Shown: positions 1 to 46,051 of the stretch, in pieces
How positions within the stretch are numbered: position 1 is the first letter of the stretch
How the letters are laid out: the number at the start of each line of letters is the position of its first letter
From: Lentisphaeria bacterium
Lineage (GTDB): Bacteria > Verrucomicrobiota > Lentisphaeria > Victivallales > Victivallaceae
Assembly: GCA_017457105.1 (NCBI GenBank)
Contig: JAFTIA010000098.1
Span: 1 to 46,051, forward strand
Direction of reading: 5' to 3'
DNA length: 46,051 nucleotides
Notes under the pieces: model-generated
The model's database searches: none
Told to the model about the DNA's origin: nothing
The model's input: only the letters and a program-made list of their open reading frames with translations
Position numbers and translations under genes: made by a program

Positions 1-129
1 ATACGTCATCATCACCAGATCATCACACTCCCATGATCCCCATGGCGTTTCAAGACATGCAAACGTGGCATCATCCGCAATACGGAACTTGACAGTTCCA
101 TTTTCCAAAGTATAAAACCGTTTCGCCAT
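1..129 (-). CDS. Unknown protein, N-terminal 43 residues (runs off left edge)
   Basis: An open frame starts with ATG at 129 and stays open to the window edge, giving 43 residues beginning MAKRFYTLENGTVKF. An AGGAAAGGA ribosome binding site lies about 8 bases upstream, and a TTGTTT / TATATT promoter with 17-base spacing sits at 161-189, so start and strand look real. The visible part is hydrophilic with no signal peptide or motif I recognise. No function can be assigned. Confidence 0.5.
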   Translation of the reverse strand, partial: MAKRFYTLENGTVKFRIADDATFACLETPWGSWECDDLVMMTY

Positions 130-160
130 AGCGGGGGTCCTTTCCTGATTTCTGACAGGT

Positions 161-189
161 AATATAGCATTTGAGGAAAGTAAAAACAA
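161..189 (-). promoter_or_regulatory. Promoter of the left-edge gene
   Basis: On the minus strand, -35 TTGTTT (184-189) and -10 TATATT (161-166) are separated by 17 bases, about 32 bases from the ATG at 129. The -35 box lies just outside the terminal repeat of the adjacent element, in an A-rich run that is also found beside the second element copy at the right end. Confidence 0.45.
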
Positions 190-191
190 TA

Positions 192-410
192 GGCTCTATA
201 CTAAACAATGACTGTTTTTTCTACTTGGTCTCTGCGAGGCTGGGGTCCACGTGCTGAACGCAAGCAGAACCGTAACGCCAGTAAAACTGGCTGATTTTTT
301 TAACGCCGGAGCCATGCGGAGGCGGGCGGCACGATGCCGACCTTGCCACGCCGCTTGACGATCCGGATCGTCTGCGCTCCATAAAATCAGTCGGCGTATA
401 GTACACAGCC
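192..410. mobile_element. MITE-like element (219 bp) with terminal inverted repeats
   Basis: The left end reads GGCTCTATACTAAACA then ATGACTG. The right end, read on the opposite strand, begins GGCTGTGTACTATACGC and continues CGACTG. These are imperfect terminal inverted repeats of about 23 bases. The inner part of the right end (from about 384 down to 330, minus strand) nearly matches the element that begins at 45887. No full transposase frame is present; a 61-codon open frame inside is not convincing. The 8 bases on each side do not match, so no clear target duplication. It is best read as a small non-autonomous derivative of the element at the right edge. The GGCTCT end resembles some insertion sequence ends, but I cannot name the family. 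Confidence 0.55.
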
Positions 411-432
411 CAAGCTTATTCAGAAACAGGGA

Positions 433-1479
433 TTACACTTCTACGTCCGGATAGATATATTCCTCACCGCAATAGTTTCGGTAAAACAATTTTCCATTTT
501 CGGACTTTTGCAGATAATCAACCGAAACGGGGACTTTGCCGCCGCCGCCGGGAAGATCGATCACCAGATGGGGATTTGCCATGCCGGAACTCCATCCCCG
601 CAGGGCTTGAATAATTTCCTGCGCTTTACACAGGGGCGTCCTGAAATGTTCCGTGCCGTAAACAAGATCGCACTGAAAAATATAGTAGGGGCGCACCCGG
701 TTTTCCAACAGTTTCCACATCAGCTCCCGCATGACTTCCGGATCGTCGTTGATCCCTTTCAAAAGAACGGTTTGGCTGCCCAATACGATCCCGGCATCGG
801 CAAGACGCTTCAGGGCGCGGCAGGTGGCGGGGGTAATTTCATCCGGATGATTGAAATGTATATTGATGTAAAGCGGGTGATACTTTTTCAGCATTTTTAC
901 CAGTTTGGCGGTAATTCGTTCCGGAAGGACGCCGGGAGTGCGTGTGCCGATACGGATCATCCGGATATGTTCTGCAGTTTTGATTCCGTGCAGAATATAT
1001 TCCAAAGCATCATCATCCAACATGAATGGATCGCCGCCGGAAATCAAAACATCCCGCAGTTCACGGTGTTGGTGAATGTAATGCAAGCCCTCATCGATAT
1101 CTTTTTGAGTAATGATAAACGGCTGTTGAAATTTCCGTTTACGGGTGCAGAAGCGGCAGTACATGGCACATTCGCCGGAAACAAGAAAAAGACAGCGGTC
1201 AGGATATTTTTGAACGATGACCTCGCTCTTTTTGAAACGGACCTCACCCAGAGGATCGTCTAAAAGCTCCTTATTATTTTGCAGTTCAGCCGGATCCGGC
1301 ACACATTGCCGAAACAGGGGATCCTGCGGAGAGGTGAAGCGTTTCATCCACGATCGGGGGATACGGCAGGGAAAAATCTTATTGATTTGGCGTAATTTCT
1401 CAATGTCAAGCCCGAATTTTTGAGCGACCACATCGGTATCTGTCAGAGAACGGGCTGCAATTTTCTTCCAGTTTTCCAT
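433..1479 (-). CDS. KamA/EpmB-family radical SAM protein (lysine 2,3-aminomutase-like)
   Basis: This is a radical S-adenosylmethionine enzyme of the lysine 2,3-aminomutase family, 348 residues. The [4Fe-4S] cluster motif CX3CX2C is at C104, C108 and C111 (CAMYCRFC), followed by the family sequence SGGDPFML and a C-terminal PGGGGK whose lysine (about K315) is the expected PLP-binding residue. Family members convert alpha-lysine to beta-lysine, either free (KamA) or for EF-P modification (EpmB). The length is close to EpmB (about 340) and shorter than KamA (about 415). No efp or epmA is visible here, so the substrate is open. The gene stands alone, with a candidate promoter at 1490-1518. Confidence 0.85.
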   Translation of the reverse strand: MENWKKIAARSLTDTDVVAQKFGLDIEKLRQINKIFPCRIPRSWMKRFTSPQDPLFRQCVPDPAELQNNKELLDDPLGEVRFKKSEVIVQKYPDRCLFLVSGECAMYCRFCTRKRKFQQPFIITQKDIDEGLHYIHQHRELRDVLISGGDPFMLDDDALEYILHGIKTAEHIRMIRIGTRTPGVLPERITAKLVKMLKKYHPLYINIHFNHPDEITPATCRALKRLADAGIVLGSQTVLLKGINDDPEVMRELMWKLLENRVRPYYIFQCDLVYGTEHFRTPLCKAQEIIQALRGWSSGMANPHLVIDLPGGGGKVPVSVDYLQKSENGKLFYRNYCGEEYIYPDVEV

Positions 1480-1489
1480 AAATAAAAAT

Positions 1490-1518
1490 ATTAAAAAATT
1501 TTAAGCGTCTGCGTGCAA
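1490..1518 (-). promoter_or_regulatory. Candidate promoter of the radical SAM gene
   Basis: Minus-strand -35 TTGCAC (1513-1518) and -10 TTTAAT (1490-1495) have 17-base spacing. The predicted leader is very short and contains no clear ribosome binding site, so this is only moderately supported. Confidence 0.35.
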
Positions 1519-1673
1519 CAAGATAAAACATATATTTTTGAACTTAACGAATATAACACTGAAATGGAAAAATTCAATATAAAAAACGGCCTCTGCCGTA
1601 AATTACAGATTGCCAATTATGCGCTGATACCGCATCTGGGAAACGGGAACAGGAGGCGTATCACATGAACCGT

Positions 1674-1935
1674 TGGCAGGGCACTTTGCGCAAGGCACCG
1701 GGTGTAGATGCGGGGACTGTTGGCTGGCAGGGCACTTTGCGCAAGGCACAGGGTGCGGGCAAGGGAATTGACAAAATGGACTGAATGGACAAAATGGACT
1801 TGGCACAAGAATGCGAGTGGCCAGTGAGCCCCGGAAATTCCAAAGCGCAGGGCTTGCCACGGCGTAGCGCAGCGTAGACGGGCGTAGAAGCGGGGACTAT
1901 TGGCTGGCAGGGCACTTTGCGCAAGGCACAGGGTG
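1674..1935. repeat. Three copies of a 31-bp extragenic repeat
   Basis: A core beginning TGGCAGGGCACTTTGCGCAA and ending GGGTG occurs at 1674-1704, 1725-1755 and 1905-1935. Copies 2 and 3 are identical over the core and stay alike for some 25 bases upstream. Spacing is irregular (51 and 180 bases). The core contains TTGCGCAA, a palindrome. It lies in the gene-free stretch 1519-2098. No protein-like frame explains the conservation. Confidence 0.7.
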
Positions 1936-2037
1936 CGGGCAGAGAATGTCGGACTTGTCGGACTTGTCGGACTTGTCGGACGAGGGGCACAGGGCTATGT
2001 GGGGGCTGTGCGCTCCGGAAATTCCAAAGCGCAGGGC
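1831..2037. repeat. Two copies of a 23-bp direct repeat
   Basis: A 23-base sequence starting CCGGAAATTCCAAAGCGCAG is present identically at 1831-1853 and 2015-2037, on either side of the third 31-bp repeat. Together with the other repeats it makes 1600-2100 a mosaic of reused short segments. Confidence 0.7.
1948..1981. repeat. 9-bp tandem repeat, about 3.8 copies
   Basis: GTCGGACTT is repeated head to tail from 1948, ending in a partial GTCGGAC. A looser repeat of GGACAAAATGGACT occurs nearby at about 1769-1800. Both are of the type that changes copy number by slippage. Confidence 0.8.
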
Positions 2038-2098
2038 GCAGAAGAAAAAAAATCCCTTTCCCGACAACGGAGGGAAAGGATACGCGGCTCTTCTTTTG

Positions 2099-2133
2099 GT
2101 TACTTTTCTTCTCACCGGGAGAAGAAAAGTAAC
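2099..2133 (-). terminator. Perfect 15-bp hairpin at the tRNA 3' end (terminator-like)
   Basis: Arms 2099-2113 and 2119-2133 are perfectly complementary (GTTACTTTTCTTCTC and its complement) with a 5-base loop. The hairpin begins directly after the CCA end of the tRNA. There is no long T tract, so it may be a processing signal or a widespread palindromic repeat rather than a classical intrinsic terminator. Confidence 0.55.
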
Positions 2134-2209
<76 letters not shown>

Positions 2210-2222
2210 AGGAAACAAACAA

Positions 2223-2250
2223 AATATAATCCAAACCTGACAAAAATCAA
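2223..2250 (-). promoter_or_regulatory. Promoter of tRNA-Arg
   Basis: Minus-strand TTGATT (2245-2250) and TATATT (2223-2228) are 16 bases apart, and the -10 box ends 13 bases before the first base of the mature tRNA. Confidence 0.45.
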
Positions 2251-2267
2251 GTACAAGGAATAAAAAA

Positions 2268-3119
2268 TCAGCAACCTCCCAAAAGGCGGGCACTGATACC
2301 GGCGGGGAGTTCTCTGCCGGTGGATTCGGGGATACTCATTTCGACGGCGGAAATGGAACCATCAGCGCCGAATACCTGCCGGAGAAGCCTTGTAAGAACG
2401 ATGGGCGTAAAACCGGGGGAATGGCAGCTCAACTCAATACAAAAAGGTCTGGAAGTATCCGTGATCTGGCGGCAAAGGTCAAGTAAAACGGGCAAATCTT
2501 CCTCAATTTTCCAAACCTGCCCGCTGGAACCTCTGCCGAAAGTGGGAGGATCAAGAGCGATGAGGTTGTATTTGGAACCGCGGCGGACTTCACGGCGAAC
2601 GAATTTCATCACATCATCAGTGATCCACCGGATGCGGTCATCGGAGAGGGATTTATTCAGCGTGAGATTATGGCGGCCCCATTCGATCATGCCTTTTGCG
2701 GCATCCAGATGACAAACCTTGGCACCGCCGCGGGCCATGGCCATGGAACCGACACCGGAATAAGCAAAAAGATTAAGAGCCTGAACGCCGGACCCCTGTT
2801 TTTTGAGCCATTCACTGAAAAACTGCCAGTTGCGGAACTGTTCGGCAAAAAAGCCGAGATGCCCGAAACCGGTGGGTTTGACCATGAGTTCAAAACCGCC
2901 CCAGCGCACCTGCCAGGATTCGGGATGGGCGGTACGCCATTCCCAACGGCCGCCGCCGCTGGAATTACGGATAAAAACGCCGTCAGCGGCATCCCATTCC
3001 TTTTTGGGAAGGGAGGGAGCCCAGAAAGCATTCAAAGCGGGCCGAACCAAACGGAAGGGGCCGACCTGCTCCAGCTTCATCAAATGCCCGCTGTCAAGCA
3101 AACGATATTCTTCACTCAT
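2268..3119 (-). CDS. Class I SAM-dependent methyltransferase, RlmI-like (COG1092 type)
   Basis: This 283-residue protein has a Rossmann methyltransferase core: SAM-binding motif I LNLFAYSG at 115-122, an acidic residue at D139 (HLDAAKG), and the catalytic-region motif LDPPTFGRG around 189-196. These match the 23S rRNA cytosine methyltransferase relatives RlmI/RlmK, which methylate ribosomal RNA in the cytoplasm. The N-terminal PUA domain of RlmI is absent, so the protein is shorter (E. coli RlmI is 396) and its exact substrate is uncertain. Its ATG overlaps the last 8 bases of nagA, so it is the last gene of the long minus-strand operon. An alternative is a protein or small-molecule methyltransferase. 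Confidence 0.75.
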   Translation of the reverse strand: MSEEYRLLDSGHLMKLEQVGPFRLVRPALNAFWAPSLPKKEWDAADGVFIRNSSGGGRWEWRTAHPESWQVRWGGFELMVKPTGFGHLGFFAEQFRNWQFFSEWLKKQGSGVQALNLFAYSGVGSMAMARGGAKVCHLDAAKGMIEWGRHNLTLNKSLSDDRIRWITDDVMKFVRREVRRGSKYNLIALDPPTFGRGSSGQVWKIEEDLPVLLDLCRQITDTSRPFCIELSCHSPGFTPIVLTRLLRQVFGADGSISAVEMSIPESTGRELPAGISARLLGGC

Positions 3120-4311
3120 GGATCACCTCTTCCCGGCAGGGAGTTTGATAAATGATCTCGCCGCCGCAAACAGTCATAAGGGGACGGTTGGTGCGGCACT
3201 CAAAAATAGCCAAATCAGCCCGTTTATTGGGGAGCAGGATCCCGCGATCGGTACAACCAATGCTGGCGGCAGGATTCCGGGTGACACCGGCGGCGGCGTG
3301 GATCTCGGACAAATGACCGCAACTCATCAAACTGTGCCAGCCGGTATCCAACATAGTAGTGGTCCCGGCAAGGGTACGCAGTTTGGATTGGGAGAAGCCG
3401 TCTTCCACAATGATGGCGGAGGGGCCGATGCGGTATTCGCCATTGGGCATACCGGCGGCCATGGTGCAGTCGCTGATGCCGATGATCTTGTCAGCGGGTT
3501 TGCAGCGGCAGACGAGATCCACCATACGGGGGTGAATATGGCGGCCGTCAATAATCATTTCCACGGTCACACGATTGTCGGTCAGGACAATATTCGCCAA
3601 ACTCATATCACGCTGATGCAAAGCGGGCATACCGTTAAAAATATGGGTGCAATGACAAGCCCCGGCATCAATGGCACGCAAGGTTTGGACATCATCCGCC
3701 AAACTGTGGCCGAGAGAGGGTTTTACGCCGTGTTCCAGCAGGAATTCCACCAGTTTCACGGCATTGTCCAGTTCGGGGGCAAAAGTCATCAGCTTGGCTT
3801 TTCCGCCGGCAGCGGCAAGGAGTTCAGAAGCAAAACCCAAATCAATGGGGACAATGGAAGAAACATCCTGCGCCCCGCTTTTTTCGGGATTCATGAAGGG
3901 GCCTTCGATATTGATACCCACAGCGGCGGCACCGTGCAAATGCTGATCCATGGCATTGGAAAGGACACGGAGATTTTCCAGCATCGCCTCCGGGCGGTCC
4001 GCCACGACCGTAGGCACAAAAGAAGTCACACCACGCTGACCGAGCAGAACACTCATATCATCCAGAGAATTGGGACTGGTTGCGGCACTGGAACTGTCAA
4101 AGCCCCCTGCCCCGTGGATATGGGTATCAATAAACCCGGGGGTAAGATAGGCATTTTCGTAGGTGTACTTGGTAACGCCCGGTTCCATGGTAAAACTGGA
4201 TTCACCGCCAATGGCAATGATACGCTCGTTTTCACACAGAACAGCCGCATGATCGATGCGTTTTTCGGGAGTCAGAAGATAATCCACCACATAAAGATTG
4301 CGCCGCTTCAT
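3112..4311 (-). CDS. nagA: N-acetylglucosamine-6-phosphate deacetylase
   Basis: NagA removes acetate from GlcNAc-6-phosphate in amino sugar catabolism and wall recycling. The 399-residue amidohydrolase shows PGFIDTHIHG (metal ligands H64 and H66), INIEGPF with E136, GHS with H202, CTHIFNGM with H223 and the catalytic aspartate in GISDCT (D281). I start it at 4311 (MKRRNLYVV), because an AAAGG site stands 10 bases upstream in a context like that of the isomerase at 45686; a longer frame from 4338 would overlap the preceding gene. It lies between two methyltransferase genes; no nagB is visible. Confidence 0.9.
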   Translation of the reverse strand: MKRRNLYVVDYLLTPEKRIDHAAVLCENERIIAIGGESSFTMEPGVTKYTYENAYLTPGFIDTHIHGAGGFDSSSAATSPNSLDDMSVLLGQRGVTSFVPTVVADRPEAMLENLRVLSNAMDQHLHGAAAVGINIEGPFMNPEKSGAQDVSSIVPIDLGFASELLAAAGGKAKLMTFAPELDNAVKLVEFLLEHGVKPSLGHSLADDVQTLRAIDAGACHCTHIFNGMPALHQRDMSLANIVLTDNRVTVEMIIDGRHIHPRMVDLVCRCKPADKIIGISDCTMAAGMPNGEYRIGPSAIIVEDGFSQSKLRTLAGTTTMLDTGWHSLMSCGHLSEIHAAAGVTRNPAASIGCTDRGILLPNKRADLAIFECRTNRPLMTVCGGEIIYQTPCREEVIHE

Positions 4312-4316
4312 CTTGT

Positions 4317-5138
4317 TCAAACCTTTCGTTGCCGCCACGCACGCTGACGGGCCGCTTCATAAAGCAGGATCGTCGTTGCCGTAGCCACGTTCAGGGAATC
4401 GATTTTCCCCAGCATGGGGATCCGGACAGGCAGATCTGCATGGTTCATCCAGAGATCCGTCAATCCATACTGTTCGGTCCCGACCACAATGGCAACGGGA
4501 CCGGTCATATCCACATCCGTATAGATCCCTTCGGCGTGAGGCGTTGCCGCCAGCATGGGGATCTTATGGGCTTTCAGCCAGTCAAAAGCCTCCTGCGAGG
4601 TGGCTTCCGCAAGGGGAACACTGAAAAGAGCTCCGGTACTGGCCCGGATCACGTTGGGATTGTAAATATCGGTACTTTTATTGCAGATGATCATACCATC
4701 CACACCGGCGGCATCGGCACTGCGGAGCATGGAGCCGAGGTTCCCGGGCTTTTCCACCGCTTCGGCCACCAGATAAAACCCGTCCGGGTACAGCGGGATA
4801 TCCGCCAGAGTATGCCGCCGCATCCGGGCAATGGCGATCAAACCTTCCGGCCGTTCACGATACGCCATTTTTTCCAGAAGATGAGGAGCCACCTGTACCA
4901 CACGGGCACCTTCAGAAGCAAAAGTCGCCAGAAGAGGCATCTCGTTTTCTCCGAGAAACATCTCCGGCGCAAAAAAAACTTCCGTGATCTCCAGACCGTA
5001 TTCTCTGCCCCGGGTCAGTTCCCGGTAGCCTTCCAATACGGTCAGCTGCTCCCGTTCACGGTCCCGGCGGTCACGCAGTTTTACAACGTGTTTGACCGCC
5101 GGATTGGCCGCACTTGTAATCAGGGGATAGTCGTTCAA
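4317..5138 (-). CDS. TrmH/SpoU-family RNA 2'-O-methyltransferase
   Basis: This 273-residue SPOUT enzyme methylates ribose in tRNA or rRNA. An N-terminal substrate-binding part (VKLRDRRDRERE, LEGYREL) precedes the knot domain with all three motifs: EKPGNLGSMLRSADAAG (129-145), VGTEQYGL and IPMLGKIDSLNVATA near the C terminus. Start is TTG at 5138, directly next to the stop of atpK with no intergenic base; no in-frame ATG exists near the N terminus. The sequence does not decide between RlmB-like rRNA and tRNA specificity. Confidence 0.85.
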   Translation of the reverse strand: MNDYPLITSAANPAVKHVVKLRDRRDREREQLTVLEGYRELTRGREYGLEITEVFFAPEMFLGENEMPLLATFASEGARVVQVAPHLLEKMAYRERPEGLIAIARMRRHTLADIPLYPDGFYLVAEAVEKPGNLGSMLRSADAAGVDGMIICNKSTDIYNPNVIRASTGALFSVPLAEATSQEAFDWLKAHKIPMLAATPHAEGIYTDVDMTGPVAIVVGTEQYGLTDLWMNHADLPVRIPMLGKIDSLNVATATTILLYEAARQRAWRQRKV

Positions 5139-5621
5139 TTACAGCACCATGATAGCGAAGACCAGCGCGAACAGAGCAACGGTTTCCACCACACCCAGCA
5201 CCATCAGGTTGTTGGCAAAACCCTTGTTGGTTTCCCCGAAAGCATCGCACGCGGCAGCGGCGGCTTTGCCCTGGAAAATGGCAGACATCATCAGCGCAAT
5301 ACCGGCAAAAATACCGATCACCAGATGGAAAACCATCTGGGCTTCACCGGGGACGATGCGGCTTTTCAGAATCATCATCAGCACCATGGCGTAAATGGTC
5401 TGGGAAAGCGGGGCACCGGCAAAAACGGTCAAAAGAAATGCCGCCGGCTTGTTCGCCAGATAGCTGCGTTTCCAAGCACCGATGGCAGCGCAGCCGGCCG
5501 CACCGCAACCAAGACAGGAACCGATAGCGGCAAGACCGACGGCAATGTAACCTCCGCACATGGAAAGAGAGTAAAGAATCTGTTTGACTTCTGCTGCAGA
5601 AAGAGCGTTGACTGTATCCAT
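5139..5621 (-). CDS. atpK: V-type ATP synthase subunit K (rotor proteolipid)
   Basis: The 160-residue, four-helix membrane protein forms the ion-carrying rotor ring of the V-type ATPase. It is a tandem duplication of the two-helix hairpin. The second hairpin keeps the essential carboxylate (E146 in VVETVALF); the first has Q74 (PLSQTIY) in place of a glutamate. S73, Q74, Q117 and E146 line up with T64, Q65, Q110 and E139 of the sodium site of Enterococcus hirae NtpK, by my manual alignment. Sodium coupling is therefore possible. It is the last V-ATPase gene here, 45 bases after subunit I. Confidence 0.93.
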   Translation of the reverse strand: MDTVNALSAAEVKQILYSLSMCGGYIAVGLAAIGSCLGCGAAGCAAIGAWKRSYLANKPAAFLLTVFAGAPLSQTIYAMVLMMILKSRIVPGEAQMVFHLVIGIFAGIALMMSAIFQGKAAAAACDAFGETNKGFANNLMVLGVVETVALFALVFAIMVL

Positions 5622-5666
5622 TTGATACCTCCTTAAAATAAATGTTGTTAAAAAATGTTAATTCAA

Positions 5667-7433
5667 CTACTTATCATGCCGCCGGAACGGAGAAAAGACT
5701 GTGCCGCCCCAGCGCAAACCCAAATGACTGGAAAATTCCAGCGTGTTCAAACGGACCCCGTGAACCAGCACCCCCATGGATGCCAGTGCAATGTTCAGAA
5801 TATGCCCGAACAACAGGACAAAGATGGATACAGGCAGCATCCAGTCCGATACCCCGCGCAAGGTCATCGCCATATCGTTAAAACACTTTGCCAAATAAAA
5901 TCCGCTCATCCCCACCGCAAAAAGACGGATGTAACTCAACACGTCCACAAAACTGCTGATGATGCTGAAGGGGAAGCCAAACATGGACCCCACATCCCGG
6001 ATATTGATTTCAGCAATAGCGGCAAGAACGATCCCGGCACCATAACAGCTCAACATTGCAGGCAGAAACCAGCCCGGAAGCGCCGATGTGGTGAGAAGAA
6101 GCATATATACCAAAAGGTAATTTGCTGTCAAAACCAGAATCCATCCGACCTGCCCCAGCACATTGCGGACACCGCCATCCAGTATCCGGAAAATGTGAGC
6201 CAGAGCCAACTGCGCCAGAGCAAGTGTAAAACACACCAGCTGCGTATTCCGCCCCGCCTGCGGGTCACTGCTGAGCCACGGGATCCCCGGAATGGACATC
6301 CCGAAACAGTTTCCGCTTGCCCAGCCCCAACCGATGGCGGCACAGCTCAAAAGCGTCAGGAGAAGCAGCGGCAAACGCGCCGAAACCTTTTTCCGGCCCA
6401 CCGTCAGCCAGCCGATCACAGCTCCAATCAGGAAAAGAGTCCCGTACCCGGCATCCCCCACCAGCATCCCGAAGAAAACGGTGAAGAAAAACAGTACCGG
6501 CAAACTCACATCCCGTTCATCGTAGCCGGGAGAGATGGCAAGAAAGTCCATCAAAGGCGTAATGACCTTTGCCATTTTAGGCATCTTCAACAAAGTCGGC
6601 ACAGATTCTTTTGCAGGATCCGCCGGACGGTCCGCAAAGCCCCAACCGAATTTCTTCACGGCCTCCCGGATGGGATCCAGCAGAATCTCCGGCACAAACC
6701 CGGTGATCGTTGCCAGCTTGTCATGCACGCCGACAGAGAGCCGGACTTGGGCAAATTCCAATTCGGCAGCAAGGTTCGCCCGATACTGCCGGAGCATTTC
6801 CAAATGCCCCTTCAGGGCACTGCGGAACAGGCGGTTTTCCGCCATTCGCTGCCGCAGATCTGCCGCCTGCTCTTCCAGTTTTGCAAGACAACTTCCGGCA
6901 GGCAGTTCCGCCAGAGGCAGTTCTTCCGGAGCGATATCCGCATCCGCCAAAACAGCAAAACGCATCGCCGCCCCACTGCCGCTCAAAGGCATACAGACAT
7001 ATTTTTTACTCAATTCCGCCATGACCTTTTTCGGTGCCGTACAGCAATAGATCCGCAAGCCGAATTTCCCGGCACGGTCAAGCAGTTCCGTACTGAAACG
7101 CCCCCAGGGAGCCGCTTGGGCGATCCGGGCACAGCACTGATCCAATTCCCGCTGGAGATCCAGTTCCAGCTTGAGGGAATCCTGCACCATCTGCACCACC
7201 TGCGCACCATCTGCGGCGTCCGGCAGAGTTTCATCCGACTCCGGGCTGACCTGCAGAATATCCACTACACGGTCAGCCTCTTCCAGAGCCGCCGTCAACG
7301 CGGAAAGTTCCGGGGTTTCCTGCACGGAAGAAGTTTCCACCTGCATCACGCCCAAATCACGCAGACGCTCCACGGCAGACACACGATCCGCTTCCGGAAC
7401 GATCAATGTAAGCAAACGCATCGGTTCGATCAT
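5667..7433 (-). CDS. atpI: V-type ATP synthase subunit I (stator, a-subunit)
   Basis: Subunit I forms the ion half-channels beside the rotor ring. The 588-residue protein has a soluble, partly coiled N-terminal half and a membrane half from about residue 320 with repeated hydrophobic helices, including FFGMLVGDAGYG and SYIRLFAVGMSG; the arginine of the latter is the expected essential residue. I start it at 7433 (MIEPMRLL), where ATGA overlaps the stop of subunit D. An upstream in-frame ATG at 7538 would add 35 residues lying within subunit D and is unlikely. Confidence 0.92.
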   Translation of the reverse strand: MIEPMRLLTLIVPEADRVSAVERLRDLGVMQVETSSVQETPELSALTAALEEADRVVDILQVSPESDETLPDAADGAQVVQMVQDSLKLELDLQRELDQCCARIAQAAPWGRFSTELLDRAGKFGLRIYCCTAPKKVMAELSKKYVCMPLSGSGAAMRFAVLADADIAPEELPLAELPAGSCLAKLEEQAADLRQRMAENRLFRSALKGHLEMLRQYRANLAAELEFAQVRLSVGVHDKLATITGFVPEILLDPIREAVKKFGWGFADRPADPAKESVPTLLKMPKMAKVITPLMDFLAISPGYDERDVSLPVLFFFTVFFGMLVGDAGYGTLFLIGAVIGWLTVGRKKVSARLPLLLLTLLSCAAIGWGWASGNCFGMSIPGIPWLSSDPQAGRNTQLVCFTLALAQLALAHIFRILDGGVRNVLGQVGWILVLTANYLLVYMLLLTTSALPGWFLPAMLSCYGAGIVLAAIAEINIRDVGSMFGFPFSIISSFVDVLSYIRLFAVGMSGFYLAKCFNDMAMTLRGVSDWMLPVSIFVLLFGHILNIALASMGVLVHGVRLNTLEFSSHLGLRWGGTVFSPFRRHDK

Positions 7434-8038
7434 GATGCGGCCTCCACAGTTTTCTTCTTGGCGATCTTGGAACGGGCAACTGCGGCCGTTTCCTGATCGG
7501 TAATGTAGATCCGGATCTGCCGGATATTTTCCCGGCATTCAGGAATCTTCACTTTCTCAAAGAGATTGACTTTCTGGCTGGTGGAACGCAATTCGTCACT
7601 GAGCATTTTTTCCTGCTCCATAATGATGCGCCCGGCGGCACGCAGAGCCACAGCCTGCTTCAAGGCTTCTGCGGCATCATCTGCATACCATGGTGTCAGC
7701 GCAGGATCCAGTTCCGGCATACGGAAATCAGCACCTTCAAAAGTCGGGACCATGATCCCGGCAATATTCATCCTGCCGCGCCGGATCCTTTCCAGACGGA
7801 TACCATCACGGAGAGTCTGCAACATGGCTTCATCACCAAATAAAGCGATCCAGCCGGACAGATTTTCCACCAGCTTTTCCCGCTCCCGCAAGTTCTCCTC
7901 CAACCGTTCCCGGCTCAAGCGGATCTCCTGCTGGAGCTGCTGTTTTTTGATCTGCAAGGTCGGCAGGTAACGCCGGTATTGCTTCAGCGCATCCTGCTGA
8001 GTCTTGAGTTCAGTTTTGGTAAGTTTGATCTTTGCCAT
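7430..8038 (-). CDS. atpD: V-type ATP synthase subunit D (central stalk)
   Basis: Subunit D is the central rotor shaft that couples the A3B3 head to the membrane ring. The 202-residue protein is mainly long charged alpha-helix, starting MAKIKLTKTELKTQ, a typical N terminus for the family, with a matching C-terminal helix. The length fits. It follows subunit B by 11 bases and its stop overlaps the start of subunit I by four bases (ATGA), implying translational coupling. Confidence 0.92.
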   Translation of the reverse strand: MAKIKLTKTELKTQQDALKQYRRYLPTLQIKKQQLQQEIRLSRERLEENLREREKLVENLSGWIALFGDEAMLQTLRDGIRLERIRRGRMNIAGIMVPTFEGADFRMPELDPALTPWYADDAAEALKQAVALRAAGRIIMEQEKMLSDELRSTSQKVNLFEKVKIPECRENIRQIRIYITDQETAAVARSKIAKKKTVEAAS

Positions 8039-8049
8039 AACACAACCGC

Positions 8050-9342
8050 TTATTTCGGCCAGTATTCACGGATAAGGTCAGACTTGATACCCACTTCCGC
8101 AGAGTCAAAACATTCCGCAAGGATCTTCCAGCCAAGATCCAACGCTTCTTCCAGCGGGATATTGACCTTCAAATCCATCATGCGGGTTTCAAACATTTCA
8201 CCGTATTTCAGCAGTTTGCGGTCCCAGCTGCTCATCAAAAAGCCCATGGACTGCTTTTCCTGCGTGCTCTTGTAATCAGAGTACAGCCGGATCATGGCGT
8301 CCATGATCGCCCGGTGATCCGGACGGGTCTTGGAGTTCACCTGCTGTTTCAGACGGCTCAAAGAACCGAAAGGCTCAATGCGGCCGTGCCGCAGATAGAA
8401 CTGACCTTCGGTAATGTACCCGGTATTGTCCGGGATCGGGTGGGTCACATCATCCCCCGGCATGGTCGTTGCCGCCAGAATGGTGATGGAACCGGCGCCG
8501 TCAAAGTCCACCGCCTTTTCGTAACGGGCGGCAAGCTGACTGTAAAGATCCCCCGGATATCCACGGTTGGACGGGATCTGTTCCATAGTAATAGCGATTT
8601 CTTTCAGGGCATCCGCATAGTTGGTCATATCCGTCAGCAGAACCAGGACCCGCTTGTTTGCCAAAGCATAACTTTCCGCCACAGCCAGTGCCATATCCGG
8701 CACCAGCAGACATTCCACAGTGGGGTCCGCCGCCGTATGGATAAACATTACAGAACGGCTCAATGCACCGCTCTTGTCCAGCGTGTTGCGGAAATAAAGA
8801 TAGTCATCGTATTTCAGCCCCATGCCGCCCAGAATGATCACATCCACTTCCGCCTGCAAAGCAATACGGGCAAGCAATTCATTATAAGGTTCCCCTGCCA
8901 CAGAAAAAATCGGCAGTTTCTGGGATTCCACCAGGGTATTGAACAAGTCGATCATGGGGATCCCGGTACGGATCATCTTGCTGGGGATCACACGCTTCGC
9001 CGGGTTCACAGAGGGACCGCCGATGGGAATCATGTCCCCGGTGATCGCCGCGCGGTTGTCCCGGGGGACACCGCTGCCGTTGAAAATGCGGCCCAGCAGA
9101 GCATCAGAGCCGGAAACACGCATTTCCGCCCCCAGAAAACGCACTTCATCCCCGGTATTGATCCCACGGGTACCGGCAAAAACCTGCAAATAAACTTTCC
9201 GGTCCGCCAGACGGATCACCTGGGCAAGGGAAGTCCCCCGCTCTCCGGAAACTTCAGCCAACTCGTTATAAGCGACACCGTCGGCTTCCACAGCAATAAC
9301 GTTACCGACGATCTGAATGATTTTGTGATAAACTTTACGCAT
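8050..9342 (-). CDS. atpB: V-type ATP synthase subunit B
   Basis: Subunit B is the regulatory, non-catalytic nucleotide-binding subunit of the A3B3 head. The 430-residue protein starts [14 protein letters not shown] at 9342, with an N-terminal beta-barrel and a RecA-like core. The P-loop region reads [16 protein letters not shown], without a Walker A lysine, as expected for V-type B rather than A. The start at 9342 overlaps the end of subunit A by 8 bases; an ATG at 9498 in the same frame lies inside subunit A and is rejected. Confidence 0.94.
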
Positions 9343-11068
9343 GATGACGTTTCTCCGCAATCTTGCTGACGATCTCCTGCTGTTTGGCAGCGAAATCCGC
9401 CGTGTCACCGGCCAGATAGTTCCAGTCAATAAACAACTGACGCAACGCAAGGAAGTAACTGCGTGCCTCTTCTTTTTCCTCGAAATCAAAATCCGCATTC
9501 AGGACTTCCATCACCTGTGCCAGCATCCGCTTCTGGCGGTCCGCACTGCAGGCGCCGTCCACCGCATCAAAGGTGTTCTGCTGCAGATACACATAGTCCA
9601 GAAATTCCATCTTGAGATAGATCTGGAAATCCGCCATGGATGTACCGTCTTCGCCGATCACCTTCATCATCTGGTTGACTTCATTCCCGCGGGAAAGCAC
9701 CCCCCGGGCACCTTCCAGATCTTCAGCGGAAACCAGACTCGGATACTTGCTCCAGGATTCCAGCGGGTTGATGGCTGGATAACGGCGGGCATCGGACCGC
9801 TCACGGGAAAGCCCCAGGAAACAGCCCACCACTTTCAGCGTTGCCTGCGTAACAGGTTCTTCAAAGTTACCGCCGGCAGGACTCACGGCACCGCCAATGG
9901 TCACACTGGCTTCTTCGCCGGTCCGCAGTTTCACCAAACCTGCCCGTTCATAGAATTCGGCAATTCGGGATTCCAGATATGCCGGGAACGCTTCATCCCC
10001 CGGGATCTCTTCCAGACGGCCGGACATTTCACGCAATGCCTGCGCCCAGCGGGAAGTGGAGTCCGCCAGAAGCAGCGTATGCAACCCCTGCTGACGGTAA
10101 TATTCCGCCAGCGTCACAGCCGTATAAACAGATGCTTCACGCGCCGCAACAGGCATACTGCTGGTATTGCAGATGATGATGGAACGGTCGATCAGGGTCT
10201 TGCCGGTACGGGGATCTTTCAGATGAGGATATTCCCGCAGGATCTCCACCACTTCACCGGCGCGTTCACCGCACGCCGCCACGATCACCACGTCCGCTTC
10301 CGCATTCTGGCTGATGGTGTGCTGAAGAACGGTCTTCCCGGCACCGAAAGGTCCGGGAGTACAAAATGTACCGCCCCGTGCCACCGGGAAAAAGGTATCG
10401 ATAATACGGGTCTGGGTGACCAGCGGATCTTCAGGAAGGATCTTTTCCGCATAATCAGAAATCGGCACTTTCACCGGCCAATACTGGATCATGGTGATCT
10501 TCCGGGTCTCGCCATTGGCGTTCACCGCCACAGCCACAGTGTCTTCCACCGTGTAATCCCCTTCCGGCATGACGGACTGCAATGTCCATTCCCCGCGCCA
10601 CGCAAAAGGAACCATGATATAATGGTGGAAGATCCCTTCCGGCACCCAGCCGATACGATCGCCCGCCTTAACCACGGCTCCGGACGCCGCCTGCGGCGTA
10701 AAATGCCATTTGACTTCCCGGTCCAGAGCGTTCAAATAAACGCCACGCTTCAGGAAAAACCCGGATTTTTCCGCAAGCAGTTCCAGCGGGTTCTGCAACC
10801 CGTCATAAACGCTTTTCAGCAGTCCGGGACCAAGTTCCACACTCAAAAGTTCCCCGGTAAACTCCACCGGGTCTCCGATCCGGAGCCCATTGGAGCTCTC
10901 AAAGATCTGCATATCCGCACGGTTTCCCCGTACACGGATGACTTCGCACTTCAACCGTTCATCCCCCACGACAACATACGCAACTTCATTCTGGGAGACG
11001 CCGCTTGCAAATTCCACCGTCAGCATATTGCCGTTTACGCCAACGATTTTTCCCGTTTTTTCCGGCAT
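9335..11068 (-). CDS. atpA: V-type ATP synthase subunit A (catalytic)
   Basis: Subunit A hydrolyses or makes ATP in the A3B3 head. The 577-residue protein has the V-type Walker A motif GPFGAGKT at 239-246, an N-terminal barrel and a non-homologous bulge region, and normal bacterial length. I start it at 11068 ([10 protein letters not shown]) because a GAGG ribosome binding site precedes it by 8 bases; an ATG at 11143 would run back into the preceding gene. Its neighbours on both sides are V-ATPase genes. Confidence 0.95.
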
Positions 11069-11099
11069 GATTTTTTCCTCAACTGTAAAGATATAGAGA

Positions 11100-11657
11100 T
11101 TATTCCGCAGACATCCGGTCGATCTGACCGGCCGCGTCTTCAAAATTCGTTTTCCCGACTTCCGGACGGAAACTCTGCTCTTTCTGCAGAATCGCCAGCT
11201 TCAGCCGGTAACAGGCCACAGCCTCACGGGAAAATCCGTTTCCCCGCTCAATGGCATCCAATTTCTGCCAGCGGATCTGATCCACCCGCAATTCCCGTTC
11301 CCACGGATCCGGCGCAGAAGCCGCACCGGCCACGCTTTCACGCAATCCGGGGATACTGCCGGTTTCCGGCGGAAGAATATATTTCCCGGCATCCTCCACC
11401 GGGCGTTTTGCCAAACGCAAAAGAGCGATTTCGCCCCGCAAGGCAAACTCAAAAGCCTGAAAATCCGCCGCCGCAGACCCCGCAGGAAATGCCGCAGACC
11501 GGTCCGGCGGAAAGGTACAGGAAGCAATGTATCCGGCATCCGCATCCGGAAGAAAAGTCAATTTCCGGTCAAACTCTTCCAGAGTCATCGGCGCAGGCAC
11601 ACCGGGGATCAGCGTGGGAAGCTGAGAGCAGAAATAATAATAATTTGCCCCCGACAT
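11100..11657 (-). CDS. DUF2764 family protein of the V-ATPase operon
   Basis: This 185-residue protein begins MSGANYYYFCSQLPTL, the typical start of the DUF2764 family, whose members sit between subunits E and A in V-ATPase operons of spirochaetes, Chlamydiae and relatives. It is predicted soluble and rich in helix, with RWQKLDAIERGNGFS in the middle. No function is established. From its constant position, and because no subunit C or F gene is visible here, it may replace a peripheral or central stalk component, but that is inference. It follows subunit E by 8 bases. Confidence 0.8.
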   Translation of the reverse strand: MSGANYYYFCSQLPTLIPGVPAPMTLEEFDRKLTFLPDADAGYIASCTFPPDRSAAFPAGSAAADFQAFEFALRGEIALLRLAKRPVEDAGKYILPPETGSIPGLRESVAGAASAPDPWERELRVDQIRWQKLDAIERGNGFSREAVACYRLKLAILQKEQSFRPEVGKTNFEDAAGQIDRMSAE

Positions 11658-11665
11658 AACACTCC

Positions 11666-12259
11666 TTACTGGGGATCAAGGATCCGCCCGAGTTCACTGC
11701 CAAGATGCGCACGGAGCAATTCAGAAATCGCTTCGTCCGTCAAATCCACATACATATCCTCGCCTTGAAAAGCCACCTGCATCCCGGCATGGATATTCCG
11801 GTTGGGGAAGACTTCCGGAGCCTGCCGGAAACTGGCACGCAAAGTACCGCAAAGGATCTGCCGCAAATTTTCCGCATCACGGACACCCGCCAGCACATTC
11901 ACTTCATCCGCACCGCTGGCAGCGGCCATATTTTTGATCACTTCCGCCATCAATTCCGGCGTGAGAGCCTTGCCGGCGGCATCCGCCACCGCACGATCCA
12001 AACGCTTGGTCAATTCTTCCCGCAGCCCCAGTACAATGTCACGGGCCGCCTGACGGGCCGCCGCTTCCGCTCTGGCACGGGCCGCTTCTGCATCATTTTC
12101 CGCCTGCGCGCGCAAGCGTTCCGCTTCTTTCCGGGCTGTTTCCACAATGGATTCAGCCTCAGCTTTTGCCTGACTCAGGATCGATGCTTTTTCCGCTTCC
12201 GCTTTCTGCAGATATTCGTTATTGATCCTGTCAAGCAATGCCTGAAATTCTTCTGCCAT
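11666..12259 (-). CDS. atpE: V-type ATP synthase subunit E (peripheral stalk)
   Basis: Subunit E is part of the peripheral stalk that holds the A3B3 head still. The 197-residue protein has a long N-terminal helix rich in Ala, Glu and Lys (residues 15-80, AEAEKASILSQAKAEAE), a strong coiled-coil candidate, and a globular C-terminal half ending with acidic and hydrophobic segments. It is the first V-ATPase gene of the set, 29 bases after the aspartate kinase gene, so the ATPase genes may be transcribed from the hom promoter or from a promoter inside the kinase gene. Confidence 0.9.
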   Translation of the reverse strand: MAEEFQALLDRINNEYLQKAEAEKASILSQAKAEAESIVETARKEAERLRAQAENDAEAARARAEAAARQAARDIVLGLREELTKRLDRAVADAAGKALTPELMAEVIKNMAAASGADEVNVLAGVRDAENLRQILCGTLRASFRQAPEVFPNRNIHAGMQVAFQGEDMYVDLTDEAISELLRAHLGSELGRILDPQ

Positions 12260-12288
12260 TTTTCTCTCCTGTTACTCCCGGCCGGAAA

Positions 12289-13707
12289 TCAATCGTTGTG
12301 GGCCGGTTCCTTTTCTACAAATTCCCGATGCAAAGCGATTTGAGCTTTTTTGAAGTCTTCCCGGTCAATCATAAACTGCATATTAACCTGACGCATGCAC
12401 TGGTCCAACGCAAGAATATTGATATTTTCAGAAGCAAGCGCAGAAGCCGCACGGGAAAGGAACCCCGGCAACTTCATATTGCTGCCCAAAACTGCTACGA
12501 TCGCCACTTTCCGGACATTGACCTTGGCAGCCGGAAGTGCCTGACGGATCTCGTCCAGACAGGCATCCAGATTGCGGGAACGCTCGGAAACATAGTGGGT
12601 AATGGTGTTCGCATTGGTATTTTTGGCGATATAACTGATCTTCCATGCCGCAAAGAAATTCAGCACCTTGTGATCATATCCGCTCTGTCCCACCATTTCC
12701 GGGTCAAAAATTTCAACAGCAAGCATGTCACTGCGCCCGCAAATCATATCCACCCGGGGCTGGGGCGCCACATAATCCTTGCTGATCAAAGTCCCCGGAT
12801 TGCCCGGATCAAACGCATTGGTGACACGGATCGGAATATTTTTCAATTCCATTTCCTTGGAGGCTTTCGGGTGAATGGCTTCCATGGCCATATCCGCAAG
12901 CTGGTCGGCAATGTCAAAATTGGTATTGCCGATAATACGCACCTTTTCCGGACCGATGAGTTTGGGATCGCCGGTGGAAAGATGGAATTCCTTGTGGATG
13001 ATCCCTTCACGGGCATCGGTGACAACCGCCGTTTTGCTGAAGGTGATCTCGCTGTAACCCCGGTCAAACTTTGCCATGATCCCTTCGGAACACTTGACAT
13101 ACCCCGTTACGATCGGCATACAACTTGCAAAATCCAGCCCGCGCAAGTGGGTGGAAATCATTTCATCAATGGAATAACTGGAGTGATCCCGCCAGCCGGT
13201 CAGATCCACAAATTTGGCATGGATCCCCTTTGCCTGCAAAATCAGCACGGAGTTGTGCGCACTGTGCGCCTCGCCGACGGCACTCAAAAATTCCCGGCTG
13301 GCAGGGAGATAATCTTTCGGCTGAAAATGACCGAAACTGCGGAGCTGCATCAGGTGCCGCAAGCCGTCACGGATACCATACATCCGCTCCCGGACAAATT
13401 CATCCGCCGCTTTCATATCCAGCCCCAGATCCGCAAAAGAACGGTTGAGCCGGAGCATTTCCCGCAGAACAGTTTCCAACTTATCTTCCCACACCGGATC
13501 CCCTGCGGCAAAACTGCCGTAGATCCCCGGCTCGCCGGTCTTCTTATCTTCCAGCAGAAGATTGGTGATCCCCCCGTAAGCGGAAACAACAAAAATGCGG
13601 TTATACAACTCTTCGCCGGTACGGGAACCGATAAAGATGTTGTCCAGTAATTCTCCGAACCGGGACATGGAAGTCCCGCCAATTTTCTCTACTGTATGCA
13701 GTCCCAT
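12289..13707 (-). CDS. Aspartate kinase, ectoine-type sequence class
   Basis: Aspartate kinase phosphorylates aspartate, the first step toward threonine, methionine and lysine. The 472-residue protein has an amino acid kinase domain starting HTVEKIGGTSMSRF (K8 and GGTS are the nucleotide and substrate motif) and C-terminal ACT domains from about residue 390 (VAIVAVLGSNMKLPGFLSRA). The KIGGTSM start and the early insertion resemble, as far as I recall, the aspartate kinases of ectoine gene clusters rather than LysC or ThrA (KFGGTSV). No ectABC genes are visible; the partner here is hom, two bases upstream. The ATG at 13707 is chosen because a start at 13749 would lie inside hom. Confidence 0.88.
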   Translation of the reverse strand: MGLHTVEKIGGTSMSRFGELLDNIFIGSRTGEELYNRIFVVSAYGGITNLLLEDKKTGEPGIYGSFAAGDPVWEDKLETVLREMLRLNRSFADLGLDMKAADEFVRERMYGIRDGLRHLMQLRSFGHFQPKDYLPASREFLSAVGEAHSAHNSVLILQAKGIHAKFVDLTGWRDHSSYSIDEMISTHLRGLDFASCMPIVTGYVKCSEGIMAKFDRGYSEITFSKTAVVTDAREGIIHKEFHLSTGDPKLIGPEKVRIIGNTNFDIADQLADMAMEAIHPKASKEMELKNIPIRVTNAFDPGNPGTLISKDYVAPQPRVDMICGRSDMLAVEIFDPEMVGQSGYDHKVLNFFAAWKISYIAKNTNANTITHYVSERSRNLDACLDEIRQALPAAKVNVRKVAIVAVLGSNMKLPGFLSRAASALASENINILALDQCMRQVNMQFMIDREDFKKAQIALHREFVEKEPAHND

Positions 13708-13709
13708 TT

Positions 13710-15026
13710 TTAAAGATCCTCGATCCGGAAGATTCTTGCCTGCTCGCAAACAGCCGGCAGAGCTTCAATGTTTTTAATTGCAGCACGCAACTGTGCCTCC
13801 CCGGCACTGTGCGTAAGAATGACCAGCGGCACAACATCGTTCCCGGTAGTTTCCGGCTGGATCAAACTGCTGATACTGATATTTTCCCCCGCCAGCACAT
13901 TGGTAACCGCCGCCATCACCCCCGGCGTATCTTTCACCTGCAGACGGATGTAATAACGGGACTGCACATCTCCCGGTGCCGTCACCGCTGTGATTTGAGC
14001 ATTTTCCCGGAATGTGACACGGCGGGGACAGCCATTGGCAATATTCACAGCCACATCAGTAATGTCTGCAACCACCGCACTGGCAGTAGCGTTCCGCCCT
14101 GCTCCGCGTCCGTAGAACAATGTCTGACCAACCATGTCGCCTTCGACCATCACACCGTTGAACACATCGGAGATGTTGGCAAGCAGAGCATTTTTCGGCA
14201 CCAGCGTGGGATGCACCCGGATCTCAACGCTGCCGTTGATGGCCTTGATGATCCCCAGAAGTTTGATCCGGTAGCCCAATTCATCGGCATAACGCAGATC
14301 CGTAAGAGAAATATTGCGGATGCCTTCCACTGAAACCGGATCCATCCCGTACCAGCGGCCGAAAGCCAGCGATGCAAGGATGGAAGCCTTGTGGGCTGTA
14401 TCGAACCCGTCAATATCCAAGGAGGGCTCTGCCTCGGCATATCCCAGACGCTGGGCATCCGCCAGCACATCGGCAAAATCTGCACCTTCCCGTTCCATGC
14501 GGGTCAGGATATAATTGCAGGTCCCGTTCAGGATCCCGTAGATCCGCTGGATCCGGTTGGCGACCAGACCTTCCTGCAAAGCCTTGATCACAGGGATCCC
14601 TCCGCCCACACTGGCTTCGTAATAAAGATCCACGCCATTGGCGGCAGCGGCGGCAAACAATTCCTCCCCATACTTGGCAAGCAGGGCCTTATTCGCCGTA
14701 ACTACGGATTTTCCGGCATTCAAAGCCTTCAGGATCAGAGTTTTGGCAAAAGTGGTCCCACCCACCAGTTCCACTACAATATCAGCTTCGCGGATGACAT
14801 CATCCGCATTTGTAGTGAGCATGTCAGCGGGAACTGTAACGCCGCGATCGGTAGTGATATCAAGATCTGCGATGCGGACAAGTTCAACATTAACGCCGGT
14901 ACGTTTGGCGATCACATCATGATTCGCCAGCAGCGTTGCGGCGGCACCGGCACCGACCGTGCCGAAGCCAACAATTCCGATTTTGACTGTTTTCACTTTT
15001 ACTGTACTTACTGTTTTGATTTTCAA
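13710..15026 (-). CDS. hom: Homoserine dehydrogenase
   Basis: Homoserine dehydrogenase reduces aspartate semialdehyde to homoserine with NAD(P)H. The 438-residue protein shows the dinucleotide motif GFGTVG (20-25), the catalytic segment YEASVGGGIPVI, GILNGTCNYIL and a C-terminal ACT domain (RLQVKDTPGVMAAVTNVLA) suited to feedback control. The first codon is taken as TTG at 15026, preceded closely by AGGGGA; GTG at 14996 is an alternative that would still keep the nucleotide-binding fold. It is the first gene of the long minus-strand operon with a promoter at 15097-15124. Confidence 0.93.
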   Translation of the reverse strand: MKIKTVSTVKVKTVKIGIVGFGTVGAGAAATLLANHDVIAKRTGVNVELVRIADLDITTDRGVTVPADMLTTNADDVIREADIVVELVGGTTFAKTLILKALNAGKSVVTANKALLAKYGEELFAAAAANGVDLYYEASVGGGIPVIKALQEGLVANRIQRIYGILNGTCNYILTRMEREGADFADVLADAQRLGYAEAEPSLDIDGFDTAHKASILASLAFGRWYGMDPVSVEGIRNISLTDLRYADELGYRIKLLGIIKAINGSVEIRVHPTLVPKNALLANISDVFNGVMVEGDMVGQTLFYGRGAGRNATASAVVADITDVAVNIANGCPRRVTFRENAQITAVTAPGDVQSRYYIRLQVKDTPGVMAAVTNVLAGENISISSLIQPETTGNDVVPLVILTHSAGEAQLRAAIKNIEALPAVCEQARIFRIEDL

Positions 15027-15096
15027 GTCCCCTGTCAGCCACCGGAACGACCCGGAAAAACCAGCATAAACAGAGGTACATTTTTTTATTCCGGAT

Positions 15097-15124
15097 AATA
15101 TACACCTCTTTTATAAAAATACAA
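15097..15124 (-). promoter_or_regulatory. Promoter of hom and the long downstream gene set
   Basis: Minus-strand TTGTAT (15119-15124) and TATATT (15097-15102) with 16-base spacing, about 70 bases before the TTG start of hom. No leader peptide or riboswitch is evident in the short leader. Confidence 0.5.
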
Positions 15125-15228
15125 GCATTTTTACTGCGTGCAGAACGCCGCAGACATATTTCAAAAAACCAAAATATTTTGCTACTTCAGATACTCCGAA
15201 AAAAATCAAAAAATCACGAAAATTAAAA

Positions 15229-15257
15229 CTGGAAAAAAACATGCAGCGTGCTACATT
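15229..15257 (+). promoter_or_regulatory. Candidate promoter of the nuclease gene
   Basis: CTGGAA (15229-15234) and TACATT (15252-15257) are 17 bases apart. The same arrangement (CTGGAA, 17 bases, TATATT, with GTGCTA at the -10) precedes the MlaA fusion gene, which strengthens both. Confidence 0.35.
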
Positions 15258-15311
15258 ATAAAAGTTAATGGAAAAATATTTCCAGATTCTTTCAAGGAAG
15301 GAGCCGAAAAC

Positions 15312-15941
15312 ATGATCCGTCTGCTCTTCGATCTGGTGCGGACAGTCGTCTTTATGATCGCCATTACGGTGGCATTTGTCGCCGGGGGGATCGTTTTTAA
15401 CCTGGACCGGCTCGGCAATCTGGATGTCCAGATCCTGAAATACAAGAAATTCCTGCCGAAAGAGGTCAAAGCGGTCCTCCCCGGGCAGAATATCCCCTAC
15501 ACCCGCCCCCAACCCAAAATGACCATCACGGGCCGTGTATTGGAAGTGTATGACGGGGACACCCTCACCGTCCTTACGCCCAGCAACAAATTCCGGGTGC
15601 GTCTTTTCGGCATCGATGCTCCGGAAGTTTTGCAGGAATACGGCGTCCAATCCCGGGATCTTTTGCGGGATCTTATTTTGGGTCAGAATGTTACAGTAGA
15701 AGTCATCCATGTGGATCAATACGGCAGAGCCGTGGCTGTGATCCGCAAGGATCTGCTGGAAATCAATACGGAAATGGTCCGGTCCGGGGCGGCATGGCAC
15801 TATCACCAGTACGCCGCCGGAGAAAAGGAACTTGCCGAAGCCCAGCAGGAAGCAAAAAATGCCAAAGCCGGACTCTGGCAGCAATCCCATCCGCTGCCGC
15901 CATGGGAATACCGGCAAAAGGCAAAGAAAAGCACACTGTAA
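15312..15941 (+). CDS. Membrane-anchored thermonuclease family protein (SNase-like)
   Basis: Staphylococcal nuclease-like proteins cut single- or double-stranded nucleic acid with calcium. The 209-residue protein has one N-terminal hydrophobic helix (residues 10-29), then an OB-fold domain with VYDGDTLTV (D81, D83), VRLFGIDAPE (R97, D102, E105) and DQYGRAVAV (R139), matching D21, R35, D40, E43 and R87 of the model enzyme. The active site therefore looks intact and would sit outside the inner membrane. The ATG at 15312 follows AAGGAAGGAG; longer upstream frames have no such site. hisF follows 37 bases later. Confidence 0.87.
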   Translation: MIRLLFDLVRTVVFMIAITVAFVAGGIVFNLDRLGNLDVQILKYKKFLPKEVKAVLPGQNIPYTRPQPKMTITGRVLEVYDGDTLTVLTPSNKFRVRLFGIDAPEVLQEYGVQSRDLLRDLILGQNVTVEVIHVDQYGRAVAVIRKDLLEINTEMVRSGAAWHYHQYAAGEKELAEAQQEAKNAKAGLWQQSHPLPPWEYRQKAKKSTL

Positions 15942-15978
15942 AAAACACAGCACAACACCTATACTGGAGGTTTCTATT

Positions 15979-16743
15979 ATGAAAAAAACACTTTCAATCA
16001 TGCCTTGCCTTGACATGCAGAATGGCAGAGTTGTCAAGGGGGTTCACTCTGTAGACATTGCTGATGCCGGGGATCCGGTGGAATGCGCCATTGCCTATTG
16101 CAAAGCAGGTGCCGACGAATTGGCTCTGCTGGACATTACAGCCACGGTGGAAAACCGGGGGACTCTTCTGGATGTGGTCCGCCGGGTGGCAGATGTCTGC
16201 ACGGTACCGTTCACCGTGGGCGGCGGCATTTCCGACTGCCGCTCTGCCGGAGCAGTTCTGGCGGCGGGGGCAAACAAGATCTCCACCAGCAGTGCGGCGT
16301 TCCGCAATCCGGAGATCATTCCGGAAATGATCCGCAATTTCGGCGTAGATGCAGTTACCGTTGCCATTGATGTGGATGTGAATCCTGCCATGCCTTCCGG
16401 CTACGAAGTTTATATTGACGGCGGCCGTACCGCTACCGGCTTTGATGCGGTGGAATGGGCGCGCAGGGTGGATGATTTCGGCGTACAGACCATTCTCCCC
16501 ACCAGCAAAGCAGGCGACGGTGCCCGTACCGGGTATGATCTTCCGGTGATCAAGGCCATGCACGAAGCCTGTTCTGCCAAGATCGTGGCATCCGGCGGGG
16601 CCGGCAAACTGGAACACTTCCTGGAAGCGGCGGAAGCGGGGGCGGAAGTCCTGCTGGCGGCATCTGTGTTTCACTTCCACACCATTGATATCGGGGAATT
16701 GAAACAGTATTTGAAAGCCAACGGCTGCAGTATCAAGGAATAA
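15979..16743 (+). CDS. hisF: Imidazole glycerol phosphate synthase subunit HisF (or HisF-like)
   Basis: HisF forms the ring of imidazole glycerol phosphate and AICAR in histidine synthesis, taking ammonia from HisH. The 254-residue TIM barrel keeps the catalytic aspartates in CLDM and VAIDV, GGGISD, ASGGAGKLEHF and AASVFHF. One loop differs: the usual SxDRDGTxxG reads SKAGDGARTG here. That may be clade variation or a specialised paralogue. No other his gene is in the window. The ATG at 15979 follows a GGAGG site; the longer upstream frame overlaps the nuclease gene and is rejected. Confidence 0.88.
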   Translation: MKKTLSIMPCLDMQNGRVVKGVHSVDIADAGDPVECAIAYCKAGADELALLDITATVENRGTLLDVVRRVADVCTVPFTVGGGISDCRSAGAVLAAGANKISTSSAAFRNPEIIPEMIRNFGVDAVTVAIDVDVNPAMPSGYEVYIDGGRTATGFDAVEWARRVDDFGVQTILPTSKAGDGARTGYDLPVIKAMHEACSAKIVASGGAGKLEHFLEAAEAGAEVLLAASVFHFHTIDIGELKQYLKANGCSIKE

Positions 16744-16746
16744 AAA

Positions 16747-17352
16747 ATGTTCCGGGAATCAACGGAGTGGAGCCAGCTTTACTGGTTTGATACCGCCTCA
16801 AAGGATCTCCCCCGGATCATGCTGATCGGGGATTCCATTGTGGTGGGACATGCCCCGGAACTGGCAAAGATCCTGAAAGGGAAAGCCACGGTGGCATTTT
16901 TCGCCACCTCCCGTATCGTGGGGGATCCGGCGTATTCCCGTGAACTCATGACTGCCATGGCAGATATGCCCGTGGATCTGATCGAATTCAATAACGGGTT
17001 GCACGCCTTTCAATACAACACTGCGTTTTACCGCAGGAATCTGGAAATAACGCTGGATCATCTGCAAAGCAGCTTCCGCTGCCCCATCCGCTGGCGGAAC
17101 TCCACCCCTATTTCCCGAAAGGATGTTCCGGCGGAATGGGATCCGGAACGCAATCATATTGTTACAGAACGGAATCTTGCGGCACGGGAAGTCATTTCCG
17201 CCCGCAATATTCCGGAAGATGATATGTATTCTCTTGTGCAGGCTCATCCGGAATGGCGCAGCATGGATGGATATCATTATAATGACGACGGCAAACAGAA
17301 ACAGGCGGAATTCCTTGCAGAGATCCTGTTGAATCCCCTTGCAAAACGCTGA
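16747..17352 (+). CDS. SGNH/GDSL hydrolase family protein
   Basis: SGNH hydrolases are serine esterases acting on acyl or acetyl esters. The 201-residue protein has block I IMLIGDSIV (nucleophile S30), FNNGLHAF (82-83) as the asparagine block and SMDGYHYND with D174 and H177, so the triad is complete. No signal peptide is visible, so it should act in the cytoplasm. It starts three bases after hisF behind AAGGA, and the next gene is a sodium:solute symporter. The substrate is unknown; deacetylation of an imported sugar or glycoside is a reasonable guess only. Confidence 0.82.
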   Translation: MFRESTEWSQLYWFDTASKDLPRIMLIGDSIVVGHAPELAKILKGKATVAFFATSRIVGDPAYSRELMTAMADMPVDLIEFNNGLHAFQYNTAFYRRNLEITLDHLQSSFRCPIRWRNSTPISRKDVPAEWDPERNHIVTERNLAAREVISARNIPEDDMYSLVQAHPEWRSMDGYHYNDDGKQKQAEFLAEILLNPLAKR

Positions 17353-17420
17353 TTTCGGCATATATTTGCACTAAATTGAAAAAAAAACAGAAAAAAGCGG
17401 ATATTTTTCCCGTTTCCTTT

Positions 17421-17449
17421 TTGCAATATCGCAAAATACGGGTATTTTA
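17421..17449 (+). promoter_or_regulatory. Candidate promoter of the symporter gene
   Basis: TTGCAA (17421-17426) with TATTTT (17443-17448) at 16-base spacing, about 80 bases before the ATG. The gap 17353-17530 contains no other feature I can support. Confidence 0.35.
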
Positions 17450-17530
17450 TAGTCCGCTGTTACAAAAAGCAATTTAATATCATTTTCGGAGGCAGAGTAC
17501 AGACTCGCCCCGGCAACCATGGGATAAGGA

Positions 17531-19117
17531 ATGGAAGCACAGACCGTTTCGTTGATGGGCTCCGCACCCGGCTCTTTGCCGGACAAATTTCAGATCTGGC
17601 TTTGGATCTGCATGGTCATCTATATTGCCGTTCTGCTCGGTCTTGGCTGGTTTTCCAGCAAAAAGATCAAGGGCATGAATGACTTTCTGGTTGCGGGACG
17701 ACGATTACCGCTGTGGATGGCTACCGCTACATTGCTTGCCACCTGGTTCGGTGCAGGATCCAGCATGGGTGTGGCGGCGACTGTTTACAGTGACGGCATC
17801 GGCGGCGTGCTTGCGGATCCCTTCGGGGCATCGTTGAGTCTGATCCTTGCAGGTGTTTTCATTGTCGGCATGCTCCGGAGATTGAAATGCCTGACGGTTA
17901 CCGACATTATTGAACGCCGCTACGGGAAATGGGCGGGTATCTATGCGTCGGCATGGATGGTTCCGGTTTATATCGGCTGGCTCGGGGCACAGGTCCTCGG
18001 GATGGGAACCATCATCCATGTTCTTACCGGCATGAGTGTTACCAATGGTACCCTCATTGCGGCAGGGATCGTGCTTGTTTATACAGTTGCGGGCGGTATG
18101 TGGGCTGTTACCCTGACGGATATCGTGCAGGTCTCCCTCATCATTATCGGCCTTTTCCTCATCATCCCCGGCGCGGTCAGTGAAGCAGGAGGCTGGAATA
18201 CTTTGCTTCAGGCGATTCCCAAAGAACACCTGTCCATTGCCAAAACAGCGGATACCTCCTGGACGTATTACATCGGCTCCTGGATCATCATGGGCTTCGG
18301 CTGTATGATCGGGCAGGACCTTGTCCAGCGGTCCCTTTCCAGCCGCAATGATAAAATCGCCGCCTCCAGTTCTGTGATCGCCGGTTTTTTCTATCTGGCT
18401 GTCGCCGTGGTACCGATCACCATCGGCTTTGCCGCCCGTCTGGTGCTGGCGAAATACAACATTACAGCTGAAACCATGGGAGGAGATTTGGATAATCAGG
18501 TTCTTCCCCGCATGGCATTGATTATTCTCGGGCAGCTGTCACCGGTAATCCTGATCCTCTTCCTGTGTGCATTGATCTCTGCAATTTTGAGTTCGGCAGA
18601 CAGTTCGCTTCTGGCGGGGGCATCGCTCCTGACCAACAATGTGATCCGTCCCCTCTGCCCCCGGATGTCGGACAAGGCTCTCCTGATGTGGACCCGTATC
18701 GCCACCATCGGCATTACGATCATCGGCACTTACCTGGCACTGAATGTCAAGAGTATTTATTCCCTTATGATCAACAGTTGGGCATCCCAGTTGGTCATTG
18801 TATTCTGGCCGGTGGTCGGGGCTCTCTATTTTACCAAATCCTCCAAAAACAGTGCATGGGCAGGGATGGCAGTTTCCACGGCGGTGTGGTTCTCCTATGT
18901 CTTTGCGGCATCCTGTGGTATCCAGCTGGAACCGGCAACGGTGCAGACGGATGGCTATATTGCCGCACTTATGCAGAGTGACGGTTTTGATCAGGCACTT
19001 ACCTGCGGGTCTGTATGGGGCTTTGTGGCAGGTGTGGCGGCATTCTTCTTTGCCTACCTCGGGGAACGAATCCCCCACTGGAAACTGGATGCTCCGGAAG
19101 AAGAGGAAGAAGATTGA
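17531..19117 (+). CDS. Sodium:solute symporter family protein (SSF)
   Basis: SSF proteins use the sodium gradient to import sugars, amino acids, nucleobases or similar solutes. The 528-residue protein has about 13 hydrophobic helices. Family features are the GLGWFSSKKIKGMNDFLVAGRRLP region after helix one, ATWFGAGSS with its sodium-site neighbourhood, YTVAGGMWAVTLTD, and SADSSLLAGASLLTNNV in the later bundle. The charged tail ends in a run of Glu. The ATG at 17531 has AAGGA immediately before it, so the ATG at 17555 is an alternative. If the V-ATPase pumps sodium, the two could share one gradient; this is inference. The next gene overlaps its stop. Confidence 0.9.
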   Translation: MEAQTVSLMGSAPGSLPDKFQIWLWICMVIYIAVLLGLGWFSSKKIKGMNDFLVAGRRLPLWMATATLLATWFGAGSSMGVAATVYSDGIGGVLADPFGASLSLILAGVFIVGMLRRLKCLTVTDIIERRYGKWAGIYASAWMVPVYIGWLGAQVLGMGTIIHVLTGMSVTNGTLIAAGIVLVYTVAGGMWAVTLTDIVQVSLIIIGLFLIIPGAVSEAGGWNTLLQAIPKEHLSIAKTADTSWTYYIGSWIIMGFGCMIGQDLVQRSLSSRNDKIAASSSVIAGFFYLAVAVVPITIGFAARLVLAKYNITAETMGGDLDNQVLPRMALIILGQLSPVILILFLCALISAILSSADSSLLAGASLLTNNVIRPLCPRMSDKALLMWTRIATIGITIIGTYLALNVKSIYSLMINSWASQLVIVFWPVVGALYFTKSSKNSAWAGMAVSTAVWFSYVFAASCGIQLEPATVQTDGYIAALMQSDGFDQALTCGSVWGFVAGVAAFFFAYLGERIPHWKLDAPEEEEED

Positions 19118-19725
19118 TCCGCAAAAACACTTCATTGGAAGCGGCAGCGGAAGCTGCCGCTTTTTTACTGCACACCCCCGGTGCGGTTCTGCTGGTTCCC
19201 ACAGAAACCGTTTACGGGCTTGTCTGCAAAGCTGATGATCCTGCTGCTATCGGGCGGATCTACCGGATGAAACACCGGGATTCCGCTAAATTGCTGGGGT
19301 GTTTTGTTGCCGATGCAGCACAACTGCCCTTGAAACCGGATCCACGGATACAAATGCTGGAGGAAAAATACTGTCCCGGTGCAGTGACGATCATTGCGGC
19401 CGCGGAGGATGGTTCCACCGTTGGGTTCCGTATCCCCGATCACCCGTTTCTGCAGGAATTGTTGAAAAACACCGGACTGGTACTTGCCCAGACCAGTGCC
19501 AACCGTTCCGGAAGACCCAATGCGCTGACCGCCGATGAAGCACTGGCGGAATTGGCGGAAACGCCGGATATGGTCATTGATGCCGGAGCGATCCCGGCAG
19601 ATGCTCAAGCCTCCACCGTAGTGGATGCATCCGGCCCGGAATTACGCATTTTGCGCCAGGGGAAACTGGTGATCACCGAAGCTGTCAATAACGCCACCGC
19701 CCCCCAGACACCACCCCAGGGATAA
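19114..19725 (+). CDS. tsaC: L-threonylcarbamoyladenylate synthase (TsaC/Sua5/YrdC)
   Basis: TsaC makes the threonylcarbamoyl-AMP used for the t6A37 modification of tRNA. The 203-residue protein has LLVPTETVYGL, YRMKHRDS, PGAVTIIA, VGFRIPDH and the hallmark TSANRSGRPN; it is the short, TsaC-like type without the Sua5 extension. No in-frame ATG exists near the N terminus; TTG at 19114, overlapping the symporter stop as TTGA and preceded by GAGGAAGA, is the best start. Its 3' end overlaps the convergent gene on the minus strand by 121 bases. Confidence 0.87.
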   Translation: MIRKNTSLEAAAEAAAFLLHTPGAVLLVPTETVYGLVCKADDPAAIGRIYRMKHRDSAKLLGCFVADAAQLPLKPDPRIQMLEEKYCPGAVTIIAAAEDGSTVGFRIPDHPFLQELLKNTGLVLAQTSANRSGRPNALTADEALAELAETPDMVIDAGAIPADAQASTVVDASGPELRILRQGKLVITEAVNNATAPQTPPQG

Positions 19726-21398
19726 AGCACGATCCACGGCAAAAGCTGCCACTTCCTGCTGCGCCACGCATCCCAGGCGGCAACGATCACACAGCCCCAT
19801 GCAATCACCACAGAGGTTCCGGCAGGCAGCCGCCAGCACTCCCCGATCCCGGCATGATACGGAATGGCGGGAGCCACAAAAAAGATCATAATGCAAACGA
19901 GAGCTATTTTGACCCGATCGCTCCCGAACGCCTCATAAAAACCTGCGGCGGCGGCGGCACAGAGCGGAGCAAAAAGCGGCAGAAGGAAACGGACCGCATC
20001 ATCCCTGTAATGGAAATACCCCAGAAAGAACACCGTTGTGGGTACGATCCACAACACAAGGAAAAGACGCAATAACGAGCGTTTCATCAGGAGCAAGCCG
20101 CCCAATCCCGCCCAGAAAAAGGGTGCATTGGCACCGAAAAGCAGTTTTGCATTGGCGGGGAACATACGGAACATGAAACCATCCGCCGTATTTTCGTAAC
20201 GGATATAAGGAAAGACGAAGGGATTCCCCAACTGTACTGCATTCACGATCAACTGCGGCAGGAAAACGATCCCGCCGACCAGAGCCGCCCAGCACCAATC
20301 CTGCCATTTCGGGCGGGTGTTCAGCCACAGCAAAGCAAATGCAGGCAGGAAAAGAGCCGCATTCACCCGGAAAAGCATGGCGGCGGCAAGCCACCCGGCG
20401 GACCACATCATTGCCGTGCGCGGGTGAACGAACCGCACTGCGGCGGCAATCCCGGCAAACAAACAGAGCATGGCGGGAGTATCGCTCATGGCGTTGAATC
20501 CACCCCAGATCATGGTTTGATAAAGCCGGAATCCCTGCTCGGTACTGGACGGCAGAAAGAAACACTGCACAAACCCCTGATCAAACACCTCTGCCCGGAA
20601 GAAAAACAAAGGAGCCACAGCCACAGCCATCACCGCCGTTAAAGCCGCTCCCCGCACCAGAAAACGCCGGAGAAAACTGTAAAACAACGCCAGTGCCAGC
20701 GGCGACAGAACAAATGCCGTCACATAAGAAACCGGAACCAGAATATCATACACAGTTTCCGCCCGGAGAAGCCGTACAAAAGGCGCATACCAGATCCCCG
20801 TCCCCAGAGAACGGGGCTGAAAATGAGCCAATGTTCCCGCCGCAAGATCCGCCCCGGTCACAAAAAAGTCAGGTTCATCCGAAGAAAAAAGATAGATCCC
20901 GCCGGCCGCCATCAGGATAGAAAGCAAGACCATGGATTTGCACAGTCCTGGAAGCCACGCCAAAAACCAGTCAGCCCGCTCCCCGCCGTTTTCCTTCATT
21001 CTCCCCCGGGCGAGGATCATGGTCACCATGGAAAGTGCCGCCAGACATATCAGAAGAAACTGATCCCCTAATTTGAACCCGGCTGGCGGCCGGAAATCAA
21101 TGCGCCACTGACCGTCTTTCCCCGGGGCGCATTGCAGTTCAGGGGAACAGAATGCAGTTCGGTCTTTCGCCACCTCGATTTTATAAAACATCATCCGGCG
21201 AACCATAAAATCATAGGGAAGAAAAAAAACCTTCCGGTCAACAACCTTGGCATCAAATGTTTCCGTGGCAGTTGCAAGCGGCTGTGTCCGGGGATCCGGA
21301 CTGGCAAAAACCGGTGTCCCGGCAGGAATTTCCAAAGCACTCACACAGACTGCACCAAGCAGGATCAGCAACAAAAAAAGTTTTTTCAAAACAGACAT
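19605..21398 (-). CDS. GT-C-like multi-pass membrane protein (ArnT/PMT-family-like)
   Basis: The 597-residue protein starts with a signal-like hydrophobic segment, then has a roughly 80-residue soluble part and about 11 further hydrophobic helices. The overall layout, with alternating helices, aromatic-rich loops and a FHYRDDAVRFLLPLFAPL segment, resembles polytopic glycosyltransferases that use lipid-linked sugars, but I do not see a clear DE catalytic motif, so family assignment is tentative. ATG follows GAGGTGAAAAG. Its promoter is at 21415-21443. The last 121 bases overlap tsaC on the other strand. Confidence 0.6.
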   Translation of the reverse strand: MSVLKKLFLLLILLGAVCVSALEIPAGTPVFASPDPRTQPLATATETFDAKVVDRKVFFLPYDFMVRRMMFYKIEVAKDRTAFCSPELQCAPGKDGQWRIDFRPPAGFKLGDQFLLICLAALSMVTMILARGRMKENGGERADWFLAWLPGLCKSMVLLSILMAAGGIYLFSSDEPDFFVTGADLAAGTLAHFQPRSLGTGIWYAPFVRLLRAETVYDILVPVSYVTAFVLSPLALALFYSFLRRFLVRGAALTAVMAVAVAPLFFFRAEVFDQGFVQCFFLPSSTEQGFRLYQTMIWGGFNAMSDTPAMLCLFAGIAAAVRFVHPRTAMMWSAGWLAAAMLFRVNAALFLPAFALLWLNTRPKWQDWCWAALVGGIVFLPQLIVNAVQLGNPFVFPYIRYENTADGFMFRMFPANAKLLFGANAPFFWAGLGGLLLMKRSLLRLFLVLWIVPTTVFFLGYFHYRDDAVRFLLPLFAPLCAAAAAGFYEAFGSDRVKIALVCIMIFFVAPAIPYHAGIGECWRLPAGTSVVIAWGCVIVAAWDAWRSRKWQLLPWIVLYPWGGVWGAVALLTASVITSFPWRKMRNSGPDASTTVEA

Positions 21399-21414
21399 CT
21401 TTTCACCTCAATAC

Positions 21415-21443
21415 AATATACAGCAAAAATGCGGCAAGTGCAA
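21415..21443 (-). promoter_or_regulatory. Promoter of the GT-C-like gene
   Basis: Minus-strand TTGCAC (21438-21443) and TATATT (21415-21420) with 17-base spacing. The predicted leader is only about 10 bases and consists mostly of the GAGG ribosome binding site. Confidence 0.5.
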
Positions 21444-21452
21444 TAATCTATT

Positions 21453-21481
21453 CTGGAAAAATCGTTTTTCAGTGCTATATT
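21453..21481 (+). promoter_or_regulatory. Candidate promoter of the MlaA-hydrolase gene
   Basis: CTGGAA (21453-21458) and TATATT (21476-21481) are 17 bases apart, 27 bases before the ATG. It lies back to back with the promoter of the minus-strand gene; the -35 boxes are separated by 9 bases. Confidence 0.4.
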
Positions 21482-21508
21482 TTTCTCAAATGTGGAGTTT
21501 TTACGGAA

Positions 21509-23671
21509 ATGAATAAAGTTCTTTTCAGAAGCAGTTTTTTTACTGCTGTTGTCATGCTTCTCTTCCTGACAGGGTGCAGAGCCATTACGCCGCCGGAACC
21601 GGCGAATCCCATGGACAGGCAATGGACGGCATCGGATTACGCCATGACCTTCGGGGATACGGACCCCTGTGAAGGATTCAACCGCTCCATGTTTGCGGTT
21701 TCGGAATTCGGCGTATTGTATGTGGTCCGCCCGGTGGGCTGGCTCTGGGGCTCCATTCTGCCGCTCCCGGTGATCAACTGTGTGGACAATGCCGCCACCA
21801 ATCTGGCATTTCCCGCCCGGGCCATCAGCTGTATCCTGCAAAACCGCTGGAAAGATTCCGGCATTGAACTTTCCCGGTTCCTCATCAATCTCACGGTGGG
21901 GATCGGCGGGCTTTTTGACCCGGCGGACAAGTGGTTCCATCTGTACCAGCGGGATGAAGATTTCGGTCAGGCGTTTGCCTCCTGGGGCTGCGGGCCGGGG
22001 TACACCTTTGTCCTGCCTCTGCTTTCCTCCACCAATATCCGTGACGGAGTGGGGTATATTTTTGACTATCTCTTCGACATCAAAACTTATATCCCCTACT
22101 ATGTCGGCACGGCGACCAGGGTCAACAAACTGGTCAAAGACTACCGCACCATGGAACAGGTCTTTATTGCCAATGCGGACCCGTATGAAACATTCAAAGA
22201 GTTTTCCGTCATCAACCGCCAGCTTGCCATGGCGGATTATCAGCTGAAACTGAAACAGAAAATGGAAGCGGAACTCTTAAAGAAGCAGGAAGAAAAAACG
22301 GAAAAAGAAAAAACGCCGCCAGCCCCGGCTGTGGTCAGAAAAGCACCGGCTGTCCAACGCCCGGCAGGGATCAGCGGCAAAATCATTACGCTGCCGGACT
22401 ATGCTCCGGAAAATCCGTGGAGCGACAGTGCCCGGGTGCTTTTCATGCAGCCGCAAACGGATCACTCCCCGTGGTGGGTTTACCTCTCGCTCTGGAACAA
22501 CACCTTCAGCAAGCAGGCGGAAGAACGGGATCTGCAGCCTGTTTTCCGGGAGGCGGACAGCATGACTTACCGCTTCTGGCGGTCACCTGATCCGGAAAAA
22601 TTCCATAAAGCCCCCCTTGCCATTCTGTTCCCCGGACTGGGCGGAGGGCATACCAATGGCTCCAGCGTGGCACTGGCGGAGGTTTTGAACCGTCAGGGAT
22701 ATGCGGTTCTGCTGGTTCCCAGCGTTTACTGCTGGCGTTTTTATCAGGCGAATTTCCGGGAACGGCTGCCCGGCTACTCCCCGGATGATGCCTTTGCCGC
22801 CCGGCAGGCGGTGCTTGATATTCTGACCGATCTGCGGGAAAAGGTTTCGGAAGGAAACCGCTTCACGCCGGACGGCATCCACCTGATCGGAAGTTCCATG
22901 GGCGCAGTCCATGCACTGCACATTGCAGCTCTGGAAACCCGGGACCGGCAGTTGAATGCCCGCAGGATCATCGCCGTCAATCCCCCGGTGGATCTGCAGT
23001 ATGCCATGGCGGAAGTGGACCGCTGTGCCCAGGCGGCCAGAGGAAAGAATCCGGAAGAAGTCACAGCGTTGTTTACAGATGGTTTTGCCAAAGCCATGCT
23101 GGCAAGTTCCGTTCAAAAACCGTGGCGGGATGCGCCGCCGGCCCCGGCTCACACCCGCTGGGATCTGCAGGAAATTCTGCAAGTCAAACAGGGGGATTAC
23201 CGCACCGGCCTTGCGCCGACACAGGCGCAAATGCTGACGGCCATTTCCTTTGGCTTTACTCTGCGGGAAGTGATGCTGGTGGCATGCCGTGACCGCCGGG
23301 CGGATGATCTGGAAAAATTTGAATACAGCTGGGGCAGCCGGACGGCTTTTTATGCCAAAGTGGATACCATGGGTTTTACCGGGTACATGAAGGATCTTCT
23401 TCTGCCGGAATACCGCAGACTTTATCATGACAATGCCTCCTTTGACGAACTCCTTTTCAAGTCCGGGTTATACAGCATTGCCGACACCCTGAAAAATGAT
23501 CGCACCATTGTGGTCATGCACAACTTGAACGATTTCCTCACCTCGGAAAAAGACCGGCAGTTTCTGGACCGGACATTGCAGGACAGGATCACCTGGTTTG
23601 ATCAGGGGAGTCACCTGGGCAATCTGTATGACGGCAAATGGCAGCAGGAACTTCTTCTGCGCTTGAAATAA
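21509..23671 (+). CDS. MlaA (VacJ)-family lipoprotein fused to an alpha/beta hydrolase
   Basis: The 720-residue protein has a lipoprotein signal (LTGC, lipidated C23). Residues about 50-235 are an MlaA domain: DPCEGFNRSMFAVSEF, FLINLTVGIGGLFDPAD, FGQAFASWGCGPGYTFVLP and NIRDGVG. MlaA is the outer-membrane lipoprotein that removes misplaced phospholipids from the outer leaflet. A charged, coiled-coil-like and proline-rich linker (245-285) leads to an alpha/beta hydrolase domain (about 365-715) with oxyanion segment FPGLGGGHTNG, nucleophile elbow GSSMG (S463) and a late histidine in DQGSHLGN. Ordinary MlaA is about 250 residues, so the hydrolase half is an addition. The frame is continuous, with no sign of frameshift. 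A role as lipase or esterase on lipids handled by MlaA is inference. The ATG at 21509 is favoured over the upstream frame, which overlaps the minus-strand gene. Confidence 0.85.
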   Translation: MNKVLFRSSFFTAVVMLLFLTGCRAITPPEPANPMDRQWTASDYAMTFGDTDPCEGFNRSMFAVSEFGVLYVVRPVGWLWGSILPLPVINCVDNAATNLAFPARAISCILQNRWKDSGIELSRFLINLTVGIGGLFDPADKWFHLYQRDEDFGQAFASWGCGPGYTFVLPLLSSTNIRDGVGYIFDYLFDIKTYIPYYVGTATRVNKLVKDYRTMEQVFIANADPYETFKEFSVINRQLAMADYQLKLKQKMEAELLKKQEEKTEKEKTPPAPAVVRKAPAVQRPAGISGKIITLPDYAPENPWSDSARVLFMQPQTDHSPWWVYLSLWNNTFSKQAEERDLQPVFREADSMTYRFWRSPDPEKFHKAPLAILFPGLGGGHTNGSSVALAEVLNRQGYAVLLVPSVYCWRFYQANFRERLPGYSPDDAFAARQAVLDILTDLREKVSEGNRFTPDGIHLIGSSMGAVHALHIAALETRDRQLNARRIIAVNPPVDLQYAMAEVDRCAQAARGKNPEEVTALFTDGFAKAMLASSVQKPWRDAPPAPAHTRWDLQEILQVKQGDYRTGLAPTQAQMLTAISFGFTLREVMLVACRDRRADDLEKFEYSWGSRTAFYAKVDTMGFTGYMKDLLLPEYRRLYHDNASFDELLFKSGLYSIADTLKNDRTIVVMHNLNDFLTSEKDRQFLDRTLQDRITWFDQGSHLGNLYDGKWQQELLLRLK

Positions 23672-23690
23672 TTTTTTAAACAAAGGAATC

Positions 23691-24500
23691 ATGATGGAAT
23701 ATTTGCAGCAAATCAAACTCTGGAACGGCAATGCGCCCTTTGCAGAAGCAGACGATAACGCAAAAAAAGAAGGGTTCAAACCCGCCAATGGCGACGGCAT
23801 CCAGCGTTTGACGGATGTAACAGATCCCTCCATTACTTTTTATCCGGCTTCCGGCAGAGGCCCCAAACCGGCAGTACTGGTCTGTCCCGGGGGCGGATAC
23901 AGTATTCTGGCATGGAACCATGAAGGGATCGATATTTGTTCTCTTCTGAATTTAAATGGTTTCAGTGCCTTTCTGCTGAAATACCGCTGTCCCGGCAGAC
24001 GGGCGGCCGCCCATGCAGATGCGGCACGGGCCATGCGCCTCATCCGTGCCAATGCAGAAAAATTTGATATTCTGCCGGACAAGGTGGGGATCATCGGTTT
24101 TTCGGCGGGCGGGCACCTCTCCGCCACCCTGTGTGCCCCAGCAGATCCGGTCCCCTATCCAGAGCAGGATGCGGCGGATGAACTGCCGTACCGCCCGGAC
24201 TTTGCGGCACTGATCTATCCGGCATACCTCGTCAATGAAACCACCTGGGAACTCCATTCCGAATTCAATGTCACAGAAAACACGCCGCCCACCCTTTTGG
24301 TACAAGCAGAAAATGACGTGATCCCTGTGGAAAATTCCCTGATTTGGTACCGGGCGTTGAAAAATGCCGGGGTCCCGGCAGAGATGCACCTTTATGACAC
24401 AGGCGGTCACGGGTACGGGCTTTTGCGCACCGGGAATGCCATTTCCTGCTGGGGCGAACTGGCAGGAAAATGGTTCCGCCGTCAGGCGGATCTTCCCTGA
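23691..24500 (+). CDS. Alpha/beta hydrolase, acetyl-esterase type (COG0657-like)
   Basis: The 269-residue cytoplasmic protein resembles small acetylxylan or sugar-ester esterases. It has the oxyanion motif CPGGGYS (65-71), nucleophile elbow GFSAGGHLS (S138), an acidic residue in AENDVIPVENSL and the catalytic histidine in TGGHGYGL. There is no signal peptide. Two ATG codons in a row at 23691 and 23694 follow AAAGGA; the second has better spacing. It sits between the MlaA fusion and a glycosidase gene; the glycosidase neighbour suggests deacylation of sugar substrates, which is inference. Confidence 0.85.
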   Translation: MMEYLQQIKLWNGNAPFAEADDNAKKEGFKPANGDGIQRLTDVTDPSITFYPASGRGPKPAVLVCPGGGYSILAWNHEGIDICSLLNLNGFSAFLLKYRCPGRRAAAHADAARAMRLIRANAEKFDILPDKVGIIGFSAGGHLSATLCAPADPVPYPEQDAADELPYRPDFAALIYPAYLVNETTWELHSEFNVTENTPPTLLVQAENDVIPVENSLIWYRALKNAGVPAEMHLYDTGGHGYGLLRTGNAISCWGELAGKWFRRQADLP

Positions 24501-24531
24501 ATATAGCGATTTCATAGAAAGGATTTGAAAA

Positions 24532-25626
24532 ATGGCTACACAACGTTGGACCTGCGAACAGGCATGGGAATGGCAAAAAAAGAATCCGTGGCTGCGGGGA
24601 TGCAATTTTCTCCCGTCGGACTGCTGCAACCGGATCGCCCTCTGGCAGGAATTGGATTTTGAGAAACACCTTGAAACATGCCGCAGAGAACTGGCACTCG
24701 TCCGTTCCATCGGCTACAATACCATCCGGGTCATCCTCGAATACATTGTTTATGCCGAAGAACACGACTCTTTTCTGGAGCGTTTTGAACGGTTTCTGCA
24801 AGTTGCAGATGAGAATGGACTTTCGGTCATGGTCTGCTTCGGCAATGACTGCACTGTGCCGAAAAATGCCAATTACCGTGCGCCCCACATCGGGCCGCAG
24901 GAATATGACTGGGGCTATCACGGCGGCCGCAAAAATTCCCCCCACGGAAGCAATCCGGATGCCATTGGATACAGCATCCTTGACGAGCCGGATCTGGCAG
25001 AGATTTTCTTCAATATGGTCCGGGAACTTGTGACCAGGTACCGGGAAGACAAGCGCATCTGCATCTGGGATCTTTTCAACGAAGCAGGGAACAACAACCG
25101 GGGCGAGATTTCGGCGCCCCATGTCCAGCGGATCTTTGATACTGCCCGTGCATGCGATCCTGTCCAGCCCCTCACCTCCTGTGTCTGGCATGACTGCAAA
25201 GACTTTTTCCGGTCGGAACAGGTGGCTCTGGAGAATTCGGATATCGTCAGTTATCACTGCTACGGCGATTATCTGACCAATGTCCGGTTTATTGCCGAAA
25301 TGAGAAAATACAACCGCCCCCTGCTCAATACCGAATGGCTGCACCGTCCGTTCCATGACACAGTGGAGGAAATGTTCCCCCTCTTTTATCTGGAAAAAGT
25401 CAGCTGTTGGAACTGGGGCTTTGTGGCAGGGCTCTCCCAGACCTACGAACCCTGGGAATCCATGTGGCGGCGCATTGACGCCGGGGAAGGTGAAGATATT
25501 GATGTCACCAAGTGGCAGCACGATCTTTTCCGCCCCAGCCTGCACCCCTATGACCCCAAAGAGATCCGGATCATCAAGGAGTTCTCCGCCCTTGCCGATG
25601 CGGATTGGGCGCGCCAGCAGGGATAA
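24532..25626 (+). CDS. GH5-like glycoside hydrolase (TIM barrel)
   Basis: The 364-residue protein is a (beta/alpha)8 glycosidase of the retaining type: general acid in IWDLFNEAGN (E184) and nucleophile in LLNTEWLHRP (E268), with SYHCYGDY and a late tryptophan-rich strand (WNWGFVAG) lining the active site. There is no signal peptide, so it should act on imported oligosaccharides. Substrate (mannan, glucan or xylan type) cannot be read from the sequence. It starts 31 bases after the esterase behind AAAGGA, and a strong terminator follows. The genes appear co-transcribed. Confidence 0.85.
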   Translation: MATQRWTCEQAWEWQKKNPWLRGCNFLPSDCCNRIALWQELDFEKHLETCRRELALVRSIGYNTIRVILEYIVYAEEHDSFLERFERFLQVADENGLSVMVCFGNDCTVPKNANYRAPHIGPQEYDWGYHGGRKNSPHGSNPDAIGYSILDEPDLAEIFFNMVRELVTRYREDKRICIWDLFNEAGNNNRGEISAPHVQRIFDTARACDPVQPLTSCVWHDCKDFFRSEQVALENSDIVSYHCYGDYLTNVRFIAEMRKYNRPLLNTEWLHRPFHDTVEEMFPLFYLEKVSCWNWGFVAGLSQTYEPWESMWRRIDAGEGEDIDVTKWQHDLFRPSLHPYDPKEIRIIKEFSALADADWARQQG

Positions 25627-25640
25627 TAGAAACGGCACAA

Positions 25641-25679
25641 ATACCGCCCTTGAGCATTTGTTCAAGGGCGGTATTTTTA
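25641..25679 (+). terminator. Rho-independent terminator after the glycosidase gene
   Basis: Arms ATACCGCCCTTGA (25641-25653) and TCAAGGGCGGTAT (25662-25674) form a 13-bp perfect stem with an 8-base loop, followed by TTTTT. It separates this plus-strand set from the convergent gene. Confidence 0.9.
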
Positions 25680-25700
25680 TGCCACTGCACTTTTGATTTT

Positions 25701-27170
25701 TCAGAGTTTATCCATCCATTTTTTCAAAAGATTGGCTGCGGCTTCACGCCCGCCGATCCCGAATGCAATGGCAAGTGCCACACAGACCGCCCCCAGGATC
25801 AGCGCAAAAGCAAGTTCCACGATAACCCCGCCTATATCCATATTCCCCAACGCCACTGCCGCTGTAAATATGATCACCGTCAGCCGTACCGCAGTGGTGA
25901 GCCAGTTGTTTCCATAGTCTTTCACCGCAGAGGCGGCAATGTTGGCAAGCCAGATACCGATCAGCATCACCACAATACTCACCAGCACATTCCCGCCAAA
26001 TACCGCAAACTCCCGGATCAGTTTGGCAAGCGCCGTAAATTGCAAAGTGTCACACACTGCCAGCAATGAAAGTACCAGAATCACAAGAAAGGTCAATTTT
26101 CCGAGAATACAGGAAAATTTCCGTCCCCCTTCCCCGCAGGATTTGCAGCCCATTTCCGATGCAAGTTTATCCACCCCGAAATTGGCAGAAAGCTGTTTTA
26201 CCAGCGAAGCGGCAAAGCCCCCCGCCAGAACCGCCGCAAAAAGAATGATGCCAGCTCCGATGATGTCCCCCGTACCATTCAAAAGTTTATCAAGAAATCC
26301 GGCAACGGACCGGGAAAGAGAATCGATCTGCAATGCCGTCAGCGCAGAAATCACCACAGGGATCGCCACCAGTGTATAAATCACGATCCCCAGCATTTCT
26401 GCCAATCCACCATTGCCGAAGATCCGGGAAATCCCCGCCTTTTCCCCCAGCGCATCCAAACGGCTGATGACCACCAGTCCTGCCACTGCCCGCCGGATCA
26501 CTTTCGCCGCCCACAAGCCGATACTCAACAGGATTGCCGCCACCACCATACGGGGCAGAAAAATCATCACTTTTTCAAACATAGCCTGCAAAGGTTCCGT
26601 GATCCCGTAAATCTTCAACACATTCAAAATGGCAGGCAGAAAAAAGAGAAATACAGTATAATACAGCGTTTTAGCAGTGTAATCCGCAAATTTTTCAGGA
26701 TCCCCCATTTGAAGCTGTCCGGCAAGGCGTTCATGGAGTTTGCTTTTTAACAGCGCCATCCGCACGGTCCCCCGGACGATCCCCGCCACGATCCGTGCGG
26801 CAAGCACCAGCAGCAGTGCCCCGATGATATTCGGGATATAAAGGATCACTGCAGAAATAAAGTTTTTCAAAGGCTCTGCCGCCGCATCCAGATCCAGTAC
26901 CGAAAAACACCCCAGAACAGCAAAAATAAGAATCGTATAATAAACGATCCGCCCCGCCGCCGTATCCGCATGATTGACACCGGGCGGACAAACACTGCCG
27001 TCTGCCGTTACCGTATGTTTTGCAGACCACTTTCTGATGGAACAGGATACTCTGCGGGACGCCCACAATGCGATCAGCCATCCGATCAGCAGGATCCCGA
27101 TCCCGCCCACAAGATTCAGCAGATTGCTGTCAAGGATCATCTGCCACAATTTTTCCAGAAATTCTCTCAT
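25701..27170 (-). CDS. Conserved TM-helix repeat protein, mechanosensitive-channel-like
   Basis: The 489-residue inner-membrane protein contains about 10 hydrophobic helices arranged as repeats of the 'conserved TM helix' type (PF05552-like): one long helix with an amphipathic C-terminal half, seen near LVGGIGILLIGWLIALWA, YIPNIIGALLLVLAARI, FLPRMVVAAILLSIGLWA, DIIGAGIILFAAVLAGG and NVLVSIVVMLIGIWLA. Proteins with this repeat are usually annotated as mechanosensitive channels, but the MscS beta domain is not evident here, so channel activity is unproven. The ATG at 27170 has a strong GGAGG; the earlier ATG at 27293 lacks one. Confidence 0.8.
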   Translation of the reverse strand: MREFLEKLWQMILDSNLLNLVGGIGILLIGWLIALWASRRVSCSIRKWSAKHTVTADGSVCPPGVNHADTAAGRIVYYTILIFAVLGCFSVLDLDAAAEPLKNFISAVILYIPNIIGALLLVLAARIVAGIVRGTVRMALLKSKLHERLAGQLQMGDPEKFADYTAKTLYYTVFLFFLPAILNVLKIYGITEPLQAMFEKVMIFLPRMVVAAILLSIGLWAAKVIRRAVAGLVVISRLDALGEKAGISRIFGNGGLAEMLGIVIYTLVAIPVVISALTALQIDSLSRSVAGFLDKLLNGTGDIIGAGIILFAAVLAGGFAASLVKQLSANFGVDKLASEMGCKSCGEGGRKFSCILGKLTFLVILVLSLLAVCDTLQFTALAKLIREFAVFGGNVLVSIVVMLIGIWLANIAASAVKDYGNNWLTTAVRLTVIIFTAAVALGNMDIGGVIVELAFALILGAVCVALAIAFGIGGREAAANLLKKWMDKL

Positions 27171-27230
27171 AGCCCCTCCTTTAAAATATTTTTCCGATCC
27201 AGCCGGTTTTGCCGGATCTCCCGGGGCTAC

Positions 27231-27256
27231 ATTATACCGCTTCAACCATCTTTCAA
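27231..27256 (-). promoter_or_regulatory. Candidate promoter of the channel-like gene
   Basis: A perfect minus-strand -10 TATAAT is at 27231-27236. The nearest -35 candidate TTGAAA (27251-27256) has only 14-base spacing, so the -35 assignment is doubtful. The leader between it and the ATG carries a small CCGG / CCGG hairpin. Confidence 0.4.
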
Positions 27257-27272
27257 GTTCCGGAGCATAAAC

Positions 27273-27304
27273 AAAAAAAAGACCTGTTCTCAAAAACAGG
27301 CCTT
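27273..27304 (-). terminator. Rho-independent terminator after the phosphohexomutase-like genes
   Basis: Minus-strand arms at 27295-27304 and 27279-27288 form a 10-bp stem (one G-T pair) with a 6-base loop, followed by an eight-base T tract (27273-27280). It lies 22 bases after the stop at 27327. Confidence 0.85.
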
Positions 27305-27326
27305 TTCAAAATCAAACGATCAAAAC

Positions 27327-28253
27327 TTACCGCAAACTTTCAGCAATGACCTTCATGGATTGCCCGGAAAGTGCCATCATTTCCAAAATCAGCGTCATAG
27401 CCATCAAACCATCCGCCGCAGGCTGGAACTTCCGCCAGATGACCATGCCGGTACTAACCGCCCCGCCCAGCGAAGCACTGTTCGACCGCATGGCATCCAG
27501 AATACCGGCTTCATCACTGCCGCAGTTATAATATTCGCAACCGCAGCTCTGGATGATCTCCTCGGTCATCCGGTCACCGCCGCTCAAAACAGTATTGCCG
27601 GGATAAGCCTCCAGAATGTGTTCAAAAATCATCCGGACCGTCATTTCCGGACCGTAATCCCCTACCCGGAGAGAACGGGCATTGGCGGACAGGGTAAATT
27701 CGGCATCCGCGGCTTCCCCGTCTTTGACCATTCGGCAGTTGAATTTGGCAAGCAGTTTTGCCGCAAACTCTGCAGCCGCCCCCTGCGCCGTCAACCGCAC
27801 CGCAAAATTGGATTCCTTAATGGCTTCCATATCCACCAGCTGTGCCAGTTTCCGGAAATAGCAATTCATGGGCCGCAACGCCGTACTTCCGGATTCCGGC
27901 GGCAAAGTGCAATGCCCCACGCCGCCCCGGAAATCCGCCAGCCAGCCGGGATCTTCCGCCTGAAAACGAACCATATCCGGCCACACAGTGCACAAGGCAC
28001 CCGTCCCGTTTTCCCGGGCAAGCAAAGAAAGAACCGGCTGCGGCAGGCAGCCGCCATCCATTACAATGGTTCCGGCAGACATCATCCCGGCAGTCAACGC
28101 CATCGCACGGGCTTTCGCCGTGGCATCGTTGCTCCAACGCCCCAGCAAAACCTGCCGGTGCCGCCCGCCGAATGCCCCGCCCAGCCGAACCAGATGATCC
28201 ACATCCAGTGCCGGACCGCTGACTTCGCCGCCATTGATCAGCAAACTTTTCAT
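27327..28253 (-). CDS. Degenerate phosphohexomutase-like protein, second of a pair
   Basis: The 308-residue protein keeps the overall order of alpha-D-phosphohexomutases (phosphoglucomutase/phosphomannomutase): a domain I-like part (VLLGRWSNDATAKARAMALTAGMMSAGT), a domain II-like strand-helix unit and a domain III-like end (GGAVSTGMVIWRKFQPAADGLMAMTLILEM). The catalytic phosphoserine loop TASHNP appears as TVWPDM, and the metal loop DGDADR as SANARS in my alignment, so catalysis in the usual way looks impossible. Domain IV is missing. The ATG at 28253 overlaps the stop of the partner gene by four bases (ATGA). A pseudoenzyme or partner subunit is my inference. Confidence 0.65.
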   Translation of the reverse strand: MKSLLINGGEVSGPALDVDHLVRLGGAFGGRHRQVLLGRWSNDATAKARAMALTAGMMSAGTIVMDGGCLPQPVLSLLARENGTGALCTVWPDMVRFQAEDPGWLADFRGGVGHCTLPPESGSTALRPMNCYFRKLAQLVDMEAIKESNFAVRLTAQGAAAEFAAKLLAKFNCRMVKDGEAADAEFTLSANARSLRVGDYGPEMTVRMIFEHILEAYPGNTVLSGGDRMTEEIIQSCGCEYYNCGSDEAGILDAMRSNSASLGGAVSTGMVIWRKFQPAADGLMAMTLILEMMALSGQSMKVIAESLR

Positions 28254-29482
28254 CGGGCACCTCCCGCCAAAACGCCGCATGCCGTATCCAGCCGATCCCG
28301 GGCATCCTGCAATTTGCGCCCCTCCGAACAGACCAGAGCCCGGCCGTCCGGCAGCGCCATGGCAAACAATGCACCATCGGCAAAATCAAATCTCAAACCG
28401 CATTCTTCTTCCAGCGTTTCCTCGGCACTGAAACGCCCTTTCAGGCGGCTCACAAGAGATGCCCCGCGGGGGACATCCTTATACAGAACATGATATTTCC
28501 GGAGCTTATTCATCTGTTCGTCCAGACTGTTGCCCCCAGCAAGAAACTCCAGAATAAATGCCGCCGTCCGCAACGCATCATAGCCGGGATGCCCGCCAAA
28601 GGAAAATTCGCCGTGCAAATTGCCGCAAACAGTTCCGGAAATGATCGAACTGCCCTCCCCGGCAGGAACAATACAGCTTACCAAATCATGCCGTTGAAGC
28701 AATTCATCCCAGCTCTTTGTCATAAATCCACCGGAAACAATGGATTTCTGACCTTTTTCCAAAGCAATGAAACTGCCCAGAAGCATGACCGAATCCGGGG
28801 GATACACCGCTCCGGAACTGCCCAGAAGTTTCAACCGTTTCCCGGCAGGTTCAAAAACCATTCCGCACGCCCCCTGCAAATACGGCAACGCTTCCGCAAC
28901 GGCTTCTTCACAGGAAAAGGGCAGCATTTCCACGCCCATGACTTCCCCGAAACGGGCGTGATCCTGCAACCCGGCACACGCCACACGCAAACCGGATTTG
29001 CGGATAGTTTCAACATTCACACATTTGGATAAGTGAGTCCAATAATCATTGACGGCTTCCTCCGGCAAAACGCCGTCTGCCGCCACGGCCTGAACCATAT
29101 CATCAGAGCCGCCGCCGTCAAATTTGGCAAGAATACATTCCCACAGAGCTTCATTGGGGCAACGCCCGTCGGAACCGATCACCCAGCAGGACGAACCGGA
29201 AAAACACATCCCGCCGGAAAATCCCTGATGAGGGATCAGCCAGTGAGCCATAGCAGGCAGACAACCTGCCCCCTCAACCACCTGAAGCCCCATAAATGCA
29301 AATTGAGCCTTGCAAGCCAGCATGGCGGGATATACTTCAGGCGAACCGTCACCAATCAGCAGGATCCGGCTGTCCCTGGGCAAAACGGAAGCAAAAGAAC
29401 GGGCAAGCCGGACAGCGGCAGCGGGCTGCAGCAATGTCCCGCCGGATTCAAGAAGTCCGTAACAAGGATGTATTTTTATCAC
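28250..29482 (-). CDS. Degenerate phosphohexomutase-like protein, first of a pair
   Basis: The 410-residue protein also follows the phosphohexomutase plan: domain I (ILLIGDGSPEVYPAMLACKAQ), a putative active loop GGMCFSGSSC, a domain II-like segment, domain III-like GEFSFGGHPGYDALRTAAFILEFL (normally GEQSGH) and a domain IV-like C terminus. The metal loop DGDADR is replaced by EPAGKR (about 230-235), so the three metal aspartates are gone. Its ATG overlaps the YkgJ-type gene and its stop overlaps the second family member, so the two proteins are probably made in equal amounts and may form a complex. Function unknown. Confidence 0.65.
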   Translation of the reverse strand: MIKIHPCYGLLESGGTLLQPAAAVRLARSFASVLPRDSRILLIGDGSPEVYPAMLACKAQFAFMGLQVVEGAGCLPAMAHWLIPHQGFSGGMCFSGSSCWVIGSDGRCPNEALWECILAKFDGGGSDDMVQAVAADGVLPEEAVNDYWTHLSKCVNVETIRKSGLRVACAGLQDHARFGEVMGVEMLPFSCEEAVAEALPYLQGACGMVFEPAGKRLKLLGSSGAVYPPDSVMLLGSFIALEKGQKSIVSGGFMTKSWDELLQRHDLVSCIVPAGEGSSIISGTVCGNLHGEFSFGGHPGYDALRTAAFILEFLAGGNSLDEQMNKLRKYHVLYKDVPRGASLVSRLKGRFSAEETLEEECGLRFDFADGALFAMALPDGRALVCSEGRKLQDARDRLDTACGVLAGGAR

Positions 29483-29802
29483 ATTTCACCTCCCCCGGCG
29501 CACTCTTTTTCCCACCCCGGGAAATTCCATCTGGCAGGGAAATCCCGGCACTGTTGAGGTTTATTTTCATCGATACGGCAAGTCGCCGGTTCTGTATTTT
29601 CCAGAAAAATACAATGCCCCAACTCGTTTTCGATCAACGAAAGTCCGCGACGGTCCTCTGTCAGACGGGTATATTTTTCAATAAAATCCTCAGGTGACAT
29701 TCCCAACATGGCGGCAATCGCATCAACTTCCCGGTCCGTTACATGTACATGCCCGGGCCATCTGCAGCAATTCCCGCAGCGGCGGCAACGAAATTCAGCC
29801 AT
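29479..29802 (-). CDS. YkgJ-family cysteine cluster protein
   Basis: The 107-residue protein has the CxxCGxCC start (FRCRRCGNCCRWPG, residues 5-18) and C-terminal cysteines in ATCRIDENKPQQCRDFP, the pattern of the YkgJ (CxxCxxCC) family, thought to bind zinc or an iron-sulfur centre. No enzymatic role is established. Its stop overlaps the next gene (ATGA) and its start overlaps the preceding gene (TAATG), so it belongs to the phosphohexomutase-like set. Confidence 0.85.
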   Translation of the reverse strand: MAEFRCRRCGNCCRWPGHVHVTDREVDAIAAMLGMSPEDFIEKYTRLTEDRRGLSLIENELGHCIFLENTEPATCRIDENKPQQCRDFPARWNFPGWEKECAGGGEM

Positions 29803-30371
29803 TATTGGAAATCATCAAAAGTCAGATCGTCGTTCTTGAAATCCAGGAAAAAGAATCCAAGCAGGAAATCAAAACCTTCGATCGGATGCAGTGCCACTTC
29901 CCCGCAAACCAGAAATCCGAGAGAGGCACTGAACTGCCAATAGTCACGGGCACCGTCACGGGGGAGATACACCCGGTCATCCGGACGGGGCACACCTGCA
30001 CAGGCTTCCCAGTAATTCCGAACCCAGCCGAACACCCGTTCCCGGGTAAGATTTTCTTCGCCGATGCAGATCAACTGCCAGTACCACCCCTGCTGGATCC
30101 CGCCGCCGTACTGACGGTTGTAGTCCTTATACAGGGTATAAGTCACATCCCCCCAGCTGCCGCCCACATTGATAAAACGGGTCGCCATCATATTGGCGCA
30201 GATCGTCGGCCCCACCCCCACATTGACCGAAAAGCAGTCAAAAGCATCCACGATCCGGTTCGGCAGATAAAGCGCGATCTTTTCCCCCCAGTTCACTTCC
30301 GGAGTATCACTGGCGGAAACACCGCAGATCATCATACACACCAAGGCCGCACTCAACAAAATCTTTTTCAT
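29802..30371 (-). CDS. Exported protein of unknown function
   Basis: The 189-residue product has a typical signal peptide (MKKILLSAALVCMMICGVSAS, cleavage expected after about residue 20) and a mature part rich in aromatic residues and glycine (GGGIQQGWYWQL, RDYWQFSASLGFLVCGEVALHPIEGFDFLLGF). Alternating hydrophobic residues near the C terminus suggest beta strands, so an outer-membrane or periplasmic location is possible. I do not recognise the family. ATG follows AGGAAAAAAG. It is the first gene of the overlapping set down to 27327. Confidence 0.7.
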   Translation of the reverse strand: MKKILLSAALVCMMICGVSASDTPEVNWGEKIALYLPNRIVDAFDCFSVNVGVGPTICANMMATRFINVGGSWGDVTYTLYKDYNRQYGGGIQQGWYWQLICIGEENLTRERVFGWVRNYWEACAGVPRPDDRVYLPRDGARDYWQFSASLGFLVCGEVALHPIEGFDFLLGFFFLDFKNDDLTFDDFQ

Positions 30372-30474
30372 CTTTTTTCCTGTTCCCAGTCTGATCGACT
30401 GTTTTATTTATCATCAATGAAGTATAAATTACTTACAAAAACCGTACATTCAAGCCAACTTCAGAAAAAAAACC

Positions 30475-30828
30475 TTATTTTCCGCCTTCCAGCGTAATAT
30501 TTCTGCCGTTCGGCGGAGGAGGAGGCGTTCCCGGCTGGGGGATCGGCTCTTCCACGATTTCATATTCTCCAGTCATTTCGGCACGCTTCAAATCCACCTG
30601 TTCCGCCTGCAGACGACTCTGCCGCCGCTGTTCAATAATCAACTCAGCCAGAGAAGATTGCATTTTCTTCATCTGCGCATCAAGAGCATTCAAATGATTT
30701 TCCAAACTTTTTGAAGCTTCCGTAAAGCGGGCATAAAAGCGGGACAACTGCGCAACCCCCAACATAAAGATGACCCATGTTAATACAGCACCGATGATCA
30801 CCCAAATATTCAATGAATTTTCCAGCAT
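30475..30828 (-). CDS. Small membrane protein with coiled coil
   Basis: The 117-residue product has one transmembrane helix (about 8-29, WVIIGAVLTWVIFMLGVAQL), then a helix-forming heptad region (about 35-85, FTEASKSLENHLNALDAQM) and a proline-rich tail. It starts behind AAAGGATAAAAA. It is likely a single-pass inner-membrane protein that oligomerises. Function unknown. It lies 78 bases after the GT-C-like gene. Confidence 0.65.
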   Translation of the reverse strand: MLENSLNIWVIIGAVLTWVIFMLGVAQLSRFYARFTEASKSLENHLNALDAQMKKMQSSLAELIIEQRRQSRLQAEQVDLKRAEMTGEYEIVEEPIPQPGTPPPPPNGRNITLEGGK

Positions 30829-30906
30829 TTTTTATCCTTTCCGGGATTTGCTCCACGCAACCCCTTGTGAAATATAGCACAGTATCCGCAAAATGCAATA
30901 TCCCGC

Positions 30907-32364
30907 TCAACGGATCAAACGGTAAAGTTTGTTCCTTCCGGTCTGCCCGGGCAACTCTTCCAATTTTCCGCCAAAACGGCCCCCGGTTTTCTCCGGCGGC
31001 TCATCGTCCCGCAACAGAATCAATGCACCGTCCGGCAAATCCATCACCTGCCCACGGGGGCCGTCAAACACGCAGTAATCCCCCGGGAATCCGGACAGAA
31101 CCAGTTGAAAAAGCATACTCCACGGATCTGCCCGGAAACTGCAGTAAAGTTTATATTGCCCCGCCGGATCCTGCCGCCGGATCACCTCCACTGTTTCCGC
31201 AGGCAGGAATTCCTGCCGCATAAAATACGGAGCAAAATAATCATCTCCATCCGCTCCGCCGCACCGTTGGGCAAAGGCGTTGCGGAATCCGGAAAAATCC
31301 GTCATGGACCACCACAGGAACACCCCGGGAATCAGCAAAATCAGAAAAATTTTTCCTGAACGGCGGCGGCTCACGCCAAACCATCCGGCGGCAAAGTGCC
31401 GTACCGCAGATGCCAGCAGTACCGCAAAAACAGGCCACACAGGAAAAAATGTACGGGGAAACGGTGCCACCGGCAGAATCAGACAGGCAGTCAAAGGCAG
31501 AAGCCAGATCGCCCCCCTTGCAGAATAGACCCAGCGGAATCCCGGGCGACGGACAACAAACCATGTTCCCAATGCTGCGGGCAGCATCAATACCGCAAAA
31601 GCAACCGCCACCGGCAGACTCGCCGCCTGCCACGCCGCCAAACCATCCTGCCACCCTTCCCCCAGTTGACTGCATTTCAGAAATGCCGGGGCAATCGGTC
31701 CATAAAACAGGATCAACATCAAAAAAGGCGTCCCGGCCAGGAGCCAGAACTGCTTTTTCCGGTAAAAATCATCTCCATACAGCGGCAAAACATACAAAAC
31801 CACCGCCGCCAGACCGGCAAGATTGGTCGGGATCGTCCCCACCGCAAGAAGAGAAGTCACAGCCCAGATACACCACTCCCGTTTGCCGCCATTTTCTGCA
31901 AACTCCATCGCCGCTGTCAACGCCAGGGCGATCCAGAAGGCAGAGAGCATATAGCCCCGCAAAGCGGTGCCGAAAATAACGAATGGAGTTGAAACGATCC
32001 ACGCAGCCAGCACTGCCGTGATCGCCCATGTCCCGCAAATCCGCCGGAAACGGAAATACAGCACCAACACCGTTCCCAATGCCGCCAGTACCGGCAGCAT
32101 CCGGAGCCAGAAAACAAGCGATGCCCCTTCCGGAGCAAAATTCAGCAGACCGTGAACAAAGATCGTGTGGATGATTTGATTATTGGGGATCACATAGTTG
32201 TGATAAATCGCCCCGGCAGACGGCAGTACGGCAAACTGCAATACCGTCAGGGCTTCATCGAACCACAGCGGCCGCCCGGCATGAGGCAGCAACATGGCCA
32301 ACACTCCGCCGCACAGCAGGAGCGGAAGCAGTCTTGCCGCCTTCATGCCCGAAAATCCCGTCAT
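30907..32364 (-). CDS. GT-C family glycosyltransferase-like membrane protein (GT39-like)
   Basis: The 485-residue polytopic membrane protein has about 10 hydrophobic helices. RPLWFDEALTVLQF after the first helix fits the acidic motif of GT39/ArnT-type transferases that take sugars from lipid-phosphate carriers on the outer face of the inner membrane. The C-terminal 90 residues are soluble and close with TDGRNKLYRLI-like sequence. Start ATG at 32364 is four bases after the preceding stop without a clear ribosome binding site; ATG at 32346 (MKAARLLP) is possible. Acceptor unknown. Confidence 0.72.
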   Translation of the reverse strand: MTGFSGMKAARLLPLLLCGGVLAMLLPHAGRPLWFDEALTVLQFAVLPSAGAIYHNYVIPNNQIIHTIFVHGLLNFAPEGASLVFWLRMLPVLAALGTVLVLYFRFRRICGTWAITAVLAAWIVSTPFVIFGTALRGYMLSAFWIALALTAAMEFAENGGKREWCIWAVTSLLAVGTIPTNLAGLAAVVLYVLPLYGDDFYRKKQFWLLAGTPFLMLILFYGPIAPAFLKCSQLGEGWQDGLAAWQAASLPVAVAFAVLMLPAALGTWFVVRRPGFRWVYSARGAIWLLPLTACLILPVAPFPRTFFPVWPVFAVLLASAVRHFAAGWFGVSRRRSGKIFLILLIPGVFLWWSMTDFSGFRNAFAQRCGGADGDDYFAPYFMRQEFLPAETVEVIRRQDPAGQYKLYCSFRADPWSMLFQLVLSGFPGDYCVFDGPRGQVMDLPDGALILLRDDEPPEKTGGRFGGKLEELPGQTGRNKLYRLIR

Positions 32365-32367
32365 TGC

Positions 32368-33597
32368 TTAAAAGTTGTGGGAAACAAGGCCGTCCCGGAG
32401 TTTCGGTTCAAACCAGGTGGATTTGGGGGGCATGATGCCGCCGGCATCCGCAATATCCATCAGCTGATCCACACTGGTGGGATACATGGAGAACGCCACT
32501 TTACATTCGCCGGAATCCACCCGTTTTTCCAGTTCGCCGATGCCACGGATGCCGCCGACAAAGTCAATGCGGTCACTGGTGCGGGGGTCATCGATCCCCA
32601 GAAGCGGAGCCAGCACATTGTCCTGCAACACGCTCACATCCAGCCGGGCGATCACATCCAGAGAAGCGGTGTCAAATTTCGGCACAAGAGTGTACCATTT
32701 TTTATCCAGATACATCTTGAAAGAACCGGCTTTTTCCGCCTTGCCGTCTGCGGAGGGAGTCACGGTAAACTTTTCATTCAGCGCATTCAGCAGTTCTTCC
32801 GGCGTATGCCCGTTCAATGTTTTGACCACCCGGTTGTAGGCAAGGATCGCCAGCTGACCGGCAGGGAACGCCACCGCCAGAAAATAGTTGTAATCCTCCA
32901 TGCCGGTATGGTTCGGATTGTTCGGCGCACATTCTGCCGCGGTACGGGCGGCGGCGGCACTGCGGTGATGCCCGTCTGCAATATAGAAGCAGGGCAGTTT
33001 TTCAAACATCTTTTCCAGTTCAGCACTGGCATTTTCCGGCAAACGCCACAGCCAGTGATGGATCCCGTCCGGCGCAACAAAGTCAAAGAGCGCAGGCGCA
33101 CTGGTGTATTCCGCCACAAAGGCATCGATCGCAGCATCATCACGATAGGTGAAAAACGCCGGACCGGTATGGGAACGGAGGGTCATCACATGACGGGTAC
33201 GGTCATCTTCCTTATCCTGCCGGGTTTTTTCGTGCTTTTTAATGATCCCCTGACGGTATTCTTCGGCAGAAGCCGCCCCTACGATACCGGTCTGAACATG
33301 ATCCCCCATCTGCAAACGGTAGATATACAAATGTTTCCCCTCATCCTGCTTGAGCGGAGCTTCGGCACAAAGTTTGGCAAAAGCAGTACGGGCCTGTTCA
33401 TAAACCCGGTCGTCATGCAGATCGATCCCCGGCTCCATATCGATTTCCGGGCGGGAGACATGCAGAAAACTGTAAGGATTCCCGGCGGCGAGAGCGGCAG
33501 CTTCTGCGCTGTTGACAACATCATAGGGGACAGCGGAGACCTTGTCCGCCAGTTCAACGGTGGGCAGAAGCCCGCGGAAAGCAGTAAATTTCGGCAT
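32368..33597 (-). CDS. DUF1015 family protein
   Basis: The 409-residue soluble protein matches the DUF1015 family: N-terminal AFRGLLP...VSAVPYDVV, the tract RHVMTLRSHTGPAFFTY and the hallmark YIADGHHRSAAAARTA (about 207-222), with a DR..DFVGGIRG segment near the C terminus. The histidines in DGHHR suggest an active or metal site, but no biochemical role is firmly known to me. Length is normal. It follows yceD by 27 bases behind AAAGGA. Confidence 0.85.
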   Translation of the reverse strand: MPKFTAFRGLLPTVELADKVSAVPYDVVNSAEAAALAAGNPYSFLHVSRPEIDMEPGIDLHDDRVYEQARTAFAKLCAEAPLKQDEGKHLYIYRLQMGDHVQTGIVGAASAEEYRQGIIKKHEKTRQDKEDDRTRHVMTLRSHTGPAFFTYRDDAAIDAFVAEYTSAPALFDFVAPDGIHHWLWRLPENASAELEKMFEKLPCFYIADGHHRSAAAARTAAECAPNNPNHTGMEDYNYFLAVAFPAGQLAILAYNRVVKTLNGHTPEELLNALNEKFTVTPSADGKAEKAGSFKMYLDKKWYTLVPKFDTASLDVIARLDVSVLQDNVLAPLLGIDDPRTSDRIDFVGGIRGIGELEKRVDSGECKVAFSMYPTSVDQLMDIADAGGIMPPKSTWFEPKLRDGLVSHNF

Positions 33598-33624
33598 GAT
33601 ACACCATTCCTTTCTTGTGTAAAT

Positions 33625-34107
33625 TTATTTCAAATCCAACTGATCCAATGCGGCCCAGGGGTTTTCTTCCGGGGGCGGGCCGGGTTCCGCCGGAGGCGGA
33701 CATCCGCAATCGCCTTCATTCAAATCCGCTCCGCACTGACCGCAAAGACCTTTACAATCCTCCGAACAGAGAAGATTGAAGGGCAGCACCAGTAAAGCCT
33801 CTTCCCGCACCTCTTCAGAAATATCCACCTCTTCCGTGTTGGGCCGCTCCACGTCAAAGGCAAAATCCGTAACACGGATCTCCGGAGAAACCTGTTTCAG
33901 ACAACGGCCGCATTCCCCGGAAATCCGGTAAGAGAGGGACCCCGTCACCAGAATCCCGCCGGACATCAACTGAGCCCGGAGTTCATAGTGCATAGGGGAA
34001 GCCACCTCAAAGGATGCGTGCGGCCCCAGATCCAGAAATTCCGCAGGTTCATCGCCGGAAAGCGATACAGACTGCTTCTCCAACTGGCTCATGTGCAATT
34101 TGATCAT
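33625..34107 (-). CDS. yceD: YceD/DUF177 family protein
   Basis: YceD proteins are linked with rRNA accumulation and usually sit directly upstream of rpmF (ribosomal protein L32). The 160-residue protein has SGECGRCLK and the C-terminal cysteine set CSEDCKGLCGQCGADL typical of the family (metal binding likely), ending in a proline-rich tail. Here the next gene is DUF1015, not rpmF, which is unusual. GAGG stands 8 bases before the ATG. It follows coaD by 10 bases. Confidence 0.82.
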   Translation of the reverse strand: MIKLHMSQLEKQSVSLSGDEPAEFLDLGPHASFEVASPMHYELRAQLMSGGILVTGSLSYRISGECGRCLKQVSPEIRVTDFAFDVERPNTEEVDISEEVREEALLVLPFNLLCSEDCKGLCGQCGADLNEGDCGCPPPAEPGPPPEENPWAALDQLDLK

Positions 34108-34117
34108 AATACCATCC

Positions 34118-34600
34118 TCACTTCTGCCGGATCTTTTCCATCACCGCCGCCACCACCACATCCGGCACACAGTGTTCAAAGCGTCCTCCCAGCCGGGCGA
34201 CCTCCTTGACCATGCGGGAACTGACAAAACTGTTGCCTTCGCTGGGCATCATAAAGACCGTTTCGCACTCTTCCCGCATACTGCGGTTCATCAGTGCCAT
34301 CTGCAATTCATACTCAAAATCGGAAAACGCCCGGATACCGCGCAGGATCGCCTGCGCCTCATACTGCCGGATCGCATCCACGATCAGCCCCTCAAAGGTA
34401 ACGACTTCCACATTATCCAAATGGCCGCAGCACGCCTTGATGAGCTGTTTGCGCTCCTCCAAATCAAACATAGGTGTTTTGCCGGAATTCACCGCCACAG
34501 CCACAATGACCTGGTCGAACAGGCGGGATGCCCGTTCCACCAAATCCAGGTGTCCATTGGTGACCGGATCAAAACTGCCCGGATACAACACTCTCTTCAT
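34118..34600 (-). CDS. coaD: Pantetheine-phosphate adenylyltransferase
   Basis: CoaD transfers AMP to 4'-phosphopantetheine, the penultimate step of coenzyme A synthesis. The 160-residue protein has YPGSFDPVTNGHLDLV (the T/HxGH nucleotidyltransferase motif), RGIRAFSDFEYE and NSFVSSRMVKE (the ISS-type motif). Start is ATG at 34600 (MKRVLYPGS); a longer frame would run back into the divergent promoter. A well-formed promoter lies at 34653-34681, divergent from ribF. Confidence 0.95.
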   Translation of the reverse strand: MKRVLYPGSFDPVTNGHLDLVERASRLFDQVIVAVAVNSGKTPMFDLEERKQLIKACCGHLDNVEVVTFEGLIVDAIRQYEAQAILRGIRAFSDFEYELQMALMNRSMREECETVFMMPSEGNSFVSSRMVKEVARLGGRFEHCVPDVVVAAVMEKIRQK

Positions 34601-34634
34601 AACACAAAAAACCTTACTTTTCCGGAAACCCGGG

Positions 34635-34662
34635 TTGACTTTTCCGGGATATACTATACATT
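34635..34662 (+). promoter_or_regulatory. Candidate promoter of ribF
   Basis: TTGACT (34635-34640) and TACATT (34657-34662) with 16-base spacing. The predicted start of transcription is at about 34669, which bears on the choice of the ribF start codon. Confidence 0.4.
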
Positions 34663-34681
34663 CTTTATATGAAAATTTCAA
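34653..34681 (-). promoter_or_regulatory. Promoter of coaD
   Basis: Minus-strand TTGAAA (34676-34681) and TATAGT (34653-34658) with 17-base spacing, 52 bases before the coaD ATG. It overlaps the ribF promoter on the other strand and the first ribF codons if ribF starts at 34669. Confidence 0.55.
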
Positions 34682-35625
34682 CATATCAGATGGAGCGAAT
34701 GTTTCAGAAAAGAATTTTTTCCGGCCGGAAGATGATTTTCGGCATCGGCGTGTTTGATGGAGTCCACCGGGGGCACCGGCTGTTGCTGGATGCCGTTCTC
34801 CGGCTCGCAGACGAATTTTCGGCAGTTCCGGCGGCAATCACCTTTGCGCCGCATCCCCGGAAGATCCTCTTCCCGGATCAGCCGCCGCGGCTGCTGATCG
34901 GGTTACAGGAGCGGATACGCCTGCTGAAAAAATACGGAATGCAGGAAGTTGCTGTGATCCCGTTTACCCGGGAACTGGCTTCTCTGCCGCCGGAAGAGTT
35001 TCTGAACAACTTGACGGATTTTGACGGAGTCCTCTGCGGGATCTGCGTAGGCTCCAACTGGCACTTCGGGGCAAAAGCCGCCGGGGGAAAAAAGGAATTG
35101 CAGGCCTTTGCCGATGCCCGCGGGATCCGTTTTGAACCGGTTCCGGAACTGGAATGGCAGGGGGAAACGGTATCCAGTACCCGCATCCGGCGCGCCATTG
35201 CCGCCGGGCGGTTGAAGGAAGCCGGGGAAATGCTGGGGCGTCCGTACCGGCTTACAGGGACCGTCGTCCACGGGTATCGGGCCGCCACAAGTGACCTTGC
35301 CTGCCCCACAGCAAATCTGGTCACGGAAGAGGGGATTTTACCGCCGGACGGCGTGTATGCCGCCAAAGCGTTTACGCCGGACGGCATGGAACATTGGGGC
35401 GCAGTCAATCTGGGGATCGCTCCCACCTATCGAAGACCGGGAGGGGAACGGCGGCTGGAATTACACCTGCTGGATTACAGCGGTGATTTGTATGATAAGG
35501 AATTGAGTGTGGAGTTTGTCCGCTGTCTGCGGCCGGAACGGGCCTTTCCGGATACGGAAGCCCTGCGGAAGCAAATCACACAGGACATTGCAGAAATCAG
35601 GAAATTGCAGCATGAACAGTTATAA
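34669..35625 (+). CDS. ribF: Bifunctional riboflavin kinase / FAD synthetase
   Basis: RibF phosphorylates riboflavin to FMN and adenylates it to FAD. The N-terminal adenylyltransferase domain shows GIGVFDGVHRGH, FAPHPRKIL and VSSTRIRRAI; the C-terminal kinase domain shows GYRAATSDLACPTANL and GVYAAKA (normally G..G.GFPTAN, PxxGVYA). Length (up to 318) is normal. The start is uncertain: ATG at 34669, 34690, 34699 or 34732 are all in frame, and the predicted transcription start at about 34669 favours a downstream one. The gene overlaps the next one by 14 bases. Confidence 0.9.
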   Translation: MKISTYQMERMFQKRIFSGRKMIFGIGVFDGVHRGHRLLLDAVLRLADEFSAVPAAITFAPHPRKILFPDQPPRLLIGLQERIRLLKKYGMQEVAVIPFTRELASLPPEEFLNNLTDFDGVLCGICVGSNWHFGAKAAGGKKELQAFADARGIRFEPVPELEWQGETVSSTRIRRAIAAGRLKEAGEMLGRPYRLTGTVVHGYRAATSDLACPTANLVTEEGILPPDGVYAAKAFTPDGMEHWGAVNLGIAPTYRRPGGERRLELHLLDYSGDLYDKELSVEFVRCLRPERAFPDTEALRKQITQDIAEIRKLQHEQL

Positions 35626-36649
35626 ATGTTATCTGGTATCCGATCTGGCATCGGAGTTGAACATTCCCCGGACCACGGTCAACGACTGGCTGAAAACCTA
35701 CGGTCCGTATCTGGAATCCGAACTCCGGGGCAAGCGGAAAGTTTATCCGGAGCGCACCTTGCACATCCTGCAGGAAATCAAAACCATGCGGGATAATGGT
35801 GCCTCCCCCAATGTGATCGAACAGGATCTGGCACAGCGTTACGGCATCCGCCCGGAACCGGTCCTGCCTGCGGAAGAACAGCGTACAGAAGCCACCCCGG
35901 TTCCGGCAGAAGCTCCGGCTCCGGCACAGGCGGTTCATACATCGGATGCGCTTGTGCTCCCTGATCCTGAACTGAAGGAACTTTTCCAGCGGATGCTGGA
36001 GCAGGACCGGGAACGGCAGAATATGGTCCGCCGTTCAGCACGGAGATTCATGACAGTGATCCTTCTCCTGCTGCTTGCTCTGGCGGCAGGGCTGGTTCTG
36101 CTGGCATGGCATTTCAGCCTCAAACTTGCTCATGCGGAATCTCTGGCGGCACAGCGGCAGCACACAGCGGATCAAGCTATTGCCGCCGCCGCACAGCACC
36201 TGACGGAGATCCGGAAACTGCAGGAAAACGCCCAGAATGAATCTGCAAAACACGCCAGTCAACTGGAAAAACTGACGGTAACTCTGGACCGGACCCGGCA
36301 GGATTATCAGCAGGAAACCGCCAAACTTTCCCGGGAACTGGAAGCAAATAAAAAAGCCGCAGATGCCGCATTGCAGGCCATGAAGAAAGATGAATCCACC
36401 CGCAGAGAAGCGGAAATCGCCGAACTCCGGCGCACATTTGCCGCCGGTCAGCAGGCATTGTTAAAGCAATATGAATCGGAGAAAGCTGCCCGGATCGAGG
36501 CGGAAGCCAAAAGATCCAATGCAGAATCCCAACTGAATGTTCTCCGTAAGGAAAAAGAACAACTGGAACAAAAGGCGGCATCCCTCCCCGCCCCTGCGGA
36601 AACATCTGCAAATCCAGTTCCGGAAAAGAAAGGAGAAAGCCATGATTAA
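35612..36649 (+). CDS. Membrane-tethered MerR-like HTH protein with long coiled coil
   Basis: The 345-residue protein has a MerR-like DNA-binding fold at 6-75 (YLVSDLASELNIPRTTVNDWLK and RKVYPERTLHILQEIKTM), a Pro/Ala/Glu linker (80-115), one transmembrane helix (about 147-168, FMTVILLLLLALAAGLVLL) and a periplasm-side coiled coil (about 175-325) rich in Glu, Lys, Arg and Ala, ending in a short acidic tail. The domain order implies DNA bound at the inner face with the coiled coil outside. It starts behind AGGAAA, overlaps ribF by 14 bases and acpS by 8, so the three are coupled. Role unknown: signal-responsive regulator or chromosome tether are possible. Confidence 0.72.
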   Translation: MNSYKCYLVSDLASELNIPRTTVNDWLKTYGPYLESELRGKRKVYPERTLHILQEIKTMRDNGASPNVIEQDLAQRYGIRPEPVLPAEEQRTEATPVPAEAPAPAQAVHTSDALVLPDPELKELFQRMLEQDRERQNMVRRSARRFMTVILLLLLALAAGLVLLAWHFSLKLAHAESLAAQRQHTADQAIAAAAQHLTEIRKLQENAQNESAKHASQLEKLTVTLDRTRQDYQQETAKLSRELEANKKAADAALQAMKKDESTRREAEIAELRRTFAAGQQALLKQYESEKAARIEAEAKRSNAESQLNVLRKEKEQLEQKAASLPAPAETSANPVPEKKGESHD

Positions 36650-37019
36650 CGGCATTGGTATCGATCTGGTGGAGATCCAGCGGATCCGCCAGATGATCAA
36701 ACGGTTCGGACAGAATTTTCTGAACAGAGTCTATACGGAAGCGGAACGGCGGGAAGCCGGTTACCGGCAGGATCCTGCGGCGTATTATGCGGGCCGCTGG
36801 GCGGCAAAAGAGGCTCTCGCCAAGGCTTTGGGCTGCGGGATCGGGTCCCTCTGTGCTTTTACGGACATCGAAACCACCAATTCCCCCTCCGGGAAGCCGG
36901 TGATGACGCTTTCCGGCGAAGCTGCCAAAACCATGAGCAAACAGGGTGGAAAAAAGATTTTCGTCTCCGTTTCCCACGAAGCAAGTTACGCTATTTGCAA
37001 CGTGATTATTGAGCGTTGA
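36642..37019 (+). CDS. acpS: Holo-[acyl-carrier-protein] synthase
   Basis: AcpS attaches phosphopantetheine from CoA to acyl carrier protein. The 125-residue protein has GIGIDLVEIQRI (magnesium ligand D8), FLNRVYTEAER and GRWAAKEALAKALG (E57), and ends with the VSVSHEASYAICNV segment. The ATG at 36642 has AAAGGAGAAAGC just upstream and overlaps the preceding stop. Its 3' end overlaps the convergent lnt by 14 bases. With coaD nearby, the region supplies and uses CoA. Confidence 0.95.
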   Translation: MINGIGIDLVEIQRIRQMIKRFGQNFLNRVYTEAERREAGYRQDPAAYYAGRWAAKEALAKALGCGIGSLCAFTDIETTNSPSGKPVMTLSGEAAKTMSKQGGKKIFVSVSHEASYAICNVIIER

Positions 37020-38697
37020 CGTTTTCTTCCATGCGACCAAGCAGAGCCCGCCGGAACGCCAAAAACCCCGATCCGGCAACGGCAAAACCTGCCAGCACCA
37101 GACAACCGCACAAAGCGGTGAACCATTCCCCGTAACGGGTGTAAAAGGTCATGGCAGGTTCTGCCGGGACGGGCACTTCGATCACGCCGATCCCCCTGCC
37201 CCGGCGCAGTTCCGGGGCGCCGGTTCCGGGGACCGTCAGGATTTGAGAAATCACCCCGTCCGGACTGATGAGCAAAGTCCCGCCGTTATTGCCGCACCGG
37301 ACGGAATAGCGGCCGTTTTCCACAGACCGGGCAACGGCATTGGCAAGATGCTGTTCCGGTTCGGAACTGGTGGGATACCAGGCATCATTGGAAATCACCA
37401 GAAGCATATTTGCCCCGCGCCGCACACTTTCCCGGGCGACATACGGGAAGACACTTTCAAAACAAATCGCCACCCCGGCACGGATTCCCGGCTTTAATGT
37501 TACAGGCGAAAAATCTGTCCCGGCAAGAAGATCCCGGTTCATATCGATGGCACGCACCAGAGCCCCGGGCAGAATGTTCCGGAAGGGAATGTATTCCCCG
37601 AAAGGGACCCGGTGGATCTTGTCATACCGTGCCGCGATGCCGCCGGGGGTAAGATACAATGCACTGTTGGTGATCCGGTAATTCCCGGAAAAAGGCGGGG
37701 ACTCGCGGAACTCGATCGTCCCGAACAGCACAGGGATACCGGAAGACAAAATGATTTTCTGCAATTCACTGCGGTAGAGAGCTGAAACCGGGTGATTCCC
37801 CCGGAAGGCATAAGGCACTGCCGTTTCCGGCCAGACGATCACATCCGGAGCGGGCTTGATCTTCACCGCCTCCCGGGTCATATCCAAATAGGTCTTCAAA
37901 GCCTCAAAAGCCTGATCGTGATCCGCATTGCGCCTTTGGGAAATATCGCCCTGAACAGCGGCGATCCGGTATTTTTCCATCTTTTCCGGAACCGGATTCT
38001 GCGCCCGGTACACCGAAACCAGCGAGGGCAGCAGTACCGCAGGAAGCACGGCACCGAACCACAGGGGATACTGTTTCTTATCTTTTTTCCGGAAAACCCA
38101 CGCCAGAGCCAGAGCGCAGGAGAGATTGGCTATCAGAAAACCGATCCCGGTCACTCCGGTCACCGATGCCGGGGCAAGCAGCCGGGGATACCGCCACACC
38201 GCCGTTGCCAGATTATTCCACGGCAGCATGGTAGAGCGGCTGAACTCCAGCACGATCCAGAGTGCCGCCAGCACCGCCGCAGTCAAAATGCGCCGTCCGG
38301 CCCCCGGTAAAAAATCCTCCATGGCAGCTTCGCCATCCAGCCGGACTTTTACCGGATAAAGCAAATATTTCAAAAAGAAAACAGCCGAAACGGCCCACAC
38401 TGCGGGCCACAGGGCAAGCACCGGAGCGATCCCGAAAGGCACGGCTGGATGGATCTCCCGCAAAAACCAGAACCCGGGAAACGCCCAGCCAAGGCCGAAA
38501 AGAAACCCTGCAAGCAAACACTCATACCACTTCAGATACCGCAAACAAAGCAGCAGCCCTGCCAGCGGAAAAATCACAAGCCAGCTCCAGTTGCACGGCG
38601 GCAGAGCCAGAAAAAAAAGAACTCCGCATAAAAAAGCCGCCCCCAGTCTGGAGGGCAGAAAGTACCATGCACACAATGTATTGTCCGATACAGTCAT
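37006..38697 (-). CDS. lnt: Apolipoprotein N-acyltransferase
   Basis: Lnt adds the third acyl chain to the N-terminal cysteine of lipoproteins at the inner membrane. The 563-residue protein has about seven N-terminal hydrophobic helices and a nitrilase-like domain with E291 (VWPETAVPY), K360 (YDKIHRVPFGEY) and C412 (VAICFESVFP), the complete catalytic triad, then a last helix near the C terminus. AGGAG precedes the ATG at 38697. It implies mature lipoproteins such as the MlaA fusion in this genome. Confidence 0.93.
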   Translation of the reverse strand: MTVSDNTLCAWYFLPSRLGAAFLCGVLFFLALPPCNWSWLVIFPLAGLLLCLRYLKWYECLLAGFLFGLGWAFPGFWFLREIHPAVPFGIAPVLALWPAVWAVSAVFFLKYLLYPVKVRLDGEAAMEDFLPGAGRRILTAAVLAALWIVLEFSRSTMLPWNNLATAVWRYPRLLAPASVTGVTGIGFLIANLSCALALAWVFRKKDKKQYPLWFGAVLPAVLLPSLVSVYRAQNPVPEKMEKYRIAAVQGDISQRRNADHDQAFEALKTYLDMTREAVKIKPAPDVIVWPETAVPYAFRGNHPVSALYRSELQKIILSSGIPVLFGTIEFRESPPFSGNYRITNSALYLTPGGIAARYDKIHRVPFGEYIPFRNILPGALVRAIDMNRDLLAGTDFSPVTLKPGIRAGVAICFESVFPYVARESVRRGANMLLVISNDAWYPTSSEPEQHLANAVARSVENGRYSVRCGNNGGTLLISPDGVISQILTVPGTGAPELRRGRGIGVIEVPVPAEPAMTFYTRYGEWFTALCGCLVLAGFAVAGSGFLAFRRALLGRMEENVNAQ

Positions 38698-38783
38698 ACC
38701 GATTTCTTCTCCTGTATTTTTACTGAATGTACCATAAAACGCCGGAAAAGTCAAACTGCATTTTATTTTTTTCAACGGAATCA

Positions 38784-38812
38784 TTGCTTTTTGATACGGG
38801 ATACAGTATATT
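38784..38812 (+). promoter_or_regulatory. Promoter of the DUF362 gene
   Basis: TTGCTT (38784-38789) and TATATT (38807-38812) with exactly 17-base spacing, about 34 bases before the ATG. The box pair closely matches that of the pseudopilin operon (TTGCTT, 17, TATACT). Confidence 0.6.
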
Positions 38813-38845
38813 ATCCGGAAACAAAGACAATGAAGGGGAATGCCA

Positions 38846-39949
38846 ATGAAAAGCAAAGTTTATTTTACCGATTTCCGCACAGAATTCCACGGAGCGGGCA
38901 GATTGCCAAAACTCCATCGGCTGATGAAACTTGCCGGATTTGAAAACATTGATTTTCAGGATAAATTCGTTGCCATCAAAATGCACTTCGGCGAACTGGG
39001 CAATCTGGCGTACCTGCGCCCGCAATACGCCCGGGTAATCGCCGATTATGTCCGGGAACTGGGGGGCAAACCCTTTTTGACGGACTGCAACACCCTGTAT
39101 GCAGGTTCCCGCAAAAATGCACTGGAACATCTGGCAACAGCCGCCGCCAACGGCTTCAATGAAATTTCCGCAGGCTGCCCCATCCTGATCGGAGACGGCC
39201 TGAAAGGTAATGATGAAGTCGCAGTTCCGTTACCCAACGCCGTTCATTGCCCTGCCCCCAAAATCGGCAGAACGGTGATGGATGCAGATATTTTTATCAG
39301 CCTCACCCATTTCAAAGGGCATGAAGCCATGGGGATCGGCGGAGCGGTCAAAAATACCGGTATGGGCTGCGGTTCACGGGCGGGAAAAATGGAAATGCAC
39401 AGCGACGGCAAACCGGAGCTGAATACCGATGACTGTATCGGCTGCGGCATCTGTCAAAAACACTGCGCTCATAATGCCCTGACCTTGAACGGCCGCAAAA
39501 TGACCATTGACCACGCAAAATGTGCCGGATGCGGCAGCTGTATTGCCGTCTGCCCCAAAGATGCGCTCCAGCCAAACTGGGGACAGAGTGCCAAATTGCT
39601 GAACGAAAAAACATCGGAATATGCGGCGGCTGTGTTGAACGGCAGACCGCATTTCCATGTAAGTCTTTTGTGCGACATTGCCCCGAACTGCGATTGTCAC
39701 GGGGAAAACGATGCGGCGATCCTGCCGGATATCGGGATGCTGGCGGGCTTTGACCCGGTGGCGTTGGACAAGGCGGCATGTGATCTCTGCAACAGCATCC
39801 CCCGGTTGCCCCGCACCTGGATGGATGATTGCCAAAAGAGCAATGATATTTTTGAAGATGCCCACCCCGGAACCTGTTGGCATGCCGGGTTGGAACACGC
39901 CGAAAAACTGGGTATCGGCTCACAGGATTACGAACTGATCCGGATGTAA
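38846..39949 (+). CDS. DUF362 domain 4Fe-4S protein
   Basis: The 367-residue protein joins an N-terminal and C-terminal DUF362 domain (LTHFKGHEAMGIGGAVKNTGMG) to an inserted ferredoxin module with two CX2CX2CX3C motifs (C197, C200, C203, C207 and C226, C229, C232, C236), ligands for two [4Fe-4S] clusters. No signal peptide is seen. Electron transfer is likely, but the partner is unknown. The ATG at 38846 is chosen over 38840 because the AAGGGG site is 7 bases away. A hairpin terminator follows. Confidence 0.88.
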   Translation: MKSKVYFTDFRTEFHGAGRLPKLHRLMKLAGFENIDFQDKFVAIKMHFGELGNLAYLRPQYARVIADYVRELGGKPFLTDCNTLYAGSRKNALEHLATAAANGFNEISAGCPILIGDGLKGNDEVAVPLPNAVHCPAPKIGRTVMDADIFISLTHFKGHEAMGIGGAVKNTGMGCGSRAGKMEMHSDGKPELNTDDCIGCGICQKHCAHNALTLNGRKMTIDHAKCAGCGSCIAVCPKDALQPNWGQSAKLLNEKTSEYAAAVLNGRPHFHVSLLCDIAPNCDCHGENDAAILPDIGMLAGFDPVALDKAACDLCNSIPRLPRTWMDDCQKSNDIFEDAHPGTCWHAGLEHAEKLGIGSQDYELIRM

Positions 39950-39974
39950 AAAACGCACACGGTCAAACGCAAAA

Positions 39975-40012
39975 CGGCACGGAATATTCTTTTCCGTGCC
40001 GCTTTCTTTTTC
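39975..40012. terminator. Bidirectional terminator between the DUF362 gene and the pseudopilin cluster
   Basis: Arms CGGCACGGAA (39975-39984) and TTCCGTGCCG (39992-40001) form a perfect 10-bp stem, with CTTTCTTTTT on the plus side and TTTT on the minus side. It ends both the DUF362 gene and the convergent pseudopilin genes. Confidence 0.85.
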
Positions 40013-40026
40013 AAACAGAAGTTTGA

Positions 40027-40779
40027 TCAATCTTTGTGAAGATAGGTATATTTCTGCCGGACGGTCGTTCCGTCGATGGAGGCATCCAAATTAATGCGCT
40101 TGAAATTCTCCACATGACCATCCACCCGCAGGGTATTGATGGAGTTTGTACCGTGGCGGTTCCAGCCGCCGGCACCGGTCGGGATGGGATTGGAGAACCC
40201 GGTGGCATCCCACAATACCGTATAGTTGGCTTCAAATTCCAGAAATTTGATCGCCGGATTCTTCACCCGACCGATCTTCATGGGCTTTTTATAGTCTGCC
40301 ACCGCATGCGGACCTGCATCATTTTTCGTCCAATATCCGGCAGTCCACTGGAATTTGGAGTAGCCTCCCTGTGCGTGATCCACACTGCCGTTACTTTTCC
40401 AGAGCTCAAACTTGCTGATGGTACCCAGCGACATGGGCTGGCCATGTTCGACCTCCGATTTGGGGCACAGCGGAACCGCAGCGGACACCGTCCCGGCACT
40501 GGTCTTTGCCCGACGGCTGAAGTTGGTGGGATCGTATTTATTCAAAGCATGATGCCAATAGACGGAAACTGCTGTTGACGGCACAATAAAATCATCATTA
40601 TCCTGCTGATACATGGATTCACTCATGCCGAACTGTTTCATCTTATTTACACAGGTAATGGCATTTGCTTTTTCCCGAGCCTGCTGCAAGGCAGGAAGCA
40701 GCATGGCCGCCAGAATGGCAATGATGGCAATCACCACAAGAAGCTCGATCAAAGTAAAATTGCGTTTACACCAAAACAT
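40027..40779 (-). CDS. Prepilin-type protein 1 (subtype A)
   Basis: The 250-residue protein has a short charged leader MFWCKRN, then the class III signal [17 protein letters not shown] with glutamate at mature position 5, and a long helix ending [13 protein letters not shown]. The mature body carries the PLCPKSE segment and the tail [15 protein letters not shown] (H-X10-DG), as in the large prepilin-processing families of Lentisphaerota and Planctomycetes. The residue before the processing site is N, not the usual G. AGGAG precedes the ATG at 40779. It is closest in body to the gene at 42296, but its leader and upstream DNA match the gene at 40825. Confidence 0.85.
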
Positions 40780-40824
40780 TTCACTCTCCTTTTTTGTTAA
40801 AATATTCCAGTCATTATTTTGCAA

Positions 40825-41526
40825 TCACTTCCGGGAATGCAGGTAATAGTACACGCCACCTTCTTTATACAAAAAGTCCTGCAGAGACAGCGTTCCCCCA
40901 TGACCGTCAGCAAAGCTTGCCATCATATAGCCGCCATGCCGCTGACACTGCCCTCTTGAGCTGCCGCTGTAAATCGCAGCCCCCTCGCTTGCACTGGCAA
41001 GGATCTCCCCGGAATCCCCTGTCACCAAAGTATCCCCGGGTTTGGTAATATTGTTGGGCTTGACATAAAGACCGTTATACCCCATCCCGTTGCACTGGCC
41101 ATTGGCATTTCCGTACCAATTATACCCGTAACCGCCGCCATACATCGGAGAAGAAGCGAAAAGATCCTGATTGGAAACATGACTGGGGCACTTGAACGCG
41201 CCGGAGGCAAGCTCCGCCTGCTTGACTGCGGCTGCGTTATCAGCGCGCTGGTCCTCCACTGTGATCCCCATATAAGAGGAAATCTGCCACTTCCAACCAC
41301 CGAAATAATATTTGTTGGAGTTATTCAGATTGGGGAACACGTCATTGGTATCCACATACATCAAACATGCGGTGATCATCTGCTTATTGTTCCCGAGGCA
41401 GTTGCTCTTGCGGGCAGACTCCCGGGCCTTGCTCAATGCAGGCAGCAGCATGGCCGCCAGAATTGCGATAATAGCAATCACCACAAGAAGTTCAATCAAA
41501 GTAAATTTGCGTTTGCACCAAAACAT
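40825..41526 (-). CDS. Prepilin-type protein 2 (subtype B)
   Basis: The 233-residue protein has leader MFWCKRK and the same FTLIELLVV signal, followed by [19 protein letters not shown]. The body and the tail [16 protein letters not shown] (H-X9-DG, SLQDF) are about three-quarters identical to protein 3. It starts behind a GGAGAATGAAATG region nearly identical to that of protein 1. These proteins are usually pseudopilins or secreted fibre-like subunits; the exact machine here is unknown. Confidence 0.85.
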
Positions 41527-41571
41527 TTCATTCTCCTTTTTTGTAAAGATATTTCAGTAATTTTTCTGCAA

Positions 41572-42273
41572 TCACTTCCGGGAATAGAGATAGTAGTACT
41601 TGCTGTTTTCCAGACGCATAAAATCCTGCAGGGACAATGTGCCGCCATGCCCGTCGGCAAAACTGTTCATCATATAGCCGCCATGCCGCTCACACTGACC
41701 TCTCGTATTCCCGCTGTAAATCGCCGCCCCCTCTCCGGCATTGCCCGGCTTATCCCCGGAATCCCCGATCACAAGGGTTTCGCCGGGCTTGGTGACCCGG
41801 TTGGGCTTGACATAATACTGAACGTAACCCATCCCGTTACTCTGCAATGTATTCCTGTCATATCCATACCAATTATAGCCGTACCCGCCGTCATACAGCG
41901 GTTTAGAGGAGAAAAGGTTCGTCTTGTCAATATGACTGGGACACTTGAAAGCTCCTGTGGAAAGGGCTGTTTCCGCCTCGGCATCAGCCTGTACCAAACG
42001 ATGATCCTCCACCTTGATCCCCATGTAGGTGGCGATCTGCCACTTCCAACCGGCAAACCCATATCCTTTGGCATTGTTCAAACTGGGGAACACATCATTG
42101 GCATCCACATACATCAGACAGGCGGTGATCATCTGTTTATTGTTCCCGAGGCAGTTGCTTTTCCGGGCAGACTCCCGGGCTTTGCTCAAAGCAGGCAGCA
42201 ACATGGCCGCAAGAATAGCAATGATGGCAATAACAACAAGCAATTCGATCAAGGTGAAAAAATCCTTTTTCAT
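41572..42273 (-). CDS. Prepilin-type protein 3 (subtype B)
   Basis: The 233-residue protein begins [14 protein letters not shown] and shares the [13 protein letters not shown] helix, the central [26 protein letters not shown] and the H-X9-DG tail with protein 2. The two are tandem duplicates, including about 10 bases after the stop. The start has GGAG (GAGAGTGACC) about 11 bases upstream. The residue before the processing site is F rather than G. Confidence 0.85.
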
Positions 42274-42295
42274 AACCGGTCACTCTCCTGAAAAA

Positions 42296-43027
42296 TCAAT
42301 ATTGCAAGATAAAATACTTGTTCTGAACACTGACCCCGTCTTCCATCGTTCCCACCGTGGTACGGCGCATGGATTCCGCATGACCATCAATGCGGAGCGT
42401 ATTGATGGCATTATTGTTATGCCGGTTCCACCCGGTGGCACCTGCCCCCGGAGGATAGTCAAACATATCATTGGTCCAGATGGATGTATAGTAACATTCC
42501 AGATTGATGACTTTTACAGAAGGTGCTTTGATTTGGGTAACTTTGATGGGGCTGGACTTTCCGCCGCCTACCGGCCCGGCACTCCCCCAGTAGCCGCCGG
42601 ACCACTGCCAACCGCCGTAGCCGCCCTGCGAGGGCTGCCCGATACCGCTGCTGTTCCAGACTTCAAACTTGGTAATGGTATTCACACTTACCGGGATCCC
42701 ATTTTCCCCTTCCGATTTCGGACAAAGAGGAATAGATACCCGCACGGTTGCAGATGCAGTCTTGTCCCGCCGGGAGAAGAGAGAGGGGGCATAAGGGTGA
42801 CATGCCGCATACCAGTTGACCGAATTGGCCCGGTTGGGAACTACATAGTCATCATTATCCTGACCGTAAAAACTGTAACAGTTGCCGATCTGCTTGATGA
42901 TATTGGTACAACTGATCGTATGCGCCTTTTCCCGCGCCTGATTAAGCGCAGGCAGCAACATGGCCGCCAGAATGGCGATAATAGCAATAACAACAAGCAA
43001 TTCGATCAAGGTAAAACAAGGACGCAT
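42296..43027 (-). CDS. Prepilin-type protein 4 (subtype A)
   Basis: Counting from ATG at 43027 ([13 protein letters not shown]) the protein has 243 residues. The body ([27 protein letters not shown], tail [15 protein letters not shown] with H-X10-DG) pairs with protein 1. The start is uncertain: ATG at 43066 (MDLSSKK) or 43156 (MTGGTAH) are in frame, would add 13 or 43 residues before the processing site, and 43027 lacks a well-placed ribosome binding site. It is the first gene of the cluster, with a promoter at 43166-43194 and an inverted repeat covering the start. Confidence 0.8.
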
Positions 43028-43140
43028 AATATGCGTTCTGTTAACCTTTTTTGAGCTTAAATCCATCTTTTTCACCGATTTTTTCTTTATCCAAGACCTC
43101 GCTTCAACCTCGTGGAACTTAACAGAACGCATATTATGCG
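43023..43140. repeat. 22-bp perfect inverted repeat in the leader of the pseudopilin operon
   Basis: Arms at 43023-43044 and 43119-43140 are exact reverse complements, with a 74-base spacer. Each arm holds the symmetrical 13-mer CGCATAATATGCG (or its complement) followed by an extra TTCTGTTAA-type segment. In the minus-strand transcript the 3' arm contains the ATG at 43027. It could be an operator pair or an RNA stem that hides the start codon. Confidence 0.75.
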
Positions 43141-43165
43141 CCGTTCCACCCGTCATTCGCCAGTA

Positions 43166-43194
43166 AGTATAGCAGAAAAATTCTGTAAAAGCAA
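43166..43194 (-). promoter_or_regulatory. Promoter of the pseudopilin cluster
   Basis: Minus-strand TTGCTT (43189-43194) and TATACT (43166-43171) with 17-base spacing. Transcription would start near 43159, about 20 bases before the inverted repeat. Confidence 0.6.
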
Positions 43195-43222
43195 ATTATT
43201 TTCAACGATAAACAGAAAAAAT

Positions 43223-43855
43223 TCAATATTTTTTGTTCATCCGGCACAACATTGCCAGCGGACAAACTTCACATTCCGGTTTCCGGGCATGACAAATATC
43301 CCGGCCATGCAAAATGAGAAGATGGGAAAAATTACTCCAGATGGCTGGATCCGTTGCCTCATTCACGATTCTTTCGATCTTCTCCGGCGAACTTTCCTGC
43401 ACCAGCCCCAGCCGGTTCAATACCCGGTTCACATGGGTATCCACCGGGAATCCGGGCAACCCGAACGCATTTCCCAAAACCACATTGGCACTTTTCCGCC
43501 CGATACCGGGGAGCGTAGTCAAATCCGCCATCGTTTGCGGCACTTCCCCGCCAAAATCCTGCACCAGCACCCGGGCACATGCCACAAGGTTGCGGCTCTT
43601 GGCGGCAAACAATCCCAGTGTGCGGATCACCTGCGCCACCTCTTCCGGGTCAGCCAGCGCCATTTCTGCCGGAGTGGGCCAGCGGCGGAAAAGTTCCGGA
43701 GTCACCATATTCACCCGGTCATCCCGGCACTGGGCGGAAAGCATCACCGCCGCCAGAAGCTGAAAAGGCGAATGATGGATCAGGGGGCAAGCACACTCCC
43801 CGTATTTCTCCCAGAGGATTTGATAAACTTTTTTGAAAGCCGTTTTTTTCAACAA
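43223..43855 (-). CDS. nth: Endonuclease III (DNA glycosylase/AP lyase)
   Basis: Nth removes oxidised pyrimidines and cuts the abasic site in base excision repair. The 210-residue protein has the helix-hairpin-helix LPGIGRKSANVV with catalytic K121, D139 in PVDTHVNRV, and the [4Fe-4S] ligands C188, C195, C198 and C204 (C-X6-C-X2-C-X5-C). Length is typical. It stands alone between a terminator and the pseudopilin cluster. Confidence 0.95.
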   Translation of the reverse strand: MLKKTAFKKVYQILWEKYGECACPLIHHSPFQLLAAVMLSAQCRDDRVNMVTPELFRRWPTPAEMALADPEEVAQVIRTLGLFAAKSRNLVACARVLVQDFGGEVPQTMADLTTLPGIGRKSANVVLGNAFGLPGFPVDTHVNRVLNRLGLVQESSPEKIERIVNEATDPAIWSNFSHLLILHGRDICHARKPECEVCPLAMLCRMNKKY

Positions 43856-43863
43856 ATCACCTC

Positions 43864-43910
43864 AAAAACAACCCCTTGCCGGGAAATATTATCCGGAAGG
43901 GGCTGTTTCA
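43864..43910 (-). terminator. Rho-independent terminator after the SDR gene
   Basis: The minus strand reads AACAGCCCCTTCCGG, a 9-base loop, CCGG then CAAGGGGTTGTT (with one bulge), followed by TTTTT. It lies 20 bases after the stop at 43930 and before the start of nth. Confidence 0.8.
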
Positions 43911-43929
43911 TGTTATTCAGGCGGAATTT

Positions 43930-44787
43930 TTACACACCGGAGAAAGCGGAGAAGGCGCCGTCAATGGGCAGCACGATCCCGTCCACAAAACCGGCAGCAT
44001 TGTTATCCACCAGGAAAAGCAATGCCCCCACCAGATCTTCCGGCTTGCCATAGTGCCCCATAGGCGTATGGGCAATGATGGTTTCGCCGCGCTTGGTCAT
44101 GGAACCATCTGCGTTGGTCAGCAGAGCACGGTTCTGATCGGTCAGGAAGAATCCCGGAGCAATGGCGTTCACCCGGATGCCCACCTTGGAGAGATGCACC
44201 GCAAGCCACTGGGTAAAGTTGCTCACTGCCGCCTTGGCTCCGCTGTACGCCGGGATCTTGGTAAGCGGAGTAAAGGCATTCATGGAAGAAATGTTGATCA
44301 CGACCCCGCCGGGCTTCTTCGCCATTTCACGGCAGAAAACCTGGGTCGGCAACAGCGTACCGATGAAGTTCAGATTGAACACAAAACCGATCCCCGCCGG
44401 ATCCAGATCAAAGAAGGTAGTCACACCTTCCAGCTGCTTATTAAGATCTTCCGGGAAAAGATATTCCTTGGAGGTGGTCCCCTTGGGATTATTCCCACCG
44501 GCACCGTTCACCAGAATATCGCAGGGGCCCCAGGTGGTGCGGATCTTTTCTTCCGCCGCCTGCAGACTGGCAAGTTCCAGCACATTGGCCCCCAGCCCCA
44601 TGGCGGTAAAACCGGCAGCATTGATCTCATCCGCCACCTTTGCCGCATTTTCTTCCCGCAGATCCAGAATGGCAACTTTGGCACCGCATTCGGCAAGAGC
44701 CTTCGCCATTACACTGCACAGAATACCGCCGCCGCCGGTAACAACAGCGACCTTGTCCTTCAAATCGATCTGAAACGGAACAGCCAT
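43930..44787 (-). CDS. SDR family oxidoreductase (D-mannonate/fructuronate oxidoreductase-like)
   Basis: The 285-residue protein is a short-chain dehydrogenase: cofactor motif TGGGGILCS (17-25; the last glycine of TGxxxGxG is C here), NGAGGNNP, the catalytic serine in ISSMNAF and YSGAKAA with the Tyr-Lys pair. The whole pattern resembles the SDR-type fructuronate/mannonate reductases of uronate catabolism. It follows a sugar isomerase/epimerase-like gene by 20 bases. Substrate assignment rests on resemblance only. Confidence 0.82.
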   Translation of the reverse strand: MAVPFQIDLKDKVAVVTGGGGILCSVMAKALAECGAKVAILDLREENAAKVADEINAAGFTAMGLGANVLELASLQAAEEKIRTTWGPCDILVNGAGGNNPKGTTSKEYLFPEDLNKQLEGVTTFFDLDPAGIGFVFNLNFIGTLLPTQVFCREMAKKPGGVVINISSMNAFTPLTKIPAYSGAKAAVSNFTQWLAVHLSKVGIRVNAIAPGFFLTDQNRALLTNADGSMTKRGETIIAHTPMGHYGKPEDLVGALLFLVDNNAAGFVDGIVLPIDGAFSAFSGV

Positions 44788-44807
44788 TTTATAAATCCTT
44801 TCTTTTT

Positions 44808-45686
44808 TTATTGGATATTCAATTCATTTTTCAGAAAACGGATATATTCCATATCCTTGAGCGCGGCGATCACACCGTCCCCCGGACAGGGATATTCAAT
44901 AGCGATCATATCGCCTTTCAATTGCTTTTTCAGGAACTGCATCACCCGGTACTGGTCGATATACCCATCACTGAGCCGGGTCACGGCATAAGATCTTTCG
45001 CCACCCGGCAGGGGGCTGAGCAGCATATTTTTCAGATGGGCATAGTAGATTTTATCCGGCAGAATTTGAAAAACCTGATCAATGGATTCCCCTTCCTTGT
45101 TCAGGATGATATTGCCTTGATCGTAATTGATCCCCACAGCATCATGCGCCGTCATCTCCATCAGTTTGGCGCAGGGCTTGGCAAGGTCATGCAGATAACC
45201 GTTGTGGGTTTCCAGCGCAAGACGGATCCCCAGAGGAGCCGCCATATCGCCCACTTTCCGGAGACCGGCGGCCGAACGGACATAGTCATCTTCCGAAGCG
45301 ATCCCGCTGCCGCCAATGTGCATAGCCCCCACACCATAGCCGCCGTGAGCCGGAAAAAGATTCCCGGTAAAGAAATTCATCACACGGGTCCCGCAAGCCT
45401 GCTTTGCCCATTCCAGAAATTTTCCGTAAGACTCGACCTCTTTGGCAACCTCATCGCACTTGCCGCGGCAGAAATCGATATTACCGCCGAAAACGATCTC
45501 CATTTCCGGGTAACGCTGTTTCAAATCCGCCACAAGACCGCAATATTCCTCCTGACTGCGATCCGGGAAACGGTATTTCCAGCGAAGTTCCACACCGTCA
45601 CATCCCGCCCGGGAAGCAAGGGCAAACAGACGCTCCAGACAATCGCCGGGGCCTTCCACATAGTTCACATGCAATAGAATTTTCAT
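44808..45686 (-). CDS. Sugar phosphate isomerase/epimerase-like TIM barrel protein
   Basis: The 292-residue protein is a xylose isomerase-like (AP_endonuc_2-type) barrel. Candidate metal ligands are E in LALETHNGYLHD, D in GINYDQGN, H in YYAHLKN and E in AIEYPCPGDG, and the first strand carries GVELRWKY. There is no signal peptide. Together with the SDR gene it probably handles a sugar acid or polyol. AAAGG lies 8 bases before the ATG, and a promoter is at 45730-45757. Confidence 0.82.
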   Translation of the reverse strand: MKILLHVNYVEGPGDCLERLFALASRAGCDGVELRWKYRFPDRSQEEYCGLVADLKQRYPEMEIVFGGNIDFCRGKCDEVAKEVESYGKFLEWAKQACGTRVMNFFTGNLFPAHGGYGVGAMHIGGSGIASEDDYVRSAAGLRKVGDMAAPLGIRLALETHNGYLHDLAKPCAKLMEMTAHDAVGINYDQGNIILNKEGESIDQVFQILPDKIYYAHLKNMLLSPLPGGERSYAVTRLSDGYIDQYRVMQFLKKQLKGDMIAIEYPCPGDGVIAALKDMEYIRFLKNELNIQ

Positions 45687-45729
45687 CCGTCAAACCTTTC
45701 GTTGAACTCAAAATAAAATACACTCAAGA

Positions 45730-45757
45730 AAGGTACACCCGCCGGAGCAAAAGTCAA
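45730..45757 (-). promoter_or_regulatory. Promoter of the isomerase-SDR operon
   Basis: Minus-strand TTGACT (45752-45757) and TACCTT (45730-45735) with 16-base spacing, 43 bases before the ATG at 45686. Confidence 0.45.
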
Positions 45758-45886
45758 GCTCCCCCGTGAATATTTTGCAGAATATCAGGATCCGTTGCCA
45801 GCTCCGGTCCCCAAACAGGCAAAACGGACAGGGCCAGACAGCAACGCCCCAATACAGACACGGCAGAAATCCGGCAAAAACAATAT

Positions 45887-46051
45887 GGCTCTGTACTAAA
45901 CATAGACTGAATATTATGGAGCGCAGACGATCTGGATCGTCAAGCGACGGGTCAAGGGCGGCATCGTGCCGCTGCGACCAAATGTCGGCTGTCGCTTCGC
46001 TCTCGAGCCTCCAAGCCCCTTGCGGGGATTTTTAAGTTCACGCAGCCCTTA
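45887..46051 (+). mobile_element. Left end of a second copy of the terminal-repeat element (runs off right edge)
   Basis: GGCTCTGTACTAAACA begins at 45887 and is followed by GACTG and ATGGAGCGCAGACGATC, matching the minus-strand reading of the element end at 410-330 over about 90 bases. An open frame runs through it but shows no transposase motif. The flanking bases AAAAACAATA also precede the left copy. The stretch 45758-45886 between this and the isomerase promoter shows no gene. Confidence 0.5.

Follow-up and report, generated by a model that had tools for sequence, protein, structure and literature searches.

A single open frame in a Lentisphaeria genome joins an MlaA-type lipoprotein to an alpha/beta hydrolase. 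The locus raises the question of whether the two parts form one genuine protein and what such a protein would do with lipids. The window analyzed is a stretch of 46,051 nucleotides that makes up the entire contig C92 of its source genome, an 86.7% complete assembly of 2.68 Mb divided among 114 contigs. The parts of the gene are listed below.

21509..23671, forward strand: fused gene for an MlaA(MlaZ)-type lipoprotein and an MlaY-type alpha/beta hydrolase, 720 amino acids
21509..21577, forward strand: lipoprotein signal peptide with lipobox L20-T-G-C23 (LTGC, Cys23), read from the sequence; presumed outer-membrane location
21659..22222, forward strand: MlaA domain, residues 51-238 (Pfam PF04333, E=1.1e-42; Foldseek 5nur, TMt 0.81)
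22223..22363, forward strand: linker, charged helical and proline-rich, residues 239-285, from the sequence; lower pLDDT
22364..23668, forward strand: MlaY-type alpha/beta hydrolase domain, residues 286-720 (AlphaFold2 model; MlaY homology)
22895..22897, forward strand: predicted catalytic Ser463 in a GSSMG nucleophile elbow (conservation; directly after a strand in the model)
23051..23422, forward strand: helical insertion, residues 515-638, a probable active-site lid (AlphaFold2 model)
23531..23533, forward strand: predicted catalytic Asp675 (conservation; aligned with MlaY Asp388)
23612..23614, forward strand: predicted catalytic His702 (conservation; aligned with MlaY His415)

The fusion frame remains open upstream to 21257. 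The start at 21509 is favored over this extension because the lipoprotein signal begins there. Pfam Abhydrolase_6 scores 24.6 bits against the whole protein, slightly below its cut-off of 26.3, and 26.7 bits against the hydrolase domain alone, slightly above it. The only solved structures related to the fusion by sequence are those of MlaA (5nuo, 5nuq, and 8i8r), and no NCBIfam model matches the fusion or the hydrolase.

The AlphaFold2 model of residues 23-720, made with 44 sequences, has a pLDDT of 90.7 and a pTM of 0.91, with the pLDDT falling to 66-77 at mature residues 241-260 in the linker. Modeled alone, the hydrolase domain reaches a pLDDT of 92.9 and a pTM of 0.94. Because the pTM of 0.91 extends across both domains, the model suggests that they hold a defined placement relative to each other. 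In Foldseek searches, the MlaA half matches 5nur (E 3.7e-7), and the hydrolase half matches alpha/beta hydrolases, including 7qjm and the phospholipase PlaF (6i8w). The earlier note had read a lipoprotein signal, an MlaA domain, a linker, and a GSSMG hydrolase in one frame, and this arrangement is borne out by the lipobox, the Pfam match, and the predicted folds of both halves.

Two neighboring genes could appear joined merely through a sequencing or frame error, and several relatives do have adjacent separate genes. The chance of such an error here is negligible. A whole-protein search of 60 related genomes finds the full-length fusion, uninterrupted by stops, in about 30, among them single-contig genomes and Victivallis vadensis DSM 14823, at identities from 27% to 56%. 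This recurrence refutes the error reading, and the fusion is therefore not due to chance either. It also answers the earlier suggestion that the two-domain architecture be sought in relatives. In about 10 other related genomes, the MlaA part and the hydrolase part are two adjacent frames. A clear lipobox is missing in several homologues of the fusion, so lipid anchoring is not universal.

The hydrolase half has a predicted catalytic triad of Ser463, Asp675, and His702. In the model, each of these residues lies just after a strand, in the canonical alpha/beta hydrolase order. The long helices of the 515-638 insertion lie between the Ser strand and the Asp strand, where they probably act as a lid. 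Ser463 is kept in 30/30 aligned fused proteins, and Asp675 and His702 in 29/29 that are long enough to reach them. Across a wider set of 90 homologues, Ser463 is a serine in all 90, Asp675 is an aspartate in 87 of the 88 with a residue there (glutamate in the other), and His702 is a histidine in 88 of 88. The earlier note had asked whether Ser463 forms a triad with a nearby Asp and His, and the almost invariant residues at canonical positions of the AlphaFold2 model agree with this.

A known counterpart of the fusion is MlaYZ of Pseudomonas aeruginosa (PA3238/PA3239), described by Guest, Lee, Wang and Silhavy 2023 (PNAS 120:e2302546120) and taken here from the papers that cite it. According to these (PMC11131202, PMC12569750, PMC11977310), the MlaA homologue MlaZ (PA3239) hands glycerophospholipid that is out of place to the periplasmic lipase MlaY (PA3238), where it is destroyed. 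The active site of MlaY lies in an alpha/beta hydrolase domain and consists of Ser187, Asp388, and His415, and MlaYZ operates in addition to a full MlaABCDEF pathway (PMC11977310). When plasmid records are searched by tblastn with the fusion as query, a P. aeruginosa record turns up in which a hydrolase gene is followed by a VacJ-family gene. This hydrolase has S, D, and H exactly at positions 187, 388, and 415 and is taken as MlaY because these match the published residues. The fusion hydrolase is homologous to it (BLASTP E=4e-31, 27% identity over 355 residues; hhalign E=5e-43), and MlaY Ser187, Asp388, and His415 align onto Ser463, Asp675, and His702 of the fusion.

PMC11977310 describes MlaY as homologous to PldA. 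The fusion's hydrolase domain has an alpha/beta hydrolase fold and is not a barrel phospholipase of the PF02253 type (PldA/OMPLA). On sequence and fold data, its family belongs with the alpha/beta hydrolases and not with PldA, contrary to that description. The earlier note had used PldA as its comparison; MlaY fits instead, being homologous to the fusion's hydrolase. The same note knew of no described example. Literature searches, in which five relevant papers name MlaY or MlaZ, return no described MlaA-hydrolase fusion, and to that extent the statement stands, but it needs correcting because the two-protein form, MlaZ/MlaY, is already described. Where MlaYZ has two tandem genes, the window has one fused gene; tandem genes are seen in other families and also in a second phylum, and the fusion is thus a variant form of the MlaYZ pair.

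The gene is likely a single-chain MlaZ-MlaY that extracts misplaced outer-leaflet phospholipids and cleaves them at the periplasmic face, its location, substrate, activity, and hand-over all being deduced. The MlaA half would form an outer-membrane lipoprotein ring channel that takes in glycerophospholipids misplaced in the outer leaflet. The C-terminal MlaY-type serine hydrolase would face the periplasm at the exit of the channel. Lipid would be handed directly from the MlaA ring to the hydrolase and deacylated through the Ser463-Asp675-His702 triad. Split hydrolases in relatives have their own signal peptide at the N-terminus, which places the enzyme outside the cytoplasm. Together with the lipobox of the fusion, these signal peptides are compatible with a periplasmic-side position for the hydrolase. 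An extract-and-degrade machine had been proposed from the locus alone, and the near-invariant triad, the fold prediction, and the wide occurrence of the fusion in close relatives support it in outline. Genetic work in P. aeruginosa assigns this same function to MlaZ and MlaY as separate proteins (PMC11131202, PMC12569750, PMC11977310).

The enzyme could instead be an acyltransferase that moves an acyl chain from lipids in the MlaA ring to another acceptor, or an esterase acting on lysolipids or LPS acyl chains. Its Foldseek neighbors beside PlaF include acetyltransferases, thioesterases, and esterases, and a hydrolase is not separable from a transferase by sequence. This reading is nevertheless unlikely given the homology and shared triad with MlaY, a reported phospholipase, and given that these genomes have no PldA to carry out hydrolysis otherwise: PldA (PF02253) is found in 0/61 genomes of the close set, which includes the source genome.

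The partners of MlaA across the phylum bear on the role of the single-chain MlaZ-MlaY. Of 338 genomes covered in the phylum, 132 have MlaA, 39 have MlaC, and 92 have the hydrolase; the last count leaves out very weak matches in G141, G211, and G223, which are treated as unrelated. The hydrolase is never found without MlaA in the 338 genomes. The 132 MlaA genomes divide into 91 with the hydrolase only, 37 with MlaC only, 1 with both, and 3 with neither; because the partner changes only twice, they are not independent cases, and a Fisher p-value is not to be taken at face value. Many independent swaps from MlaC to the hydrolase were considered and rejected, as the MlaA tree requires only two partner changes.

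The genome with both partners, G205, encodes two MlaAs. One adjoins MlaC and a short MlaD, and the other is fused to the hydrolase. This pair of loci (L151, L152) is a natural parallel to P. aeruginosa, which also has two MlaA-family proteins. In the genomes with neither partner, MlaA lies beside an MMPL transporter (G293), beside a glycosyltransferase (G323), or at a contig edge (G290); the last of these MlaAs nests in the hydrolase group. In G293 (L153), the MlaA gene is followed by the gene of the MMPL-family transporter, and MlaC and the hydrolase are not detected in the genome. An MMPL-family transporter is possibly a third kind of MlaA partner.

MlaC (PF05494) is not found in the source genome, where single absences are weak evidence because the genome is 87% complete; control genomes gave matches. 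Within the close set, MlaC is absent in 60/61 genomes, the source genome included. In the sole genome that has it, MlaC adjoins MlaA and there is no hydrolase. A short MlaD (at most 256 amino acids) occurs in 28/39 MlaC genomes. The MCE frames of close-set genomes with the MlaA-hydrolase pair are all at least 272 amino acids long, and no short MlaD was found among them. In its carriers, the joined form seems to stand in for MlaC, the shuttle that normally returns stray lipids inward. With the MlaC shuttle, PldA, and short MlaD all undetected in these bacteria, their misplaced outer-leaflet phospholipids are probably disposed of mainly by the extract-and-destroy route. A broader claim, given somewhat less than an even chance, is that the tethered lipase replaced both MlaC and PldA and is the sole route for maintaining asymmetry, with flow through MlaA fixed from the outer leaflet to the periplasm.

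The hydrolase could also stand in for MlaC as a tethered lipid carrier, passing lipid, whole or cleaved, from the ring to a long MlaD (MCE) needle and on to the inner membrane. MlaE/long-MlaD operons are retained in 58/61 close-set genomes, nearly all without MlaC, which favors this reading. Long MlaD systems occur in MlaC genomes too, however, and their presence is hence not specific. Carrying also needs no strictly conserved triad, and MlaY is reported as a lipase. A carrier is therefore very improbable, and extraction followed by cleavage is the preferred reading.

The source genome itself has two MlaE-MlaD operons, with MlaD proteins of 321 and 336 amino acids, and one of the operons has an adjacent ABC ATPase. 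In the MlaE-MlaD operon on contig C53 (L149:1771-4943), no adjacent ATPase is seen. Two weak matches below the Pfam cut-offs flank it, one to an ABC_trans_aux lipoprotein upstream and a LolA-like one downstream. This operon possibly encodes a second lipid transporter, served by a periplasmic carrier of its own.

The fusion is also present in named genomes. In a scan of these, a single-protein query gave no match, and a narrower alignment as query gave 47 loci. The hydrolase is paired with MlaA in all 47, fused in 44 and with MlaA as the preceding frame in 3. Carriers include the cultured Victivallis vadensis DSM 14823, members of the Akkermansiaceae, a bin labeled Omnitrophota, and a bin labeled Deltaproteobacteria. 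Contamination is unlikely for the phylum of the Omnitrophota-labeled genome because 6 of the 14 species covered there carry the pair, fused or split. In this second phylum, the MlaA-hydrolase pair is fused or encoded by successive genes in 6/6 carriers. The one Deltaproteobacteria-labeled bin has the fusion and MlaC together. The carriers are gut and environmental bacteria, and the fusion spans at least two phyla. Similar MlaY-like and MlaZ-like pairs are found in Skermanella and Fusobacterium. On Skermanella plasmids (L172, L177), the two genes are flanked by an RND transporter permease gene on one side and a TamB-domain gene on the other, an arrangement that suggests a lipid-transport cluster in Alphaproteobacteria.

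No widely shared gene neighbors of the fusion were found. In the window, a BD-FAE/Abhydrolase_3 esterase gene (23691-24500, forward strand) starts 19 bases past the stop of the fusion, and a GH5-type glycosidase gene (24532-25626, forward strand) lies downstream of it. These two are probably a polysaccharide-degradation pair and could share a transcript with the fusion. They were rejected as a conserved partner, as the neighbors are not conserved. An apolipoprotein N-acyltransferase (Lnt) is encoded at 37006-38856 on the reverse strand, which fits triacylated outer-membrane lipoproteins in the source genome.

The single-chain form, with its lipase fixed at the ring exit, is ready-made for structural and in vitro work, and Victivallis vadensis DSM 14823 offers a cultured carrier. 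The fusion bears on the direction of Mla lipid transport and on the hand-over from MlaZ to MlaY; it implies that lipid moves inward from the outer leaflet. The fusion further suggests a way in which MlaA can persist without MlaC in a large group of diderms. Scoring MlaA alone as evidence that the Mla return pathway is present is misleading in these phyla.

Several known systems resemble the fusion in part. It shares the MlaA domain and fold with MlaABCDEF of E. coli, and MlaE, MlaD, and the ABC ATPase of one operon are encoded elsewhere in the genome. It differs in that no MlaC and no short MlaD were found and in that a hydrolase is attached. PldA (OMPLA), a phospholipase with a beta-barrel fold, works inside the membrane itself. 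Its presumed job, the hydrolytic removal of outer-leaflet phospholipid, is identical, but its fold is unrelated and it is not found in the 61 genomes. PlaF (6i8w) of P. aeruginosa is an alpha/beta hydrolase phospholipase A and a Foldseek neighbor; its identity is just 12-13%, and its chain has no MlaA part.

MlaYZ likewise combines an MlaA-family outer-membrane protein with an alpha/beta hydrolase bearing a Ser/Asp/His triad, and in both systems the two are paired and the hydrolases are homologous. P. aeruginosa has the full MlaABCDEF system as well, whereas MlaC was not found here. On the MlaA tree, the MlaA halves of the two systems occupy separate regions. MlaYZ is made up of two proteins with the hydrolase gene first, whereas the present gene encodes one polypeptide in the order MlaA-hydrolase. 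What is new is the fusion itself, its reversed gene order relative to P. aeruginosa, its occurrence in at least two phyla, and its exclusion of MlaC, whose place an MlaY-type enzyme holds.
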